Positions 1-64,000 of a stretch of 64,000 bases of DNA are shown piece after piece. The position numbers were made by a program, and so were the translations under genes. Each line of letters opens with the position of its first letter. Position 1 is the first letter of the stretch. This stretch comes from Brachyspira murdochii DSM 12563 (GTDB taxonomy: Bacteria; Spirochaetota; Brachyspiria; Brachyspirales; Brachyspiraceae). The notes under the pieces are model-generated. The model was given only the letters and a program-made list of their open reading frames with translations. It did not search any database and was not told where the DNA came from. The stretch is taken from contig NC_014150.1 in assembly GCF_000092845.1 (NCBI RefSeq), forward strand, positions 930,001-994,000. The letters are read 5' to 3'.

Positions 1-902
1 GGAGGATAAATAAATATATTTGTAGAGCCTTCAAGTCTTTTGAAATCATAATTATCATATTCACTTTCCAAAACTCTTGCAACTGTAGTTCCGCATGATA
101 CTATTCTTCTACCCTCTTTTTTAGCATTGATTATAATATCATAGCTATCTTTTGGTATTATAAACTTCTCTTCATGCATAATATGATTACGTAAATCATC
201 TTCTTTTAGAGGATTAAAAGTAGAAAAACCTACATGCAAAGTAACATAGCATACTGTAACACCAATAGACTTTATTTTGTCTAAAAGCTCATTAGTAAAA
301 TGAAGACCAGAAGTAGGAGAAGCAATACTTCCCTCATTTTTAGCATATACATTTTGATAAAACTCTTTATCATTGCTGTTGTATTCTTCTTCACCTTTTC
401 TTTTCCTGCTTTGAATTATATACGGAGGAAGCGGAATTTTTCCTATAGTATCTAAAATATCATTTGTTAATGGTTTTGAAAACTTTATTAATTTAGTAGA
501 TATATTATCTTTTTCTATCAATGCCTCAATATTTCCTACATTATCTAAATGAGCATAATCTAAATATAGTGTATCAGCCTCTTTAATATTTTTACCCTTT
601 ATCAAACATTCCCAAGTGCTTTCATCATTGTTAACTTTATTAAGGAGAAGTATTTCAGCATTTCCTCCAGTAGATTTTTTTGCGTATATTCTTGCTGGTA
701 TTACTTTGCTGTCATTTAAAACTAATACATCATCTTTATTTAAATAATTAATAATATCTGCAAATATTTTATGTTCTAATTCTCCTGTATTTTTATTTAA
801 AGTCATTAACCTGCAATGATCCCTTTCATAATTAGGCTCTGTTGCTATTAAATTTTCAGGTAAATAAAAATTGTAAGTCTCTTTATTTAAATAGTCTGTC
901 AT
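1..902 (-). CDS. queA: tRNA preQ1 ribosyltransferase-isomerase QueA (partial, C-terminus cut)
   Basis: QueA transfers and isomerises the ribosyl group of S-adenosylmethionine onto preQ1 in tRNA, giving epoxyqueuosine, in the cytoplasm. The reading frame runs from an ATG at 902 off the left edge without a stop. About 300 residues are present, against roughly 340 in the family, so about 40 C-terminal residues are missing. It begins MTDYLNKETYNFYLPENLIA and shows family segments around residues 60-70 (VLVLNDSKVIPAR), near residue 200 (ASPTSGLHF) and further on (VTLHVGFSTF). It follows the XPB-like gene by about 24 bases on the same strand, so lepB, that gene and queA are probably co-transcribed. 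Identification is confident. Confidence 0.93.
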   Translation of the reverse strand, partial: MTDYLNKETYNFYLPENLIATEPNYERDHCRLMTLNKNTGELEHKIFADIINYLNKDDVLVLNDSKVIPARIYAKKSTGGNAEILLLNKVNNDESTWECLIKGKNIKEADTLYLDYAHLDNVGNIEALIEKDNISTKLIKFSKPLTNDILDTIGKIPLPPYIIQSRKRKGEEEYNSNDKEFYQNVYAKNEGSIASPTSGLHFTNELLDKIKSIGVTVCYVTLHVGFSTFNPLKEDDLRNHIMHEEKFIIPKDSYDIIINAKKEGRRIVSCGTTVARVLESEYDNYDFKRLEGSTNIFIYP

Positions 903-926
903 AATTTTTAATCACTTATTTTTTAT

Positions 927-2561
927 TTAGAATGTTACTATTATCTTTCTCTGTCTTAAAAACTTGGTAAGATTTTTTTTAGTAGTAGAAGATGATTTCA
1001 CAATAGCATATTCATCACTTATTTTTTTTATAATAATACCTTTTCTTTTTGCCTCATGGATAATCTCTTCAAGTTTATTAGCATCTTTAATTATCACAAG
1101 CGTAACATTATCATACACATAAGAGATTATTCCTCTGTCATACCATCTTTTTATGCTTGTTTCTACATGTTTAGGCATCTCTACATTACTATCAATGAGT
1201 ATATTTTTTAATACGGCTAAAAACTTATCAAAAGAATATTCTGATACTTCATCACTGATTATAGTTTTCCCTTTTAAAACACTTTCTTCTGTCATTGTGT
1301 ATGTATAAACAGTCTCCTGCTTATCGAGTTCAAAATATAAATTGCACATATATATAAAGTTGTTAGAAAATAAATAATGATTAATTAAAGTAAGTTCAAA
1401 ATTACCATTTATAAAGCATTTTTTATTATTATCATCAATTACAGGTTTTCTAATAGCCAAAATAGCATTCTCATAAAAAGAAACCTCAGTAATACCTAAT
1501 ACAAACATAGAATAAATTATATTGTTATACATTTCCATAGAAAGCGAAATATTATGTTCTTTTAATTTAACGTACAGTGTAGATTTTGAAATACTTCCTT
1601 CTTCCAATATATCTAATATTTTTTTATAATAATCATGATAATTTTTATAAATAGTTTTTAATATAAGTTCTTTTCTATCATCTATAGAATTTGACAAATA
1701 ATTTTTTATATTATCATATTCCAATGATATAAAACCTTTATTATCAAGTTTTATCAAATCTAATTTTGAACATATGTTTATTATGACAGCAGGCTCTATA
1801 TTGTTGGTAAGAAAATTAATATTGATATCATCTATACATAATTTCTGAACATCGCATTCATATATAAATGTATCAATATCATTTAATATATTAAAATGAT
1901 TATATATAAATATAGAACTATCAATATTATCTTTAAGGCTCTTTTCCAAATTGGACAAAACATTATTATTATTTATACCTATATAAGTTTGAAGCTCATC
2001 ACCAAAAAAATAAACCGATACAATATTCGCTTTGCACAAAGCAAATAATTCATCATCATTCATTTTTGATTTATTATAATCGATAATATTTCCATTTTCA
2101 TATATATTAATTATTTTCTGAAGATATTTTTTATATATATTAGCAGTGTATGTACAATCTATATAATTAGTAATTTTAATACTTTCTTTTAGTATAATAC
2201 TTTCTATAATAGGTTTAACATTAGGAAGAAAGTATAAGGTATCATCATGAGAGTTTAATCTTCTTCTTTTTATTTTTAAATATAAAAGTCCGGATTTTTT
2301 TATTTCATCTATATAATTAAAGAAAGCAGGTATTTGTTTTTGAGTATATTTAAGAGAATATGCTATATCTATAGAGTTTAACTCTTTGCTTTCATTTTTT
2401 AAAACATAAAGCACAATGTTTTTAGCTTCTTTAGATAAAGTATAAAATTTAAAAGAAACAATAAAAACATTAGAAGATTTTGTTTCTAAATCATCTGTAT
2501 TTTTTACTTTCCAAATTTTGTATAATTCTTTTAAACTATCTTGAGAAATTTGATCATACAT
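927..2561 (-). CDS. XPB/Ssl2 N-terminal-domain-like protein without helicase
   Basis: 544 residues, no signal peptide or membrane segment. The N-terminal third (about residues 40-120) looks like a winged-helix region. The C-terminal half resembles the XPB/Ssl2 helicase N-terminal family (PF13625 type): a strand region near residue 385 (CFINGNFELTLI), an alternating Tyr-Thr segment with a GKTIISDEVSEYSFDKFLAVL-like helix pair, then a PKHVETSIKRWYDRGIISY helix and strand. No Walker A, Walker B or DEAD motif is present, so this is a helicase-associated domain without its motor. It sits 10 bases after lepB and before queA. The family call comes from pattern memory and is moderate; the function is unknown. 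Confidence 0.5.
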   Translation of the reverse strand: MYDQISQDSLKELYKIWKVKNTDDLETKSSNVFIVSFKFYTLSKEAKNIVLYVLKNESKELNSIDIAYSLKYTQKQIPAFFNYIDEIKKSGLLYLKIKRRRLNSHDDTLYFLPNVKPIIESIILKESIKITNYIDCTYTANIYKKYLQKIINIYENGNIIDYNKSKMNDDELFALCKANIVSVYFFGDELQTYIGINNNNVLSNLEKSLKDNIDSSIFIYNHFNILNDIDTFIYECDVQKLCIDDININFLTNNIEPAVIINICSKLDLIKLDNKGFISLEYDNIKNYLSNSIDDRKELILKTIYKNYHDYYKKILDILEEGSISKSTLYVKLKEHNISLSMEMYNNIIYSMFVLGITEVSFYENAILAIRKPVIDDNNKKCFINGNFELTLINHYLFSNNFIYMCNLYFELDKQETVYTYTMTEESVLKGKTIISDEVSEYSFDKFLAVLKNILIDSNVEMPKHVETSIKRWYDRGIISYVYDNVTLVIIKDANKLEEIIHEAKRKGIIIKKISDEYAIVKSSSTTKKNLTKFLRQRKIIVTF

Positions 2562-2571
2562 ATTGCTATTC

Positions 2572-3621
2572 TTATTTAATTATAAAGTATTTAAAAAATC
2601 CTTGCTCTACATCATCAGGTCTTTTAGACTGTATCCAAGCAATCATAGGCTGACCTTTTATATGTCTGTACGGAACAAGTCCCCACATTCTGCTGTCGCA
2701 GCTTTGATCTCTATTATCTCCCATTACAAAGAAATAATCCTCTGGAACATTATATATATATTCATCAGGTCTGTCTTTGGCATTAGGAACATATATATTC
2801 ATCCAATACCATAATTTTATATCATCGCTTACTATCTCATCATTTATATAAACTTCAAAAGAGCTGTAATCATTATAATAATCTGTTTTATCAACTATCT
2901 TTTTAAATATCATAACATCACCTTTTTTAGGAACATAAATAGGTCCATATATATCTATACGAGGAACAAACTCTCTATCATTTCCATAAAAGAAATAACC
3001 CCATTTATCTTCTATTTCATTTCCATTTATAATTATTTTTTTATTTCTAATTTCAACTGTTTCTCCAGCAGTAGCTATAACACGCTTAACAAATTCTTTT
3101 CTAGGATCCAAATCTACAGTTTTAAGTCCCAAAAATAAATTAGCAGGTGCTAAATGAGTGCCTCCAGTAAGTTTTTCTCCTATATAGTCTGCAAGTAAAA
3201 ATCTAGGGTCCCAAGTAAAAGGAGTAAGAGCAAACACCATAACTGGAAGTTTTAAAAATTGAACCAATGGAGAAGGCTCATAATAAGGCATAGCAGACTC
3301 GCATCCGAAAGAAGCAGAAGGAGGAGCTCTGAATACCACCAAATCCCCCCTTTGAGGAGATTTTATTTTAGGAAGTCTGTATCCTAAAAGCCCATCTGTA
3401 AAAGGCAATTTAACCCCATAAACAAATCTATTTGCAAAGAGTCTGTCTCCGGGCATTATAATAGGTATCATAGAGCCTGTTGGTATTTGATAATTCTGTA
3501 TTAAAAATGTATTTATAAGAAGCACAATAACTATTGCATATAATATTTCTTTTAATGTATGTTTAAAATTACGGCATTCGCCTATTATTGTTTCTGTAAT
3601 ATTTTTTATAGGATTCTCCAT
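2572..3621 (-). CDS. lepB: Signal peptidase I
   Basis: Membrane-bound serine protease that removes signal peptides from Sec-exported proteins. I chose the ATG at 3621, which has AAGGGG eight bases upstream, over a TTG at 3639 in the same frame; this gives 349 residues. One membrane helix lies at about residues 25-43, followed by the box with catalytic Ser50 (PTGSMIP). The general-base Lys is at about 179 (KRVIATAGE) and the conserved GDNRDQSCDSR box is near 310. It is longer than E. coli LepB because of an insert between the two catalytic boxes. It leads a probable lepB / XPB-like / queA operon. Confidence 0.95.
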   Translation of the reverse strand: MENPIKNITETIIGECRNFKHTLKEILYAIVIVLLINTFLIQNYQIPTGSMIPIIMPGDRLFANRFVYGVKLPFTDGLLGYRLPKIKSPQRGDLVVFRAPPSASFGCESAMPYYEPSPLVQFLKLPVMVFALTPFTWDPRFLLADYIGEKLTGGTHLAPANLFLGLKTVDLDPRKEFVKRVIATAGETVEIRNKKIIINGNEIEDKWGYFFYGNDREFVPRIDIYGPIYVPKKGDVMIFKKIVDKTDYYNDYSSFEVYINDEIVSDDIKLWYWMNIYVPNAKDRPDEYIYNVPEDYFFVMGDNRDQSCDSRMWGLVPYRHIKGQPMIAWIQSKRPDDVEQGFFKYFIIK

Positions 3622-3723
3622 TAACTTAACCCCTTGCAATAATAAATATTGATGTAAAAGTATATAATAAAACTGTTAAAATAGCAATTGTATAAAAAGA
3701 ATTTACTAGAAAATATAAAATTA

Positions 3724-4953
3724 TTAATCTAATACTGGAAGGCTAACACCGAGTTTATAAAACTTCACTAAATCGCTAATTTGTTCTTTTTTTTCAAAAT
3801 CTATGATTTTATTGTTTGAATCATCTGAAGGATATATTATAATACAATTTGGAATATAATTTTCAATATCATTTGTAAACTCTTTTACTATACTTTCAAC
3901 TCTTCCATATCCTGAAAGCTGCCTAATATCTTCTATGTTTATACCATTATTACAGCTGCTTTTATATTTAGTATCTGCTATATAATCATATCCATTGCAC
4001 TTAATAATAAAATCAGGTTTTAATTTATGACGGCTATATACTTCTTGATATAATATTTTTGCATTTTTATTTTTTAGTGAATCATCAAGTAAAGCATAAA
4101 CATATTTCTCAAATAATAATGACATATCAATATAGAAAGGAGGAGCATAATTTTCTTTATTTGAATCTTTATACCTTTTTAATTTGATTATATTAATAGC
4201 TAATTTTATAAGCAGCTTATATTTTTTGTATAGCGGATTTAATTTTATATTATGAAGTTCATAAAAATGAAGTTCATCAGATACTTCAGAAAAAAAGGTC
4301 ATACAAGAAAAAGAATTATAAATACTTCCTATATTGGAGTAGCATATTTTTAATGCCTTTTTTAGTATTCTATTTTCCAAGCAGTTTATATCATAATCAA
4401 AATAAGAACAGTATACTCTGTCATTTCTAGCAGTCATAATATTTTTCTTTATATGATTTGAAAAATCTATTTTACCTTTTATTTTTGAATTAAGATTTTC
4501 TTCTTTTCTTATAAAATTTCTTTTAAGTCCGTTATGAAGCTCTAATTCAAGCATTCTCAAAAAATGTATACTTGTTAAAGCATCAAGTCCTTTTATTAAT
4601 ATGCTTCCTTTATAATCTATAGCAGGCTCTTCAAAATTAATGCTGTATATTTTATCAAAGTCTTTTATCATACTTGAATAAGACAAGCATTTTGAAAACA
4701 TTTTCATAAAATCAATATTATCTATTTTAGGATTAATTATAATATTTTTTGTATATTCATTATCAAGCCAGAAAGCACCTATATAATAGGAAAGAGTTTT
4801 TCCAAATGAATTTTTCCCAAATATGTATTCTCTGTATTTTGAATTATTTATATGTTCAATAAGTGAATCACAATTTATCTCATTATGCTCATTAAATGAA
4901 GCAGAATTATTTTTACAAAATTCGCATTCGCATTGATTATTTAAATTATCCAT
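3724..4953 (-). CDS. mcrC: McrC-type nuclease subunit of a type IV restriction system
   Basis: 409 residues. McrC docks on the McrB GTPase ring and supplies DNA cleavage at modified cytosines. The C-terminal third holds a PD-(D/E)XK core: a KPDFII strand, about 13 residues, then YIADTKYK with the catalytic Asp and Lys. It is preceded by PPFYIDMSLLFEKYVYALL, typical of McrC family nuclease regions. The N-terminus carries a Cys-rich stretch (CECEFC) that is not usual for the family and could bind metal. It starts 5 bases after the mcrB stop with no clear Shine-Dalgarno, which suggests translational coupling. A stand-alone nuclease is less likely given the adjacent McrB. Confidence 0.85.
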   Translation of the reverse strand: MDNLNNQCECEFCKNNSASFNEHNEINCDSLIEHINNSKYREYIFGKNSFGKTLSYYIGAFWLDNEYTKNIIINPKIDNIDFMKMFSKCLSYSSMIKDFDKIYSINFEEPAIDYKGSILIKGLDALTSIHFLRMLELELHNGLKRNFIRKEENLNSKIKGKIDFSNHIKKNIMTARNDRVYCSYFDYDINCLENRILKKALKICYSNIGSIYNSFSCMTFFSEVSDELHFYELHNIKLNPLYKKYKLLIKLAINIIKLKRYKDSNKENYAPPFYIDMSLLFEKYVYALLDDSLKNKNAKILYQEVYSRHKLKPDFIIKCNGYDYIADTKYKSSCNNGINIEDIRQLSGYGRVESIVKEFTNDIENYIPNCIIIYPSDDSNNKIIDFEKKEQISDLVKFYKLGVSLPVLD

Positions 4954-4958
4954 AAGAA

Positions 4959-6155
4959 TTATATTGCCAAATCTTTAATAGATTTTTTTATATTGTCATC
5001 ACTTTTTAATATACCGTCTTTATAATACTCTAATAATAAAGGCTTTATTTCATAATCTAATTTTCTTTTTAGCTCTTCTTCATCTTTAGCCATAAAATAG
5101 CTATGCCCTATCATAATATCATCAATCTCGAATTCTTCATTTAATTTTTCTTTAATAATGTTTTCTATATTATTAAATAGTGTAGAAGCTTTTGATTTTA
5201 ATTCTTCATTATCATTATAATAATTTTCAATTTTTTCTTTATCTGCTTTAATAGTTATAAATGCAAATCTTCTTCTTAAAGCATAATCAATATAACCTAT
5301 GCTTCTGTCAGTTGTATTCATAGTACCTATTATATATAAATTGCTAGGCACAGAAAATATTTCTTTGGAATAAGGCAGTTTAACTTCTATTTCATTGTCA
5401 GCATTTTTTCTTTTATCAGCTTCCAATAATGTAATAAGCTCTCCGAATATTTTTGCTATATTACCGCGGTTAATTTCATCTATTATAAGTACAACAGGAT
5501 TTTTATTATTTTCAATAAGATCTGATAAGTTATAATTTTCCTTTAAATATTCTATAAGAGGATCTACATATGATCTATAAGATTTATATTTTTTATAATA
5601 TATTCCAAATAAAGCAGCTCTTATATATCTCCAATTATCTCCTACTTGGGAAGCAGGCTTACATAATACCTTCCCTTTATCATTAGTAGTTAAATAAAAA
5701 TCAAGTCCTGTTTTTGTTTTTAAAGTAATTTTACCAATATTATTATTTTTTTCATCAAATCTTATATTTTCTTCAATTAATTTATTTTGAAATTCATTCC
5801 ATACATCTTCTATATTATTTTTATCATTACCTGCTGTAATTGAATATCTGCAAGCCTCTTTGAAAATTCCGTCTGTGATTTCATAAGATATATTGTCGTC
5901 ATTAGAAATAGGTTTATATCCTTCAACAAACTCCTCATAATCCATAGACTGATGAAAAGTTGTAAAGAATATCTGATTCTTTTCCATAAGCTCTTTATAT
6001 CTTTTCATAACTTCTTTTCTGTCATTTGATATTTTTTCGTCAATCAAATTAACAGCAATTTCAGCAGTAGAATAAGTTTTTCCAGTACCAGGTGCTCCTT
6101 GAAGTATAATCTGCTTTTTTTGTTTTAGTATATTAATAATCTCTTCTTTTTCCAT
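4959..6155 (-). CDS. mcrB: McrB-type AAA+ GTPase of a type IV restriction system
   Basis: AAA+ motor that forms a ring with McrC and translocates DNA on GTP hydrolysis. From the ATG at 6155, which has GAGGA ten bases upstream, it has 398 residues. Walker A is GAPGTGKT at about residues 20-27, Walker B is VVLIIDEINRG, and the McrB signature MNTTDRS precedes sensor residues in ALRRRFAF. An alternative upstream ATG at 6206 in the same frame lies inside the 3' end of the EVE gene. The frame continues into the EVE coding sequence if one A of the A6 run at 6189-6194 is removed, so the ancestral protein was probably an EVE-McrB fusion. As drawn it lacks its own DNA-recognition domain. Confidence 0.9.
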   Translation of the reverse strand: MEKEEIINILKQKKQIILQGAPGTGKTYSTAEIAVNLIDEKISNDRKEVMKRYKELMEKNQIFFTTFHQSMDYEEFVEGYKPISNDDNISYEITDGIFKEACRYSITAGNDKNNIEDVWNEFQNKLIEENIRFDEKNNNIGKITLKTKTGLDFYLTTNDKGKVLCKPASQVGDNWRYIRAALFGIYYKKYKSYRSYVDPLIEYLKENYNLSDLIENNKNPVVLIIDEINRGNIAKIFGELITLLEADKRKNADNEIEVKLPYSKEIFSVPSNLYIIGTMNTTDRSIGYIDYALRRRFAFITIKADKEKIENYYNDNEELKSKASTLFNNIENIIKEKLNEEFEIDDIMIGHSYFMAKDEEELKRKLDYEIKPLLLEYYKDGILKSDDNIKKSIKDLAI

Positions 6156-6183
6156 TTTTTTTAGTTCCTCATAATAAGCTTTG

Positions 6184-6566
6184 TTACATTTTTTCACGTA
6201 CTTCATCTTTTTTTATTAAACCTGTACCTCTATTTTCATAGATGATAGGTTCTTCTAGTTCTATCCATCTATTAACTTCAATTATATCAACTTCATCTTC
6301 TAAAGAAACACCGTAATAATTAGCTTTTTCTTCATCTATTAAATCTTTCCAAGTGCAGTACTCTTCTGAAACTGAAGCCGCTTCTCCTATAGCTATTATT
6401 TTAAAACCTTCTTTTGCTGCTATTAAATCACCAACTTGTAAATCTCTAAAATATTCTATTCTTCTATTGTAGCTTCCTAATATAGCAGAATTATGCTTTT
6501 TAAACTCTTCAAAATATGAAGGCTTACCATCACCCCAGCTAACTCCGCATGCAAAAACTTTTCTTA
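6184..6566 (-). repeat. Direct repeat unit 1 (EVE coding sequence)
   Basis: About 383 bases that match 6623-7004 with one substitution (near 6474) and one extra T in the T-run at 6189-6194. Outside these limits similarity drops quickly. The partner unit lies 438 bases to the right in the same orientation. Confidence 0.95.
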
Positions 6567-6573
6567 ATTGCAT
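6184..6573 (-). CDS. EVE (PUA-like) domain protein, copy 1, out of frame with mcrB
   Basis: 129 residues. The family signature is visible as FACGVSWGDGKPSYF near the start, with a VGDLIAAKEG strand and a NRWIELEEPIIYENRGTGLI C-terminal strand. EVE domains read modified bases and often sit with or inside McrB proteins. The stop arises because the A6 run at 6189-6194 is one base longer than in copy 2; with five A residues the frame would read on into mcrB. It therefore overlaps the longest mcrB frame by about 23 bases. It differs from copy 2 by one substitution (Asn for Ser in the GSY-RR segment), the second residue and the tail. It could be a functional stand-alone reader, or the severed N-terminal domain of McrB. 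Confidence 0.8.
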   Translation of the reverse strand: MQLRKVFACGVSWGDGKPSYFEEFKKHNSAILGSYNRRIEYFRDLQVGDLIAAKEGFKIIAIGEAASVSEEYCTWKDLIDEEKANYYGVSLEDEVDIIEVNRWIELEEPIIYENRGTGLIKKDEVREKM

Positions 6574-6600
6574 TTAACTACTCTTTATTTAATAATAAAA

Positions 6601-7011
6601 TTAATTTCTACCAAAAACTTCATTACATTTTTCACGTACTTCATCTTTTTTTATTAAACCTGTACCTCTATTTTCATAGATGATAGGTTCTTCTAGTTCT
6701 ATCCATCTATTAACTTCAATTATATCAACTTCATCTTCTAAAGAAACACCGTAATAATTAGCTTTTTCTTCATCTATTAAATCTTTCCAAGTGCAGTACT
6801 CTTCTGAAACTGAAGCCGCTTCTCCTATAGCTATTATTTTAAAACCTTCTTTTGCTGCTATTAAATCACCAACTTGTAAATCTCTAAAATATTCTATTCT
6901 TCTACTGTAGCTTCCTAATATAGCAGAATTATGCTTTTTAAACTCTTCAAAATATGAAGGCTTACCATCACCCCAGCTAACTCCGCATGCAAAAACTTTT
7001 CTTAGCTCCAT
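6601..7011 (-). CDS. EVE (PUA-like) domain protein, copy 2, first gene of the McrBC operon
   Basis: 136 residues, nearly identical to the downstream EVE copy but with its own C-terminal tail (CNEVFGRN) and stop. The ATG at 7011 is preceded by TAGGAG at good spacing. A TTGACA-N16-TATAAT promoter lies 40-65 bases upstream on the minus strand, making this the promoter-proximal gene of EVE - EVE - mcrB - mcrC. By family knowledge it should bind a modified base, probably a modified cytosine; that substrate is inferred from the McrBC neighbours. No catalytic residues are expected. Confidence 0.85.
   Translation of the reverse strand: MELRKVFACGVSWGDGKPSYFEEFKKHNSAILGSYSRRIEYFRDLQVGDLIAAKEGFKIIAIGEAASVSEEYCTWKDLIDEEKANYYGVSLEDEVDIIEVNRWIELEEPIIYENRGTGLIKKDEVREKCNEVFGRN
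6623..7004 (-). repeat. Direct repeat unit 2 (EVE coding sequence)
   Basis: Partner of the unit at 6184-6566. The T-run here has five bases instead of six, which keeps this copy in frame through its tail. Confidence 0.95.
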
Positions 7012-7048
7012 ATTACACTCCTATTAATTATGTATATTTAATTGTAAA

Positions 7049-7076
7049 ATTATAGCATAATATGCTTAAATGTCAA
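7049..7076 (-). promoter_or_regulatory. Promoter of the EVE-EVE-mcrB-mcrC operon
   Basis: On the minus strand TTGACA (7076-7071), a 16-base spacer and TATAAT (7054-7049). Both boxes are perfect consensus. The start codon at 7011 follows with a leader of about 30 bases that contains the Shine-Dalgarno. Confidence 0.85.
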
Positions 7077-7159
7077 TGACAGTAGTTATAATTTATATGT
7101 TTTATTTACAAAAAATAAATAGCTTATATAATATAGAGAAAATACTTTTGGAGAAAATA

Positions 7160-7687
7160 TTGAAAAAAATAATACTGCTTTTTATACTTATTTTAATATT
7201 ATCATCTTGTGCAGCTAAGGTACATTTAGTAGAAGATTCTTTTTATGGAAGCAAATTCTATCAAACAGATTATGTCTCTATAACTTTTTGGTCAGCAACT
7301 ATTAAATTCAGATTAAGAAATATAAGCGGTACTGATAATATAATATTAGAAGTACAGTACATTACAGACGGCTCTTTTAATATTACAGAAAAAAGTAAAG
7401 TAGTGTTAAAATTTTCTGACAGTACATTTTTGGATCTATACTACACATCTTTAATGCCTAAAACAGATACTGAAGTGATATACGGAACTTCTATATATTT
7501 TATGGATACGGCATATGTAGATAGAAGTTACAGCATACAGGCAGAAAATAAAATAACAGATATGAAAACAATTACAGATATACGCGTAGAAACTTCTGAC
7601 GGATTTAAAAATTTCAAAGTAAAAGAAAGTGCTGCAAATGATATTATAAGATTATATAATGAGATGAAAGAGCTTTTATCAAAATAA
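7160..7687 (+). CDS. Putative lipoprotein of unknown function
   Basis: 175 residues from a TTG start at 7160, chosen because GGAG lies six bases upstream and because a longer frame from 7070 would begin inside the divergent McrBC promoter. The N-terminus is a lipoprotein signal: LKKIILLFILILILSSC, with Cys17 as the lipidation site. The mature part is rich in beta-strand-like sequence and ends in a short helix. It is probably anchored in the periplasm or outer membrane. I do not recognise the family. Confidence 0.75.
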   Translation: MKKIILLFILILILSSCAAKVHLVEDSFYGSKFYQTDYVSITFWSATIKFRLRNISGTDNIILEVQYITDGSFNITEKSKVVLKFSDSTFLDLYYTSLMPKTDTEVIYGTSIYFMDTAYVDRSYSIQAENKITDMKTITDIRVETSDGFKNFKVKESAANDIIRLYNEMKELLSK

Positions 7688-7791
7688 ACTATATACAAAA
7701 TATTTTTAATAAAGTTATAGCATTTTAATTAATACTATTATATAATCATTCCTATATTATTTTTTATATTAAAAATAGAGAGAGATTTATT

Positions 7792-8664
7792 ATGACTTTC
7801 ACAGATCTAATTATGACTTTAAACAAATTTTGGAGTGAAAATGGATGTATAATACAGCAGGGCTATGATTTAGAAGTAGGAGCAGGTACTTTTAATCCAG
7901 CAACTGCATTAAGAGCTTTAGGACCTGAGCCTTTCAGCGTGGCTTATGTAGAGCCTTCAAGAAGACCAACTGATGGAAGATATGGTGAAAATCCAAACCG
8001 ACTTCAGCATTATTATCAATATCAAGTTATAATGAAACCATCTCCTGAAAATATTCAGGATTTGTATATACAAAGTTTGGAAGCATTAGGTATAAGTTTT
8101 AAAGATCATGATATACGTTTTGTTCATGATGACTGGGAATCACCTACACTCGGAGCTTGGGGACTTGGCTGGGAAGTTTGGCTTGATGGTATGGAAATTA
8201 CTCAGTTTACATATTTCCAAGCTGTAGGAGGCATAAATTTAAAGCCTATAACTGGAGAGATAACTTACGGACTTGAAAGAATATGTATGTATCTTCAAAA
8301 CGTTGATAATGTTTATGATTTGGAATGGGGACATGGAATAAAATACGGCGATGTACATTTACAGGGTGAAAGAGAGTTTTCTAAATATAATTTTGAAGTA
8401 GCTGATACAGATATGTATTTCAGACATTTTAAAGAATATGAAGAAGAATGCGGCAGATGTTTATCTCAAGGCTGCGTACTTCCTGCTTATGATATGGTTA
8501 TGAAAAGTTCGCATGTATTTAATATGCTTGATGCCAGAAATGCTATAAGTGTTACTGAACGTGCAGGTTACATTGCAAGAGTAAGAGAGCTTATGAAAAA
8601 AGTTTCTGCTGCTTATATAGAATCAAGAGAAAAAATGGGATATCCGCTAATAAAAAATAAGTAA
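7792..8664 (+). CDS. glyQ: Glycyl-tRNA synthetase alpha subunit
   Basis: 290 residues, the usual length for GlyQ, the catalytic subunit of the alpha2-beta2 bacterial enzyme that charges tRNA-Gly. It starts [19 protein letters not shown] and contains the invariant stretches [36 protein letters not shown] and the class II core [15 protein letters not shown]. The ATG follows AGAGAGA. A strong terminator follows, and no glyS (beta subunit) is present on either side, so that partner must lie elsewhere in the genome. No T-box leader is seen in the 104-base upstream gap. Confidence 0.97.
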
Positions 8665-8700
8665 CTTCTTATTATATATTTTTATAACTTTTTAGATAAT

Positions 8701-8734
8701 AAAAGGCCTCTGATAATTTTCAGAAGCCTTTTTT
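8701..8734 (+). terminator. Rho-independent terminator after glyQ
   Basis: Stem AAAAGGC-CTCTGA with TCAGA-AGCCTTTT and a short AT loop, followed by a T-run. It lies 36 bases after the glyQ stop and could also serve dsdA transcription from the other side. Confidence 0.85.
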
Positions 8735-8797
8735 ACGATTGGAGAAGTTTTATTACAATTTAATGGTTTAATTTATTATTTACTATCAAAATTAATT

Positions 8798-10114
8798 TTA
8801 TACTAAATAAGTATTTAAAAAATTATCCATATCTTCTTTAGGTACCATACTGCCTCCAGTAGCCCAGCAAATATGGTATGAATTTTTTATATTATCTCCT
8901 ATTTTTTCTTTTATATAATTTTTACTTTCTTCATTTTTCATAAGTTCTACAGGACCTTGAAAAGTGGCACAGGCAGAAGGTTCTATTTGTATATTTTCAG
9001 TTTCATTTAAATATCTAAGATAATCATACAATCTGTAATCAGCTATAGTAAATTCTCCGCTTAATATAGGCTCCATTATTCTGCTTACAAGTCCTGAAGG
9101 TCTGCCTACAGCAAGTCCGTCAGCATGTGTAATACCATTGATTCCTATATCTTTTACGCTAATATTTTCATGCATAGAAGTTTCTAAACCTAATAACATA
9201 CATGGAGCTAAAGTAGGTTCTATAAAGAATATATAAACATTATCTTTATATATTCTTTTTAACCCATAAGCAACACCACCCGGAGCTCCCCCTACACCGC
9301 AAGGTATATATACTATTAAAGGATTTTGTTCATTTATATCTATACCTTTTTCTTCAAGCTGTTTTTTTAATCTTCGTGCTGCTACTGTATAACCCAAAAA
9401 TAAATCCATAGATTTTTCATCATCTATAAAATAACTTTTTGGATCAGCATCTGAATTTTTACGTCCTTCTTCTACAGCTTTACCGTAATCATCAGCATAT
9501 TCTATAACTGTTACTCCCTTAGCTCGTAACATATCTTTTTTCCATTGTTTGGCATCGGCTGACATATGAACTATTACTTCAAATCCTAAAGCAGCACTAG
9601 TTATTCCTATACTTAATCCTAAATTACCAGTAGAACCTACTTGTATTTTATATTGAGAGAAAAATTTTCTAAATTTATCTTCAGTAAGTATAGAATAATC
9701 ATCATTAATATTTAATATTCCGGCATCTATTGCTAAGTCTTCAGCATGTTTTAATACCTCATAAACTCCGCCTCTAGCCTTAATGGAACCCGCTACTGGA
9801 AGATGACTGTCCATTTTTAAATACAATTTTCCGTATATTTTTGTATTATATTTTTCTTCTAATTTACTTTGCATTTTTAATATTGGCTCTAAAGGCGATT
9901 CTATTATACCGTTAGATTTTTGAGTTTCTGGAAAAGCCTTCATAATAAAAGGGGCAAATCTTTTTAAACGCTCCTCTGCATCATCTAATTGCTTATCAGA
10001 TATAGGTAAATTCTTTTCATACTCAGAAAACCTAATTTCTTTTTTATTAATCCAAGCAATTTCTTCTAATCTTGATAATTTATCTACTACTACATTATTA
10101 CTAAAATCTTTCAT
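8798..10114 (-). CDS. dsdA: D-serine ammonia-lyase (dehydratase)
   Basis: PLP enzyme that converts D-serine to pyruvate and ammonia in the cytoplasm. 438 residues, as in E. coli DsdA (about 440). The PLP lysine is about K112 in AGSIKARGG, the phosphate/PLP pocket is in STGNLGLSIG, and the glycine-rich PCGVGGAPGG loop follows near residue 270. The ATG at 10114 has AGAGGT upstream. It lies 14 bases after the permease gene, so both form one operon. L-serine/threonine dehydratases share the fold, but this N-terminus and length are those of DsdA. Confidence 0.93.
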   Translation of the reverse strand: MKDFSNNVVVDKLSRLEEIAWINKKEIRFSEYEKNLPISDKQLDDAEERLKRFAPFIMKAFPETQKSNGIIESPLEPILKMQSKLEEKYNTKIYGKLYLKMDSHLPVAGSIKARGGVYEVLKHAEDLAIDAGILNINDDYSILTEDKFRKFFSQYKIQVGSTGNLGLSIGITSAALGFEVIVHMSADAKQWKKDMLRAKGVTVIEYADDYGKAVEEGRKNSDADPKSYFIDDEKSMDLFLGYTVAARRLKKQLEEKGIDINEQNPLIVYIPCGVGGAPGGVAYGLKRIYKDNVYIFFIEPTLAPCMLLGLETSMHENISVKDIGINGITHADGLAVGRPSGLVSRIMEPILSGEFTIADYRLYDYLRYLNETENIQIEPSACATFQGPVELMKNEESKNYIKEKIGDNIKNSYHICWATGGSMVPKEDMDNFLNTYLV

Positions 10115-10128
10115 ATCTTAACCTCTTT

Positions 10129-11487
10129 TTATAGAAATATTAATTTTAATATAAATACACATATTAATGCTGTTAATGCCTGAAGTACACTTACTATAGG
10201 AAATACTTTATATGCTGTTTCTGGCTTCATCTCTGATGTAGAAGTAACAACCCAAAAAAAGTCATCATTACCATGAAATACCATAAATCCTCCTGCAGCA
10301 CAGGCAAGCATAGCTATTACAAGTCCCATAGGCGAATTAAACCCTAAAACATCTACTAAAGGAAGAAGCATAGATGCAGCTGTTATCATTCCAACAGTAC
10401 CAGAACCTATAGCTGTCCTAAATATAGCACCTATTATAAAAGGAACTATTATTCCAACTGATATACCAGAAAACATACTTGTAACTATATCCTGAAGATT
10501 AGATAATTTCAATACTGTAGCAAAAGCCCCGCCTGAACCAACTATCAAAACTATCTGTCCTGCAGTTTTTAAAGCTTCCCCAAATATACCATCAAATGTC
10601 CAAACTTCCTTATCTTCTTTATTTACAGATCTATATGTAAAAAATGCAATTATTAAACCTATAAATAATGCAATTATGGTTTGCCCCAATATATCCAAAA
10701 TATTATATAAAGTCCCTTTTCCTAAAGGTGCCGATTCTAATGTTGCAACTGTTCTAAGAAGCATCAAAATTATAGGAATCAATATTGGAGAGAAACTCAT
10801 AATAGGAGAAGGAAGTTTATTTCCTTTATTTTCCTCATAAGTATTTACACTATTATCTATATTTGGTAAGTAATAATACTTTTTACCAAAAAATCTTCCA
10901 GCCAATACACCTATAATAGTTACTGGTATTGATACTAACATTCCGAGAAGTATAACTAATCCCAAATTTGCTTTTAATATGCCTGCAACAGCCAAAGGTC
11001 CCGGAGTAGGCGGAACTAACATATGAGTTGCATGAAGTCCCATAGCCAAAGCTACTGCCATAGTGGTCATACTTCCTCCTGTATCTTTGCTTATTCTTTT
11101 TGCCAATGGTGATAATAGTACAAAAGCAGAATCGCAAAATACTGGTATTGATACAAAATAGCCTGTTACAGCTAATCCTATATCAGCATTCTTTTTACCT
11201 GTTATTTTTAATATGGTTTCTGCCATTGTTTCTGCAGCTCCGCTCTTTTCAAGCAAAGCTCCCATGACTGTACCTATTGCTATTACTATTCCGATACCAG
11301 CTATTGTACCTCCTAATCCGCTAGAATATGCCTCTATTATTGAAGGTATAGAATGTCCTGAAATTATACCAAAGAAAAAGGCACTTATTGATAAAGCAAA
11401 GAATGGATGCAGTTTTACAAATATAGTTAGTACTATCAAAACTAATATTGATAATATAATAGCAACTATAACAAACATTGAACCCAT
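10129..11487 (-). CDS. dsdX: GntP-family permease, probable D-serine transporter (DsdX-like)
   Basis: 452 residues with about 12 hydrophobic segments, of the gluconate:H+ symporter (GntP) family: SGLGGTIAGIGIVIAIGTVMG, GYFVSIPVFCDSAF, HATHMLVPPTPGPLA and the C-terminal GNDDFFW motif. The family takes up sugar acids or D-serine. The adjacent dsdA makes D-serine the best guess (inference). The ATG follows a near-perfect TAGGAGGT at six-base spacing. It is the first gene of a permease-dsdA operon. Confidence 0.8.
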   Translation of the reverse strand: MGSMFVIVAIILSILVLIVLTIFVKLHPFFALSISAFFFGIISGHSIPSIIEAYSSGLGGTIAGIGIVIAIGTVMGALLEKSGAAETMAETILKITGKKNADIGLAVTGYFVSIPVFCDSAFVLLSPLAKRISKDTGGSMTTMAVALAMGLHATHMLVPPTPGPLAVAGILKANLGLVILLGMLVSIPVTIIGVLAGRFFGKKYYYLPNIDNSVNTYEENKGNKLPSPIMSFSPILIPIILMLLRTVATLESAPLGKGTLYNILDILGQTIIALFIGLIIAFFTYRSVNKEDKEVWTFDGIFGEALKTAGQIVLIVGSGGAFATVLKLSNLQDIVTSMFSGISVGIIVPFIIGAIFRTAIGSGTVGMITAASMLLPLVDVLGFNSPMGLVIAMLACAAGGFMVFHGNDDFFWVVTSTSEMKPETAYKVFPIVSVLQALTALICVFILKLIFL

Positions 11488-11691
11488 AAAATACCTCCTA
11501 GAATATATTTTTTATAGCACATAATCACATTAATATCAAAATTTTACAGTATTATATATATCATAAAATACATTATTATTATGTATTAGTACTATAATTA
11601 TTAGAATAGTAAATTTTTATCCAAAAGTCAATAAAAAATTAAATATAATTTAATAAATTTATAATAATTTAATAAAATTTAATTAATATCT

Positions 11692-12333
11692 ATGCATTAT
11701 TTTTATACTATTGAAAAAAACAAAAAAAAATATATAATTATTTTGAATCAGAGTAAAAATAATAAAGATAAAAACATGTGTAATGAAATAGATATTGGAA
11801 TAAAAATAAAAGATATAAGAATTAAAAAAGGAATTCTAATAAAAGATTTAGCCAAAAAATGCGGTATATCATCATCTATGCTTAGCCAAATAGAAAAAGG
11901 CAATGCCAATCCTTCATTAAACACTATAAAATCAATAGCAAAAGAATTAGAAGTTCCAATCTTTCAATTTTTTATAGAAGATGAAGAAAACATAAAAAAA
12001 ATAAATATCTTAAAGGAAAGAGATAGAAAAATAATATATACAAGAGAAGTTACATATGAATTGCTATCTCCTGAAGGAACAAGCAATATAGAATTTATAA
12101 GAATGATTCTAAATGAAAAAGATTTAGAATCATCTATTGAACCTATGCCTCATAAGGGGGAAGAAGTGGCATTTTTATTAAGCGGAAAAGCTGAAATTAC
12201 AATATTCAATCAATCTGCTGTTATGTATGAAGGAGATTCAATACATATACCCGCTTTAGCACCGCATAAATGGAAAAATTTACATGACAAAGAAAGTATA
12301 ATCATTTTTGCAGTAACTCCGCCAGAATTTTAA
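11692..12333 (+). CDS. XRE-family regulator with C-terminal cupin
   Basis: A helix-turn-helix DNA-binding region (IKDIRIKKGILIKDLAKKCG, ISSSMLSQIEKGNANPSL) is joined to a cupin small-molecule domain (HKGEEVAFLLSGKAEI, IHIPALAPHKWKN). This architecture is common among regulators of amino-acid and sulfur use. It is divergent from the DsdX-like/dsdA operon across about 200 bases, so it probably controls that operon. The start is uncertain: the longest frame (213 aa) begins at 11692, but an ATG at 11776 (185 aa, beginning MCNEID) fits the family better. Neither has a strong Shine-Dalgarno. Its last four bases overlap the convergent aroK. Confidence 0.85.
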   Translation: MHYFYTIEKNKKKYIIILNQSKNNKDKNMCNEIDIGIKIKDIRIKKGILIKDLAKKCGISSSMLSQIEKGNANPSLNTIKSIAKELEVPIFQFFIEDEENIKKINILKERDRKIIYTREVTYELLSPEGTSNIEFIRMILNEKDLESSIEPMPHKGEEVAFLLSGKAEITIFNQSAVMYEGDSIHIPALAPHKWKNLHDKESIIIFAVTPPEF

Positions 12334-12875
12334 ATCTGATTGATAAAACCTTTTATTAAATCATGCAGCCTTATAAAAGTGTTATTAATATCATCTTCCC
12401 AAGTATTATGTGTAAATATTATATCAGCACTCTCTCTGTATAAATTATCTCTCTGTTTTGAAAGCTCTAATAATTTATTTTTATCTTTTGCAAGCAAAGG
12501 ACGCTCTCTAGGGTCTATGTTTTGCAGTATAATTTCCGGATTTCTGTCTATAAAAATGGTAAGTCCTTTTTCCTTCATAATATTTCTATTTTTTTCGAGA
12601 AGTACTATCCCCCCTCCAGTGGATATTACAGCATTATTCATACCGGCAAGCTCTTCTAAAACTTCACTTTCTACTTTTCTGAAATATTCTTCTCCGTTAT
12701 CTGCAAAAATATCTGTTATTGTTTTCTCTTCTTTTTGTTCTATAAATGAATCCATATCATAAAGAGTATAATTTAATTTTTCAGCTAGAAGTTTTGATAA
12801 AGCACTTTTCCCACACCCCGGAAGTCCTATTACAAATATTACTTTATTATCTATATTATTTTTATTATTCATCAT
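12330..12875 (-). CDS. aroK: Shikimate kinase
   Basis: 181 residues. It phosphorylates shikimate at O3 in the chorismate pathway. The Walker A GLPGCGKS is at residues 16-23, the shikimate-binding Asp in DMDSFIE near 40, and STGGGIVLL near residue 85; the lid region contains DPRERPLL. The start codons ATG ATG overlap the last 11 bases of pheA, so translation is probably coupled to pheA. The pairing of aroK with a fused chorismate mutase-prephenate dehydratase fits aromatic amino-acid synthesis. Confidence 0.93.
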   Translation of the reverse strand: MMNNKNNIDNKVIFVIGLPGCGKSALSKLLAEKLNYTLYDMDSFIEQKEEKTITDIFADNGEEYFRKVESEVLEELAGMNNAVISTGGGIVLLEKNRNIMKEKGLTIFIDRNPEIILQNIDPRERPLLAKDKNKLLELSKQRDNLYRESADIIFTHNTWEDDINNTFIRLHDLIKGFINQI

Positions 12876-13989
12876 ACTGCCCTAATATTATAAGATTCTC
12901 TACACTTTTCTTAAAATCTTCAAACTCTTCTTTATACCTATCAAAGTCGCCTGTCATATCAATATAAAAATAATACTGCCATTTTCTGTCACTATGAGGA
13001 CGGCTTACTATAGAAGTTAAATTAAAACTTTTTAATTTATCAAGAGAATTAGCCAAACTGCCGTTTTCATGAGGAAGCAAAAATCTCATAGTCATTTTGT
13101 TTCCGCTATTTAAAGCATTATCATAATTAGCTACTATTATAAAGCGTGTAGTGTTTCCTTTTATATTTTCAATATTTTCTTCAAGCATATCTAAATCATA
13201 AATCTTACAGGCATTTTTATTTGAAATAGAAGCAATGGTTTTATCATCTCCATTAGAAACTATAAAAGCAGCTTCTGCCGTATTTGATGCTGTTATCTCT
13301 TCAAAACTATTTTCTTTTATAAAATTAGAACATTGTTTCAAAGCCTGATGATGAGATATAACCTTTTTAATATCTTTTATACTGATCCCCTTTTTAGCCA
13401 TAAGACCGTATTCTATAGGTAAATATATCTCTCCAACAATTTTGCAGTTATAATCGGCAAGTATATCCAAAACCTCATTAACCATACCAGTAGAAGAATT
13501 TTCTAAAGGTAAAACACCGTAATAACTCTCACCGCTTCTTATGCTTTCAAGTACATCATTAAAATATGCCTTTTTTATGAGACATGCATTTTCACCAAAA
13601 AATTTCAAAGCAGCCTCATGTCCGTTTCCGCCTTCTCTGCCCTGATAAACTACTCTCTTATCATATTTTATTTTTTCTTTATTATTACCATTTTCTTTTT
13701 TGTTATCACTACCTTCATCAATTAAATGTTTCTGAAGCTGTTTTGATGTGTACATTATATCATTATACATAGTTGTTATTAATGATGATAAATCTTTATT
13801 TTCAAGCAGTTCTATTTTTTTTGCTATAACTTCTTTTTCTCTTTTCGGGTCAAATATAGGGGCATTATATTTCTTTTTTGTCTCTCCTACTTTAAGACTA
13901 ACTTTCATTCTTTCATCTATCAAATTTACTATTTGCTTATCAATTCTGTCAATTTCTTTTCTTAATTCCTGTAATTCTTCAGATAACAT
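12865..13989 (-). CDS. pheA: Bifunctional chorismate mutase / prephenate dehydratase
   Basis: 374 residues, the P-protein that turns chorismate into phenylpyruvate. An N-terminal AroQ-type chorismate mutase helix set (residues 1-90; LRKEIDRIDKQIVNLIDERM) is followed by the dehydratase domain (about 110-285, with the NTTRF motif near 280) and an ACT regulatory domain whose phenylalanine-binding motifs appear as GSLA and VSRP. Feedback inhibition by phenylalanine is therefore expected. It has its own promoter upstream and overlaps aroK. Confidence 0.94.
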   Translation of the reverse strand: MLSEELQELRKEIDRIDKQIVNLIDERMKVSLKVGETKKKYNAPIFDPKREKEVIAKKIELLENKDLSSLITTMYNDIMYTSKQLQKHLIDEGSDNKKENGNNKEKIKYDKRVVYQGREGGNGHEAALKFFGENACLIKKAYFNDVLESIRSGESYYGVLPLENSSTGMVNEVLDILADYNCKIVGEIYLPIEYGLMAKKGISIKDIKKVISHHQALKQCSNFIKENSFEEITASNTAEAAFIVSNGDDKTIASISNKNACKIYDLDMLEENIENIKGNTTRFIIVANYDNALNSGNKMTMRFLLPHENGSLANSLDKLKSFNLTSIVSRPHSDRKWQYYFYIDMTGDFDRYKEEFEDFKKSVENLIILGQYDE

Positions 13990-14033
13990 AATAATATCCT
14001 TAAATATAAAATATTTCTTATTGTAGTAATAAG

Positions 14034-14061
14034 ATTATACTAAATAGGCGTAAATTGTAAA
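14034..14061 (-). promoter_or_regulatory. Promoter of pheA-aroK
   Basis: On the minus strand TTTACA (14061-14056), 16-base spacer, TATAAT (14039-14034), with a TTTAG extension just before the -10. It lies 45-70 bases upstream of the pheA start. Confidence 0.75.
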
Positions 14062-14149
14062 GAAATTTATTTTATATACTGAAATTTTTTAAGTTTGTCA
14101 ACTACTAATCTTTTAATTTTATTGTTTATGGTGGTTTGTCCACTGCTCT

Positions 14150-14280
14150 GCATGCTTACGCAACAGTTCTTTTGCGACGAAGGAAGTACTTGACAAAGTC
14201 CACTGTAAGTGTAGGTATGACCAAAAGAACCTATATCTTCGACAAGCTTGAATACGCTTTGTGAAAGACTGCATTTTTTA
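14150..14280 (-). repeat. Decayed copy of the intergenic repeat family
   Basis: On the minus strand, 14233-14272 closely matches 14992-15035 on the plus strand: TATCYTCGACAAGCT followed by ATACGCTT. The differences are almost all C-to-T or G-to-A, with this copy holding the AT version. Another part, TTGACAAAGTCC at 14190-14201, matches TTGACGAAGTCC near 14358 in the next element. Confidence 0.7.
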
Positions 14281-14346
14281 TATAAAGCTAGGTGTTATAC
14301 CATGTTTGATATATATTCTTAAAATATTAAGCTATAGTATGTGAAT

Positions 14347-14435
14347 TTTTTGCAACTTTGACGAAGTCCGCCTGTGGCGTGCGGCGGGAAAAAGACAATA
14401 AAAACATTGACAAACTCAAAAATTTTTAGTATATA
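14347..14435 (+). repeat. Promoter-bearing intergenic repeat, copy 1
   Basis: From GCGGCGGGAAAAAGA at 14381 to the -10 region it matches 15048-15103 with only a few differences. It ends in a TTGACA-N17-TATATA promoter and precedes a frameshifted reading frame. Confidence 0.8.
14407..14435 (+). promoter_or_regulatory. Promoter inside repeat copy 1
   Basis: TTGACA (14407-14412), 17-base spacer, TATATA (14430-14435). It faces the pseudogene at 14457. Confidence 0.7.
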
Positions 14436-14456
14436 TTAATATAATTAAATAAAAAA

Positions 14457-14793
14457 ACTGATAATTTACTTCATATTATTGTATGTCCAAATTCTAATAA
14501 AGATATACTTTCAAGTATAGAGAAAATATCAAATATGAATTTGGAATATACTTGTAGAACTTTAATAAACGATAATTCTAAATTCATAATAATAGATAAT
14601 AAAAAAAACAATTGAAGCATTAAAAACATTACTACAATTAATAGAATATGGTAGTATAAATTATCAAGATATAATTTTTGATATAGAATACCTTAAACCT
14701 GACTATAGCTTCATAGCTTATATATTAAAGAATGAAAAAGAAATAATTTATAATATTAATGATTTTTTAATTTATTTGCCAACTAGGTATTAA
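14457..14793 (+). pseudogene. Frameshifted hypothetical gene remnant
   Basis: The first frame reads about 52 codons (NLLHIIVCPNSNKDILSS...) to a stop just after an A8 run near 14600-14610. The next frame continues with about 60 codons (TIEALKTLLQLIEYG... to LIYLPTRY) to a stop at 14793. A one-base shift at the A8 run joins them into about 112 residues. No in-frame ATG with a ribosome-binding site is found after the promoter, so the start may also be lost. I do not recognise the family. Confidence 0.55.
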
Positions 14794-14865
14794 TTATTAA
14801 AAATAATAGTATATACCTAAACAACTATATTTTGTCAGAAATAAATTGATATTTTTGTTTTTATA

Positions 14866-14935
14866 TCTGGGGCTTTGCCCCAGACCCCACTTCTTTTGTT
14901 GCCACAAAGAAGCAAAAAGGCTGCACTTGGGCTTT
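14866..14935. repeat. Two GC-rich intergenic hairpins
   Basis: TGGGGC-TTT-GCCCCA is a perfect short hairpin. It is followed by CTTCTTT...AAAGAAG around a 9-base loop. No open reading frame is associated with it. It resembles extragenic palindromic elements in form. Confidence 0.6.
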
Positions 14936-14991
14936 AATTTAATAAATTATTTTACATGTAAGACAATTTTAGTATGATTTAGTACTAATTC

Positions 14992-15103
14992 TATCCTCGC
15001 ACTTTCGCGAAGCGTATCCGAGCTTGTCGAGGATATAAGCAACTTTTGCGGCGGGAAAAAGAACAACATAAAAATTGACAAACTTAAAAATTTTTAGTAT
15101 AAT
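14992..15103 (+). repeat. Promoter-bearing intergenic repeat, copy 2
   Basis: Starts with an inverted repeat TATCCTCG ... CGAGGATA (14992-14999 and 15028-15035) that encloses TTCGCGAA. It continues with GCGGCGGGAAAAAGA (15048) and ends in a consensus promoter. It matches 14381-14435 over its right half and 14233-14272 (inverted) over its left half. Confidence 0.8.
15075..15103 (+). promoter_or_regulatory. Consensus promoter of the PLD-like gene
   Basis: TTGACA (15075-15080), exactly 17 bases, TATAAT (15098-15103). A full consensus sigma-70 type promoter carried within repeat copy 2, 30 bases from the ATG. Confidence 0.88.
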
Positions 15104-15132
15104 TTAATTAATTTTAAATACAGGATAAGAAA

Positions 15133-16389
15133 ATGAATTTATTTACAAATTCTAATGATAAACATGATTTTTTAAAAACAGCATTGATTGCTAGTATAAA
15201 AGAAAATGATGATATATTTATAGCAACTGCATTTTTTAATGATACAGAAATAATAAATAAAGCTGTAGAAAAAAATTGTAATATAAAACTTATTGTAAGA
15301 TTATCATTAGCAACTTCTATAGAAAGATTAAAAGATGTATATAATAAAAAAAATGTACATATTAGATTTTTTACTTCAGATAGTTTTCACCCTAAATTAT
15401 ATATATTTGGAAATACAAAAGCATTTATAGGTTCATCAAATTTAACTAAAAGCGGTATATTATCTAATCAAGAGATAAATGTTTCAATAGATTCTGATAA
15501 TATAATTTTTTATGATCTAATAAATTGTTTTTATGATTATTGGGAAAGTGCTGAAGTACTAAATGATAATATAATAGAAAAATATTCAAAAATAGAAGAA
15601 GAATATCATGATCTAGATAATAAATTAAAAAAATTTAATGAAATATTAAAAGAAGAAATAGGTGATTTTAAATTTAATAATATTACAACTATTGATAATA
15701 CTAAAAAAAGTAAAAAATTATCATATATTTCAGATTTTAAAAGAAAATATCAAATATTTTTGGATTGTTATAAAAAATTAACTGAAATGTATACATCATC
15801 TCTTATGAAACTTCAAATTAATAGGAAATATAATGATTTACCATTAAAAATAGAAATGGATCAGTTTTTAAACTGGATCAAAGAAAATAAAATAAAAGAA
15901 AAAAGTTATATTAAAATTAATGATAATGAAATAGAACTAAAATTACAATATCTTATTAAAGAATATTATGATAATTATAAAATTGAAGATGAATATATTA
16001 AAAATTATAACAGATGCCGAAATACTTTAAAAGAAAACAATATAAATACAGTATCTTATAATGAATTATATGAAGCTTTATTATTTATTAATGCTTTTAG
16101 AGATAGAAGACGTTTTTTTTCAGATAATTCTATGAAAGAAAAATTTTTGGACACAAACAATAGTTTAGAAAATATAATAAGAACAATTTATTATTTATTA
16201 TATAATAATGAACCGTATGAAATAAAAATGGCTAACTGTATATATAATAAAGATTTTAAATTACAAGCTTTTGGTGAAAGCTGTGTTAAAGAGTTATATG
16301 GTGTTATGAGCGATAATGAAAATATTCCTTTATGTAATGACAGGGTATTTGAAGCTATGGAATATTTAGGATTCGGTAATTTAAAATAA
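15133..16389 (+). CDS. Phospholipase D-like (single HKD) nuclease-type protein
   Basis: 418 residues. Residues 1-150 form a PLD-like domain with one HKD-type motif, H86-x-K88 (FHPKLYIF) and GSSNLTKSG at 100-108, the layout of single-motif PLD nucleases that dimerise to complete the site. The remaining 270 residues are helical and very rich in Lys, Asn, Glu and Ile; I do not recognise them. There is no signal peptide. AGGA lies seven bases before the ATG and a consensus promoter is carried on a repeat. PLD nucleases of this kind occur in restriction and defence settings, but no partner gene is adjacent, so that role is only a possibility. Confidence 0.75.
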   Translation: MNLFTNSNDKHDFLKTALIASIKENDDIFIATAFFNDTEIINKAVEKNCNIKLIVRLSLATSIERLKDVYNKKNVHIRFFTSDSFHPKLYIFGNTKAFIGSSNLTKSGILSNQEINVSIDSDNIIFYDLINCFYDYWESAEVLNDNIIEKYSKIEEEYHDLDNKLKKFNEILKEEIGDFKFNNITTIDNTKKSKKLSYISDFKRKYQIFLDCYKKLTEMYTSSLMKLQINRKYNDLPLKIEMDQFLNWIKENKIKEKSYIKINDNEIELKLQYLIKEYYDNYKIEDEYIKNYNRCRNTLKENNINTVSYNELYEALLFINAFRDRRRFFSDNSMKEKFLDTNNSLENIIRTIYYLLYNNEPYEIKMANCIYNKDFKLQAFGESCVKELYGVMSDNENIPLCNDRVFEAMEYLGFGNLK

Positions 16390-16410
16390 TTTTTGATTAC
16401 AAATAAATAA

Positions 16411-16439
16411 GGCTTGCTAATATTTTTTATTAACAAGCC
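16411..16439 (+). terminator. Terminator between the PLD-like gene and metK
   Basis: Stem GGCTTG-C-TAATA pairs with TATTA-A-CAAGCC around a T-rich loop. It sits between two convergent genes and may act on both strands. Confidence 0.7.
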
Positions 16440-16479
16440 CTGAATGTTTAAAACTTTTTATATTTTATTTTTTAATCAA

Positions 16480-17664
16480 TTATTTAGCATTAGCAAACAA
16501 ATCTTTTATATCTGTTTTTTCCCAAGTAAACTCTGGAAGCTCTCTACCGAAGTGTCCGTAAGCTGTAGTTTTTTCATAAATAGGTCTTCTTAAATCTAGT
16601 TTTTTGATTATACCAGCTGGAGTTAAGTCAAGCTCTTTAGAAACTATATTAGCTAATACTTCATCATGTACTTTTGCTGTACCAAAAGTATTAACATATA
16701 CAGATAAAGGCTCAGGCACTCCTATAGCATAAGCAAATTGTACTAAAGCTCTGTCAGCTATACCAGAAGCTACTATATTTTTAGCAACATATCTAGCCAT
16801 ATAGCAGGCACTTCTGTCTACTTTTGTAGGATCTTTACCAGAGAAAGCACCGCCGCCATGTGCCCCATGTCCGCCGTAGCTGTCTACAATAATTTTTCTG
16901 CCTGTTAATCCGCAGTCTCCCATAGGACCGCCTACTACAAATAAACCCGTTGGGTTAATGTAGTATTTAGTGTTTTCATCAAGCATATTAGCCGGACATA
17001 TTTCATTTATAACATGTTTTTTTATGTCAGCTTCTATTTGTTTGTGATCAACACCTGCTGCATGCTGAGTAGAAATAACAATAGCTTCTATTCTAGCAGC
17101 TTTACCGTCTTTATATTCAACAGTAACCTGACTTTTGCCGTCTGGTCTTAAATAGTCAACTGTCTTGTCTTTTCTAACTTTAGCCAAACGTTCAGCCAAT
17201 CTATGAGCTAAATGTATAGTTAAAGGCATAAATGTCTCAGTTTCATTTATAGCATAACCGAACATTATACCTTGATCGCCTGCACCTTCAGAAACATTTG
17301 ATGATTCAGAATTAAACAATCCTTTACCAGCACTAACACCCATATCTATATCTGGAGACTGCTCAGCAATAGCCTCCATTACTGCACAAGTATCAGCGTC
17401 AAAACCCATTTCACTGCTTGTGTAGCCTATTCGCCTTACGGTATCTCTGGCGATTTTTTGATAATCCAATCTAGCTTTTGTAGTGATTTCTCCAGCAATT
17501 AAAATCATTCCAGTTTTTGCTAAAGTTTCGCAAGCTACTCTAGAATTAGGATCTTGTTTTAAACATTCGTCTAAGACTGCATCGCTTACAGCATCGCAAA
17601 TCTTATCAGGATGGCCTTCTGTTACCGATTCAGAAGAGAAATAATAATTTTTTATCTCTGCCAT
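16480..17664 (-). CDS. metK: S-adenosylmethionine synthetase
   Basis: 394 residues, the family's normal length. It makes S-adenosylmethionine from methionine and ATP in the cytoplasm. It begins with [15 protein letters not shown] (ATP/methionine-binding His in GHPDK) and carries the [12 protein letters not shown] hexapeptide region near 125 and the [17 protein letters not shown] loop near 270. The ATG follows AGAGGT. It has its own promoter and no neighbour in an operon. No SAM riboswitch is visible in its short leader. Confidence 0.98.
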
Positions 17665-17695
17665 AGTTTTACCTCTTTTTTAAAATAATCAATCT

Positions 17696-17723
17696 ATTGT
17701 ATATTGCTTAATCTAAAAGTCAA
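17696..17723 (-). promoter_or_regulatory. Promoter of metK
   Basis: Minus strand TTGACT (17723-17718), 16-base spacer, TACAAT (17701-17696), leaving a short leader of about 25 bases before the ATG. Confidence 0.75.
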
Positions 17724-17827
17724 GGAAATATTTAATAATTATTACAATTTAGTATAAATAACTATTAACTTATCTAAAAATTATTATTATATATAGTATT
17801 AATTAATATTATATAATACATATAATA

Positions 17828-18814
17828 CTATGGTATTATCAAAAATCTTGTAGTAGAAAGTATAATACTAAGACATAAAAAAATAAAAGCTAATATAATA
17901 AATGGCTTATAAAGTTCATCATACTGAATTAAATCATCATCAAGTATAGGCTTTTTTTCTATTCTGTCTATTGTATTATAAACATTATCCAAAGCAGAAG
18001 CATTTTGTGCATTGAAATATTTACCGCCAGTAGTTGAAGCTATATCAATTAAGGCCTCTTCATTAAGACTAAAATCAGCCCTTATTCTTCTTTTACCATA
18101 ATTAGGATCATCATAAGTTACCCAAGCATGACTTCCGTTAGCATCGCCTATACCTATTGTATATATTTTTATGTTGAAGTTTGAAGCTATTTCTGAGGCT
18201 AATTTTGGATCTATTTCACCAGAATTATTTTCTCCGTCTGTAAGAAGTATAATAATTTTTTCATTATCTCCTTTTACACTTCTAAGCATATCAACGGCAG
18301 TAGCTATTCCAAGTCCTATTGAAGTAGAACCCTCTTCATCTATTTTAATGTTTTTAATCTCTTCTTCAAGCAAAGTATAATCAAATGTAGAAGGCGAAAG
18401 AACTGAAGCACGTAATGCAAATGCTACCAAACTAATTTTATCAAAGTTTCTTTTTTTTATAAAATCTATCATAGTTTTTTTAGAAGCCTCAAGTCTCGTA
18501 GGCATCATATCCTCAGCCATCATAGAAGGCGAAACATCAACTACAAGTGAAATATAAATACCCTCTCCATTAATGTCTGATAAATGATCTACTTTAGCAG
18601 GACGTGCAAGACCTATAATAGAAAAAAGAAGAGCAAGAATAATAAGAGCAAATGGTATATCTTTAACATAGTATCTTGATTTTAATACCTTTGACATACT
18701 TACTCTTGGGTGCTTTACTGAATATGAATGATTCTTTCTAGTTTGTATATATAAAAATATTATAATAGGTAATGTAAAAAGTAAAAATAAAAATTTAGGC
18801 GATACAAAAGTCAT
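17828..18814 (-). CDS. BatA-like von Willebrand factor A membrane protein
   Basis: 328 residues. Membrane segments lie at about 7-22, 54-70 and the C-terminal 20 residues, with a periplasmic VWA domain between. The MIDAS metal site is complete: DVSPS at 93-97, the Thr in GSTSIG, and LTDGEN. This is the architecture of BatA/BatB aerotolerance-type proteins. Such genes usually sit with moxR and other bat genes; here it stands alone with its own promoter, so its partner complex is not visible. Confidence 0.85.
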   Translation of the reverse strand: MTFVSPKFLFLLFTLPIIIFLYIQTRKNHSYSVKHPRVSMSKVLKSRYYVKDIPFALIILALLFSIIGLARPAKVDHLSDINGEGIYISLVVDVSPSMMAEDMMPTRLEASKKTMIDFIKKRNFDKISLVAFALRASVLSPSTFDYTLLEEEIKNIKIDEEGSTSIGLGIATAVDMLRSVKGDNEKIIILLTDGENNSGEIDPKLASEIASNFNIKIYTIGIGDANGSHAWVTYDDPNYGKRRIRADFSLNEEALIDIASTTGGKYFNAQNASALDNVYNTIDRIEKKPILDDDLIQYDELYKPFIILAFIFLCLSIILSTTRFLIIP

Positions 18815-18855
18815 TTAACAATTTTCCTAGTCATAATTTTATTATTTTGAAAACT

Positions 18856-18883
18856 ATTATACTAAAATACAAATAAAAGTAAA
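18856..18883 (-). promoter_or_regulatory. Promoter of the BatA-like gene
   Basis: Minus strand TTTACT (18883-18878), 16-base spacer ending TTTTAG, TATAAT (18861-18856). Confidence 0.65.
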
Positions 18884-19038
18884 GTTAACAATTTTTTATA
18901 ATTTACCTGAAAGCTTCACATATTAAATTCATATATTCATTAATTTCTTATAAGCAGAATGTATATGTTTATAATTATAGAAACTATTATTATTTGCTTT
19001 ATATAAATTAATTTTATTACAAAAATATAAAATTATTT

Positions 19039-19155
19039 ATGACAGCAGATATTTTATGTACTTTTATAGCGGCATCGCTATGTGTACCTACAATAAACTA
19101 TTTCAATGCATTTTTTCTTGCAATATATATAATTTATACATATTCTGGAATTTAA
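19039..19155 (+). CDS. Possible 38-residue membrane peptide or gene remnant
   Basis: An ATG-initiated frame with one hydrophobic segment (residues about 5-35, including SLCVPTINYFNAFFLAIYII). No ribosome-binding site is seen. It looks like a transmembrane helix from a transporter, so it may be a relic. Weak call. Confidence 0.2.
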   Translation: MTADILCTFIAASLCVPTINYFNAFFLAIYIIYTYSGI

Positions 19156-19212
19156 ATTATATATATATGCAATATCTGCTTCACTTAAACAATTATATTA
19201 TTAATAGTAATA

Positions 19213-19241
19213 TTGACTTTTAAGCATATCAAGTGTATTAT
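19213..19241 (+). promoter_or_regulatory. Promoter of the TRAP-TAXI operon
   Basis: TTGACT (19213-19218), 17-base spacer, TATTAT (19236-19241). The leader contains AAAGGAG before the ATG at 19278. Confidence 0.75.
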
Positions 19242-19277
19242 TCAATAAATAATGTATATATATAAAGGAGTGTTATT

Positions 19278-20234
19278 ATGAGAAAGATAATAATGTCTAT
19301 TATTGCAGTTTCTCTCTTAATTATTAGCTGTCAAAAAAGCAATAATTATAATTATGTTTTTGCTACAGGCGGAACTAGCGGAACTTATTATTCTTTCGGC
19401 GGAAGTATAGCAAGTATATGGAATGCCAATATAGAAGGAATGAATGTTACTGCTCAGTCAACAGGAGCTTCTGCTGAAAATTTAAGACTTCTTAACAGAC
19501 ATGAAGCTGATTTAGCATTTGTACAAAATGATGTTATGGACTATGCTTATAATGGTACAGACATATTCGCAGGAGAGGTATTAACTAATTTCTCTGCTAT
19601 GCTTACATTATACCCAGAGATAGTACAAATAGCTGCTACAAAATCAAGCGGTATAAAAACAATAGCTGATATGAAAGGCAAAAGAGTATCTGTAGGAGAT
19701 GCTGGAAGCGGAGTTGAGTTTAATGCTAAACAAATATTAGAAGCATACGGATTAACATTTGATGATATAAATAAATCAAATCTTTCATTTAAAGAATCAA
19801 GCGACGGACTTCAAAACGGAACATTAGATGCTTGTTTTATAGTTGCTGGAATACCTAATGCTGCTTTACAGGAATTATCTTTATCAAGCGATATAGTATT
19901 AGTTTCTTTAGATCAGATTCAGTTAGATGAAATGCTTAGAAAATATAAATATTATACAGAAATAACAATACCTGCTAATACTTATAATAAAGTTGATACT
20001 GATACTAAAGCTATAGCAGTAAAAGCAACTATTGCTGTTAATAACAATATCCCTGAAGACGTTGTTTATAACTTAATGAAAACATTATTTGATAAAAAAG
20101 CTGATTTAGCTGTAGCTCATGCTAAAGGCGAAGAATTAAATATTGAAACTGCTGCTCAAGGCATATCGATACCATTTCATCCTGGTGCTATAAAATATTA
20201 TAAAGAATTAGGATACGATGTAGGAAATAATTAA
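19278..20234 (+). CDS. TAXI-family TRAP transporter substrate-binding lipoprotein
   Basis: 318 residues. A lipoprotein signal ends at Cys18 (LLIISC), then the TAXI family start FATGGTSGTYYSFGG, NLRLLNRHEADLAFVQND and a GDAGSGVEFNAKQIL stretch. It captures a small solute, probably an organic or amino acid, for the fused permease encoded downstream. The exact substrate cannot be read from sequence. An inverted repeat separates it from the next genes and may set different mRNA levels for this abundant subunit. Confidence 0.92.
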   Translation: MRKIIMSIIAVSLLIISCQKSNNYNYVFATGGTSGTYYSFGGSIASIWNANIEGMNVTAQSTGASAENLRLLNRHEADLAFVQNDVMDYAYNGTDIFAGEVLTNFSAMLTLYPEIVQIAATKSSGIKTIADMKGKRVSVGDAGSGVEFNAKQILEAYGLTFDDINKSNLSFKESSDGLQNGTLDACFIVAGIPNAALQELSLSSDIVLVSLDQIQLDEMLRKYKYYTEITIPANTYNKVDTDTKAIAVKATIAVNNNIPEDVVYNLMKTLFDKKADLAVAHAKGEELNIETAAQGISIPFHPGAIKYYKELGYDVGNN

Positions 20235-20255
20235 TATCAATTTTTTATATCTAAA

Positions 20256-20305
20256 ATAATATATTCATCATCTAGAATAATAGATATAGATGATGAATAT
20301 ATTAT
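20256..20305. promoter_or_regulatory. 18-bp perfect inverted repeat between SBP and permease genes
   Basis: Arms 20256-20273 and 20288-20305 are perfectly complementary around a 14-base loop. There is no T-run directly after the hairpin. It may be an mRNA-stabilising or processing hairpin, an attenuator, or an operator overlapping the TATAAT at 20303-20308. Confidence 0.75.
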
Positions 20306-20314
20306 AATATTATT

Positions 20315-20821
20315 ATGTTTAAAAAAACTATTTTATTTACATCAATTATCATAATATTTATTGTTTTATTATTTATACCGCTATTTCCAAGACTTGTATT
20401 AAATAGTGTTAAAAATAATAAAATTAATATGATATTAAAGATTGATAATAAACAATTTGTTATTTCATATACTCATTCTGTAAATAAAGGCAGAGTCGGA
20501 GATTTTTATTTTATAGATAAAAACGGAAATATAGTATTAGATAAAACTAGATTTGTTTCATATGGTGCTGGGATTGCTGAGCCTGAAAAAAATGAAAATA
20601 TTGTTATTACTGATGATTATATAGAAATAAATAATATAAACAGAATTATTAAAAATTTTTATTTATTTATAGGTGTTGTTGCAAATCACACCATAATTAT
20701 AGATGATAAAATCATAGAATTAGACAAGTTTTTTGAACCTCAGACTAACATAAAAATAGAATATAAAAAATTATCTATACTTGATTATATAGAATCATTT
20801 ATATACGAAATAAACCAATAG
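20315..20821 (+). CDS. DUF1850 protein of TRAP-TAXI operons
   Basis: 168 residues with one N-terminal membrane helix (about residues 5-27). The family's hallmark YTHSVNKG is at about residue 51, followed by YGAGIAEP. DUF1850 proteins accompany fused TRAP permeases of the TAXI type, as here, but their role is not known. There is no Shine-Dalgarno; a TATAAT lies just 7 bases before the ATG, so the message could also start at the start codon. The permease gene follows by 11 bases. Confidence 0.85.
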   Translation: MFKKTILFTSIIIIFIVLLFIPLFPRLVLNSVKNNKINMILKIDNKQFVISYTHSVNKGRVGDFYFIDKNGNIVLDKTRFVSYGAGIAEPEKNENIVITDDYIEINNINRIIKNFYLFIGVVANHTIIIDDKIIELDKFFEPQTNIKIEYKKLSILDYIESFIYEINQ

Positions 20822-20832
20822 GAGGGAGTGTG

Positions 20833-22806
20833 ATGAAACATAAAAATGAAATTCATATGATAACAGCTGAAGAAATAGATGATTATATGAGTAAATATGA
20901 CAGTGAATCAAGATACAGAAGATATAATGATTGGAAAAAATATTTAATCATAGTAATATCGGTAATATTCTGCTTGTTTCAATTATATTCAATACTTTCT
21001 GGAAGAATTACAGCACAAGTTGTAAGAGCTACACACTTGGCATTTGTTATGCTTTTAGCATATTTACTTTTCCCTATGAAAAAAGATATGCCTAAAGACA
21101 AACTTCCATGGTATGATGTAATACTTGCCGTTATAGGTGCTGCTTCTTGGAGCTATATTACTATAAATTTTGAATCTCTTGTAAGACGTGCAGGCATATA
21201 TACATCAACAGACATTATAATAGGTATAATAGGTATACTTCTTGTATTTGAAGCGTGCAGAAGAATAGTAGGTCTTCCTATACTTATAATATCAATAGTT
21301 TTTATTATATATGCATTATTCGGAGCTTATGCACCGGGTTTTTTAAATCACAGAGGATACTCTCTTCAAAGATTAGTTTCACACTTATTTTATAATACAG
21401 AAGGTATAATGGGTACGCCTATAGGAGCATCAGCTACATTTATTTTCTTATTTATATTCTTTGGAGCATTACTTGATAAAACTGGAATAGGGCAGTTTTT
21501 TATAGATATATGTAATGCCATAGCAGGAGGTTTTGACGGAGGTCCTGCAAAAGTAGCTGTACTTACAAGTGCTATGTTTGGTACTGTTTCTGGAAGTTCT
21601 GTTTCTAATACCGTAGGTACTGGGAGTTTTACAATACCTATGATGAAATCTTTAGGATATAGGCCTGAGTTTGCGGGTGCTGTTGAGGCTTCTGCTTCTA
21701 CAGGAGGACAATTAATGCCTCCTATAATGGGTGCTGCTTCTTTTCTTATGGCTGAAAGTTTGGGCATACCTTATATGGAAGTTGCTAAAGCGGCTATTAT
21801 TCCAGCTATTTTATATTTTACTGGTATATTTATAATGGTACATTTAGAGGCTAAAAAAACAGGGCTTAAAGGTTTATCAAGAGATTCTCTTCCTAAAATA
21901 GGAGAGCTTTTGATGAAAAAAGGATATTTAGTTATTCCGCTTCTTACTATAATATATTTCTTTGTGCTTGGTAAAACTGCTATATATGCTGGTTTAATGG
22001 GTATTATTGCTGCTGCTATAGTTGCTTTAGTTAATTCTATAGTAGACATCATAATGAAAAGAAAAGTAAGTTTTGGGCTTAATGATTTAATAGACGTTTT
22101 TGTTAATGCTGCTAGAAATATTATAAGTGTTGCTATCGCATGTGCTATGGCTGGTATTATAATAGGAGTTATTACTTTAACAGGTTTAGGATTAAAAATA
22201 GGAGCAGGCTTAATATCAATATCCGGAGGAATACCTATACTTTTATTGTTCCTAACTATGATTAGCTCAATAATACTTGGTATGGGAGTTCCTACTACTG
22301 CCAATTATCTTATCACTTCTACAATAGCGGCAAGTGCAATAATAGGTTTAGGTTATGAACCTTTAGCTGCACATATGTTTGTATTTTATTTTGGTATTAT
22401 AGCAGATGTTACTCCTCCTGTTGCTTTGGCTGCTATGGCTGGTGCTGCTATCGCTAAATCAGATCCTCTTAAAACTGGAATAGAAGCAACAAAACTTTCA
22501 ATAGGTGCATTTATTATTCCTTATATGTTTATATTTAATCCAGACATATTAATGATTAATACTACCATATCTGATATTATACCTATACTTATAACTTCGC
22601 TTATAGGTATGTTTGGAGTGTCTGCAGGATTAGAAGGTTATGTATTTAGAAAATGCAAACCTTATGAGAGAATATTATTTATCATAGCAGGGCTTCTTTC
22701 TATATACCCTGAAGTTTACAGCGATATTATAGGAATAGGAGTTATAGCTATACTAGTGATTATACAAATCATTACAAAAAGGAAAAATCAAGCTGCAGCT
22801 GCTTAA
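20833..22806 (+). CDS. TRAP transporter fused permease (4TM/12TM)
   Basis: 657 residues from the ATG at 20833, chosen over a GTG three bases earlier because AGGAGGG then lies six bases upstream. It contains the small (about residues 40-130) and large membrane subunits in one chain. Family segments include FGTVSGSSVSNTVGTGSFTIP, EASASTGGQLMPPIMGAA and GMGVPTTANYL. It carries solute across the inner membrane using an ion gradient, fed by the TAXI lipoprotein. The energy ion and substrate are not readable. A strong hairpin terminator follows. Confidence 0.94.
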   Translation: MKHKNEIHMITAEEIDDYMSKYDSESRYRRYNDWKKYLIIVISVIFCLFQLYSILSGRITAQVVRATHLAFVMLLAYLLFPMKKDMPKDKLPWYDVILAVIGAASWSYITINFESLVRRAGIYTSTDIIIGIIGILLVFEACRRIVGLPILIISIVFIIYALFGAYAPGFLNHRGYSLQRLVSHLFYNTEGIMGTPIGASATFIFLFIFFGALLDKTGIGQFFIDICNAIAGGFDGGPAKVAVLTSAMFGTVSGSSVSNTVGTGSFTIPMMKSLGYRPEFAGAVEASASTGGQLMPPIMGAASFLMAESLGIPYMEVAKAAIIPAILYFTGIFIMVHLEAKKTGLKGLSRDSLPKIGELLMKKGYLVIPLLTIIYFFVLGKTAIYAGLMGIIAAAIVALVNSIVDIIMKRKVSFGLNDLIDVFVNAARNIISVAIACAMAGIIIGVITLTGLGLKIGAGLISISGGIPILLLFLTMISSIILGMGVPTTANYLITSTIAASAIIGLGYEPLAAHMFVFYFGIIADVTPPVALAAMAGAAIAKSDPLKTGIEATKLSIGAFIIPYMFIFNPDILMINTTISDIIPILITSLIGMFGVSAGLEGYVFRKCKPYERILFIIAGLLSIYPEVYSDIIGIGVIAILVIIQIITKRKNQAAAA

Positions 22807-22817
22807 AAAAGAAAGAT

Positions 22818-22868
22818 GATAAAATATAATTATTACATATTTATAAATAATTATATTTTATCCATTTT
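22818..22868 (+). terminator. Terminator of the TRAP operon
   Basis: 17-bp perfect arms at 22818-22834 and 22846-22862 with an 11-base loop, followed by CATTTTTAT. It may act on the convergent FNT gene as well. Confidence 0.8.
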
Positions 22869-22993
22869 TATATAATTATTATTTACTGATAACACAAAAT
22901 ATATTTTGTCTCATACTTTCATCTTGTATTTACTGCTTCCAAACTGGTATTTGATAGGAATAAATAATGTAAAGCTCTTGTTTAAATATAAAA

Positions 22994-23752
22994 TTAATTT
23001 TTTGCTATCATATGATAAGGAAGAGCTATTAAAAATACACCGCCTATAATATTGCCTATTGTAACAAATAATAAATTGTAAAAATATCCGTGTATAGTGA
23101 GATTAGGCTCAGAGTTTGTTAATAATCCTACAGCCATAATAGTCATATTAGCTATACTGTGTTCATATCCGCTTGTTATAAAAGCAAATAAACACCAAAA
23201 TATCATTATTAGTTTTCCGCTGTCAGATTTGCATCTGAAACTGCACCAAACTGCCAAACATACCAAAGTATTGCATAATATTCCTCTAAATAATAATGCC
23301 TCTGGACTTAAAGTCATTTTTGTTAAAGAGGTATTTGCTATAAAACTACCTATATCTCCTCCTGCAAGACCAGTTAAATAAAATAAAACGGATACTAATA
23401 CAGCACCTATTAAATTTCCTATATAGCTTACAATCCAAACTTTAATAAGATTAGTAAATGATGTCTTTTTATTTAAAACTCCTATAGTCATAATTAAGTT
23501 ATTACCAGTAAATAATTCAGCACCTGCAATTATTACAGAACTTAAAGCTATACCGAAAGATATTCCCATTATTATTTTGGTACCTTTAAAATCACCAAGT
23601 AATCCGCCTATAGAAAATATAAGAAGTATTCCAAGACCTACATATATACCAGCAAGCATTGAAGATACAAAATATCCTAAAATATTATTATTAATCAAAT
23701 TTGATTTTGATATTGAAGCATTGCATACAGCATTTAATTCATCTTTATACAT
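22994..23752 (-). CDS. Formate/nitrite transporter (FNT) family channel
   Basis: 252 residues with six membrane helices. The FNT signatures are present: AGAELFTGNNL, GILCNTLVCLAVW and GYEHSIANMT, the last with the conserved pore histidine. FNT channels move formate, nitrite or related monovalent acids. In a fermentative anaerobe formate is likely, but nitrite or hydrosulfide cannot be excluded. The ATG follows CAGGAG. It is a single-gene unit. Confidence 0.9.
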   Translation of the reverse strand: MYKDELNAVCNASISKSNLINNNILGYFVSSMLAGIYVGLGILLIFSIGGLLGDFKGTKIIMGISFGIALSSVIIAGAELFTGNNLIMTIGVLNKKTSFTNLIKVWIVSYIGNLIGAVLVSVLFYLTGLAGGDIGSFIANTSLTKMTLSPEALLFRGILCNTLVCLAVWCSFRCKSDSGKLIMIFWCLFAFITSGYEHSIANMTIMAVGLLTNSEPNLTIHGYFYNLLFVTIGNIIGGVFLIALPYHMIAKN

Positions 23753-23988
23753 AGAATACTCCTGATAATATTCTTAAAAAATATAATTAATCAAATTTTT
23801 ACTTTATAGTTTCGTCAAGAACATTAAGAATTTTTATAAGTATATAAAATATTTTTTACAAAATGAATTATTTTTATTTATTTTACTAATTAATTATTTA
23901 TTATTAAAAATATAGAACAATTTTTGTTTATAAGTTTTATTAATTTATAATATATAGTATAATTTTCATAAAAATCGGAGTGTATAGT

Positions 23989-25374
23989 ATGAAAGAAAGA
24001 GAAAAACTAGGAAGCAGATTCGGATTTATACTTGTATCTGCAGGCTGTGCTGTTGGAATGGGAAATGTTTGGAGATTTCCATATATCACTGGACAATACG
24101 GAGGAGGAGCTTTTGTAATACTATACATTATATCTATAATTATTTTGGGTGTTGCTCCTATGGTAATGGAGTTCGCTGTTGGAAGAGCTGGCGGACATGA
24201 TATAGCAACGTCATTTGAAAGATTAGAGAAAAAAGGTCATAATTGGCATAAAATAGGATATATACAGATACTTGGCAATGTTATACTTATGCTATTTTAT
24301 ACTACTATATGCGGCTGGTGTTTATCATATTTTTATTTTATGCTTTCTGGAAAATTTGAAAATCTTAATGCTAATGAAGTAGGAAATTTTTTTAACAGTG
24401 TTTTAGCGAGTGCACCTACTTTAACATTATGGATGGGTATTAGCCTTCTTATTGGTATTATTATATGTTCTTTTGGTTTAGAGAAAGGAGTTGAGAGGGC
24501 AAGTAAGTTTATGATGATATCTCTATTTGGGCTTTTAATACTTCTTATAATACGTTCACTTACTTTAAAAGGTGCTGTTGAAGGTTTAAAATTTTATTTA
24601 GTTCCAGATTTAAATAAATTATTTGGAAACGGTTTAACAGGTTTTATAGGAATTTTTTATGCGGCTATTGGTCAGGCATTTTTTTCTTTAAGTGTAGGAC
24701 AGGGAGGAATGGCAATATTTGGAAGCTATATAGACAAAAAACAATCACTTACAGGAGAGGCATTAATAATAATTGCATTAGATACAATAGTGGCTTTATT
24801 TGCAGGTCTTGTAGTTTTCCCAGCTTGTTTTGCCTTTAATGTAAATCCGGGGGAAGGTGCGGGGCTTGCTTTTGTTACACTTCCTAATATATTTAACTCT
24901 ATGCCTTTGGGAAGATTATGGGGAGCTTTATTTTTCTTATTCTTAGCTATGGCAGCACTTACTACTATAATAGGGGTATTAGAAAATATATATTCTTTTA
25001 TTATGGATAAATTTAAGTTTACAAGAAAAAAAACTTCTGTTATTTTATTTATATCATTATTTATATTAAGTCTTCCTACAACATTAGGATTTAACATATT
25101 ATCAAATATAAAGCCTTTAGGAGAAAATACTGTTATAATGGATTTGCTTGATTTTATAGTAAGTAATAATATTCTTCCTTTAGGTGCTTTGGTAACATTA
25201 TTTTTCTGTACAAGAGATTTCGGCTGGGGATTTGAAAATTTTATAAAAGAGGCAAATACTGGAGAAGGTATTAAATTCCCTCGTAAGTTAAGATTTTATA
25301 TAAGCTATATACTTCCTTTTATAGTGCTTGCAATATTTTTATATGAGTATATTAATAGGTTTTTCTTGAAATAA
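23989..25374 (+). CDS. Neurotransmitter:sodium symporter (NSS) family amino-acid transporter
   Basis: 461 residues from the ATG at 23989 (GGAG eight bases upstream; an in-frame GTG at 23980 overlaps that site and is rejected). It has 11-12 membrane segments and starts with the family's GFILVSAGCAVGMGNVWRFPY, whose unwound helix binds Na+ and substrate. The GQAFFSLSVGQGGM stretch of helix 6 lies near residue 225. LeuT-fold transporters of this type take up amino acids with Na+. It lies alone between a FNT channel and a cupin gene. Confidence 0.93.
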   Translation: MKEREKLGSRFGFILVSAGCAVGMGNVWRFPYITGQYGGGAFVILYIISIIILGVAPMVMEFAVGRAGGHDIATSFERLEKKGHNWHKIGYIQILGNVILMLFYTTICGWCLSYFYFMLSGKFENLNANEVGNFFNSVLASAPTLTLWMGISLLIGIIICSFGLEKGVERASKFMMISLFGLLILLIIRSLTLKGAVEGLKFYLVPDLNKLFGNGLTGFIGIFYAAIGQAFFSLSVGQGGMAIFGSYIDKKQSLTGEALIIIALDTIVALFAGLVVFPACFAFNVNPGEGAGLAFVTLPNIFNSMPLGRLWGALFFLFLAMAALTTIIGVLENIYSFIMDKFKFTRKKTSVILFISLFILSLPTTLGFNILSNIKPLGENTVIMDLLDFIVSNNILPLGALVTLFFCTRDFGWGFENFIKEANTGEGIKFPRKLRFYISYILPFIVLAIFLYEYINRFFLK

Positions 25375-25495
25375 TAAATATTAATTTAAAATTATTTTAT
25401 AAAAAATTATATATTGTTGCTATGGCAACTGATTTTTATATATAAATGTTAGATAATATGAACAAAACCAAATGATAATTACAAAAGGAGAATAA

Positions 25496-25834
25496 ATGCA
25501 AAAATTTATTGATAATATAGATTATAAAAAAGTTACAGCATTAAAAGACTTAGCAGAAATAAAACCTAATTCTATATCAGCATTATCATTAGTTGATAGA
25601 AAAAGTTTAATAATAAAAATAGTATCTGCGGATAAAGCATCAGAAATACCTACACACTCAAGCACAGGAGATGTTTTAGTTACTGTACTTGAGGGTAAAG
25701 CAGAAATAACAATTGACGGAGAAAAATTTGAAGTTTCAGCTGAAAAGTCAATAATAATTCCAGCCAATGCTCCTCATTCTTTAAAGGCTATAGAGGCATT
25801 TAAAGTATTAGTTATGCAGATAAAATCCGAATAA
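25496..25834 (+). CDS. Small cupin-domain protein
   Basis: 112 residues forming a single cupin barrel: motif 1 is degenerate (EIPTHSSTGDVLVTVLEGKAEI), then a EKSIIIPANAPHSLKA motif 2. AAAGGAG lies before the ATG. Metal-binding histidines are reduced to two or so, so binding rather than catalysis is plausible. It is followed at once by a terminator. The substrate is unknown. Confidence 0.85.
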   Translation: MQKFIDNIDYKKVTALKDLAEIKPNSISALSLVDRKSLIIKIVSADKASEIPTHSSTGDVLVTVLEGKAEITIDGEKFEVSAEKSIIIPANAPHSLKAIEAFKVLVMQIKSE

Positions 25835-25855
25835 CCCTAAATAAATTCATAATTG

Positions 25856-25888
25856 CGGCATGGGATACTTTTTCTCATGCCGTTATTT
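25856..25888 (+). terminator. Terminator after the cupin gene
   Basis: CGGCATGGGA pairs with TCTCATGCCG (one G-T pair) around a short loop, followed by TTATTTTT. Confidence 0.85.
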
Positions 25889-25995
25889 TTATACTGTAAA
25901 ATAATAAAAAATATTCATTAAATACTGTAAATACTGTTTAAATTTAATAAAAATAATATATTATTAGAATATATTATTTTTATAGGAATGAAATT

Positions 25996-26667
25996 ATGGG
26001 AAAAATAAAAAATGTTTTTACAATGGCAATCTTGCATCTTATCAATAGTTTGACAAACTTCTCTTTAAGAGTTCTGCCCGTTTTTATAATAATTCTTGTA
26101 TTATTAAAACTCTCAAAAGTATTGATCGATTTAAATTGGTATGCAGTGCTAAGTATAGTATTATTAGAGGTAATACTTATAATATTTTCTATTTCTTTTA
26201 ATGCAGTATTTTTCAAAAAACCGAAGGATAATAAAAATGAAAGCACAGAAAATCAAAACAAGGCAAATAATGAGAATAATGAAAGCACTGATATAGCAGT
26301 AAAAGAAAATAAATTTCCTATATTAAATGTTGCTGCTGCTTTTTTTGCTTTTTTAGGAATAATATTTGTAATATTAAAATTAGTTAAAGCAGTTACTTGG
26401 AATTGGGTATGGGTATTATCTCCATTATGGCTTTCAACTGCATTGGTAATATTAATATTAATTATATGTATTATAGTGTTTATTGTATCAGCTTTAAGCA
26501 AAAAAAATAAAGCAGATAATATTGACAATAGCTCATCAGAAAAACAAGAAGTAGAAAACAATAATGCAGAAAATAAAGTTAATAACAGTGAAGAAAAAAC
26601 AGATAATGAAATAAATAATAATGAAATTTCTGATAATAACAAAACAAATGAAGAGAATAATAAATAA
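25996..26667 (+). CDS. Membrane protein with Asn/Glu-rich linkers
   Basis: 223 residues with four hydrophobic helices in two pairs (about 25-45 and 48-72; 105-125 and 138-165). They are separated and followed by low-complexity Asn/Glu/Lys segments, the last about 50 residues long. The segment WNWVWVLSPLWLS recalls the transmembrane Fragile-X-F type family, but I hold that lightly. AGGA lies eight bases before the ATG. It precedes the exchanger gene by 28 bases, so they may be co-transcribed. Confidence 0.65.
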   Translation: MGKIKNVFTMAILHLINSLTNFSLRVLPVFIIILVLLKLSKVLIDLNWYAVLSIVLLEVILIIFSISFNAVFFKKPKDNKNESTENQNKANNENNESTDIAVKENKFPILNVAAAFFAFLGIIFVILKLVKAVTWNWVWVLSPLWLSTALVILILIICIIVFIVSALSKKNKADNIDNSSSEKQEVENNNAENKVNNSEEKTDNEINNNEISDNNKTNEENNK

Positions 26668-26695
26668 TATAATAAATAAAAATACGGATTAATTT

Positions 26696-27703
26696 ATGGA
26701 AAATATTTTATTAAACATAGTTTTTACGGCTGTTGGTATATTATTATTGTATCTGGGCGGAACATATATTGTAGACGGCAGTGTTATGGTAGCAAACAGA
26801 TTAAAAATACCGCCTATAGTTATAGGTCTTACAGTGGTTGCTATGGGTACATCTATGCCAGAGCTTTTTGTAAGTTTATTCGGTGCTTTGAGGGGAGAAA
26901 GTGCCATTGCTGTGGGTAATGTTATAGGAAGCAATATATTTAATGTGGTATTTGTACTTGGAGTTTCTGCTTTATTTATGAATATGTCTGCTGGAAAGAA
27001 ATCATATTATGTTTCTATGATCTCTATGTTCATAATGTATATAGCTTTAGGATTAATGCTTTTTAATATAGAGACAAAAAGATTAAGCGGAGATAAAATA
27101 TCTATAGTAGAAGGTATTATACTTTTAATTTTATTATGCATATACATTTATTATCTATATAGTGTAATATCAAAAGATAAAGATGAATTAGCAGCTTTTG
27201 AAAAAGAAGTTTCATCATCAACTAAAACACATTCTATATCAAGGGCAATATTTAAAATAATAATTGCTATATTAGCACTTGCATTTGGCTCTGACGTATT
27301 TATTAAAGGAGTTACTGGAATATTTAGAAATTTTTTAAGCGAACACATAATAGGTTTTATAGTTGTAGCTGTAGGAACCAGCATACCTGAGCTTGTTACA
27401 AGTGTTATAGCGGCTATAAAGAAAGAAGCTGATATATCTATAGGAAATATAGTAGGAAGCAATATATTTAATGTTGGAGGAGTTTTAGGTATATCATCTA
27501 TAGCCTCATTAAAATTCGGAGGTATAATATTAAGTAATACTCAGGATTATTTAATTGACTTCTCTATTATGGTATTTGCTGGGCTTTTGCTTCTTTTATT
27601 TACAATTAAAGGAAAAAGTATAGGAAAAGTCAAAGGAATAATATTTTTAATTATATATATAGCATATGTAGCATATCTGCTTAAAACTACATCTGTATCT
27701 TAA
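26696..27703 (+). CDS. CaxA/YrbG-type Na+/Ca2+ exchanger family protein
   Basis: 335 residues with ten or so membrane helices in two homologous halves. Both alpha-repeats are visible: GTSMPELFVSLFGAL with GNVIGSNIFN in the first half, and GTSIPELVTSVIAAI with GNIVGSNIFN in the second. These hold the ion-binding acidic and polar residues. It moves Ca2+ (or K+) against Na+ or H+ across the inner membrane. Ion choice cannot be told from sequence. Confidence 0.92.
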   Translation: MENILLNIVFTAVGILLLYLGGTYIVDGSVMVANRLKIPPIVIGLTVVAMGTSMPELFVSLFGALRGESAIAVGNVIGSNIFNVVFVLGVSALFMNMSAGKKSYYVSMISMFIMYIALGLMLFNIETKRLSGDKISIVEGIILLILLCIYIYYLYSVISKDKDELAAFEKEVSSSTKTHSISRAIFKIIIAILALAFGSDVFIKGVTGIFRNFLSEHIIGFIVVAVGTSIPELVTSVIAAIKKEADISIGNIVGSNIFNVGGVLGISSIASLKFGGIILSNTQDYLIDFSIMVFAGLLLLLFTIKGKSIGKVKGIIFLIIYIAYVAYLLKTTSVS

Positions 27704-27778
27704 TAATAATTGAAAACTATTGTTTACTTTTACAATTTTTAATTGTTTTATTATTAAAACATATTTTAAGGAAACATG

Positions 27779-28591
27779 ATGAATAAATTATACTTGATAA
27801 TACTGTGTTTTATTACATTTGTATCATGCTCTAACAGTAAAATAAATTGGGAAGATGATTTTGATAAAGCTATAGAAAAATCAAAATCTGAAAACAAACC
27901 GATTATGATGGACATTTATACCGATTGGTGCGGTGCATGCAAGGAAATGGATAAAACTACTTTTAAAAATAAAGAAGTATCAGATTATACAACAAATTTC
28001 ATTGCATTAAAATTCAATCCAGAAAAATCATCAAATGGAGATGCTTTATTAAAAAAATACAATATACCCGGATTTCCTACAATGCTTTTTATGAACAGCG
28101 ATGGTTTTGTTATAAAAAGAATAATTGGATATATAGAAAGCGATGAATTAATAAATGAAATGAGCAGTATAAAACAAAAAGAAGAAAATATAAAAAATGC
28201 TTTTAAAGATGATACACCCAGCATAGAAAAACTTGATATATATATAGACTCAGGATATGCTAAAGAGTCTTCAGATATGTACGATATTTTATTTAAAGAA
28301 AATAAAATACCTGAGGATAGTATAACTAAATATATGTCAAAAATTGCTGTTATGCTTTTAGATAATGATGATTATGAAAACGGTATGAGATATTTTAATG
28401 AAATCATTGATAAATATAATAATCAAAAGGAAGTTTATATAGCACATTATTATAAAGCACTCGATATGATAATTAATAACGGGCAAACTAATGAAGGAAT
28501 AAAATATATAGAAAACCTTACTAATGAAGCACCTGAAGATATAAAAGAACAATATATAAATTTAATAGATTATTTTAATTTAAGCGAATAA
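27779..28591 (+). CDS. Thioredoxin-like lipoprotein with TPR-like tail (WCGAC)
   Basis: 270 residues from the second of two adjacent ATGs (AAGGA six bases upstream). A lipoprotein signal ends at Cys17 (TFVSC). The thioredoxin fold follows, with the redox pair Cys51/Cys54 in TDWCGAC and the cis-proline in GFPTM. Residues 150-270 are helical, TPR-like. It probably acts outside the inner membrane in thiol reduction or disulfide handling. The next gene is a paralogue with a different active-site pair. Confidence 0.85.
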   Translation: MNKLYLIILCFITFVSCSNSKINWEDDFDKAIEKSKSENKPIMMDIYTDWCGACKEMDKTTFKNKEVSDYTTNFIALKFNPEKSSNGDALLKKYNIPGFPTMLFMNSDGFVIKRIIGYIESDELINEMSSIKQKEENIKNAFKDDTPSIEKLDIYIDSGYAKESSDMYDILFKENKIPEDSITKYMSKIAVMLLDNDDYENGMRYFNEIIDKYNNQKEVYIAHYYKALDMIINNGQTNEGIKYIENLTNEAPEDIKEQYINLIDYFNLSE

Positions 28592-28642
28592 TATTATTTT
28601 AAAAAAAAACTTTAAAATAAAATTAATAAATGGAGTCTAATT

Positions 28643-29467
28643 ATGAATAAAAAAATATTGATTGTATTAATAACTGTATTATCTGTTGTAGCATGCAATA
28701 AAGCCAATGCTGAAATAAAATGGGAAAAAGATTTAGCTTCAGCAATGAAAAAAGCAAAAGAAAAAAACCTTCCTATAATGATAGATGTTTATACTGATTG
28801 GTGTACTTGGTGTAAGGAACTTGATAAAAATACTTATGCCAATAAAGAAGTTATAGATATGGCTAAAAAAATGGTATCTGTAAAATTAAATCCGGAAACC
28901 TCAGAAGAAGGTGCTGAAATAGCTCAGAGATACGGAGTTCAGGGATTTCCTACGATATTATTTATAAGTGCTGACGGCTTTGTATTAGAAAATATAGGCG
29001 GATATGTTGAAGGTGAAAAATTTGTACCTTACATGAAAAATGCTATAGAAAAGCTAAATAAAATTAATATAGTTTTAGCAAGTAAAGAGCCTAGTTTGGA
29101 AAAACTTGATTTGTATTTAGAATCTGGAAATGAAGAAGAGGCAAAAAAAATATATGATGTTTTAATGGATAGAAAAGCTATATCTAATGAAGCTATGCCT
29201 AAATATTTGCTTGGTTTTGGTCTTATAAAGGCACAGAAAAGAGATTATGAAAAAGCAAATGAATATTTTGATAATATAATAAAAAACTATCCTAAATCAG
29301 AAGAAGTTTATGTGGCTCATTATTATAAAGTTGTAATTATGGCATTAGCTGGAGAAAAAGACGAACCTAAAAAATACTTAGAAAAATTGATTGATGACCC
29401 TAAAGTTCCTGCTAATATGAAAGCTCAGTACGAGAGTCTGCTTTCTTATATTAATGAAAAAAATTAA
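28643..29467 (+). CDS. Thioredoxin-like lipoprotein with TPR-like tail (WCTWC)
   Basis: 274 residues. Lipoprotein signal to Cys18 (VVAC), thioredoxin fold with Cys54/Cys57 in TDWCTWC and cis-proline in GFPTI, then a helical TPR-like tail. It is a tandem duplicate of the preceding gene along its whole length, 51 bases away, so both share an operon that ends in the terminator at 29502. Middle residues of the CXXC differ (Gly-Ala against Thr-Trp), which suggests different redox potentials or partners (inference). Confidence 0.88.
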   Translation: MNKKILIVLITVLSVVACNKANAEIKWEKDLASAMKKAKEKNLPIMIDVYTDWCTWCKELDKNTYANKEVIDMAKKMVSVKLNPETSEEGAEIAQRYGVQGFPTILFISADGFVLENIGGYVEGEKFVPYMKNAIEKLNKINIVLASKEPSLEKLDLYLESGNEEEAKKIYDVLMDRKAISNEAMPKYLLGFGLIKAQKRDYEKANEYFDNIIKNYPKSEEVYVAHYYKVVIMALAGEKDEPKKYLEKLIDDPKVPANMKAQYESLLSYINEKN

Positions 29468-29501
29468 TTGATTGTTTGAGTTTTATAATATTTTCTTTAA
29501 T

Positions 29502-29533
29502 AGAGATGTTTTTTATAAAGCATCTCTTTTTTT
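29502..29533 (+). terminator. Terminator after the thioredoxin-like pair
   Basis: AGAGATG pairs with CATCTCT, extended by T-A pairs, followed by a run of seven or more T. Confidence 0.85.
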
Positions 29534-29578
29534 GTATAAAAATTATACTTTAGAATTTTTAAATTAGTTAAGCAAACT

Positions 29579-29607
29579 TTGACAATTTATTCTTATTTTA
29601 GTATAAT
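29579..29607 (+). promoter_or_regulatory. Consensus promoter fused to the start of the Rpn-type gene
   Basis: TTGACA (29579-29584), 17-base spacer, TATAAT (29602-29607). The ATG is at 29614, so transcription should begin at or within a base of the start codon, giving a leaderless mRNA. Confidence 0.8.
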
Positions 29608-29613
29608 ATATTT

Positions 29614-30510
29614 ATGAAAAAGAAATTAAATACTAAACAAATAAAATATTTTAATCCTTTGAATGATTATTTTATAAGATATCTATTTACTGACAAAGGA
29701 AGCAGTGAAACTATACTTTTGGACTTTATCAATTCTATAATGATTAATGCTAATATGAAGACTTTTCGTTCTGTGGAGATACTAACACCTTTTAACTTTA
29801 AGAAGAACAAGAATTTGAAAGAGACAATAGTTGATGTTAAGTGTATTACTCAAAATGGATCTGTTGTTATTATAGAAATTCAGCTTCAAGGCAATTCAAG
29901 ATTTCCAGAACGTATACTTTATTACTGGGCTGCTAATTACAGTAAATTATTAAAACATGGAGAAAGATACGATGAATTAACTCCAGTAATAAGTATCAAT
30001 CTTCTTAATTTCAATTTAGATAAAACAAAGAATATACATTCCTGTTATATGCTTTATGAAATGAATAATAAAAAGTTATTAACTGATCATTTGCAAATAC
30101 ATATAATAGAGTTAAAAAAGTTCAAGAAAAATTCTTTATCTAAAGATTTAAATTATTGGCTCAAAATATTCACAAGTAAAAATTTGGAGGCGTCTATGTC
30201 TGAAATAGTAAAAGAAAAACCTATAATGGAAGAGGTGCAGAAAAAATACAATAATTTTGTAAAAAGCAGATTGATGATGATGGAATATGAGAAAAAAGAG
30301 GCTTATTTATATGGTAATCAAATAATGCTTGATGAAGAGAGAAGATTAGGAATAGAAGAAGGTATAAAAGAAGGTATAGAACAGGGTATAGAACAGGGCG
30401 AAATAAATAAGGCAAAAAGCATAGCATTAAAACTTAAAAATATGAATATGGATAATAAAGAAATAGCAAAAATAACTGGACTGAGTTTAGAGGATATAGA
30501 AAAGCTGTAA
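29614..30510 (+). CDS. Rpn-family PD-(D/E)XK nuclease / putative transposase
   Basis: 298 residues. The N-terminal start NPLNDYFIRYLFTDKGSSE and the core D74 ... E88-x-Q90 (VDVK, then VVIIEIQLQG) are the signature of the Rpn / PF12784 group. Its members are recombination-promoting nucleases that often occur in many copies in a genome. The C-terminus has the typical GIEQGIEQG repeats and a short KEIAKITGLSLEDIEKL helix-turn-helix-like tail. No Shine-Dalgarno is present and the promoter indicates leaderless expression. No terminal inverted repeats are seen, so it is not clearly mobile. A glycosyltransferase gene follows after 3 bases. Confidence 0.88.
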   Translation: MKKKLNTKQIKYFNPLNDYFIRYLFTDKGSSETILLDFINSIMINANMKTFRSVEILTPFNFKKNKNLKETIVDVKCITQNGSVVIIEIQLQGNSRFPERILYYWAANYSKLLKHGERYDELTPVISINLLNFNLDKTKNIHSCYMLYEMNNKKLLTDHLQIHIIELKKFKKNSLSKDLNYWLKIFTSKNLEASMSEIVKEKPIMEEVQKKYNNFVKSRLMMMEYEKKEAYLYGNQIMLDEERRLGIEEGIKEGIEQGIEQGEINKAKSIALKLKNMNMDNKEIAKITGLSLEDIEKL

Positions 30511-30513
30511 AAT

Positions 30514-31518
30514 ATGGTTAGTATAATAATACCTGTTTATAATGTTTCAAATTATTTGAAAACTTGTTTAGAAAGCATTATTAATCAAACCTATAAAGAT
30601 TTGGAAATAATATGTATCAATGACGGTTCTACTGATAATTCTCTTGAAATATTAAAAGAATATGCTTCTAAAGATAAAAGAATAATAATAATAGATAAAA
30701 AAAATGCAGGTGTATCTGCTGCAAGAAATGACGGTATAGAAAAATCAAGCGGCGAATATATATTTTGTATGGATAGTGATGACTATATAGATAATGATTT
30801 TATTGAAGTTTTTTATAATAATGCTAAAAAAAATAACAGTGATTTAGTAGTATTAAGCACTTTTTGGAACTTGGACAAAAGAGTAAATAAAGATTATCAT
30901 TTAGCACTTCCTACATGGTCAATGTTTATAAAAAAAACAATATTGGATAATTATAAATATTTAAGATATCCTTTAAATGTACAGCCCGGAGAAGACGGTA
31001 TATTTTCGCATGAACTTTTAATGTATACAAAAAATGTTAGTTTTGAATACAGCACTAATTATCATTATGTAAAAAGAGCAGGACAGGATTCTCAAAGGGC
31101 TGTAAAAGAACCTTCTATCTTGGTTAATGCTATACCAAAGTGGTTTGAATTATTAGAAAATTTCTATACTAAATATAATTTCTGGGAAAGTAAGTCATTG
31201 TCTTTTGCTAAATATATAGAAGGAGAAGCATTTTTAGCTTTTAGAACAAAAAACTTTAAAGTAGAAGATGAAAGAAAAGTTTTTGATATTATAAAAAATA
31301 CTTTAAATAAGGTTATAAAAAATATACATAAAGAAGACTATAATAAATATTTTTCCAGAGAGTTTATTATTTTTATAGAGTCAAATACTATTAAAGAGTA
31401 TTACAGCAAAATAAAATATAAATACAATTATATAAGATTTAGAATATTTGATAAAGATGTATCAATACGCTATAGAGAAAACAGATACAAATATTATAAA
31501 AATGATAAAAATATTTAG
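30514..31518 (+). CDS. Family 2 glycosyltransferase
   Basis: 334 residues with a GT-A fold: VSIIIPVYNVSNYLKTCLES at the start, ICINDGSTDNS, and the metal/nucleotide-sugar motif MDSDDYID near residue 90. It transfers a sugar from a nucleotide donor, most likely in surface polysaccharide or glycoprotein synthesis; acceptor unknown. The C-terminal 80 residues are basic (KYKYNYIRFRIFDK), suiting membrane association. It begins only 3 bases after the Rpn-type gene and so may be translated from the same transcript, an unusual pairing. Confidence 0.88.
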   Translation: MVSIIIPVYNVSNYLKTCLESIINQTYKDLEIICINDGSTDNSLEILKEYASKDKRIIIIDKKNAGVSAARNDGIEKSSGEYIFCMDSDDYIDNDFIEVFYNNAKKNNSDLVVLSTFWNLDKRVNKDYHLALPTWSMFIKKTILDNYKYLRYPLNVQPGEDGIFSHELLMYTKNVSFEYSTNYHYVKRAGQDSQRAVKEPSILVNAIPKWFELLENFYTKYNFWESKSLSFAKYIEGEAFLAFRTKNFKVEDERKVFDIIKNTLNKVIKNIHKEDYNKYFSREFIIFIESNTIKEYYSKIKYKYNYIRFRIFDKDVSIRYRENRYKYYKNDKNI

Positions 31519-31635
31519 AATAAATATAATACTTTAATAAAAAATTATTAATCTAATTGAAAAATATAACGAGAATATTTAAATTCAAAAAAATTCTTAA
31601 TTTAGTTATCATATTTATTTTTTTTTATAAAAATC

Positions 31636-31670
31636 AATCCGATAAATAACCTACTAATATCGGGATTTTT
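31636..31670 (+). terminator. Terminator-like hairpin abutting a start codon
   Basis: AATCC-GATA pairs with TATCGGGATT around a 13-base loop and is followed by TTTTT, ending two bases before the ATG at 31673. It could end transcription of the glycosyltransferase unit or control the next gene. Confidence 0.6.
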
Positions 31671-31672
31671 GC

Positions 31673-33262
31673 ATGGAACAAGAGCATAATTTTATAAAAA
31701 ATGATGAAAATTATGAATATGCAAATGAAAAGCCCGCTTCAAATGGTGTTATGTTAACAATAATACTATTCATAGCTGTCATAATAGCTGGAATATGTTT
31801 GTGGATATACAATTCAAATAATGTATCACAAAATAATACCTACTCAAATATAAACAATAATTTTTCTACAAATACAGTAATAAGTAATAAAAATGATATT
31901 CTAAACAGAAATAATATAAAAAAGAACTTAGATTATCTAATGAATATAAAATATGATGAATATATAGCACCCCATATTAATAGTTTTAATTCGTTTTTTG
32001 ATAATAATCAATTTATAAACAGTTTGGATACAAGAACTGTTGTTATTGTTTTTATTTCAGCATTAGCAACAATTATAATAGGAACATTATTATTTAGGGG
32101 AAGTTCTGATAACAAAGAAGATGATGATATAAAAATAAATGATATAAAAAATCCTGACAATGAAGAAAACAGCAAAGAAAATAAGGAAATTTATTCTGAA
32201 GGAATTTCTGACAATAATGATAACAAAATTATTAATACAAATTATGACGGTGATAAACTTGTATTAAAAAATGATTATTATAAATACAATAAAAAAGGAG
32301 ACAATGTTTTTTGGAATGTTGTAAAAAAGAATAAAAACACTGAAGAGAATCTTGATATTAATGAATTATCACTTATGGCTATAAAAGAAGTTGAAAATGG
32401 AAATGATGATAATGCTATAAGTATATATACAAGGATACTAAACTCAAACGATAATAATACAGCCGTATTAAAAAGCAGGGCATTAATATTCAGTAAAAAA
32501 TATCAGGAAACTTCAGATGACAAATATTTTAATGCCGCTTTGAAAGATTATAATAGAATTATAGATATTAATAATTTTAACGAAGAGAGCAATATTGATG
32601 TATTAAAGGACAGATCCGTTCTATATACAAAAAAATATCACTATACAGCCGATGAAAATTATTTTACCCTTGCATTAAATGATTATAACAGAGCAGTTGA
32701 AGATAATAATAATACAGATGATTTAAGCACACTGCTTATATACTCTGATCTTTATAATGAAAAATATAAAAACACAAGCGATAAAAAATATTTTAATATG
32801 TCATTAGATAATTATAATAAGGCATTAAATATTGATAAAGATAACACTTCAATATATATAAACAGAGGCTGGCTATATTTAATAGACTATAAAATAAATA
32901 ATGATATTAAAAGTTTGGATAATGCACAAAAAGACATAGAATACGGACTTAATATTGAAAAGAATAATTTTTATCTTTTAAATAATAAAGGAGTAGCATC
33001 TCTTTATAAATATAAAATAGATAAACAGGTAAAAGATTTAAAAGAATCTGAATATAATTTTTTACAGTCTATAAAAAACAATAAATCAAAGTCTGTACTT
33101 GCAGAAAGCTATTATTATTTATCATTAGTTTATGATGAATATTCAAAACTTACAACAATTACAGCAGAAAAGATGAAAGAGTATACAGAAAAAAGCAATC
33201 ATTATTTAGAAGAGTCAAAAAAATTAGGCTACAAAATATTAAATGCTGAATCAGTAAAATAA
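31673..33262 (+). CDS. Membrane-anchored TPR protein
   Basis: 529 residues. Two hydrophobic helices (about 25-46 and 120-145) flank a low-complexity Asn-rich segment, followed by an Asp/Asn/Glu-rich linker and a C-terminal half (about 230-520) of TPR-type helical hairpins with recurring Y-F-N-x-A-L-x-D-Y-N/R consensus. It is probably an inner-membrane scaffold with a cytoplasmic TPR domain. No ribosome-binding site is seen at the start, which is occupied by a hairpin. Its 3' end lies 4 bases from the convergent hydrolase. Function unknown. Confidence 0.75.
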   Translation: MEQEHNFIKNDENYEYANEKPASNGVMLTIILFIAVIIAGICLWIYNSNNVSQNNTYSNINNNFSTNTVISNKNDILNRNNIKKNLDYLMNIKYDEYIAPHINSFNSFFDNNQFINSLDTRTVVIVFISALATIIIGTLLFRGSSDNKEDDDIKINDIKNPDNEENSKENKEIYSEGISDNNDNKIINTNYDGDKLVLKNDYYKYNKKGDNVFWNVVKKNKNTEENLDINELSLMAIKEVENGNDDNAISIYTRILNSNDNNTAVLKSRALIFSKKYQETSDDKYFNAALKDYNRIIDINNFNEESNIDVLKDRSVLYTKKYHYTADENYFTLALNDYNRAVEDNNNTDDLSTLLIYSDLYNEKYKNTSDKKYFNMSLDNYNKALNIDKDNTSIYINRGWLYLIDYKINNDIKSLDNAQKDIEYGLNIEKNNFYLLNNKGVASLYKYKIDKQVKDLKESEYNFLQSIKNNKSKSVLAESYYYLSLVYDEYSKLTTITAEKMKEYTEKSNHYLEESKKLGYKILNAESVK

Positions 33263-33266
33263 ATAT

Positions 33267-34211
33267 TTACTGCCCGCTAATTCTGCTGCATATTCCTTCT
33301 ACAGTAATATTATATTCATATGTATTTTCTATATTAAGAAGATGTCCTGCATTTTCTATTATAAATATATCTTTATCTGGGGCTTTTATCTGTTTATAAT
33401 ACTCCTGCACTGTTACAGTGGGTACCTGCCAATCATTTTTTCCGCATATAAAAAATATTGGTATATTAAAATTAGTAAATTTACTTGTATCATAATCTAA
33501 TAAATAATATATTATATTTTTGTTTAATGTTAATGGACTAAAATTAAACATATCTTTAAAAGAATATATAGGACTTTGTTTTATAATCTTTTTTAATTTA
33601 TCTTCTCCTTCATAATATCCAGCCAATTTATATTCAGCCTGCACTTCTCTAAAACTCTTAAACAAATCAAAAACGTTATTCTTATTTATATTAAAAGGAT
33701 AATTTTTTAACTTACACATTTTTTCAATATATTTTTTACTTTCATTTTTTTTTACTAAATCAAAACAATAATCAAATCCAGTTTTCTCCCCTACTCTAAA
33801 ATTAACAACCTGCCCCATTCCAATATATGCAGAAACTGCATTAGGATATTTCTTTATAAACTCAATACCTAATACACTTCCAAAAGAATGCCCAAGTAAA
33901 ATAATATACTTTGATTTATATTTTTCTTTTACATAATTAATAGTTTCTTTCAAATCTAATAATAATTTTTCTATTGTTAGATCATTTTCTTTGGATTTAT
34001 TTTTTAACTGAGTTTTTCCAGCCCCTCTTTGATCATAATACACTAAATTATAATTTTGACTTTTTGAATGCATTTTATATAAAAAATAAGCCTCGCTTTC
34101 ACCAGGTCCGCCATGCAGAAATATTAATGACGTATTTGATTTTTTAGGATAATGTATAAAATATTCTTCTATATCATTTATTTTTACATACTCTTCAAAA
34201 AATATATCCAT
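33267..34211 (-). CDS. Alpha/beta hydrolase, prolyl aminopeptidase-like (S33)
   Basis: 314 residues. The oxyanion-hole motif HGGPGE, the nucleophile elbow GHSFGS, an acid in CGKNDWQVP and a histidine in ENAGHLLNIE give a full catalytic triad. YYDQRGAGKT after the first motif is typical of the proline iminopeptidase group. It may cleave N-terminal proline or another small amide or ester. No signal peptide, so cytoplasmic. Confidence 0.82.
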   Translation of the reverse strand: MDIFFEEYVKINDIEEYFIHYPKKSNTSLIFLHGGPGESEAYFLYKMHSKSQNYNLVYYDQRGAGKTQLKNKSKENDLTIEKLLLDLKETINYVKEKYKSKYIILLGHSFGSVLGIEFIKKYPNAVSAYIGMGQVVNFRVGEKTGFDYCFDLVKKNESKKYIEKMCKLKNYPFNINKNNVFDLFKSFREVQAEYKLAGYYEGEDKLKKIIKQSPIYSFKDMFNFSPLTLNKNIIYYLLDYDTSKFTNFNIPIFFICGKNDWQVPTVTVQEYYKQIKAPDKDIFIIENAGHLLNIENTYEYNITVEGICSRISGQ

Positions 34212-34277
34212 AATTATTAACTTTTATTTTGTTATTTTTTATATTATAAATATTTTAATTTTTTTAACATAAAAAGT

Positions 34278-34310
34278 AAAGCCCTATAATAATATTTATT
34301 ATAAGGCTTT
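34278..34310 (-). terminator. Terminator after the GH4 gene
   Basis: AAAGCC-C-TATAATAA arms with TATTATA-A-GGCTTT. It lies between the GH4 stop and the hydrolase start. Confidence 0.75.
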
Positions 34311-34351
34311 ATAACTTTAATTAACTTTTTTTAATATTTAATTATAAAAAA

Positions 34352-35710
34352 TTATTTTAAATAATCCAAATAAGGTTTCTGACAGGATATCATAGTATCA
34401 ATCATATCTTCAGTATTTTTGCATACATTAACAACAGGATTTGCAAGTATAGCCTGCACAGCATATTCTCTTTTTTTATGTATAGCAGCTTCAGCAGTTA
34501 AATCATACACACTTACATAATTTCTTAAAAGCGATAAAAATCCTTTAGGTACATTATTAAGCTTTACCCCTTCAACTTTATTTTTACTAATAACAGCAGG
34601 CACTTCTACAGCTATCCAATTAGGCAAATCTTCTATTAATCCCTCATTTAAAATATTTACAGCCTCTTCTGTATAACTATTGCCTGTAACTATAGCATCA
34701 ATTATACTTGAAGCTCTTTCTTTTACCGTCAGTTCTATTTTAGGCTCAGCTTTAGAAAGAACAGTTCTATATAATTCATAAAAGTCTAATATACCTCTAT
34801 GATCTGAAACGTCCCAAGCCCAAGCTATATACTCACCAAAATGACTGTCTACTGTTATAGGTAAAAGTTTATAATTATCTAATATTACTTTTAAAAGTCT
34901 TCTATCTGCCCATATAAACTCGCCTTTAAGTTTCTCTTCTATTGAATGATCAAAGTTTTCTGTTTTTGAAAAGCTGTTATTTTCTTTAGCATATTTTAAT
35001 AAATCACTATATCCTACCTCATGTTCAAAATATCCATAGGCATTTTTTAATACATCAGGATATAAATCTTTTCCCGTTTTTTTATCTTTTATTTCTAATA
35101 AACAGCTGAAATGATTTAATCCTCCAGCTTTAATTTCAAAATCTTCATAATTCATTCTAAGAATTTTTGGAAGCCATTTATGAAGCCAGCCTATTTCATG
35201 GCACATACCTATAAACTTGGCATCTGGATAGGCTCTTTTTACAGCAGTACATATAGCAGTCATAGGATTAGAAAAATTAAATATATAGGCATTAGGACAT
35301 ATATCAATAGCATCTTTTACTATATCAAGCACAGAGGGTATAATTCTTAAAGAGTGAAATACTCCTCCAGCTCCTCCATTTTCTCCATAAACTTGATGAA
35401 TACCATACTGCATAGGTATTTTCCAATCCTGATCCCATAATTGAAATCGGTCTCCCACTTCTATAGAACTTATGATAAAATCAGCATTCTTAAAAGCTTC
35501 TTTTCTTTCTGTAGAGGCATCAACAGTAAAATTTAATTTATTTGCTTCTATAAAAACTTTAACATAATCATATACTTTTTTTAAAGCATCAGGATTAATA
35601 TCAAGCAATGTTATATGAGAGCCTTCTAATGATTTAGTAGAGAAAATATCTCCAAGCATATCGCATCCGAACTGTGCACTTCCTGCACCAACTAAAACAA
35701 ATTTAATCAT
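34352..35710 (-). CDS. Family 4 glycoside hydrolase (alpha-glucosidase / galacturonidase type)
   Basis: 452 residues. GH4 enzymes use NAD+ and a divalent metal to cleave glycosides by a redox-elimination route. Visible are the dinucleotide-binding GAGSAQF at 8-14, the substrate segment NFSNPM at 145-150, and the metal cysteine and histidine C170-H171 (MCHEIGW). The start YGENGGAGG further supports the AglA/LplD-like branch rather than 6-phospho-alpha-glucosidases, though the substrate is not certain. No sugar transporter lies next to it. Confidence 0.88.
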   Translation of the reverse strand: MIKFVLVGAGSAQFGCDMLGDIFSTKSLEGSHITLLDINPDALKKVYDYVKVFIEANKLNFTVDASTERKEAFKNADFIISSIEVGDRFQLWDQDWKIPMQYGIHQVYGENGGAGGVFHSLRIIPSVLDIVKDAIDICPNAYIFNFSNPMTAICTAVKRAYPDAKFIGMCHEIGWLHKWLPKILRMNYEDFEIKAGGLNHFSCLLEIKDKKTGKDLYPDVLKNAYGYFEHEVGYSDLLKYAKENNSFSKTENFDHSIEEKLKGEFIWADRRLLKVILDNYKLLPITVDSHFGEYIAWAWDVSDHRGILDFYELYRTVLSKAEPKIELTVKERASSIIDAIVTGNSYTEEAVNILNEGLIEDLPNWIAVEVPAVISKNKVEGVKLNNVPKGFLSLLRNYVSVYDLTAEAAIHKKREYAVQAILANPVVNVCKNTEDMIDTMISCQKPYLDYLK

Positions 35711-35769
35711 TTATAATTCCTTAATAATAAAATAATCATAGATTGTTTTTATTTTAATTATTGCTTTAT

Positions 35770-36801
35770 TTAAATATAATTAAGTTTTCCGTAAGTAATT
35801 TTTTTATGTAAACTTATAGCCTCCGAATCAGTAAGATGTGCTACATAATCTTTAACAAGTTCTTCATCGCTTTTATAAGGAATATCAGCTTTTTTAAATA
35901 AATTGTCTTCTTCTATTATTTCTTTATGTTTTAATAAATATTCAAATATAGTAGATATAATTCTATTAACTCTCTCTACATCTTCAAGTATAGCCTTGCT
36001 TTCATAGACAGTTTTAAACATAAAAGCCCTCAAATCATTAATAGCCTTTAAAACTTTCTCATCAATATCTATTTCCATTTTCTCCATGCTTGCTTCTATT
36101 ACACCCATAATCATAGTATCAGCTCTCTCTCCGTATGTAGTGCCTAATATTTTGATAATATCTTTAGGCAAATCCTCATATTTAAGAAGTCCGTATCTAA
36201 TAGCATCATCAACATCATGATTGGCATATGCTATAGTATCTGATATCCTTACAATCATACCTTCATTTGTAGAAGGACCAGAAGAATCTGCAATAAGTTT
36301 TCCATTTTTTCCTTTTGTATGCTTTATAATTCCATCTCTTACCTCAAAACTTAAATTAAGCCCCTTGCCTTTTTCTAAATGCTCAACTACTCTTAAAGAA
36401 TGAGAAGAATGATGAAAACCTTTGAAATATTTTGATATAGCCTTCTCACCTGCATGTCCGAAAGGAGAATGTCCCAAATCATGACCAAATGCAATAGCTT
36501 CTGTTAAATCTTCATTAAGTCTTAATGCCCTTGCTATGCTTCTTGCTATCTGCATAACTTCAAGTGTATGTGTAAGCCTAGTTCTAAAATCGCCTACCGA
36601 AAGCATTATAACCTGTGCTTTATCTTTAAGACGTCTAAAATATTCACTATGTACTATTCTGTCTCTGTCTTGCATATAAATTGTTCTTATATCATCTTTT
36701 TCTCTCGGGTATACTGTTCCTTTGCTTTCAGATGAAAACGCTGCGGCTTTAGATAAAAAAGATTTTTCTCTGGTTTCTATATCAAGTCTTATTGTTCTCA
36801 A
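35770..36801 (-). CDS. dgt: dGTP triphosphohydrolase-like HD-domain protein
   Basis: 343 residues from a TTG start with AAGGA seven bases upstream; no nearby in-frame ATG competes. HD-domain metal ligands appear as HSEYFRRLKDKAQV, RLTHTLEV and FGHDLGHSPFGHAGE. The enzyme hydrolyses dNTPs to deoxynucleoside and triphosphate, a check on nucleotide pools. Length and motif order match the shorter deoxyguanosinetriphosphate triphosphohydrolase-like group. Confidence 0.93.
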   Translation of the reverse strand: MRTIRLDIETREKSFLSKAAAFSSESKGTVYPREKDDIRTIYMQDRDRIVHSEYFRRLKDKAQVIMLSVGDFRTRLTHTLEVMQIARSIARALRLNEDLTEAIAFGHDLGHSPFGHAGEKAISKYFKGFHHSSHSLRVVEHLEKGKGLNLSFEVRDGIIKHTKGKNGKLIADSSGPSTNEGMIVRISDTIAYANHDVDDAIRYGLLKYEDLPKDIIKILGTTYGERADTMIMGVIEASMEKMEIDIDEKVLKAINDLRAFMFKTVYESKAILEDVERVNRIISTIFEYLLKHKEIIEEDNLFKKADIPYKSDEELVKDYVAHLTDSEAISLHKKITYGKLNYI

Positions 36802-36881
36802 AATATTTTCCTTAAATAAAGAGTAATTATAATTATGTTAATAATAAATCAATTAATGAAAAAAAACAATAATATAAAAAA

Positions 36882-37952
36882 TTAATTAAATAAATAAGCC
36901 AAATAATGCTCTTTATTTATATGGTCTTTTAAATCATCTAAAGAAATAAATATTTTTTCATATCCATTATCAGACATAACTACAATACCCATATCTGTTA
37001 TAAGAAATATTAAATTATCATTATAAAAACTATTGGGGGCATTATATATTTTTAATAAATTATCAGAATTATTTACTAAGTCTTTAAAATAAGAGCTTAT
37101 TAATTTTTGACTATTCAAATCATAAATAAGAGAAATATTATTAATTGTAAGTTTTTTATCTTCTTCTACTTGAGTAATTCTTTTATATATGCAAATAGTT
37201 TTTTCATCTAAATATAATATATTAAATGCATATAAATCTTTAAGTTTAAGAAAATACTTTTTTAGTTCATAAACAGAAAATTGTTTTAAAAATGAACTAA
37301 CTTCATCTGAAAGCTCTTTTTCTTTTTTAAATTTGAAATCTTCTGAAAAATTATATTCGCCATTAATATCAAAGTTTATTTTTTCTTTATTATCTATAAA
37401 TGGATAATAGAAATTAAATAAATGATTAAGAATTGTTACAGTTAATCCCTTAGTTTTTAAATATTTAAATCCGCATATATGAAATTTTTTTATATTTATT
37501 TTAGGTTTATTAATTATTTCAAAAATACCTTCTATTTTTTTACCATTAATATACATATCATATTCAATTTTTGAAAGACTATTATTTTTTAAATTTATTT
37601 CTGCAATATTTATTTTGTTTAAAGTTATAAAGTCTTCAGTATCATAATCAAAAACTTCAATCTTTTTACTGTTTCCTGCAATCTCATAAATACCAAAAAA
37701 ATTAAAATTATTTATAAATATTTTGCCCATATACAAATAATGAATGCCCTCATCGATATTTTCAAATCTACTACAGTAAATATATATATTATTAATATTG
37801 TCTTTAAGTATAGTAAAAGTTATATCCTTTATATAAAAATAAGGACAGTATTTATTTTTCATTAAATATTTAAAAATAATAATTAAAATAATAAGAAAAA
37901 CAATCAATACAAAATATTCACTATGCAATATACTATATAATAAATTTGTCAT
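36882..37952 (-). CDS. Hypothetical membrane-anchored protein
   Basis: 356 residues. A single N-terminal hydrophobic helix (about 14-28) is followed by a Lys/Asn/Ile-rich domain with beta-like and helical parts and no motif I recognise. GAGGG lies before the ATG. It lies about 50 bases downstream of the short BspA-repeat gene and may be in its transcript. Function unknown. Confidence 0.7.
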   Translation of the reverse strand: MTNLLYSILHSEYFVLIVFLIILIIIFKYLMKNKYCPYFYIKDITFTILKDNINNIYIYCSRFENIDEGIHYLYMGKIFINNFNFFGIYEIAGNSKKIEVFDYDTEDFITLNKINIAEINLKNNSLSKIEYDMYINGKKIEGIFEIINKPKINIKKFHICGFKYLKTKGLTVTILNHLFNFYYPFIDNKEKINFDINGEYNFSEDFKFKKEKELSDEVSSFLKQFSVYELKKYFLKLKDLYAFNILYLDEKTICIYKRITQVEEDKKLTINNISLIYDLNSQKLISSYFKDLVNNSDNLLKIYNAPNSFYNDNLIFLITDMGIVVMSDNGYEKIFISLDDLKDHINKEHYLAYLFN

Positions 37953-38000
37953 TCATAAACCCTCATAATTTTTGTATTTTTATAATTTAATAATAAAAAC

Positions 38001-38501
38001 TTATATGTACCATTTAGGACTTTCAGTTAAATTTGTATTTATAAACATATCTTTTGTATAAGTATCTTCTCTCACTTTCCAAGCATCTAAATCCTGATTA
38101 AAACTAACAGCATTCTCAAACATACTGCACATATTTTCTACATTGCTTATATCCCATTTATACAAAGGCATATTGAAACTACTAGCTCCATAAAACATAT
38201 AACTCATATCAGCAACTTTAGAAACATTCCAATCATTAATATTTATATTGAAATTTTTTACATTATGAAACATAGATTTCATTGTTATAACATTAGAAGT
38301 ATCCCATTTCTCTATACCTGAAAAATCAGACCTTACATTGTAACTCTCATATTCACTGTAAGAACCCTCAAAACATGCAAAATTAGGCTTATCAAAAAGC
38401 ATAGACATATCAGTTATTAAAGAAGTATCAATATCGCCCAAATATATATTACTATTTTCTATTAAACTTCTCAATTCAATTTTATTTTTTGGTTTATACA
38501 C
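38001..38501 (-). CDS. BspA-type (DUF285) repeat protein, short
   Basis: 166 residues from a GTG start (AGGA eight bases upstream). The first 30 residues are almost the same as in the next gene upstream (YKPKNKIELRSLIEN, then YLGDIDTSLITDMS). The rest is about four DUF285 units of the form IxxWDTSNVxxMxSMF. No signal peptide is visible, so the protein should be cytoplasmic. It looks like a shortened duplicate of its neighbour that lacks the DUF4132 part. Role unknown; probably a binding surface. Confidence 0.85.
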   Translation of the reverse strand: MYKPKNKIELRSLIENSNIYLGDIDTSLITDMSMLFDKPNFACFEGSYSEYESYNVRSDFSGIEKWDTSNVITMKSMFHNVKNFNININDWNVSKVADMSYMFYGASSFNMPLYKWDISNVENMCSMFENAVSFNQDLDAWKVREDTYTKDMFINTNLTESPKWYI

Positions 38502-38518
38502 AATTAAAATCCTAATAT

Positions 38519-40807
38519 TTAATAAAAAAGTTCTTCTTTTTTAAAATCACTTATCATTAAAACAAGCCAATAATATATAAATCTATTATCAGCTGTTTTA
38601 TTTTCTCTATTGTAAAATGATATATTAATTTTAACAATATCTCCATTATTAACATATTCGTCAAATTTAATCTTTATAGTAAATTTATCTTTTTTAAAAT
38701 CTTCAAAACAAAAAATACTCTCTGAATATTCATAAATAACATTCATAGAATATCTGCCTGCAAATGCCTTTAAACTTGAATAAATTATTTCCATATTTTG
38801 AAGTTTATCTATTTCTTTTTCTAAATTATAAATGTCCATATTAAAAATTGGAAACTGATTTATAGGCTGTGATATATCATAATCATTTAAATGTATTTTC
38901 CATTTTGTTATATCTTCTTTACTTAAATCAAATACACTGCATAAACTAATATAACAATTTTCATTTATGATAACATAATTATCATTTAAGTCTGTATAAC
39001 TATTATCTCCTAAATATCTAAAAGAAGTTTTAAAATTCATATTTTTATCATATAAATTCCATATCAAACTAACAGCATATTTATTCATTATAGGATTATC
39101 AATAAAAATCTCTTTCCAAAAATTATAATTATATTTTTTACCACTTATTAAAATTTTTATCAAATTATAATTCTGGCTCTTTAGTATATTTGGAATCTCT
39201 TTTCTAATATACTTTATCTCTTCTTTTATATTTTCTGGAAAGTGTTTTGGTATTGATTTTAATTGTTTTTTATGATTAATATCAAACAATTCTACTACAT
39301 TATTATTTTTAAGGGATATTTTATATTTATTATCATTCACTTCTATAATTTTCTCTCCCTTTTTATCAAATCCAAAATCATATACCAATTTGAAACCTAA
39401 TTCATATAATTCTAAATTCATTTTTTCAGCAATAGAGTTTAATAGGTTAACAGCCTCTTTTTTAATTGAAGCTTTTCTATGTCTAGCAAAAACATTATAT
39501 AATAAACTTAAAGCAAATTTACTGTCTGTATGTAATGCTAAAATCTTCATAAATAATATAGAACTATTTTCTCTATTATACATTTCAATTAAAATATTAT
39601 CATCAGCATATACACCGCAAACTAAAACAGAAACATCTTTTTTTGAATTAATATATATTTCTCTTATGCAGTTTTTAAAACTTTCCTTATCAAGAAAATT
39701 TATTATATTATCAAGACTTTGTATTTTATAAATATACTTTTTTAAATTAAAATATTCTAAATAAATATACTTTATTATTTTTATGTCTATAATTTTTGAT
39801 TTATCTTTACTAAAGACTTTTATTTCTTTTTCTTTTATTATATCATCAATGAACTTTAATTTTGTATTATTTTTCTTATCATAATTCACAAAATTTTCTA
39901 TATCTTCTATATTACTAAAATTTAATACTTCATTATTATTCGTTTTTAAGTCTGTTAATTCTCTATAAAATTCATTTTCAAGCATTATTCTAAAATCAGC
40001 ATATATTTTATTATCATAGTTAATAATGCTTTTATATGCCTCTTTTACATTATTTTTTATCATTTCAAATTGTGTAATCTTTAATGATTTATTCTTTGCT
40101 GTTACATATTCAGCAACTATAAATTGTATAGGTATTTTATTATTATTTTTTAATGTTGTTTCCTCAAATGCAAAATCCAAATCTGATACATTATCTAAAT
40201 TCCAATCTGATAAATCCTGATTAAACATTACAGCATTATAAAACATAGTAGACATATTTTCCAATTTTCTAGTGTTCCATTTATTTAAAGGCTTGTTAAA
40301 ACTTCCTGCCCCATTAAACATAGAAAGCATATACTTCACATTATAAATATCCCAATCATTTAAAGACTTATTAAAATTATAAGCACCAGCAAACATACCA
40401 GTCATATTTTCAACATTAGAAACATTCCATTTATCTAAAGGCTGATTAAACTTTTCACATAAACAGAACATATTAGCCATATTTGTAACATTAGATACAT
40501 TCCAACTATTAATATCCTGATTAAATTCCTTACAACAAAAAAACATTCCTGTCATATTATTCACTTTTGAAGTATCCCATTTATATAAAGTCTCATTAAA
40601 TTGACTTAAACCTGCAAACATAGATTCCATATTAATAACATTTTCTGTATTCCAATTCTCTATGCCTGAATATTCTTTTCTATTAGTTTTCCTAAATAAA
40701 TATGACATATCAGTTATTAAAGAAGTATCAATATCGCCTAAATAAATATTATTGTTTTCTATTAAACTTCTTAATTCTATTTTATTCTTTGGTTTATATT
40801 TACTCAT
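38519..40807 (-). CDS. BspA-type (DUF285) repeats fused to a DUF4132-like domain
   Basis: 762 residues. Residues 1-30 share the KPKNKIELRSLIENN start with the shorter paralogue. Residues about 30-205 are DUF285 repeats (WNTENVINMESMF, WNVSNVTNMANMF and so on). The remainder is helical, and residues about 560-690 resemble DUF4132: a FRYLGDNSYTDLNDN strand, then WKIHLNDYDISQPINQFPIF, whose QP-x-x-QF step is typical. DUF4132 domains are usually paired with WGR domains; here the DUF285 array takes that place. There is no signal peptide or membrane helix. Function unknown. Confidence 0.75.
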   Translation of the reverse strand: MSKYKPKNKIELRSLIENNNIYLGDIDTSLITDMSYLFRKTNRKEYSGIENWNTENVINMESMFAGLSQFNETLYKWDTSKVNNMTGMFFCCKEFNQDINSWNVSNVTNMANMFCLCEKFNQPLDKWNVSNVENMTGMFAGAYNFNKSLNDWDIYNVKYMLSMFNGAGSFNKPLNKWNTRKLENMSTMFYNAVMFNQDLSDWNLDNVSDLDFAFEETTLKNNNKIPIQFIVAEYVTAKNKSLKITQFEMIKNNVKEAYKSIINYDNKIYADFRIMLENEFYRELTDLKTNNNEVLNFSNIEDIENFVNYDKKNNTKLKFIDDIIKEKEIKVFSKDKSKIIDIKIIKYIYLEYFNLKKYIYKIQSLDNIINFLDKESFKNCIREIYINSKKDVSVLVCGVYADDNILIEMYNRENSSILFMKILALHTDSKFALSLLYNVFARHRKASIKKEAVNLLNSIAEKMNLELYELGFKLVYDFGFDKKGEKIIEVNDNKYKISLKNNNVVELFDINHKKQLKSIPKHFPENIKEEIKYIRKEIPNILKSQNYNLIKILISGKKYNYNFWKEIFIDNPIMNKYAVSLIWNLYDKNMNFKTSFRYLGDNSYTDLNDNYVIINENCYISLCSVFDLSKEDITKWKIHLNDYDISQPINQFPIFNMDIYNLEKEIDKLQNMEIIYSSLKAFAGRYSMNVIYEYSESIFCFEDFKKDKFTIKIKFDEYVNNGDIVKINISFYNRENKTADNRFIYYWLVLMISDFKKEELFY

Positions 40808-40817
40808 AACTTATTTA

Positions 40818-41822
40818 TTAATTTTGATTATCTGAAGTATTTTTATTATTTTCTTCTGAAGAATTACTTTCTATATTTGTACTGTCTTCTGATGTACTTT
40901 CCTCTTTATCATTAGAAACTTCTTCTGCATTATCACTTTCTTCTTCACTATCACTATTTTCTTTAGATATAAAACGCTCATCTCTTTTAAATACATATAT
41001 CTCTTTAAATCTCATCTCTTGTTTAAGGAGAATTTCTTTTTCTTTAACAAGTTCAAGCATAGCCAAAAAGAATGTAACAAGCTGTCTCTTTGTAACTCCA
41101 TCTTTAAATAATACTATAAAAGGGAAAAAAGCTGTTTCTGATAATTTTATCCTTATCATATCAATAGCATTATCTATATGGAAATTGGACATTCCAGAGA
41201 GAACTGCCAAATCTGTTTCAGGCACAAACTGAACCTTTGTAAAAGCATACACCAAATCATAAAGTGTAACATCTTTCCAAGCAACTTCATTATCATCTAA
41301 AGAATTAATATTATTAAAAAATTTTACTCTCTCTGTATCTTTACGTTCAAATATAGAATCCGAAGCCTCCTGAAGCCTGTCAAGCTCTTCAGAAACCATT
41401 TTATATCTCTGAAACTCAAGCATCTGCTCTACTATTTCAAATTTTAATCTGTCTGTAAACTTATCATCATCTATATCATGCGGTAAAAGCATTTTTGATT
41501 TATATAGATGAAATTCAGAAGCAACTACCAAAAAATCCCCTGTAGAATCAAGATTCAATGCTGCCTGAGCTTTTAAATATTCAACAAACTGATCTATAAT
41601 TTCCAAAATAGAAACTTCATATATATTCTTTTCACTTCTTTTAAGCATATCAAAAAGTATAGATAAAGGTCCTTCATAATCTATACTCGATAATGAAACT
41701 GTAAACTCTTTATAATCAGGCTTATTATTTTCTGCTTCTTTATTATTCAATACATCAGCATTATTTTCTTTATTGCTGTTTTCTTTATTTTCTTGATTTG
41801 TTTCGTTTATATTCTTTTCCAT
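40818..41822 (-). CDS. scpA: Segregation and condensation protein A
   Basis: 334 residues. ScpA is the kleisin that bridges the SMC dimer and ScpB in chromosome condensation. The conserved start YEGPLSILFDMLKRSEKNIYEVSI is at about 50, with FLVVASEFHLYKSKMLLP near 105 and a C-terminal winged-helix segment (RQLVTFFLAMLELVKEKEI). Acidic Asn/Glu-rich tails at both ends are additions to the usual family length of about 250. scpB is not adjacent. Confidence 0.92.
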   Translation of the reverse strand: MEKNINETNQENKENSNKENNADVLNNKEAENNKPDYKEFTVSLSSIDYEGPLSILFDMLKRSEKNIYEVSILEIIDQFVEYLKAQAALNLDSTGDFLVVASEFHLYKSKMLLPHDIDDDKFTDRLKFEIVEQMLEFQRYKMVSEELDRLQEASDSIFERKDTERVKFFNNINSLDDNEVAWKDVTLYDLVYAFTKVQFVPETDLAVLSGMSNFHIDNAIDMIRIKLSETAFFPFIVLFKDGVTKRQLVTFFLAMLELVKEKEILLKQEMRFKEIYVFKRDERFISKENSDSEEESDNAEEVSNDKEESTSEDSTNIESNSSEENNKNTSDNQN

Positions 41823-41880
41823 AATGTTTTATACTATATTATAAATATATAAAAATTCAAGTATATAAGTTTTTATTATA

Positions 41881-41908
41881 TTGACAATAAATAAAATTCT
41901 AATATTAT
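41881..41908 (+). promoter_or_regulatory. Promoter of the Gfo/Idh/MocA gene
   Basis: TTGACA (41881-41886), 16-base spacer, TATTAT (41903-41908). Confidence 0.75.
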
Positions 41909-41945
41909 TTTATTAATAAAATAACTAAAATAAGGGGTAACTAAA

Positions 41946-42926
41946 ATGAAAAAAATAAATATAGGTTTTATAGGAGCTGGAAATATAGCAGAAACTATGG
42001 CAAAAACTATATCTAAAATAAAAGAAGTAGAATCATATGCTGTAAGTGCTAGAGATTTAAAAAGAAGCAAGGCTTTTGCTAAAAAATATGGATTTAAAAA
42101 GTTTTACGGCTCTTATGAAGAGATGTTAAAAGATGAAAAAATTGATTTAGTTTATATAGCAACACCGCATTCGCATCATTATGAACATATAAAACTATGC
42201 TTAAACAATAATAAAAATGTAATATGTGAAAAAGCATTTACTGTTAATACCAAACAAGCGAGAGAAGTATTGATACTAGCTAAAAAGAAAAAACTTTTGC
42301 TTGCAGAGGCTATATGGACAAGATATATGCCTAGCAGACAAATAATAAATGACACTATAAAAAGCGGTATTATAGGAAAAGTAAGTTCATTAACTGCCAA
42401 CTTAGGGTATGTTATAAATAAAGTTCCTAGATTAATAGAACCAGAATTAGCAGGAGGAGCTTTGCTTGATGTAGGTGTTTATACTATCAATTTTGCTTTA
42501 ATGGTATTCGGAAATAAAATATCTAAAATAGATTCCTGCTGTGTAAAGACTAAAAAAGGAGTAGATGAACAAAACTCTATTACATTAACCTTTGAAGATG
42601 GAAAAATGGCTGTATTAAACTCTACAATGTCTGCATTAACCAACAGAGAAGGAGTTATAAATGGAGATAAAGGCTATATGGTGATAAAAAATATTAATAA
42701 CCCAGAAAGTATAACAGTTTATTCTCTTGACAGAAAAGTTGTAAAAACTATTAAAGTACCAAAACAAATAACAGGATATGAATATCAGATACTTTCATGC
42801 GTTGATGCAATTAATAACGGCAGACTAGAATGCAAAGAAATGCCGCATGAGGATATTTTGAGAGTGATGAATATAATGGATACTTTAAGAAGAAGTTGGA
42901 AAATAAAATACCCTTTTGAAAAATAA
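41946..42926 (+). CDS. Gfo/Idh/MocA-family NAD(P)-dependent oxidoreductase
   Basis: 326 residues. The Rossmann start IGFIGAGNIAETMAKTI binds NAD(P), and the family signatures VYIATPHSHHYEHIKLCL and VICEKAFTVN (the EK lysine) are intact. The C-terminal half is the alpha/beta substrate domain with GGALLDVGVYTINFA. It oxidises or reduces a sugar or cyclitol; the exact substrate is not clear and it resembles dihydrodiol-dehydrogenase-type members. AGGGG lies before the ATG. Confidence 0.9.
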   Translation: MKKINIGFIGAGNIAETMAKTISKIKEVESYAVSARDLKRSKAFAKKYGFKKFYGSYEEMLKDEKIDLVYIATPHSHHYEHIKLCLNNNKNVICEKAFTVNTKQAREVLILAKKKKLLLAEAIWTRYMPSRQIINDTIKSGIIGKVSSLTANLGYVINKVPRLIEPELAGGALLDVGVYTINFALMVFGNKISKIDSCCVKTKKGVDEQNSITLTFEDGKMAVLNSTMSALTNREGVINGDKGYMVIKNINNPESITVYSLDRKVVKTIKVPKQITGYEYQILSCVDAINNGRLECKEMPHEDILRVMNIMDTLRRSWKIKYPFEK

Positions 42927-42991
42927 AAAGATAAATTTATTAATAAAAGAATATTAATTCCAATATTAATAAAATCATATAAACATAAAAA

Positions 42992-43022
42992 AGCCATGCA
43001 TGAATATGATTCATACATGGCT
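42992..43022. terminator. Bidirectional terminator
   Basis: AGCCATG-CATGAAT pairs with ATTCAT-ACATGGCT, with A/T runs on both sides, between convergent genes. Confidence 0.85.
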
Positions 43023-43041
43023 ATTTATTTTTTAATAACTT

Positions 43042-44913
43042 TTAGTTATTTGTTTGAGCTGCTTCTGTATCAGTAGCTGTGTTAGCTTCTTCTGTAGCAG
43101 TATTGTTTTGCTGCTGATTTCTCAATATCATAGCTTCATCATAAGTAATATATTCCATATTAGGATCATAAGTACCAGATCTTTCTTCTCCATTCATACT
43201 AGGTATAGTTAAAACTTGTCCCGGAAGTATTAAATCTGGGTTATTAGGATCTCTTAATATATTTCTATTAGCTTGGTATAATCTATACCATTGTATAGGG
43301 TCATTATATATGAAAGAGTATCCAGCTATTCTCCATAAAGCATCAGTTAAAGGAGTTCTTTGTACAACTGTATAATACATAGGAAGTACAGTAACTTTAC
43401 CTTCAGTATTAACAGTTTGACCAGTAGTTGCATCGATTATCTGACCTCTTTCACCATCGCCGTCTCCTTCTACTAAATCGCCGTCAACAGGTCTTTTTGG
43501 TCCCATTTCATATATAGCGTTCATAGAATTATTAGCTTCTTCAAGTTTTTGTCTTGCTAAAGTATTATCATTATTAGCTAATGCATCTTCAGCATCCTTA
43601 ATAACTTGGGAAAGATTTTGATCTTCTTCGCTATCTGGTATTATATAACCTTGATCAACAAGCTCTTGATATCTTGCTTTAATTTCATCTAACTGTCTTT
43701 GATTTTCTTCTCTTGCTATAGTATTATCACGTTCATTAATTAAATCGTCCATAGCTTTAGAAGCTTCTAATGCTTTTTCACTTGCAGCAGCAGGATCAGT
43801 TTCAACAATATTATTAGCATCAGCTAAAAGAGCAGATATATTTTGATCAACTTCATTTCCTCTGGTTATAGTATTGTCATTAACAAGACTGTCGTATTTT
43901 TCTTGAGCATTGGCAATATCTTGCTTAGCCTTAGCAATTGCATCTGCCTGTTCTTTAGCAAGTGCTTCCTGTTCTGCTTTTTGTCTAGCTTCTTCTTCAG
44001 CTTTTTTCTTAGCTTCAGCTTCTGCCTTAGCTTTTGCTTCAGCCTCTGCTTTTGCCTTAGCCTCAGCAGCAGCTTTTGCTTTAGCTTCTTCAGCTTTTCT
44101 CTTAGCTTCAGCTTCTGCCTTAGCTTTTGCTTCAGCAGCAGCTTTTGCTTTGGCCTCTGCTTCTGCTTTTGCTTTAGCAGCAGCGGCAGCTCTTTCAGCA
44201 GCAGCTTTAGCATCTGCTTCTGCTTTAGTTATTCCAGCAAGAGCAGCAGCAACATTTTGCTGTACGCTTGCAAAATTATCAGATTTTAAAGCCTCATCAG
44301 CTTGAGCCAAAGCACCAGATACAGTTTTATCATTATTATCACCTGCTTTTATACTTTTACCCAAAGCAGCATTATATTTAGCTCTTGCATCGGCTATAGT
44401 TTTTGAAGCAGTATCTCTTTCTCTGCCTAAATAACCTTCTTTAACAGTATTAGCTGATGATAAAGCATTGCTGTAAGAGTTTAAAACAGTTGTAAAAGTA
44501 TTTGAAGCAGCGATAAACTCTTCATCAGTTTGAGCAGTAGCATCAGGAGCTGGAATGCTTCCTACGCTGGCATTTCCTTCTTCAAAATATTTAACAGCTT
44601 CTTCATAAGTTGTCTTGAATTGATTATCACTAGAAGCACCCATTTGATTTATTTCAGTAATAGCTTTATCAGCATCACTTCTAGTTTTACTTATTCTAAC
44701 ATTCATAAGTCTGTAGAATAATGCCATAGTAGCTTTATCTATACTAACAGAAGCCTCCTGAGATTTATCATAAGACTGCTGATATTGTCCTTCATTTTGA
44801 AGTGTGTCAGCCTCTTCTGTAATTCTTGCAGCATCTTCATAAGTTTGTGCTGGCAAAACTGACCATGTAAAAGATAATAAAGCTATAGTAGCTATTATTT
44901 TTTTTATTCTCAT
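43042..44913 (-). CDS. Exported alanine-rich coiled-coil protein with C-terminal LysM
   Basis: 623 residues from the second of two adjacent ATGs (AAGGAG six bases upstream). A signal peptide ends around PAQTYEDA (about residue 25). A helical N-terminal part is followed by an Ala/Lys/Glu coiled coil of KAEAEAKAKAA type (about 235-320, coded at roughly 43,950-44,220) and a Gly/Asp linker. A LysM peptidoglycan-binding domain (about 515-590; YYTVVQRTPLTDALWRIAGY, LILPGQVLTIP) ends the chain. It is likely periplasmic and bound to peptidoglycan. It is 17 bases downstream of a lipoprotein gene in the same operon. Confidence 0.85.
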   Translation of the reverse strand: MRIKKIIATIALLSFTWSVLPAQTYEDAARITEEADTLQNEGQYQQSYDKSQEASVSIDKATMALFYRLMNVRISKTRSDADKAITEINQMGASSDNQFKTTYEEAVKYFEEGNASVGSIPAPDATAQTDEEFIAASNTFTTVLNSYSNALSSANTVKEGYLGRERDTASKTIADARAKYNAALGKSIKAGDNNDKTVSGALAQADEALKSDNFASVQQNVAAALAGITKAEADAKAAAERAAAAAKAKAEAEAKAKAAAEAKAKAEAEAKRKAEEAKAKAAAEAKAKAEAEAKAKAEAEAKKKAEEEARQKAEQEALAKEQADAIAKAKQDIANAQEKYDSLVNDNTITRGNEVDQNISALLADANNIVETDPAAASEKALEASKAMDDLINERDNTIAREENQRQLDEIKARYQELVDQGYIIPDSEEDQNLSQVIKDAEDALANNDNTLARQKLEEANNSMNAIYEMGPKRPVDGDLVEGDGDGERGQIIDATTGQTVNTEGKVTVLPMYYTVVQRTPLTDALWRIAGYSFIYNDPIQWYRLYQANRNILRDPNNPDLILPGQVLTIPSMNGEERSGTYDPNMEYITYDEAMILRNQQQNNTATEEANTATDTEAAQTNN

Positions 44914-44930
44914 CATTTACTCCTTATATA

Positions 44931-45551
44931 TTAATTCTGTTCCTGTTCAAAGGCTTCAACTTCCTGCATCATTTTTTCTAATTGTGCTAAGCGTTCTTTT
45001 ACTGTTCTTAAAGCCTCATCACTTTTATCGAATTGCTCTTTAGTTTTATTATATAAATCAGTATATGCTACTTTAGCTTGATAAAGTTTATCTACCATTG
45101 TTCTATAATCTTTAGTTTCAGCAGCGTACATTGCATTAGCTTCCTGATATAAAGTATCAGCATTATTAAACTCATCAGCATACATTACACCAGCTTTAAT
45201 GTTAATAGCATTGGTAGCACTTTCATCTGTTTGTTTCTTCAAAATTTCAGAATATGGTGGCAAGCCTTTATCCAAAACTAAATTATAATTAGTTTCAGCA
45301 GTTAATAATAACTCTTTAGCTTTTTCTGCCTCATCTTTGTTTTCTTCTTTCATGATAATATCAGCTTCTGCATAACCTTTTTCTGCTATATCAAAATCTT
45401 CTGGGGCAAATGTTTTTATCTCAGAATATTTGTTTACCACTGTATCTCTTAGAGCGGTTACCCTTTCGTATTCTTTTACTGGTAAGCCGCCGCATGAAAT
45501 AAGCATAAAAGCTATTAAGGTGATAAAACCAACTTGTACCTTTAACTTCAT
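44931..45551 (-). CDS. Helical lipoprotein, partner of the LysM protein
   Basis: 206 residues. A lipoprotein signal ends at Cys20 (AFMLISCGG). The mature chain is almost entirely helical, with repeats about 40 residues apart (DIAEKGYAEADIIMKEEN, EFNNADTLYQEANAMYAAE), recalling DUF4398-type envelope lipoproteins of spirochaetes. It shares helix patterns with the N-terminal part of the LysM protein downstream, so the two may bind each other. First gene of the pair, with its own promoter. Confidence 0.8.
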   Translation of the reverse strand: MKLKVQVGFITLIAFMLISCGGLPVKEYERVTALRDTVVNKYSEIKTFAPEDFDIAEKGYAEADIIMKEENKDEAEKAKELLLTAETNYNLVLDKGLPPYSEILKKQTDESATNAINIKAGVMYADEFNNADTLYQEANAMYAAETKDYRTMVDKLYQAKVAYTDLYNKTKEQFDKSDEALRTVKERLAQLEKMMQEVEAFEQEQN

Positions 45552-45673
45552 AATTAGATTAATCCTCCCAATCTTTATTTTATAAAATATATCTTATGGC
45601 TTATAGAAATATAAACCATAATTATTAAAATAAGAAAAATATATTATTACAAAAAATATAATTATGTTAACAC

Positions 45674-45701
45674 ATATTATTATTAACGGTATAAAAGTCA
45701 A
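45674..45701 (-). promoter_or_regulatory. Promoter of the lipoprotein-LysM operon
   Basis: Minus strand TTGACT (45701-45696), 16-base spacer, TAATAT (45679-45674), leaving a leader of about 115 bases. Confidence 0.6.
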
Positions 45702-45940
45702 TAGCTTTCATAGTTTTTTAGTTGTTTTATACAATGATTGGAGTTTAGATAAAAGAAAATTTACTTAATTTTGACATTATTTTAAAATAATTATAATTTA
45801 TAAAAAACTTATTTATATTTTAATAAAATACGGATATCAGCAGGAAAAATAACTTTACTTCTATAATTTACTGATTTACTAAATCATATTATTTACAAAA
45901 ACATATTAATAAATATTATTGCTTTACATATGTTTTTTAA

Positions 45941-45971
45941 AATAAAAAAGGAGACTAAAAAAAGTCTCCTT
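45941..45971 (-). terminator. Terminator of gltD
   Basis: AAGGAGAC (45948-45955) pairs with GTCTCCTT (45964-45971). Read on the minus strand it is followed by six T and more. Confidence 0.85.
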
Positions 45972-46002
45972 AAATATTGAAAAATATTCAAATCTGAGTA
46001 AA

Positions 46003-47403
46003 TTATTTATTAGATAAATATTTATGTATTCCAGCTGCAGCTCTTTTACCGTCTCCAATAGCAAGAATAACTGTAGCAGCACCTCTTGCAGCATCTCCTC
46101 CTGCAAATACACCCTCTATAGAAGTAGCACCTGTTTCTTCATCAATAACATAAGTACCTTTTTTAGTAGTTTGTAATTCTGGTACTTTTCTAGCTATAAG
46201 AGGGTTAGGAGTAGTTCCTATAGCAATAATAACTGCATCAACTTCTATATCTTCTGTCTGACCTTCAACAGCAACAGGTTTTCTTCTGCCGTCAGCATCA
46301 GGTTCTCCAAGCTCCATTACCTGAGTTCTTATAGCTGTAACATTATCATTTTCATCTGCAAGAATCTCTAAAGGAGCTCTTAAAAATCTAAAATCTACTC
46401 CCTCTTCCATAGCATGATGTACTTCCTCTACCCTTGCCGGAAGTTCTTTTTGAGTTCTTCTATAAACTATATATACTTTTTCAGCACCTAATCTTACAGC
46501 AGTTCTGCAGGCATCCATAGCTACGTTACCTCCGCCTAATACAGCAACTCTTTTATGTCTTATAACAGGAGTATCTACTTCTGGGAATTTATAAGCACCC
46601 ATTAAGTTAACACGTGTCAAATATTCATTAGCAGAATACACTCCGCAGAAATTTTCACCGGGTATATTTAAGAAAGCAGGAAGTCCGGCACCAGTTCCCA
46701 AAAATATTGCATCATATTCTTTTCTCAACTCATTAAAATCTAAAGACACACCTGCAACTTCATTTATTTTAAAATTAACGCCGTCTTTTTTAAGATTTTC
46801 TACCTCATGAGCTACCAATTCTTTTGGCAGACGGAACTCCGGAATACCATACATTAATACTCCGCCTATAGTATGCAAGGCTTCTAATACAGTTACATCA
46901 TATCCTAATTTAATCAAATCCCCTGCACAAGCTAAACCAGCAGGACCTGCACCTACGACACATACTTTTTTACCGTTCTTTTCAACTTTTAAATCTTCAT
47001 GCTGTGCATGTTTTCTTTCATAATCAGCAACAAACATTTCCAATTTACCTATAGCTACAGGTTCAAATTTTTTACCGACAACACATCTTTCTTCGCATTG
47101 AGTTTCCTGAGGGCATACTCTTCCGCAGGCTGCAGGCAAAGCATTAGTTTCTTTAATTTTTTTAGCTGCTTCTAAAAATTTTTTTTCAGCAACAAGCCCT
47201 ATAAACTCAGGAATCTTTACTTTAGCAGGACAGCCTTCCATACAATGGGGTACTTTGCAGTCTAAACATCTTAAAGCCTCTGTATAAGCCTGTTCTTCAG
47301 TATATCCTGTAGGTACTTCCTTAAAATCCTTTCTTCTTTCTTCCGGACTTCTAGTAGGCATCTCTTGTCTAGGTATTTCACCTAATTTTGATCTTGGGGG
47401 CAT
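46003..47403 (-). CDS. gltD: NADPH-dependent glutamate synthase small subunit-like protein
   Basis: 466 residues. An N-terminal iron-sulfur region holds CLDCKVPHCMEGCP and CGRVCPQETQCEERCVVG. The FAD-binding site is VVGAGPAGLACAGDL near 150 and the NAD(P) site is VLGGGNVAMDACRTA near 290. The C-terminal FAD motif is VFAGGDAARGAATV. This is the GltD-type dehydrogenase that feeds electrons from NAD(P)H. No gltB lies nearby, so it may act as a stand-alone (GltA/SudA/NfnB-like) oxidoreductase. Good AGGAGA ribosome site. Confidence 0.88.
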   Translation of the reverse strand: MPPRSKLGEIPRQEMPTRSPEERRKDFKEVPTGYTEEQAYTEALRCLDCKVPHCMEGCPAKVKIPEFIGLVAEKKFLEAAKKIKETNALPAACGRVCPQETQCEERCVVGKKFEPVAIGKLEMFVADYERKHAQHEDLKVEKNGKKVCVVGAGPAGLACAGDLIKLGYDVTVLEALHTIGGVLMYGIPEFRLPKELVAHEVENLKKDGVNFKINEVAGVSLDFNELRKEYDAIFLGTGAGLPAFLNIPGENFCGVYSANEYLTRVNLMGAYKFPEVDTPVIRHKRVAVLGGGNVAMDACRTAVRLGAEKVYIVYRRTQKELPARVEEVHHAMEEGVDFRFLRAPLEILADENDNVTAIRTQVMELGEPDADGRRKPVAVEGQTEDIEVDAVIIAIGTTPNPLIARKVPELQTTKKGTYVIDEETGATSIEGVFAGGDAARGAATVILAIGDGKRAAAGIHKYLSNK

Positions 47404-47455
47404 ATATCTCTCCTATTTAGGTTTTTTAACATCAATTAATTATTTTTATGCAGGT

Positions 47456-47483
47456 ATTATACTATAATTTTTAATATAATCAA
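47456..47483 (-). promoter_or_regulatory. Promoter of gltD
   Basis: Minus strand TTGATT (47483-47478), 16-base spacer ending TATAG, TATAAT (47461-47456). Confidence 0.7.
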
Positions 47484-47738
47484 TGGTTAACTTTTTATTT
47501 ATATAACATTTATATAATAATAAAATTAATACATTTATATATAATTTTCTCTTGTAAATTTCTATATTTTTGTAATTGTATTATCAGTTTTTTAAGAGAT
47601 TTATTAAACTATTATACAATACTCTTTTTCCTATGGGAAAGTAAAAGAAATTGTAAATGAATAGCTTCCTCAAAATTTAGTTTTTAAATAAGTATGATAT
47701 AATTATACAAAAAAATAGTATCAAAAATAAATGCTCTA

Positions 47739-47767
47739 TTGACTAGAATAATTTTTTATAATATAAT
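47739..47767 (+). promoter_or_regulatory. Promoter of rpmB-ispH
   Basis: TTGACT (47739-47744), 17-base spacer, TATAAT (47762-47767). A strong Shine-Dalgarno (TTGGAGGA) precedes the ATG at 47811. The stretch 47,490-47,735 to its left holds nothing I recognise. Confidence 0.82.
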
Positions 47768-47810
47768 CATACAATTATAAATTTAATATATCATTTCTTG
47801 GAGGAAAATT

Positions 47811-48002
47811 ATGGCAAGAGTATGTGAAATATGCGGCAAAGGCAAACAAAATGGTCATAGCGTAAGCCACTCTAATATAAAAACTAAACGTTCTTTTAAT
47901 GCTAATTTACAAAGCATTAGAATAGAAGTTAATGGTTCAGCAAAAAAAGCGTTGGTATGCACTAGATGTCTTAAAGGCAACAAAGTAGTTAAAGCTAAAT
48001 AA
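47811..48002 (+). CDS. rpmB: Ribosomal protein L28 (zinc-ribbon form)
   Basis: 63 residues. The start [18 protein letters not shown] and the family segment [14 protein letters not shown] identify L28. Four cysteines in two CXXC pairs (C5, C8 and C-T-R-C near 52-55) make it the zinc-binding type. It lies 24 bases before ispH and probably shares its transcript. Confidence 0.96.
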
Positions 48003-48026
48003 AATTACAATTAATAAAAATAAACA

Positions 48027-49778
48027 ATGAACGTAGATATAGGTAAATTCGCTGGTTTCTGTGATGGTGTAAAATATGCAGTTGAAAATACTTTTTCTCA
48101 GGCTGCTAAAAATAATAATAACGATGATATATATATTGACGGACATTTAATACATAATCCTCAGACTCTTGATATGTTGGAAAATATAGGCGTAAAAACA
48201 TATGAAGATAATGAGGATATGTCTGTTTTAAATAATAAAACTGTTATAGTAAGAGCTCATGGAATATCTCCTAAAAGACGTGAAGCTCTGTCTAGCCATG
48301 CTAAAAAAATAGTTAATCTTACCTGTAAATATGTTGCTAAAATTCAAGGTCTTGTTAAAAAACATAGCTCTCTTGGTTATAGAATTATAGTAATAGGAAA
48401 TCCTAAACACCCGGAAATAATTGGAGTATGCGGATATGCCAATGATGTCTATGTTGTTTACAAAGACGAAGATTTAAATAATTTACCTAATGATACAAAA
48501 AAAACTCTAATAGCAGCTCAGACAACATTACAAAAGTCAGTATTTGATAAATATGTAGATAAAATAAAAGAAAAATATCCTGATACAGAAATTATAGTAA
48601 AAAATACTATATGCGAAGCTACAGAACAAAGACAAAATGAAGTATTAGAAATAGCTAAAAGAAATGATGCCGTACTTGTTATAGGAGGATCTGAAAGCTC
48701 AAATACTAGAAATCTATATAATATAGCATCATCCATAAAGCCAGCATTTTATGTTGAATATAAAGAAGATTTAGAAAAAATAGATTTATCAAAATATAAA
48801 AATGTAGGCATAATGGCTGGAGCTTCCACCCCGGACTGGCTTATAGAAGATGTGGCTCAGACAATCAAAGATAAATATGCAAGTCCTATTACAAGATTTG
48901 TTTCTAGAATATTTGATTTTCTTAATTACGGATATATATTTTTCTCTGTAGGTGCTTTTTTAATGTCATATGCTATATATGATATATTATCAGAGCCTTT
49001 TCAGTATAAAATAGGTATAGTAATAGCTGCTTATTATCTGTATATGAGTTTGGGAAATGGGTACAGCAATTATACTATTAAAATAAGCGACAAAAGAAGA
49101 TATTTATTCTATCAAAAAAATAAATTATTTTTTATGACACTTATAACTGTAAGTGCATTATCTATGTTTTATTTGGCATACAAAGTAGATATCGGAATAC
49201 TAATGCTTACAATACTTTCAAGCCTTCTTGGCATAGGCTATAATATAAGTTTTGAAAATAAATCGAGATTTGAAACTTCGGTATTTTTTAAGCTATTTAA
49301 AAAACTTATACCATTTAAAGCTATAGTAATATCAGTTGCTGTTACAGTGCTTTTGAACGGATCTATATTTATAATGCATAGAAATATTATAAAAGAAAAG
49401 CCTTTCCTATATATATTTTCTACAAGCATAGTATTTTTATTTATGTTTATAAGGCAGGCATTGATAGAAATAAAATTCTCTCAAAGTGATAAGATAGCAG
49501 GTGCTGTAACTTTAACTACATATATAGATTCATCTAAATTAGCAGTGATAACTAGAATAATACCGATTGTACTAATATTATTTATGATTGTTAGTATTCT
49601 TATAGGAAAGTTTCCATTGGAGCTAAATAAATTAAAATACTTTATACCAATTATATACAGCAGTGTTGTATCTTTTGCTGTAATGAAAAAGAAGATTATA
49701 ACAAGCAGACATCTATTTTCTATACTAATAGATTCTCCGCTTTATGTATTATTTTTAGCGGCATTAATCAACATTTAA
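48027..49778 (+). CDS. ispH: IspH (HMBPP reductase) fused to a UbiA-like membrane domain
   Basis: 583 residues, almost twice the usual IspH length. Residues 1-285 are a complete IspH, which makes IPP and DMAPP from HMBPP in the non-mevalonate pathway: cluster cysteines C12, C100 and C196, substrate histidines H43 and H78, H128-P-E130, Q165-T-T and the SESSN loop near 225. Residues about 290-583 have eight or nine membrane helices and resemble UbiA prenyltransferases, with a loop near 347 (SNYTIKISDKRR) and one near 475 (RQALIEIKFSQSDKIAG) where the two Asp-rich motifs should be. Most of their aspartates are replaced, so that half may be inactive or altered. Co-transcribed with rpmB. Confidence 0.88.
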   Translation: MNVDIGKFAGFCDGVKYAVENTFSQAAKNNNNDDIYIDGHLIHNPQTLDMLENIGVKTYEDNEDMSVLNNKTVIVRAHGISPKRREALSSHAKKIVNLTCKYVAKIQGLVKKHSSLGYRIIVIGNPKHPEIIGVCGYANDVYVVYKDEDLNNLPNDTKKTLIAAQTTLQKSVFDKYVDKIKEKYPDTEIIVKNTICEATEQRQNEVLEIAKRNDAVLVIGGSESSNTRNLYNIASSIKPAFYVEYKEDLEKIDLSKYKNVGIMAGASTPDWLIEDVAQTIKDKYASPITRFVSRIFDFLNYGYIFFSVGAFLMSYAIYDILSEPFQYKIGIVIAAYYLYMSLGNGYSNYTIKISDKRRYLFYQKNKLFFMTLITVSALSMFYLAYKVDIGILMLTILSSLLGIGYNISFENKSRFETSVFFKLFKKLIPFKAIVISVAVTVLLNGSIFIMHRNIIKEKPFLYIFSTSIVFLFMFIRQALIEIKFSQSDKIAGAVTLTTYIDSSKLAVITRIIPIVLILFMIVSILIGKFPLELNKLKYFIPIIYSSVVSFAVMKKKIITSRHLFSILIDSPLYVLFLAALINI

Positions 49779-49865
49779 TTTACAGAGTCAGCAAAAACAA
49801 AAACAGAAAAATTAATAAAGTATATATCTATTAATTAATACCGCCTAAAAACTTAATTTTTTAAT

Positions 49866-50687
49866 TTAATTCTTTTTTAAGAAAAGTGAAGAAGATGATG
49901 AACCAGCTAAATGATGTCTTCTCAAATCTATAAGTTCAAATATAGTAGCAGAAGATAAACTCTCTCTTAAAGCTTTAGGTGATTTAAGAAGTTTAATAAT
50001 CTCTTCATTAACCATCCACTCCTCATCATAAACATTGCTTATAGAATCTCTAGGAGCATATATCATATTACTTCTGGCAAGCACTATGAATCTATTATTT
50101 TCATCATAATATCCTAATTCTCCAATAAAATAAGCATGAGGCATAGCTAAATTAACGTATCTGTCTCCATATATATAGTTAACTTCTATTTCTTTGTGTA
50201 TCTCTCCATTAGTAATATCATATCCGAATACATGGAATATTCTTACAGATATTCTCTTGTCTTTTAAAGAATGATAAGCTATATCGCTGTCAGATATATC
50301 CCAATAAAAGAAACACCATTCTGGGTCACGCATCATAAGAACTAATTTTGTTTCATTATATCTGTCCGGAAGCTCTCTAACGATATCAACTTCATCAGGT
50401 ATATACTCTTCTTTTTTTTCTTCTTCTTTCTCTAAAACTTCTAACTCTTCATCTTCTTTAACTTTTTTCTTTGAAACTGATTTTTTAGATGATGAAGTTT
50501 TTTTACTGCCGGCACTTAAAGCTGTTTTTTTAGTAGATGCAGATTTAACTGCGGCTTTTTTAGCAGAAACTGATGTTTTTTCTTCTTTATCTTCATCAGT
50601 TTTTTTAGCATTTACAGTTTTTTTAGCAGCAGCTGCTTTCTTTTTAGCGGTATCTTCAGCTGCTTTTTCTGTTTTTTTTGTAGCCAT
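49866..50687 (-). CDS. DUF4912 protein with a lysine-rich tail
   Basis: 273 residues. The first 100 are Lys/Ala/Ser-rich, histone H1-like repeats (TKKTA, KKSVSKKKVK) ending in an acidic patch. The rest is a DUF4912 domain with the LVLMMRDPEWCFFYWDIS signature and RISVRIFHVFGYDI. The basic tail could bind nucleic acid or act as a linker. DUF4912 proteins are common in spirochaetes but their role is not known to me. GGAG lies before the ATG. Confidence 0.85.
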   Translation of the reverse strand: MATKKTEKAAEDTAKKKAAAAKKTVNAKKTDEDKEEKTSVSAKKAAVKSASTKKTALSAGSKKTSSSKKSVSKKKVKEDEELEVLEKEEEKKEEYIPDEVDIVRELPDRYNETKLVLMMRDPEWCFFYWDISDSDIAYHSLKDKRISVRIFHVFGYDITNGEIHKEIEVNYIYGDRYVNLAMPHAYFIGELGYYDENNRFIVLARSNMIYAPRDSISNVYDEEWMVNEEIIKLLKSPKALRESLSSATIFELIDLRRHHLAGSSSSSLFLKKN

Positions 50688-50719
50688 TAAATATCTCCAT
50701 AAATTTATATTTTAAAAAC

Positions 50720-50747
50720 ATTATAGAATAAATACTTTTATTGTCAA
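50720..50747 (-). promoter_or_regulatory. Promoter of the DUF4912 gene
   Basis: Minus strand TTGACA (50747-50742), 16-base spacer, TATAAT (50725-50720); both boxes are consensus. Confidence 0.82.
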
Positions 50748-50842
50748 TAAGCAATACAAACTTTTTTACTTTTTTGATTTTACTAGATTTATATTATTAC
50801 GATAATAAAAAAACAGAAAATTATTAACAATTTGGAGTAAAA

Positions 50843-51379
50843 GTGAAAATAAAATTTATTTCAGCAATATTTTTATGCATTGCCCTATCAGCATTTTCTC
50901 AAACAGACCTAAATATACCAATAACGCCAAGTAAGGATCAGGAATTGGATAGAGCAGCAGGATATTCTAGAACATTATCAAATTTTGACGGAAGTATTAA
51001 TGCATATGCAAAATTAAAAGCATATATAACGCTCTTGGATTCTAAAGGAATGCAGGCATTAAAATCTCACCCATCATACCCAAAACTAGGTGATATTTAT
51101 ATGTATGGTGCTATATATTTAGAAAAAGAGTTTAAAGAAGATAAAATAATAGAACTTTATGAAAAGGCTTTGGAATTAAGGGCAGAACCAAATTCAAACT
51201 ATAAACTTGCACTTAAATATAAAACTAAATATGATAATGCTGTAAAAAAAAATGATCTTGAAAAAGAAATGGAATACGGAAAAAAAGTATATGAATATTT
51301 AAATAACTACATAACGTTATCTGGAAATAAATCTCAAAAATATAAAGAAATACTAGAATATTTTAGTATTTATAAATAA
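50843..51379 (+). CDS. Small exported helical protein of unknown function
   Basis: 178 residues from a GTG start with GGAG five bases upstream. A signal peptide runs to about residue 20 (cleavage near AFSQTD). The mature chain is helical and TPR-like (AIYLEKEFKEDKIIELYEKAL; NAVKKNDLEKEMEYGKKVYEYL). It probably acts in the periplasm as a binding scaffold. No family recognised. Confidence 0.75.
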   Translation: MKIKFISAIFLCIALSAFSQTDLNIPITPSKDQELDRAAGYSRTLSNFDGSINAYAKLKAYITLLDSKGMQALKSHPSYPKLGDIYMYGAIYLEKEFKEDKIIELYEKALELRAEPNSNYKLALKYKTKYDNAVKKNDLEKEMEYGKKVYEYLNNYITLSGNKSQKYKEILEYFSIYK

Positions 51380-51406
51380 AATAAATAAAAAAATTAGTTT
51401 TAGGTA

Positions 51407-51434
51407 TTGACATTTATTATGTTTATGCTATAAT
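51407..51434 (+). promoter_or_regulatory. Promoter of tRNA-Asn
   Basis: TTGACA (51407-51412), 16-base spacer, TATAAT (51429-51434), about 20 bases before the tRNA. Confidence 0.88.
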
Positions 51435-51454
51435 ACTTAAACATTAAACAACAA

Positions 51455-51527
51455 TCCGAGATAGCTCAGTCGGTAGAGCAGGTGACTGTTAATCACCGGG
51501 TCGCAGGTTCGAGCCCTGTTCTCGGAG
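51455..51527 (+). tRNA. tRNA-Asn (anticodon GTT)
   Basis: A full cloverleaf can be drawn: acceptor TCCGAGA/TCTCGGA, D-stem GCTC/GAGC, anticodon stem GGTGA/TCACC with loop CTGTTAA, and T-stem GCAGG/CCTGT with TTCGAGC. The discriminator is G. The following bases are CAT, so a full CCA is not encoded and must be added by the CCA enzyme. Confidence 0.97.
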
Positions 51528-51534
51528 CATTTTT

Positions 51535-51563
51535 AAGCCTCCTTATTCAGGAGGCTTTTTTAT
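51535..51563. terminator. Terminator of tRNA-Asn (possibly bidirectional)
   Basis: AAGCCTCCT pairs with AGGAGGCTT around TATTC, followed by a T-run. It also lies just past the UbiB gene's end on the other strand. Confidence 0.88.
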
Positions 51564-51569
51564 TATCTT

Positions 51570-53246
51570 CTATTTCTTCTTAACATACTTATTAATAAAT
51601 CTGCTTATTATCATTATAAATCCCATAATAGCAGAAAGTCCAAAACCTATCATACCTATAACTGAAGTACCATGAAATAAAGGAGGCATCTTGCTTGTTA
51701 TAATTAAAGCACTTGCCATTATTAAAGAAGCTAAAACTATAGAGTAGCTAAGACGGTCGGCCAATCCGTCTAATGTACTTGATAATGATTCTAAGTTTTT
51801 ATGCTCAAGCTGAATTTTCATGCTGCCTTTTTTCATTACAGATACCAAGTCACTGAAATCAGATGGTAATTGCTTTAATATATGAGAATAATCACTTATT
51901 AATTTTTTTGCCTGTTTTAATATATTATCAGGTTTTATCTGTTCCTTAACATATCTGAATGCAAAAGGCTTTATATGCTCTATTAATTTTACATCCTTAT
52001 CTAAATTCCTTCCAACTCCTTCAAGAACTATCAAAGATTTTATTAAAAGCATAATATTGCTTGGAAGACTTAATCTAAACTCTCTTATTATCTCTATAAG
52101 TTCATTAAATACATCTTCTATATTAATATTATCCAAAGACATATCAATGTATTTATTAACTAAAACAAATATTGCCATATTAAAATCATCTATATTTTTT
52201 ATATCGCTGTGATAGCATAAATCTAGTATTGCTTTTGATAATGCCAAATAATCAGCAGAACTTATACTCATAATCAAAGCTGAAAATGCTTCTTTAGAAT
52301 TTGGAGGAATAAATCCTATCATTCCAAAATCCAAAAAACATAATACATTATTTTCTAAAGCCATTAAATTACCAGGGTGAGGATCGGCATGAAAAAATCC
52401 GAGCATAAATATCTGCTCTAATACTGCATCAATACCAATAGAAACAAGTTTTTTTCTGTCATACCTATCATCATCTGGAGATATATCCGATATTTTTATT
52501 CCATCTATATATTCCATAGTAAGTATGCTTTTTGTACTGTATTCTTCATATATCTTAGCTATTTTTATATTTTTATTATCTTTAAAATATCTTGCAAATT
52601 TAAGAGTATTATTTTTTTCAAAATTAAAATCAAGTTCCTGCAAAAGCTGAGCTTTAAAAGCTGTTATTAGTTTCTGCGGCTGCATTAAGGCAAACTCTTC
52701 ATTATATTTTTCTATAATACTAGAAAGCCAAGTAATAACTTCTATATCCATTAATATATTATCTTCTATATTAGGTCTTTTTACTTTAATAGCAACTTTC
52801 TCACCTGTTTTTAACACAGCAGTATGCACCTGAGAAATAGAAGCACTCGCTTTAGGCTTCATATCAAATGATTCAAACACTTCATCTATTTTTTTGCCCA
52901 ATTCTGTTTCTATAATATTAATAGCTTCATTTTCATCAAAAGGCTTTACATGATTTTGAAGTTTGCTAAGCTCATCTGTAATATCTTTCGGAAGTATATC
53001 ATTTCTATTTGATAGTATCTGCCCAAGTTTTACAAAAGTGGTGCCTAAATCTTCGCAGGCCATTCTTATTCGCTCACCTCTGCTGTAATTGCGTAAATCA
53101 ATACCTTTATATTTTATATTAATTTTATCTATTGGATTTTTTATTAGCTTTAATATAGGGGTTATAGCTATAATATCTCTGAAACCGTAAGCCATTATTA
53201 TTGAAATTATCTCTCTTGCTCTATTTATAGATTTCATATTATTCAT
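51570..53246 (-). CDS. ABC1/AarF/UbiB-type atypical kinase
   Basis: 558 residues from the ATG at 53246, chosen because AGGA lies seven bases upstream (the first ATG at 53252 is too close to it). The KxGQ motif (TTFVKLGQILSNR), the alanine-rich loop (ASASISQVH), the lysine in VAIKVKRP, HADPHPGN and DFGMIG identify the ABC1 fold. Two membrane helices end the chain. Members support quinone synthesis or lipid handling; no quinone genes are nearby, so the pathway is not settled. Next to it is a phasin-like gene, a known pairing. Confidence 0.9.
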   Translation of the reverse strand: MNNMKSINRAREIISIIMAYGFRDIIAITPILKLIKNPIDKINIKYKGIDLRNYSRGERIRMACEDLGTTFVKLGQILSNRNDILPKDITDELSKLQNHVKPFDENEAINIIETELGKKIDEVFESFDMKPKASASISQVHTAVLKTGEKVAIKVKRPNIEDNILMDIEVITWLSSIIEKYNEEFALMQPQKLITAFKAQLLQELDFNFEKNNTLKFARYFKDNKNIKIAKIYEEYSTKSILTMEYIDGIKISDISPDDDRYDRKKLVSIGIDAVLEQIFMLGFFHADPHPGNLMALENNVLCFLDFGMIGFIPPNSKEAFSALIMSISSADYLALSKAILDLCYHSDIKNIDDFNMAIFVLVNKYIDMSLDNINIEDVFNELIEIIREFRLSLPSNIMLLIKSLIVLEGVGRNLDKDVKLIEHIKPFAFRYVKEQIKPDNILKQAKKLISDYSHILKQLPSDFSDLVSVMKKGSMKIQLEHKNLESLSSTLDGLADRLSYSIVLASLIMASALIITSKMPPLFHGTSVIGMIGFGLSAIMGFIMIISRFINKYVKKK

Positions 53247-53340
53247 ATTCATTTCCTATTTTTATATAAAAAAATGCACTATTAAAAATATATAAATAAT
53301 TTTAATAATGCATTATTTTTTTAATTATTACTTAATTTTA

Positions 53341-53655
53341 TTACTGATTATCCTTATTTTTTAAAGAGGCTTTTATTTCATCAAGCTCTTTTTTCATAGA
53401 ATCATATTCTTCTTTTTTTACATACCCCATTTTATCTATAACTTGTTTAATTCTCTCATCTATAAATTCTGTAACCTCTTCTTTTGTTTCAGAAGCCTTA
53501 TTTACCATATCTTTAACAAACTTTTCTCCCTCTTCAGCACTTATGTTTTTGTCTTTAACAAACTCTCGTGCTGCATCCTCTAGCTTTTCTTTGCCTTTAA
53601 GCATCATACCTATGCCTGCATAAAATCCAGATTTGATATCATCTGATATACCCAT
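53341..53655 (-). CDS. Phasin-like coiled-coil protein
   Basis: 104 residues, fully helical. A GISDDIKSGFYAGIGMMLKGKEKLEDAAREFV start and a VTEFIDERIKQVIDKMGYVKK middle are typical of phasin-family (PhaF/PhaI-like) proteins that occur beside UbiB kinases. AAGGAG lies before the ATG. It precedes the kinase gene by about 95 bases on the same strand. No polyhydroxyalkanoate genes are seen, so a role in storage granules is unlikely. Confidence 0.8.
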   Translation of the reverse strand: MGISDDIKSGFYAGIGMMLKGKEKLEDAAREFVKDKNISAEEGEKFVKDMVNKASETKEEVTEFIDERIKQVIDKMGYVKKEEYDSMKKELDEIKASLKNKDNQ

Positions 53656-53784
53656 TGTTATCTCCTTAATAATTTAGAATGAATATTATTATTTACTTAA
53701 AAATAAAAAAAGTCAACACAAAAAAATACATATTTATAAAATGTATGCCAATTATATATAGTAAAATTCTTTAATTATAGAGTT

Positions 53785-53997
53785 TTATTTATCAATGGCA
53801 TCAAAATAACAAGCCATAAAATCTCCTTCCCCATTCTCAAAATCTTGAACCATAGAAGAAACCTTTTTATTAAGTTCTTTTATCATAATATAAGCTATTT
53901 CCTGTGCCTTACTTTCTGTAATATCACTATTATTTTCTCTGATATGCTTTATAACCTTATTAATATCTACTCTTTTATATACACCGTCGCTATCCAT
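53785..53997 (-). CDS. Small hypothetical protein
   Basis: 70 residues, helical and acidic (DFENGEGDFMACYFDAIDK at the end). AGGAG lies nine bases before the ATG, supporting a real gene. It follows the TM2 protein gene by about 22 bases and may be co-transcribed. Family unknown. Confidence 0.65.
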   Translation of the reverse strand: MDSDGVYKRVDINKVIKHIRENNSDITESKAQEIAYIMIKELNKKVSSMVQDFENGEGDFMACYFDAIDK

Positions 53998-54019
53998 TTT
54001 TCTAAACTCCTATTATTAA

Positions 54020-54817
54020 TTAAATATAACCGCCCTTTCTTAATGTGCTTTTTAAAACATCTATATCGCTTGTAATATCAATTATATCATCTTTTTGTAT
54101 ATTTTCCAAAACCTTTTTTAAATATTCTATAACTGCTGAAACAGAATCTTTAATATCATGTATAATATTATTATTATTTACAGTTCTGGAAGATGATAAG
54201 TCTATATATGAATTAATAAGTTTTAATATAGTAGGTATATTATATTCAAGCATTTTACCAAGCTCTCTTCTTGATATGCTTTTATCTTCACAATTTTTTG
54301 ACTTATCTATAACGCACATAAACAAACTATTTAATTGCCTTACATTAGATGCAAACTCATAATCAGTTATTGATTTTATACATTCATTAATTGAACTGTG
54401 ATACTGAAGTGCCTTACATATCAATTCATCTTCTGTATTATAATTATTTTTTGTACTTTCTTTATTTTCTACATCATCAACATAGCTGTACTGAGCTTCA
54501 ACGGCATTATCAAATCTGTTTGCATAAACTTCTCTCTCTTTATCTAATTCATTATTATAAGAGTATTTATCATCATTATTATCCGAATATTCCTCTGTAA
54601 AATAACTGCTGTTATATTTCATATTAAATGCATCATCGCTCATAAATATAAATCTAAGCAAATCTACTACACAAAGCAAATAAGGAATACCCGTAAAAAA
54701 GAATACAACATATAAAACTCCTCTCTTATACTGTCCTAAATAAAATTTCTGTATTCCTATACCGCCCAAAAACAAAGATAAGGCAGAACATATTATAGCT
54801 TTAAATCTTGTTTTCAT
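54020..54817 (-). CDS. TM2-domain protein with an XpaC-like tail
   Basis: 265 residues. The TM2 domain at 1-65 has two helices and the signature LGGIGIQKFYLGQYKRG. The C-terminal 130 residues are helical and end DIIDITSDIDVLKSTLRKGGYI, much like XpaC-type (PF10112) proteins. A low-complexity Asp/Asn/Tyr linker joins the two. The pairing is plausible for a membrane stress or scaffolding role, but no function is known. Confidence 0.75.
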   Translation of the reverse strand: MKTRFKAIICSALSLFLGGIGIQKFYLGQYKRGVLYVVFFFTGIPYLLCVVDLLRFIFMSDDAFNMKYNSSYFTEEYSDNNDDKYSYNNELDKEREVYANRFDNAVEAQYSYVDDVENKESTKNNYNTEDELICKALQYHSSINECIKSITDYEFASNVRQLNSLFMCVIDKSKNCEDKSISRRELGKMLEYNIPTILKLINSYIDLSSSRTVNNNNIIHDIKDSVSAVIEYLKKVLENIQKDDIIDITSDIDVLKSTLRKGGYI

Positions 54818-54965
54818 TTATATAAAAATCCTATTTAATTAATATTTACAATTATATAATATATCAAAGTATTTTTTTAACAAGTAATTTTTATTTAATG
54901 CTTGTTAATAAATATGTTTTATTATAGTATATATATTAAATTTTATAATAAGCGAATAGTAAAAT

Positions 54966-55706
54966 ATGAAAAAAAAACTAGAATTACAAAGTACAACATT
55001 ATGGGACTATCCCTCCCAGCAATATTTAAAAAGCGAAGAAGAAAAACATAAACACTATATAGGTGCCACTCCTTCATATATAATATGGAATCTTCTAAAC
55101 AGATACACAAAAGAAAAAGACCTAGTAGTAGACCCAATGGCGGGAAGCGGTACAACTATTGATGTAGCCCGAGAATTAAACAGACGTGCCCTAGGATATG
55201 ATATAAATCCAAAAGCATTGCAGAGAAAGGATATTTTTAAAGCTGATGCCAGAAAAATACCTATAGAAGATGAAAAAGCTGATTTTGTGTTTATAGATCC
55301 GCCATATAGTACGCATATAAATTATTCAGATGAAAAAAACTGTATAGGAAAATTAACTGCAAAAGAAAATGAATATTATGAGGCTATGGAAAAAGTTATA
55401 AGTGAAATATTTAGAATAATGAGAAAAGACAGATACATGGCTTTATATGTTTCTGATTCCTATGAAAAAGGATTTCCATTTATGCCTATAGGATTTAAAT
55501 TATTTGAAATTATGAGTAAATACTTTATGCCTATAGATATAGTGTCTGTTGTACGCCATAATAAAACTTTAAATAAAGGAAATTATCATATAGCTGCTAT
55601 AGAAAACAATTTTTATTTAAGAGGTTTTAATTATCTTTTTATAATGTATAAAAAAGGAAATAAAACTATAGATAATAACGGAAAAGTTCATTTAAGAAAT
55701 TTATAA
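54966..55706 (+). CDS. DNA (N4/N6) methyltransferase, orphan
   Basis: 246 residues. The start LQSTTLWDYPSQQY, then SAM-binding DPMAGSGTT at 56-64 and the catalytic DPPY at 111-114, with a YDINPKAL acidic loop between, identify an amino-methyltransferase with motif I before motif IV. Target base and site are unknown. It has no nuclease or specificity neighbour, so it is probably a regulatory or housekeeping methylase; an RNA target cannot be ruled out. No strong ribosome site is seen; a TATAAT at 54944-54949 lies 17 bases before the ATG. Confidence 0.82.
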   Translation: MKKKLELQSTTLWDYPSQQYLKSEEEKHKHYIGATPSYIIWNLLNRYTKEKDLVVDPMAGSGTTIDVARELNRRALGYDINPKALQRKDIFKADARKIPIEDEKADFVFIDPPYSTHINYSDEKNCIGKLTAKENEYYEAMEKVISEIFRIMRKDRYMALYVSDSYEKGFPFMPIGFKLFEIMSKYFMPIDIVSVVRHNKTLNKGNYHIAAIENNFYLRGFNYLFIMYKKGNKTIDNNGKVHLRNL

Positions 55707-55773
55707 AGTTTTAAAAGTACTTAACTCACAATTTTTTTAAACTCTTTTTGATTTAATAATTAAATTATAAATA

Positions 55774-55804
55774 AAAAAGCAGGACTTATTATGCCCTGCT
55801 TTTT
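55774..55804. terminator. Terminator between the methyltransferase and the FlcA-like gene
   Basis: AAAAAGCAGG pairs with CCTGCTTTTT around an 11-base loop; works on both strands by symmetry. Confidence 0.88.
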
Positions 55805-55834
55805 ATTTATGCAAACCTTTACTATTATCTTAAA

Positions 55835-58800
55835 TTATTTTATATAATACATGTCTTTAGGTATATAATCATCTATAATAACTGATTCTTTTAAATTTCT
55901 TCTAGCCTGCATAGACATAATATTATATGTAGCAGCCCCTATATTTTGATCATCAACTAATATAGTTCTTTTTTCTGCTCTTTCCAAATCTATATTAGAA
56001 GTTCTAATCTGGTCAAAATATTCGCTTGCCAAAACAAAATGTTTAAATGCTTCCTGTTCATTTACTACAGTATTTGCAGCAGCCGCATTATAAGCGTAAG
56101 AAACACCTATATTATTATAAAGGCTAGCCAAATAACTTATAAGTATAAAATCTCTCTCTGTACGCATTTCCAATCTTCCCAAACTGTTGCGTTTAGATAG
56201 TACCTGACTTAAAGCATTTCTATAAAAACCATTAGCCAAATTAGCCCTATCCAAATGTAAAAGCGAATTACCTAAAGCATAAGATACTACACTATTGCTA
56301 GGGTTTTTCTGGAATAATGCATTAAATCCTTCAAAAGCACTATCATATTCTCCGTCTGCATAATATATCCAAGATAAATTATAAAGCAGCTGATCACTTC
56401 TAAGGTTTGGAGCTAAATTATCATAAGCCATCTGATAATACTGTTTGGCTTTAGCATAATCTTTATCTTTATAGAAGTAAACATTACCCAAATTATAATT
56501 AGCATCTGGATATACTTCATTAATAGCAAGTGCCTCATTAAAGTTTCTTACAGCATTTCCATATTCGCCCAAATTATAATATATCTGACCTAACATATTA
56601 TAAACATACTCTTTGCCCTTATTAAAAGGATTAGACTCATATAAAGGCAATGCTGCTGTATTAAGAAGTTCCATAGCTCTGTCATAATGTTTTAATCTTG
56701 TCTCATAATCTGCATATCCAACTATAGATTCCAAATTATTAGGATAAGCAGCTAAAAGTTTTTCAAACAATACTCTTGAGCCGTAGAAATCATCTTTATC
56801 AAGCAAGTACTGAGCCAATTTAGGATAAACTTCATCATCTATATATCCAGGTTTTAAAAGCTCTATATGATTTTGTAAAGCTTTTACATGCTCATAATTA
56901 TCCTGATATATCTTTATAAGCATAGCTCTTTTTCTAGGGACAACTCCGTCTCCAAAGAAAGTAACCATATCAATATAATTAGTATAAGCTATATCGTAAT
57001 ACTGAGGCTCTAACATATTTCTAGCTCTGCTTATCATAAGAAGACCGCGTTCATCGTATATAGTTTCTTTTTCTTTCTTCTTACCTGTATAAGCAAGCAT
57101 ATCCTCATATAATTGTTCGCCCAATACATAGTCTTCTTCTGATAATTCCTTTTCACCTTTCTTTCTATAATAGTAACCAAATGTTATTCTAGTTTCAAAA
57201 TCTCTAGGCTTAATATTTAAAGCACCTTGTATTTTACTGAAAGCATTATTAAAAGTTTCTCTGTCAATATAGGCTCTGGCATATTTATTATACCATTTTA
57301 TTTGTTTAGGCTTAAGTCTCTCGCCCTCAGCAAAATTACGCTCTGCTTCTTCATAAGCTCCATTTGATATACTTACAAGTCCTTGTTTATAATATTTATT
57401 TGCCATTACTGGTTTATAAATAAATTGGAAAGAAAGTATTACCAAAGCAACAAAAAGTACTAAAAATACTGCTGCAACTCTTATTATTTGTCCATAATCT
57501 TTTAATGAATTTGGTATAGGTATAAGGTCTATTACATTTTTTCTGCCCTCTTCTTTTATTCCCAAACCTAATTCTTTATTTAAAAGTTCTGTAATAGCTT
57601 CGCTGGTTTCGCCTCTCTCTAAAGCATTGAGCAAGGTTTCCATTGAATCTTTATCTATTTTTTCATTAAGTATAGTATCTAAAACATGATATTGTGTAAG
57701 AGGAGAAAGATTTTTAATAGCATTTAAAACTTTATCTTTATCTATATCTTTATCAACATCATCATATTTTGAAGCAGGTAAATTATCAGCAGTTTCAGGA
57801 GCTGGAAGAGATGTACCTCCTTCAACTATATTAGAAACAGCATTATTTGAAGGTTTTTCTTCATCGTCTAAATTATCTAAATTCAAATCATCATCTGAAG
57901 GCTCTTCTTCTTTCTTATCTTCATCTGATAATTCTGATGCTTTTTCTTCTTCCTCATCATCTAATGATAAATTATCTAAATCCAAATCATCATCTGAAGG
58001 CTCTTCTTCTTTTTTATCTTCGTCTGATAATTCTGATGCTTTTTCTTCTTCCTCATCATCTAATGATAAATTATCTAAATCCAAATCATCATCTGAAGGC
58101 TCTTCTTCTTTTTTATCTTCATCTGATAATTCTGATGCTTTTTCTTCTTCCTCATCATCTAATGATAAATTATCTAAATTCAAATCATCATCTGAAGGCT
58201 CTTCTTCTTTTTTATCTTCATCTGATAATTCTGATGCTTTTTCTTCTTCCTCATCATCTAATGATAAATTATTCAAATCCAAATCATCATCTGAAGGCTC
58301 TTCTTCTTTCTTATCTTCGTCTGATAATTCTGATGCTTTTTCTTCTTCCTCATCATCTAATGATAAATTATTCAAATCCAAATCATCATCTGAAGGCTCT
58401 TCTTCTTTCTTATCTTCATCTGATGATTCTGATGCTTTTTCTTCTTCCTCATCATCTAGTGATAAATTATTCAAATCCAAATCATCATCTGAAGGCTCTT
58501 CTTCTTTCTTATCTTCGTCTGATGATTCTGATGCTTTTTCTTCTTCCTCATCATCTAATGATGAATTATTCAAATCCAAATCATCATCTAATGTTTCCTC
58601 GGTTTCTTCTTTATCTAAATTATCATCATCTAAAATATTCTCTAAATTATCAAGTTCATTTAAATCATCATCTTCTAATATATCATCTAAACTATCAGAT
58701 ATATCATCAATACCAATATCATTTTCTTTATCATCATTCTCTAATGCTTCATCTTGATACTCATCATCTACATTAGGTAATGTATCTGGCAAAGGAAGAT

Positions 58801-59935
58801 CATCATTTAATACAGGTAATTTATCAGCTTTTATATCATTTTTAACAGAATCTGCTTCATTAATATCTTTTGCAATTTTATCTTCCAATTCTTTATCTTC
58901 AGGCAAGCCTAAATCATCGTCATCAGGCAATACATTATCATCTAAATCTTCTGGCAAGCCTAAATCATCATCAGGCAATACATTATCATCTAAATCTTCT
59001 GGCAAGCCTAAATCATCATCATCTGTTGGTAAGGCATTGTCTGCTAAATCTTCTGGCAGACCTAAATCATCATCATCTGTTGGTAAGGCATTGTCTGCTA
59101 AATCTTCTGGTAAGTCCAAATTATCTACATCAGCTGACAATTTATCATCGCTTTCTGGCAAGTCCAAATTATCTACATCAGCTGACAATTTATCATCGCT
59201 TTCTGGCAAGTCCAAATTATCCACATCGGCTGACAATTTATCATCGCTTTCTGGCAAGTCCAAATTATCCACATCGGCTGACAATTTATCATCGCTTTCT
59301 GGCAAGTCCAAATTATCCACATCGGCTGACAATTTATCATCACTTTCTGGCAAGTCCAAATTATCCACATCGGCTGACAATTTATCATCACTTTCTGGCA
59401 AGTCCAAATTATCCACATCGGCTGACAATTTATCATCACTTTCTGGCAAGTCCAAATTATCTACATCAGCTGACAATTTATCATCGCTTTCTGGCAAGTC
59501 CAAATTATCCACATCAGCTGACAATTTATCATTTTCTGCATTACCCAAATCTTCAGGTAAGCCTAAATCATCTGTATTGTTTAACGATTTATCATCATCT
59601 TTTGGATTATCATATAAATCCAAATCTTCCAAAGCACCCAAATCATTTAATGAATCATCATCTCCATATAGATCATCAGGTAAATCTAAATCATCAGAAG
59701 ACTTATTATCCTCCTGCACTATCTCATCATCAGGCAAATCTAAACTATCCAAATCATCAATAGAAGGCAAACCATTATCTTCTGACGGTATAGAACTTGC
59801 CATATGTTCATCTGTAAAAACTGACTTAAAACGGTCATAGTCCTCTTGTGATATTTCTTTTGGTAATGCTTTATTTCCTATTAAAAAAGCAATACTTCCT
59901 AGTCTTTCTAAATCTTCTATTTTAGGCATATTCAA
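55835..59935 (-). CDS. flcA: Acidic-repeat TPR protein, probable periplasmic flagellar collar protein FlcA
   Basis: 1366 residues in three parts. Residues 1-125 begin MPKIEDLERLGSIAFLIGNK and turn acidic. Residues about 130-700 are acidic tandem repeats: nine 16-residue units (DDKLSADVDNLDLPES), several DxALPTDDDDLGLPE units and seven 33-residue units (EDKKEEEPSDDD...). One membrane helix lies at about 818-840, followed by a large TPR domain (about 845-1366) with a NNIGVSYAYN stretch near the end. The start, membrane helix and TPR order match spirochaete FlcA, a collar scaffold for periplasmic flagella. The repeats make it longer than Borrelia FlcA. The FlcA call is inference; a general TPR scaffold is the alternative. 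Confidence 0.65.
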   Translation of the reverse strand: MNMPKIEDLERLGSIAFLIGNKALPKEISQEDYDRFKSVFTDEHMASSIPSEDNGLPSIDDLDSLDLPDDEIVQEDNKSSDDLDLPDDLYGDDDSLNDLGALEDLDLYDNPKDDDKSLNNTDDLGLPEDLGNAENDKLSADVDNLDLPESDDKLSADVDNLDLPESDDKLSADVDNLDLPESDDKLSADVDNLDLPESDDKLSADVDNLDLPESDDKLSADVDNLDLPESDDKLSADVDNLDLPESDDKLSADVDNLDLPESDDKLSADVDNLDLPEDLADNALPTDDDDLGLPEDLADNALPTDDDDLGLPEDLDDNVLPDDDLGLPEDLDDNVLPDDDDLGLPEDKELEDKIAKDINEADSVKNDIKADKLPVLNDDLPLPDTLPNVDDEYQDEALENDDKENDIGIDDISDSLDDILEDDDLNELDNLENILDDDNLDKEETEETLDDDLDLNNSSLDDEEEEKASESSDEDKKEEEPSDDDLDLNNLSLDDEEEEKASESSDEDKKEEEPSDDDLDLNNLSLDDEEEEKASELSDEDKKEEEPSDDDLDLNNLSLDDEEEEKASELSDEDKKEEEPSDDDLNLDNLSLDDEEEEKASELSDEDKKEEEPSDDDLDLDNLSLDDEEEEKASELSDEDKKEEEPSDDDLDLDNLSLDDEEEEKASELSDEDKKEEEPSDDDLNLDNLDDEEKPSNNAVSNIVEGGTSLPAPETADNLPASKYDDVDKDIDKDKVLNAIKNLSPLTQYHVLDTILNEKIDKDSMETLLNALERGETSEAITELLNKELGLGIKEEGRKNVIDLIPIPNSLKDYGQIIRVAAVFLVLFVALVILSFQFIYKPVMANKYYKQGLVSISNGAYEEAERNFAEGERLKPKQIKWYNKYARAYIDRETFNNAFSKIQGALNIKPRDFETRITFGYYYRKKGEKELSEEDYVLGEQLYEDMLAYTGKKKEKETIYDERGLLMISRARNMLEPQYYDIAYTNYIDMVTFFGDGVVPRKRAMLIKIYQDNYEHVKALQNHIELLKPGYIDDEVYPKLAQYLLDKDDFYGSRVLFEKLLAAYPNNLESIVGYADYETRLKHYDRAMELLNTAALPLYESNPFNKGKEYVYNMLGQIYYNLGEYGNAVRNFNEALAINEVYPDANYNLGNVYFYKDKDYAKAKQYYQMAYDNLAPNLRSDQLLYNLSWIYYADGEYDSAFEGFNALFQKNPSNSVVSYALGNSLLHLDRANLANGFYRNALSQVLSKRNSLGRLEMRTERDFILISYLASLYNNIGVSYAYNAAAANTVVNEQEAFKHFVLASEYFDQIRTSNIDLERAEKRTILVDDQNIGAATYNIMSMQARRNLKESVIIDDYIPKDMYYIK
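57850..58590 (-). repeat. Coding minisatellite, 99-base period
   Basis: Seven units of about 99 bases within the FlcA-like gene (protein residues about 450-695), each coding an acidic 33-residue block. Units differ by a few, mostly synonymous, bases. Confidence 0.9.
59107..59533 (-). repeat. Coding minisatellite, 48-base period
   Basis: Nine near-identical 48-base units (protein residues about 134-276), differing at only a few sites such as T/C in ATCYACATC and A/G in CATCRCTTTC. Confidence 0.92.
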
Positions 59936-60034
59936 TCATCTAATATAAATTTTTTAGTTAACATATTAATTATATTAAAGCTATAAAAATATGTCAACTA
60001 AATTATCGGATAATAATAAAATCACAATAGCATA

Positions 60035-60457
60035 TTATTTAGAAGAAATTTCTATTTGTTTTTTTAATTTGTCAATTTTTTCATTATTTCTCCTAGCCTC
60101 TTCGGCATTGATAACCATTTGCTTAGATAATCTGTTTATTTCTTCATTTAACAGTACTGTATCTATATCCTTTGGATACAAAGCCTGCTCTACTAATATA
60201 CCAATAACATTATTAGTAACTTCAGCTATACCGTCTTCTACATACATATTAATGAGCTTATTATCTTCACTATATACTCTAAGCTCCCCATAACCTATAC
60301 GTACAATATATGGACAATGATCCAAATATATAGAAACATATCCATTACTAGAAGGTATTTCTACATGATCTATACGCATAGACCTCAATATTGGAGCATT
60401 TCTAGTGATTACAGAACAAGTTAATGCCTTTTTATTTTTTTTAGTAGCAACTGCCAT
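60035..60457 (-). CDS. atpC: F-type ATP synthase epsilon subunit-like protein
   Basis: 140 residues from the ATG at 60457; a GTG four codons earlier is the alternative. The N-terminal beta-sandwich is recognisable: LTCSVITRNAPILRSMRIDHVEIPS, a GYVSIYLDHCPYIV loop like the family's G-x-GxxPxHxP, then IGYGELRVYSEDNKLINMYVEDGIAEV. The C-terminus is a helical pair. No other ATP synthase gene is nearby, so this is an orphan of the cluster. Identification rests on fold-level similarity. Confidence 0.75.
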   Translation of the reverse strand: MAVATKKNKKALTCSVITRNAPILRSMRIDHVEIPSSNGYVSIYLDHCPYIVRIGYGELRVYSEDNKLINMYVEDGIAEVTNNVIGILVEQALYPKDIDTVLLNEEINRLSKQMVINAEEARRNNEKIDKLKKQIEISSK

Positions 60458-60473
60458 ATTCAAACTCACAAAA

Positions 60474-60779
60474 TTAAATTATATTCTTATATTTTAAAAT
60501 AAAAATAATAAATATCAATGATAATACAAGTAAAACAAGCAATATTATTGAAACAAAAAATAAAAAACGTACAACTATCTTTAATGAATTAATCTCTGAA
60601 TAAACAGACTGAAACTCTTTTCCTACTTTAGCCTCTATTTTTTCAGTTATCTCTTTTTCACGTTCATCTATCTTATCATACAATTTTTTAGCCTTACTTT
60701 CCATAGCCGTGTTTTTTACGATATCGCCTACCATGTTGGCTGAAGAAAGAACAGTTAATACAATATTAAGCCAATTCAT
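60474..60779 (-). CDS. Small C-tail-anchored membrane protein
   Basis: 101 residues: a short N-terminal hydrophobic stretch, a helical charged middle (KAKKLYDKIDEREKEITEKIEAK) and a C-terminal membrane helix of about 25 residues (VRFLFFVSIILLVLLVLSLI). AAGAGGT lies before the ATG. It lies 16 bases upstream of the atpC-like start, so both may be on one transcript. Unknown family. Confidence 0.75.
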   Translation of the reverse strand: MNWLNIVLTVLSSANMVGDIVKNTAMESKAKKLYDKIDEREKEITEKIEAKVGKEFQSVYSEINSLKIVVRFLFFVSIILLVLLVLSLIFIIFILKYKNII

Positions 60780-60809
60780 AATTACCTCTTTTTTTTAGTA
60801 TATAAAAAA

Positions 60810-61223
60810 TTACTTGCCTTTAGACATTATTTCATATAAATAATCATCTGGTTTTACTATATCTCCGCTTTTTTTATTTACAAATGGGTGAAGAGTATAG
60901 CCCGTGCTGTATAGTATATCATTTTCTTTGCTTCTTATCTCATATTTTAATTTTAATGACGCATTTCTTAATTTATCTACACTTGTATGAACAACTATAA
61001 CATCATCATACTTTATAGAAATCTTATAATCTACAAATGCCTCTTTTACTGGAAGCATTACATTATACTTTTCTTCCATATCTTTATATGAAATACCAAG
61101 TTCGCGTAAAAGTTCCGTTCTTCCTATTTCAAAATATCTTAAATAATTAGAATGATAAACCACTCCCATTTGGTCTGTATCAGCATATATCACTCTTATT
61201 TCTGTTTTATTAACGTGAGCCAT
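60810..61223 (-). CDS. YbgC/FcbC-type acyl-CoA thioesterase (4HBT fold)
   Basis: 137 residues with a hotdog fold. The start IRVIYADTDQMGVVYHSNYLRYFEIGR holds the family's catalytic Asp (DTDQMGVVYH), followed by a FVDYKISIKYDD strand. It hydrolyses short acyl-CoA or hydroxybenzoyl-type thioesters; in other bacteria YbgC works with Tol-Pal, but no tol genes are here. TAGGAG lies before the ATG. First gene of a minus-strand cluster that continues with the small membrane protein and the atpC-like gene. Confidence 0.9.
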   Translation of the reverse strand: MAHVNKTEIRVIYADTDQMGVVYHSNYLRYFEIGRTELLRELGISYKDMEEKYNVMLPVKEAFVDYKISIKYDDVIVVHTSVDKLRNASLKLKYEIRSKENDILYSTGYTLHPFVNKKSGDIVKPDDYLYEIMSKGK

Positions 61224-61375
61224 AAAATAACTCCTAATAATTGATAAATATTGCCTAATATTATAACATATAATAACTTATATACAAATTTATATTTTGT
61301 AAATATACTCAAATTATTTAAATCACAATTATAATACATGCATTATAATTTATATATAAAAATAATGCTTTTTTG

Positions 61376-61403
61376 TTGATATTATATCAATTTTGTATAT
61401 AAT
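61376..61403 (+). promoter_or_regulatory. Promoter of coaD
   Basis: TTGATA (61376-61381), 16-base spacer, TATAAT (61398-61403). The ATG at 61412 is only 8 bases past the -10, so the coaD mRNA is predicted to be leaderless or nearly so; no Shine-Dalgarno is visible. Confidence 0.75.
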
Positions 61404-61411
61404 TTATTAGT

Positions 61412-61897
61412 ATGAAAAATGGAAAAGTAATATTTCCGGGTACTTTTGACCCTTTCACATTAGGACATCTCGATGTTCTTTACAGACTTGCTGATATATT
61501 TGAAAAAGTTTATATATCTGTAGCTGTTAATTTAGAGAAATCTCCTACTTTCACTATAGAAGAAAGAATGAATATGATTAAAAAAGTAGTAGGTGATAAC
61601 AATACTATAGAAATAGTATCAATATCCGGACTTGTTACAGAATATATGAAACAAAATGATATAAAAGTATTAGCAAGAGGCATAAGAGACAGTGAAGATT
61701 TATATTATGAGTTAAAAATGTCAAGAATGAATAAATTATTATATCCGGAAATGGACACCATATTTTTACATACATCAGAACATTATTCTTATGTAAGTTC
61801 TTCTTTAATAAAACAAATATTAAAATTTAACGGACCTATAGAAGGATTAGTACCTGAAATTTTAGTTGAAGATATAAAAGCTAAATTTATAAAATAA
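61412..61897 (+). CDS. coaD: Phosphopantetheine adenylyltransferase
   Basis: 161 residues. It makes dephospho-CoA from 4'-phosphopantetheine and ATP. The nucleotidyltransferase motif [15 protein letters not shown] (T17-x-G-H20) is at the start, with [14 protein letters not shown] near 90 and the [17 protein letters not shown] site near 125. Full length. Transcription from the adjacent promoter should start almost at the start codon. Confidence 0.96.
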
Positions 61898-62123
61898 TAA
61901 TGTATGTTTATATATTACGTTTTATTTATATGAATAAACTCTATTGATATTATATTAATTTTATATATAATCACTTCTAACAAAAAACATTTATTTTTTA
62001 CATGTTATAATATTATAAGATTTTAATATAGATTTAACTGTAAAAAACTATATTGTTTACAGTATAAATAAATAGTATAATTAAAATTATAAAACATAAA
62101 TTATAAAAAATAAAGATTGGAAT

Positions 62124-63431
62124 ATGAAAAACTTTTATTTAGAAAATTACGGCTGCCAAATGAATAAGGCAGATTCAAACAGTTTAATTAATTCACTCAT
62201 GCAGGAAGGTTTTATACAAACAGAAAATTATGAAAATGCTGATAATATAATAATAAATACATGCAGTGTAAGAGCACATGCTGAAGAGAGAGTATTTTCA
62301 AGAGTAAAACTATTTAATGCAAATAGAAAAAAGAATAAAAAAGACACAAAAATAATAATTATGGGCTGTATGGCTCAAACTTCAAAAGAAAAATTGGAAA
62401 GTCTTGGGGTTAATAAAATATTTGATGTATATAACGAAGTAAATATAATAGATTATCTTAAAGACGAAGAAGTTTTTGTAAGGAAGTTTAATGATAATTA
62501 CATATTTAATAAGTCATACGTAGATGAAGATAAGCCGCATAAGGCATTTATACCTATATCGCATGGCTGTAATAATTGGTGCACATACTGTATAGTACCT
62601 CATACACGCGGTAAAATGGTAAGCAGAAAATCATACGAAATTATAGAAGAATTAAAAAGATTAATAGACGACGGAGCTAAAGAGATAACCCTTTTAGGGC
62701 AGAATGTTAATTCATACGGGCTTGACATTGATAATGAGATTAATTTTACAGAATTATTATACAAAATTGATAAAGTTATTGATGAAAAAAGTAAAAATAA
62801 AGTGTGGATAAGATTTTTAACTTCTCACCCGAAAGATTTTGATAAGGATTTAGCTGATGCTATATGGAATCTAAACAGTTTATGCAAGCATATACATTTA
62901 CCTTTTCAAAGCGGTTCAGACAGAATATTAAAACTTATGAATAGAAAATATACAAAGGAAGAATATTTAACAAAAGTATCATATTTAAGAGATTATGCTA
63001 AAGATTTCCCTATTTCTACAGATGTAATAGTAGGTTATGCCGATGAAACAGAAGATGAATATAATGAAACATTAGAACTACTTGAAAGTATAGGTTTTGA
63101 AGAAGCATATTTATATAAATATTCTGAAAGAGAAGGCTCTATAGCATACAAGAAAAGAGTAGAATATGATAAAGCATCAGGGGCAAGAAGACTCACAAAA
63201 TTAGTAAATTATCAAAGAGAATTGGCTCAAAAACTATTAGCTAATCAGGTTGGTAAAAAAACTTCTGTTATGATAGATGATACAGCAAAAGATAATATGC
63301 ATTATTTATGCAGGAGTAAAGAAAACAGGATAATACTCATAAAAAAAGAAAAAGAACTTAATATGGGTGATATTTTTAATGCGGAAGTTGCCGAAATAAA
63401 AAGCCATACACTAATAGGAAAATTTATTTAA
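62124..63431 (+). CDS. miaB: tRNA-2-methylthio-N6-dimethylallyladenosine synthase
   Basis: 435 residues. A radical-SAM methylthiotransferase that acts on i6A37 in tRNA. The N-terminal domain holds the cysteines YGCQMN, NTCSVR and MGCMAQ for the auxiliary cluster. The radical-SAM triad is in HGCNNWCTYCIVPHTRG, and a C-terminal TRAM domain ends the chain (MGDIFNAEVAEIKSHTLIGKF). It is followed 18 bases later by a PPTase gene. MiaB is distinguished from MtaB and RimO by the YGCQMN start. Confidence 0.95.
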   Translation: MKNFYLENYGCQMNKADSNSLINSLMQEGFIQTENYENADNIIINTCSVRAHAEERVFSRVKLFNANRKKNKKDTKIIIMGCMAQTSKEKLESLGVNKIFDVYNEVNIIDYLKDEEVFVRKFNDNYIFNKSYVDEDKPHKAFIPISHGCNNWCTYCIVPHTRGKMVSRKSYEIIEELKRLIDDGAKEITLLGQNVNSYGLDIDNEINFTELLYKIDKVIDEKSKNKVWIRFLTSHPKDFDKDLADAIWNLNSLCKHIHLPFQSGSDRILKLMNRKYTKEEYLTKVSYLRDYAKDFPISTDVIVGYADETEDEYNETLELLESIGFEEAYLYKYSEREGSIAYKKRVEYDKASGARRLTKLVNYQRELAQKLLANQVGKKTSVMIDDTAKDNMHYLCRSKENRIILIKKEKELNMGDIFNAEVAEIKSHTLIGKFI

Positions 63432-63448
63432 ATTATAAGGTTAATTTT

Positions 63449-64000
63449 ATGACTTACTTAGAATACAGCTTTAATGAAAATAGCGGCAGAGAGAACTCAA
63501 GAAAAACATTAGAAAATATTATACTTTCTATGGCTAATACTCATTATAATAAAAATAACCTTACTATAGAGAGAGCGGAAAATAAAAAACCTTATTTCAA
63601 AAATGAAAATATATATTTCAACGGCACTCATACTTCAGATTTATTTGCTTCTGTTATGAGTGAAGATTATGATGTAGGGATAGATGCAGAAAAAATAAAA
63701 AAAAGAGATTTTTTTGATATAGCAAAAGAATATTTTTATGAAAGCGAAATTAAATATCTTGAGAATACTCACAAATTGGAAATAGATTTTTTTACTATAT
63801 GGACAATAAAAGAAGCGTATATAAAAATGCTTGGGAAAACTATATTCGATATAAAAAATGCTCCGGAAGTTGATTTAATTGAAAGAGTAATAAAAAATGC
63901 TGATGATATATTTTTTGCTTCTTTTATACTTGATGACTTATATATAATAAGCATATGCCTTAATACTAAAAATGAAGTTAATCTAAGTCTTAAAGATTTT
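63449..64000 (+). CDS. Sfp-type 4'-phosphopantetheinyl transferase (partial)
   Basis: 184 codons from an ATG at 63449 run off the right edge. The metal site VGIDAEKI is near 75-82 and the second motif WTIKEAYIKMLGK near 117-129; both are hallmarks of Sfp-type enzymes that load phosphopantetheine onto carrier proteins. AAGG lies before the ATG and it follows miaB closely. Its target, such as acyl carrier protein, is not visible here; the coaD gene nearby fits a CoA-related setting. Confidence 0.85.
   Translation, partial: MTYLEYSFNENSGRENSRKTLENIILSMANTHYNKNNLTIERAENKKPYFKNENIYFNGTHTSDLFASVMSEDYDVGIDAEKIKKRDFFDIAKEYFYESEIKYLENTHKLEIDFFTIWTIKEAYIKMLGKTIFDIKNAPEVDLIERVIKNADDIFFASFILDDLYIISICLNTKNEVNLSLKDF

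What the first reader, a model, noticed from the sequence alone, without database searches (positions are those of the whole stretch)
6184..7011. Two near-identical EVE genes kept in step
About 383 bases are repeated 438 bases apart with only one substitution and one indel, yet the flanks fall away abruptly, and the tails are only loosely alike. That pattern suggests recent gene conversion or a recent duplication with replacement, giving a stand-alone reader plus a McrB-linked reader. It may also be a substrate for recombination that deletes or swaps the domain.
Basis: seen in the sequence. Interest (0 to 1): 0.6.

Follow-up and report, generated by a model that had tools for sequence, protein, structure and literature searches.

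The report
Copied reader gene beside restriction motor
In the gut spirochaete Brachyspira murdochii, two neighbouring genes for a protein that probably recognises chemically marked DNA have recently been copied over one another, and the copy that should be joined to a DNA-cutting defence machine is knocked out of frame, a small example of how such defences swap or lose their targeting parts.

Summary
Two EVE-like genes (6601-7011 and 6184-6573, minus strand) share a 382-bp tract with one substitution and one indel, while the coding flanks differ at 16 of 29 sites. The arrangement is older than the identity. A B. pilosicoli record has the same stand-alone gene, with matching tail and spacer (46/50), beside a diverged fused copy. 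In B. murdochii both copies match its stand-alone type (89%) rather than its fused type (80%). This points to gene conversion, probably from the stand-alone copy.

The junction is in one frame in all six other Brachyspira loci. I infer a restriction system that is off or impaired.

Across species the locus is modular: an EVE core, a 118-residue insert inside the McrB GTPase, and the McrC C-terminal third vary sharply between conserved stretches. No one tree fits all five McrB/McrC segments, but that conflict rests on one genome, B. hampsonii. This is a variant of known type IV restriction.

The parts
6601..7011 (-). EVE-A: stand-alone 136-aa EVE/YTH-like reader
   Evidence: Intact ORF. AlphaFold model pLDDT 84.4, pTM 0.80; closest solved folds VcaM4I EVE, MJECL36, PH1033 and YTH domains. 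dN/dS 0.32 against the G001 stand-alone copy.
6184..6573 (-). EVE-B: second copy, 129 aa, cut off from McrB by a frame break
   Evidence: 98% identical to EVE-A in protein.
6623..7004 (-). Homogenised tract, copy A (382 bp)
6184..6566 (-). Homogenised tract, copy B (one base longer through the indel)
6189..6194 (-). A6 run, A5 in EVE-A, that breaks the EVE-McrB frame
   Evidence: the junction is in one frame in the six other loci.
4959..6206 (-). McrB-like AAA+ motor (415 aa from the ATG inside EVE-B; core from ATG 6155)
   Evidence: Pfam AAA_5 1.5e-18; NCBIfam McrB 1.5e-36 but below its curated cut-off.
6153..6170 (-). Possible internal start: GAGGAA (6165-6170), then ATG (6153-6155); GAGGAA or AAGGAA at about the same distance from this ATG in all seven loci
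   Evidence: consensus match only.
5496..5849 (-). 118-residue variable insert between DGIFKEAC and Walker B of McrB (allele a here)
   Evidence: no such insert in G025 and G021.
3724..4953 (-). McrC nuclease subunit; C-terminal third (3724-4179) is variable between species
   Evidence: Pfam McrBC 1.8e-32, over cut-off; module identities.
7049..7076 (-). Consensus sigma-70-like promoter TTGACA-16-TATAAT with TG before the second hexamer, upstream of EVE-A
   Evidence: 12 of 12 matches; consensus only. No minus-strand site is listed in the 27-bp spacer between EVE-A and EVE-B.
2572..3639 (-). Signal peptidase (LepB-like, name recalled), right-hand flank of the insertion site
   Evidence: Present in 24 of 26 genus genomes at high identity.
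7160..7687 (+). Lipoprotein-like gene, left-hand flank of the insertion site (ORF called from 7070)
   Evidence: lies 144-186 nt from LepB in nine genomes that lack the system.

Best explanation
This is an EVE-McrBC (type IV, modification-dependent) restriction locus that carries a second, stand-alone EVE gene at its head. Shown: the two-gene layout predates the split from the G001 lineage, and the two EVE bodies in B. murdochii were made identical after that split. Inferred, and best supported: RecA-type gene conversion, most likely from the stand-alone copy A onto copy B, over about 382 bp. Shown: copy B has one extra A near the end of the tract, so the EVE and McrB frames no longer join, unlike in six other Brachyspira loci. 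Inferred: the McrB motor is now made alone from an internal start, like E. coli McrBs, with two free readers beside it. Modification-dependent restriction by this locus is then off or impaired in this strain unless the readers act in trans. Inferred from the genus comparison: reader, GTPase insert and nuclease end are exchangeable modules, and the near-identical EVE pair is a by-product of that recombination rather than a design to keep two readers in step.
For: Tract against flanks P = 4.7e-20, and at most 1 difference where about 45 are expected at the winA-G001A rate, P about 1e-19. EVE-A tail plus spacer is 46/50 identical between B. murdochii and G001; shuffled scores were mean 4.6, max 32, against 72 observed. 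Copy B matches G001 stand-alone (339/380) better than G001 fused (305/381). The lone substitution is derived in copy A: Ser only there, Asn in B and five other copies. Frame: EVE and McrB in one frame in G001, G019, G016, G014, and in the right-hand part in G003 and G012. EVE fold. Internal GAGGAA/AAGGAA-ATG at about matching positions in all seven loci. E. coli McrBs precedent (PMC12707154, passage).
Against: Direction of conversion leans on one genome (G001), whose fused copy may itself have been replaced. Only one B. murdochii genome is held, so neither the timing nor the fixation of the A6 is known. The genome is 454 plus Sanger; a homopolymer error inside a repeat is not excluded, though the paper states an error rate under 1 in 100,000 and 19.7x Sanger cover (PMC3035287, passages). 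EVE-A is under purifying selection (dN/dS 0.32) and has the operon promoter, so it is not simply debris. No biochemical evidence exists that these readers bind modified bases.
Confidence: 0.66

Rival explanations
1. A recent tandem duplication of one EVE gene rather than conversion of an old pair.
For: The two bodies are nearly identical, and several relatives have a single EVE (3 of 7 loci).
Against: The stand-alone tail and spacer are shared with G001 at 46/50, and an EVE-A remnant sits upstream of a different fused EVE in G012, so the pair is older than the identity. A fresh duplication would not give copy A its own tail and stop.
Confidence: 0.12
2. The locus works in split form: EVE readers act in trans on the McrB motor, so the frame break is tolerated or useful.
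For: McrB, McrC and both EVE ORFs stay open after the break. Relatives keep a GAGGAA/AAGGAA-ATG internal start. EVE-A is under purifying selection. Bell et al. report stand-alone EVE proteins beside other restriction systems (PMC7641849, passages).
Against: In E. coli the form without a reader blocks restriction rather than supports it (PMC12707154, passage).
Confidence: 0.2
3. The A6 is a sequencing error and the gene is really a fused EVE-McrB with a converted reader.
For: 454 was used, and reads inside a 382-bp repeat are hard to place. A6 is an ordinary run here: 352 A or T runs of 6 or more in the window. All relatives are in frame.
Against: Finished genome, 19.7x Sanger plus 48.9x 454, stated error under 1 in 100,000 (PMC3035287, passages).
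Confidence: 0.15
4. The EVE-A/EVE-B pair is a type IV counterpart of duplicated hsdS genes: the stand-alone gene is a donor from which the fused reader is rewritten, changing specificity.
For: G001 carries two distinct EVE genes side by side, 76% alike in DNA. In the window one type has overwritten the other. EVE cores are swapped between conserved ends in G014 against G016: core 206/285, ends 229/236, P = 6e-16.
Against: Direct, not inverted, repeats. EVE-A has its own promoter and is under purifying selection, so it is not silent. Frequency unknown, one genome per species. After conversion the two copies are alike and no longer offer a choice.
Confidence: 0.2

Closest known systems
EVE-McrB type IV restriction (Bell et al. 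2020, PMC7641849)
   Same: EVE-like reader joined to an McrB-like motor followed by McrC, as in six other Brachyspira loci.
   Different: A second stand-alone EVE precedes it here, nearly identical to the second copy, and the joint is broken by a frame shift. Brachyspira is not mentioned in that paper's main text.
E. coli K-12 McrBC with McrBs
   Same: McrB/McrC pair; a motor without reader from an internal start is expected here.
   Different: Reader is EVE-like, not DUF3578. The motor alone is the only McrB product predicted in this strain, whereas E. coli makes both.
Duplicated hsdS specificity genes of type I systems (PMC7394358)
   Same: Two copies of a specificity part at one locus, able to recombine.
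   Different: Direct repeats, no methyltransferase among the four genes, type IV, no switching shown.
Campylobacter jejuni mcrB alleles (PMC8713573)
   Same: Conserved motor end, divergent N-terminal part, frame-shifted allele in one strain; mcrB deletion makes the strain sensitive to 17 of 43 phages (passages).
   Different: No second reader gene is described in the passages I saw.

Membership tests
EVE/YTH-like (PUA superfamily) reader | EVE/YTH beta-barrel fold | tested here: met
   Model pLDDT 84.4; Foldseek best 6yex (VcaM4I EVE) E 6e-4, then YTH domains; VIA-align Z 9.7 (2p5d), 9.4 (6yex), 9.2 (2hd9), rmsd 3.2-3.9 over 117-118 residues. EVE and YTH are not told apart.
EVE/YTH-like (PUA superfamily) reader | Match to a curated EVE sequence profile | tested here: not met
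   No EVE hit in Pfam up to E 10, nor in NCBIfam or PADLOC up to E 1. A limit of profile sensitivity, not a structural criterion; hence 'EVE-like'.
EVE/YTH-like (PUA superfamily) reader | Pocket that takes a flipped modified base | not testable with these tools
   Invariant W75 and W103 in 8 aligned rows, but their mapping to the VcaM4I pocket (P24, W82, Y130; PMC7897488 abstract) was not established.
Type IV McrBC | McrB AAA+ motor with adjacent McrC | tested here: met
   AAA_5 1.5e-18, McrBC (PF10117) 1.8e-32 over cut-off; NCBIfam McrB and McrC matches are below their equivalog cut-offs.
Type IV McrBC | Specificity domain joined to McrB | tested here: not met
   Broken in the window. Met in G001, G019, G016 and, from a downstream ATG, G014; right-hand part only seen in G003 and G012.
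Type IV McrBC | Cleaves modified DNA | not testable with these tools
   No assay.
Duplicated, recombining specificity genes (hsdS-like) | Two distinct copies at one locus | tested here: not met
   Window copies are 98% alike in protein; met in G001, whose two copies are 76% alike in DNA.
Duplicated, recombining specificity genes (hsdS-like) | Inverted repeats | tested here: not met
   The copies are direct repeats.
Duplicated, recombining specificity genes (hsdS-like) | Switching between strains or cells | not testable with these tools
   One genome per species held.

The most novel reading that the evidence does not exclude
Brachyspira EVE-McrBC loci are reader-swapping type IV restriction systems: a stand-alone EVE gene at the head of the operon is both a working protein and a donor that rewrites the fused reader. 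The GTPase insert and the nuclease end are exchanged between species as further modules, with VSH-1-like gene transfer agents as the likely vehicle. The frame break in B. murdochii would be a side effect of such rewriting.
Probability: 0.22. Interest if true: 0.72.

Novelty: new variant of a known kind. Interest (0 to 1): 0.42.

Why it matters
Switching of specificity by recombination is documented for type I systems through duplicated hsdS genes. If a duplicated reader next to McrB does the same job, type IV defence against modified phage DNA would have a comparable way to change target. The locus also offers a natural test of whether McrB can use a reader in trans.

Tried and rejected
A simple recent tandem duplication was considered and put second, because the stand-alone tail and spacer are shared with G001. 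Phase variation by the A6 run was considered and rejected as a special feature: the window holds 352 A or T runs of 6 or more. I first read the locus as free reassortment of three modules in seven species. Exhaustive AU tests showed no common tree for seven taxa, but dropping B. hampsonii (G003) alone restores one tree that fits all five segments, while dropping any other single genome does not. With five taxa and the EVE segment added, one topology is accepted by all six segments. I therefore claim a demonstrated mosaic only for B. hampsonii, plus the EVE core swap in G014 against G016. G019 as an A/B deletion fusion was considered (its leader is 98% like that of G003 EVE-A), but its EVE resembles G016 throughout, so this is not shown. 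The fused EVE-McrB model was useless (pLDDT 44.9), so the fold of the insert is unknown. Searches for EVE relatives in viral contigs, plasmids and phages found none; a profile search of solved structures gave no usable hit. Positive selection on EVE rests on one pair only: winA-G019 dN/dS 0.91 against 0.22 for the McrB core, P = 0.0013; the G016 comparison gives P = 0.06 and G001 P = 0.02.

Full report
Where it is. The window lies in a one-contig genome of 3,241,804 bases, the length given for Brachyspira murdochii 56-150T, DSM 12563 (PMC3035287, passages seen). On the minus strand, in order, lie EVE-A (6601-7011), EVE-B (6184-6573), an McrB-like motor (4959-6206) and McrC (3724-4953). They sit between a lipoprotein-like gene and a signal peptidase gene (LepB, named from recall).

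The observation. The two EVE genes share a 382-bp tract with one substitution and one indel, ending abruptly on both sides. Coding flanks differ at 3 of 7 and 13 of 22 sites; Fisher P = 4.7e-20. The own genome has no third copy.

What the protein is. No Pfam, NCBIfam or PADLOC family of EVE type matches these ORFs at sequence level. A model from six aligned sequences has pLDDT 84.4 and pTM 0.80. Its closest solved fold is the EVE domain of the modification-dependent enzyme VcaM4I (Foldseek E 6e-4). MJECL36, VcaM4I and PH1033 lead the second look with Z 9.7, 9.4 and 9.2, and YTH domains follow at about 8. I therefore call it EVE/YTH-like. Which base it reads, if any, is untested.

Gene conversion, not plain duplication. 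EVE-like matches were found in 8 of 61 genomes of the first relatives search and 9 of 296 of the phylum. Seven of the 26 genus genomes carry one next to McrB. The stand-alone tail plus spacer is 46/50 identical between it and the window, far above shuffles, so the layout is shared by descent. Since then the stand-alone copies have drifted by 48 of 410 sites, yet in B. murdochii A and B differ by one substitution in 382; P about 1e-19 at that rate, and 3e-7 at the rate seen against the 5' half of the B. hampsonii copy. Copy B matches G001's stand-alone gene (339/380) better than its fused gene (305/381), which points to copying from A to B. The alternative, that G001's fused copy was the one replaced, changes the direction, not the fact of homogenisation. 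The single substitution is a new change in A (Ser36; Asn in B and in five other copies).

The indel is one extra A in copy B (A6 at 6189-6194), and it falls at the joint. In B the EVE frame runs into TAA, while the McrB frame carries the continuation that in EVE-A and in relatives follows the EVE domain. In G001, G019, G016 and G014 EVE and McrB are one open frame (in G014 from a downstream ATG), and in G003 and G012 the visible right-hand parts are too. So 6 of 6 other loci are joined and this one is not. A GAGGAA or AAGGAA lies at about the same distance before the core ATG (6155 here) in all seven loci. I infer that the motor is made alone from there, as McrBs is in E. coli, where the short form withdraws McrC and suppresses restriction (PMC12707154, passage). 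A sequencing error remains possible, with 454 and a repeat, but the genome was finished with 19.7x Sanger.

Copy number across the genus. Of seven loci: two intact EVE genes in G000 and G001 (in G000 the second is cut from McrB); one visible in two halves around a 581-N gap in B. hampsonii G003, where a second copy would leave about 484 bp missing and a single copy 46; an EVE-A remnant of 22 codons ahead of a different fused EVE in G012; single in G019, G016 and G014. The insertion site is occupied in 6 of 26 genus genomes, empty in 9 (lipoprotein to LepB distance 144-186 nt; sequence inspected in three) and not decidable in 11. G001 carries the system elsewhere.

Modules. Sliding comparison and segment identities show conserved stretches broken by three variable parts. 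In the EVE domain, G016 and G014 share 98% in the leader and in the tail, but the core is 206/285 (P = 6e-16). Inside the McrB GTPase, a 118-residue insert has two alleles, 54-60% alike, between flanks that can be 99.1% identical (window and B. hampsonii, whose LepB genes are 90.8% alike). This insert is absent from two related McrB proteins in G025 and G021 and present in another McrB in G014. The McrC C-terminal third is the third part. Of all 945 seven-taxon trees none is accepted by all five McrB/McrC segments; the three conserved segments share trees pairwise (4, 10 and 6), while insert and McrC end share none with them. Leaving out each genome in turn shows that B. hampsonii alone causes the conflict, so only its mosaic is demonstrated. 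Bell et al. had noted that McrB GTPases often carry inserts likely to be specificity domains (PMC11090510, passages).

How it probably works. Inferred: the fused EVE-McrB of relatives recognises DNA bearing a modified base through the EVE part and, with McrC, moves along and cuts it. The stand-alone gene is kept by selection (dN/dS 0.32) and has a perfect consensus promoter, so it likely has a role of its own, perhaps as modulator or trans reader. A vehicle for exchange is known: the gene transfer agent VSH-1 moves 7.5-kb random fragments in Brachyspira (PMC3163572, passage), longer than this 3.5-kb island.

Novelty. EVE-McrB is a common architecture (PMC7641849, passages), and C. jejuni mcrB shows conserved motors with divergent N-termini and a frame-shifted allele (PMC8713573, passages). 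Searches for Brachyspira murdochii with McrBC (no paper), Brachyspira with McrB (two papers, listing only) and McrB with conversion or swapping (listing only) named nothing on this locus. I rate it a new variant of a known kind.

Noticed in passing
L020:7956-9191 (G019): McrC of G019 has a frame break near codon 57, so this restriction locus too may be inactive.
   Followed up: partly
L023, about 2420-2500 (G014): The fused EVE of G014 has a frame break in its first 20 codons; this is a metagenome assembly, so it may be an error.
   Followed up: partly
L024:6213-7940 (G027): In a related genus an EVE about 42% identical is fused not to McrB but to TPR repeats and DUF2971.
   Followed up: partly
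L111:2615-4549 (G014), L112:3938-5569 (G025), L113:3283-4884 (G021): Related McrB proteins carry a different N-terminal domain without a clear Pfam family; the one in L111 carries insert allele a with an in-frame TAA.
   Followed up: partly
window genome G000:C1:1487424-1489309 and C1:1789882-1792431: Two further McrBC loci in the same genome.
   Followed up: no
window:15133-16389: A 418-aa ORF that looks like a phospholipase-D-type nuclease (by eye only) a few kb away.
   Followed up: no

Follow-up and report, generated by a model that had tools for sequence, protein, structure and literature searches.

IspH is the [4Fe-4S] HMBPP reductase that carries out the last step of the MEP pathway, delivering the isoprenoid precursors IPP and DMAPP. 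Rao et al. (2015) reported 47 'Rosetta stone' proteins in which this enzyme is joined to a UbiA domain; all came from sulfate reducers, and their UbiA part was classed as PT_UbiA_5 (PMC4746011). The UbiA part of these proteins contains two DxxxD repeats, and the fusion was proposed to localise IspH to the membrane and to supply IPP/DMAPP locally, while expression of the full-length protein failed (PMC4746011). Anaerobes also harbour IspH-RPS1 fusions (NF000907; Rao et al., 2015; PMC4746011), in which the C-terminal partner is ribosomal protein S1. Three motifs, NDxxDxxxD, DxxxD and YxxxK, define the UbiA enzymes (PMC6461227, PMC7839719). No study of IspH-UbiA fusions later than that of Rao et al. 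(2015) was found in a search that covered few subscription papers.

The gene considered here is located in a window of 64,000 nucleotides of the Brachyspira murdochii DSM 12563 genome and encodes a protein with the same partners in the same domain order as the fusions of the sulfate reducers, both groups being anaerobes (PMC4746011). The window protein has a UbiA-like domain at the C-terminus of IspH and lacks the two DxxxD repeats: compared with the published description of the sulfate reducer proteins, the Asp residues of motif 1 are lost and motif 2 is reduced in the spirochaetes. The IspH-RPS1 model NF000907 matches only the IspH part of the window protein, far below its cut-off, and the partner here is a membrane domain instead of a ribosomal protein. 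The preliminary description of the locus missed that the IspH-UbiA fusion, together with the proposal of membrane localisation and IPP/DMAPP supply, is already published (PMC4746011). What is new is the distribution of the fusion in spirochaetes, the counted loss of motifs, the evidence for selection and the natural loss of the membrane domain in one genome (G026). The published range of the fusion thereby grows beyond the sulfate reducers to include an entire genus of gut spirochaetes, together with ten more families of their phylum.

The fusion gene (48027-49778, + strand) is an uninterrupted frame of 583 codons without internal stops, and is composed of an IspH (LytB, HMBPP reductase) domain spanning amino acids 1-285 (48027-48881, +) and a UbiA-family membrane domain with about nine predicted helices spanning amino acids 286-583 (48882-49775, +). 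It is directly preceded by rpmB, which encodes ribosomal protein L28 (47811-48002, +; Pfam Ribosomal_L28, 3.8e-19), and a convergent DUF4912 gene lies outside the feature (49869-50687, -; Pfam, 2.9e-26). The IspH half matches the LYTB/IspH family of Pfam (PF02401) at residues 7-281 with an E-value of 4e-80 and, over the full domain, TIGR00216 with 258.9 bits against a cut-off of 187.85. Cys12, His43, His78, Cys100, His128, Glu130, Thr167, Cys196, Ser224, Asn226 and Ser267, among them the three cluster cysteines (C12, C100 and C196) and the HMBPP-binding residues, are present in the window protein and invariant in 24 fused homologues; their catalytic roles are presumed from E. coli numbering. 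The IspH half of the full-length structural model also resembles solved IspH structures (Foldseek, 1.2e-23), in agreement with the earlier view that residues 1-285 form an IspH with its key residues intact.

Hydrophobic and largely helical, the C-terminal half has a relation to UbiA, proposed beforehand for a membrane part of about 290 residues, that emerges from alignment of the family while being invisible from the window sequence alone. Taken by itself, this half of the window protein (about 295-298 residues) matches no Pfam or NCBIfam family. A sub-threshold match to TraP (E about 0.01) and a light-harvesting peptide, the sole match of the near-clade profile against PDB sequences (E=0.23), were both taken as chance. 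Relatives of the window protein do match the UbiA family PF01040. In the nearer, Brachyspira-side clade 7 of 12 members do so (best 4.7e-6); in a second clade of spirochaetes it is 12 of 14, the best of which (1e-9) scores 38.5 bits and is the one relative to exceed the cut-off of 34.2. A search with the fused-domain profile moreover finds a standalone spirochaete protein (L138, genome G073), the closest unfused relative of the membrane domain found, which is a clear UbiA protein (PF01040, 80.4 bits, 1.6e-22) and whose two motifs still contain acidic residues (NRFTDIRED, FDIRDVIGD). In hhalign comparisons the fused family aligns with this protein end to end over 273 columns (98.4%, E=7.6e-15), with the Asp motifs falling in register. 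Compared with canonical spirochaete UbiA proteins, the near clade alone yields 2.6% (E=0.018) and both clades together 67% (E=5e-5); it is thus because of the standalone bridge that the homology becomes decisive. At the locus of the bridging protein (L138:214-2999), the standalone UbiA gene, a second, partial UbiA-like ORF and a gene for a geranylgeranyl-reductase-like flavoprotein are all adjacent. AlphaFold models of the membrane half alone and of the full-length protein, built from shallow alignments, have pLDDT values mostly below 50 in the membrane half and provided no usable fold; the best PDB match of the low-confidence membrane-half model was ApUbiA (4od4), end to end and non-significant (E=3.1).

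With the UbiA prenyltransferases (PF01040; ApUbiA 4OD4/4OD5, MenA and UbiA) the Brachyspira domain shares, besides homology and a predicted number of about nine helices, the position and context of the motifs, the Gly after motif 2 and the Tyr of YxxxK, whereas NDxxDxxxD and DxxxD are not conserved and IspH is fused to it. Motif counts were taken from an alignment of 24 diverse fused members. Motif 1 of the window protein (amino acids 344-352; 49056-49082, +) reads N344-G-Y-S-N348-Y-T-I-K352, so that NGYSNYTIK stands in place of NDxxDxxxD. Its Asn is present in 24/24 members and the first Asp in none, while the position of the second Asp holds Asp in one member, Glu in 9 and Asn in 11; ten second-clade members have Asp or Glu there, and in Brachyspira the motif contains no acidic residue. 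Motif 2 (amino acids 481-492, EIKFSQSDKIAG; 49467-49502, +), which reads E481-I-K-F484-S-Q486-S-D488-K-I-A-G492, is partly kept. Its middle Asp, the first of DxxxD, is absent from all 24 members and replaced by F484 in the window, and its last Asp, D488, is invariant (24/24). All members have Asp or Glu at position 481, seven residues upstream of D488, and 22/24 have Gln at position 486. The third motif, YxxxK, is represented by the invariant Tyr405 (49239-49241, +; 24/24); the window has YNISF, with no Lys at +4, and the Lys is out of register. In this phylum-wide alignment N344, R476 and a basic residue at position 431 (K/R) are likewise found in 24/24 members.

In these alignments, just one of the four canonical Asp ligands is left in the Brachyspira domain, and the loss is graded across the family, since two fused proteins of family f31 (L135 and L137) retain the middle Asp of motif 2, the second clade mostly retains an acid in motif 1, and Brachyspira has no acid left in motif 1. 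The preliminary description had placed the altered Asp loops near residues 347 and 475 with mostly Asn, Lys, Glu or Ser in them; the alteration itself is borne out, while the second loop is in fact located at 481-492 and still carries the acids E481 and D488. Two known cases of non-canonical motifs offer a comparison. Chlorophyll synthase (9SAU/9SAS), a member of the UbiA family, has a motif 2 of the form D-x6-D-x3-G in which the middle Asp is absent and which aligns with the fused family, a weak match (E=0.83) in which the likeness covers motif 2. In heteromeric prenyl diphosphate synthases, the small subunits are non-catalytic homologues of a prenyl enzyme that have lost DDxxD/DxxxD and act as partners (PMC7839719); they resemble the Brachyspira domain by analogy, in the loss of motifs, but are soluble, belong to another family and are not fused to IspH.

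The fusion is by no means confined to this assembly, a possibility that had been considered beforehand. An open frame of about 580 amino acids is found in 26/26 Brachyspira genomes (records L027-L039 include B. innocens, B. hampsonii, B. alvinipulli and B. catarrhinii), which rules out an assembly artefact or a chance ORF. Among the 393 Spirochaetota genomes searched, the domain profile matches 71, and 68 of them, in 11 families, have the fusion. This last number, counted from the listed open frames, leaves aside the standalone proteins in G073, G230 and G329 and includes three cut or broken frames (G139, G194 and G218); the sequence was read for about 50 of the 68 fusions and the remainder were counted by frame length. 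On a tree of the IspH domain, some deep forks of which are weak, the rows with a fusion group together (3 label changes, compared with 17.2 when labels are shuffled), which falls short of proving a strict single origin. One unfused genome, G026, sits within the fused Brachyspiraceae on this tree, and its IspH stands alone, ending just past the linker with the convergent DUF4912 gene abutting the shortened ispH. Its position inside the fused rows and the end of ispH after the linker therefore indicate a secondary, clean loss of the tail, and this close relative constitutes a natural control. Outside these genomes, a 544-amino acid fusion of IspH and a membrane domain, flanked by radC- and tadA-like genes (identified by eye), was found in two contigs filed as viral (L129:1049-2683 and L132; IMG/VR UViG_3300032018_000387 and UViG_3300033233_001942), which are probably host DNA. 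The membrane part of L129 has no Pfam match and was aligned only via the fusion; its motif 2 shows the same pattern, E-x4-Q-T-D, as the spirochaete fusions. A tblastn search of plasmids found no match.

Pairwise comparison of 24 Brachyspira genes (simple Nei-Gojobori counts, pairs with dS below 1.5) gives a median dN/dS of 0.083 in IspH and of 0.116 in the UbiA part, with a median dN of 0.10 and 0.17, respectively. The membrane half evolves faster than IspH and is nevertheless under purifying selection, and the dN/dS of about 0.12 rules out recent pseudogenisation. A fused UbiA part can thus lose the catalytic metal site while under purifying selection. This weakens the simple view that the fusion feeds substrate to a prenyltransferase, and suggests that the UbiA fold has a role other than an enzymatic one.

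The reading that we favour, with a little more confidence than doubt, is that an active IspH is held at the membrane by a UbiA-fold module that binds a lipid or a partner protein without canonical catalysis. In this model, which is built on sequence comparison, a domain that descended from a Mg-dependent prenyltransferase, and in which diphosphate-ionising prenyl transfer is most likely gone, would covalently tether an intact [4Fe-4S] HMBPP reductase to the cytoplasmic side of the membrane. Because most Asp ligands are lost, canonical Mg/diphosphate catalysis seems unlikely in Brachyspira. N344, Y405, K431, R476, Q486, D488 and D569 may form a conserved polar pocket, so binding of a ligand, be it a membrane isoprenoid or a partner protein, is probably retained, and the domain could serve as a scaffold by which IspH, and with it the release of IPP/DMAPP, is positioned at the membrane. 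The preliminary description had offered channelling of the product to the membrane or a pure anchor as possible roles. Against tethering or scaffolding counts G026, in which the tail is evidently dispensable. This same genome, which lost the tail cleanly and kept IspH, is what one would expect if the domain were only a hydrophobic anchor, the relic of an old bifunctional enzyme and of little importance in its sequence, and the eroded catalytic motifs and higher dN of the membrane half agree with such a relic. We regard this as unlikely, because the invariant polar residues, situated at the old active site, and the dN/dS of about 0.12 argue against an anchor indifferent to sequence, and the pattern of conservation seems to fit a retained pocket better; moreover, the domain of about 295 residues has been retained in 11 families although one helix would suffice.

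The loss of Asp ligands is, as far as the comparison with relatives goes, no proof of inactivity. The domain might instead still transfer prenyl groups in a remodelled active site, where the acidic pair and the polar residues that remain would serve another donor or acceptor while IspH supplies the precursors locally, as in the Rosetta-stone proposal, which Rao et al. (2015) favour for the sulfate reducers (PMC4746011). The ubiquitous D488 and the acid at position 481 are compatible with this idea, as are chlorophyll synthase, which works with a motif 2 that likewise lacks the middle Asp, the ten second-clade members that are acidic at the second Asp position of motif 1, and the middle Asp of motif 2 in the f31 proteins. 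It is a possibility to which we give limited weight, however, as the Asp motifs with Mg2+ define UbiA catalysis (PMC7839719, PMC6461227) and the Brachyspira motif 1 is devoid of acids. In addition, no UbiA/MenA-type quinone enzyme was detected in the B. murdochii genome, which has zero PF01040 matches above or below the cut-off; elsewhere in the Brachyspiraceae such matches are weak only and below the cut-off. A regulatory role is suggested by human UBIAD1, a UbiA protein reported to bind and stabilise HMG-CoA reductase, which belongs to the other isoprenoid pathway (PMC4374513, PMC9314443). By this analogy, on which the idea rests, the domain could sense isoprenoids and regulate the reductase to which it is attached, and the Brachyspira protein does join a non-canonical UbiA domain with conserved polar residues to the terminal MEP-pathway reductase; given also the loss of the tail in G026, we deem it very unlikely. 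A broader version of the analogy, in which a catalytically silent UbiA-fold domain would serve as membrane sensor or scaffold of IspH, bind a polyprenyl lipid and feed back on IspH, and would thus represent a bacterial counterpart of UBIAD1/HMG-CoA reductase widespread in spirochaetes, is speculative and quite improbable.

The genes surrounding the fusion differ between the clades. The order rpmB followed by the fusion gene is found in Brachyspira and in a related genus (L042), in which an L28-like ORF lies upstream of ispH. The second spirochaete clade has the fusion gene at the end of a series of type II secretion genes (K, PilM-like/L and M), right after an unassigned membrane gene at the N position, which it overlaps by a few bases in some cases. 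This run together with the fusion occurs at L085, L086 (349-6398), L088, L089, L091, L092, L095 and L097, and second-clade fusion loci are often near or facing pdxJ, YbbR and a diadenylate cyclase gene. No isoprenoid genes were seen among the neighbours of the fusion gene at the loci examined. In G028, an RnfB-like ORF (named by eye; L041:1630-2436) is located near the fusion gene; as a membrane source of reduced ferredoxin it may be relevant to IspH, and its link with the fusion is possibly due to chance. Elsewhere in the window, an Ala/Lys/Glu-rich repeat (43843-44305) lies inside an ORF of 624 amino acids (43042-44916, -) and is accompanied by spurious long overlapping ORFs in other frames.
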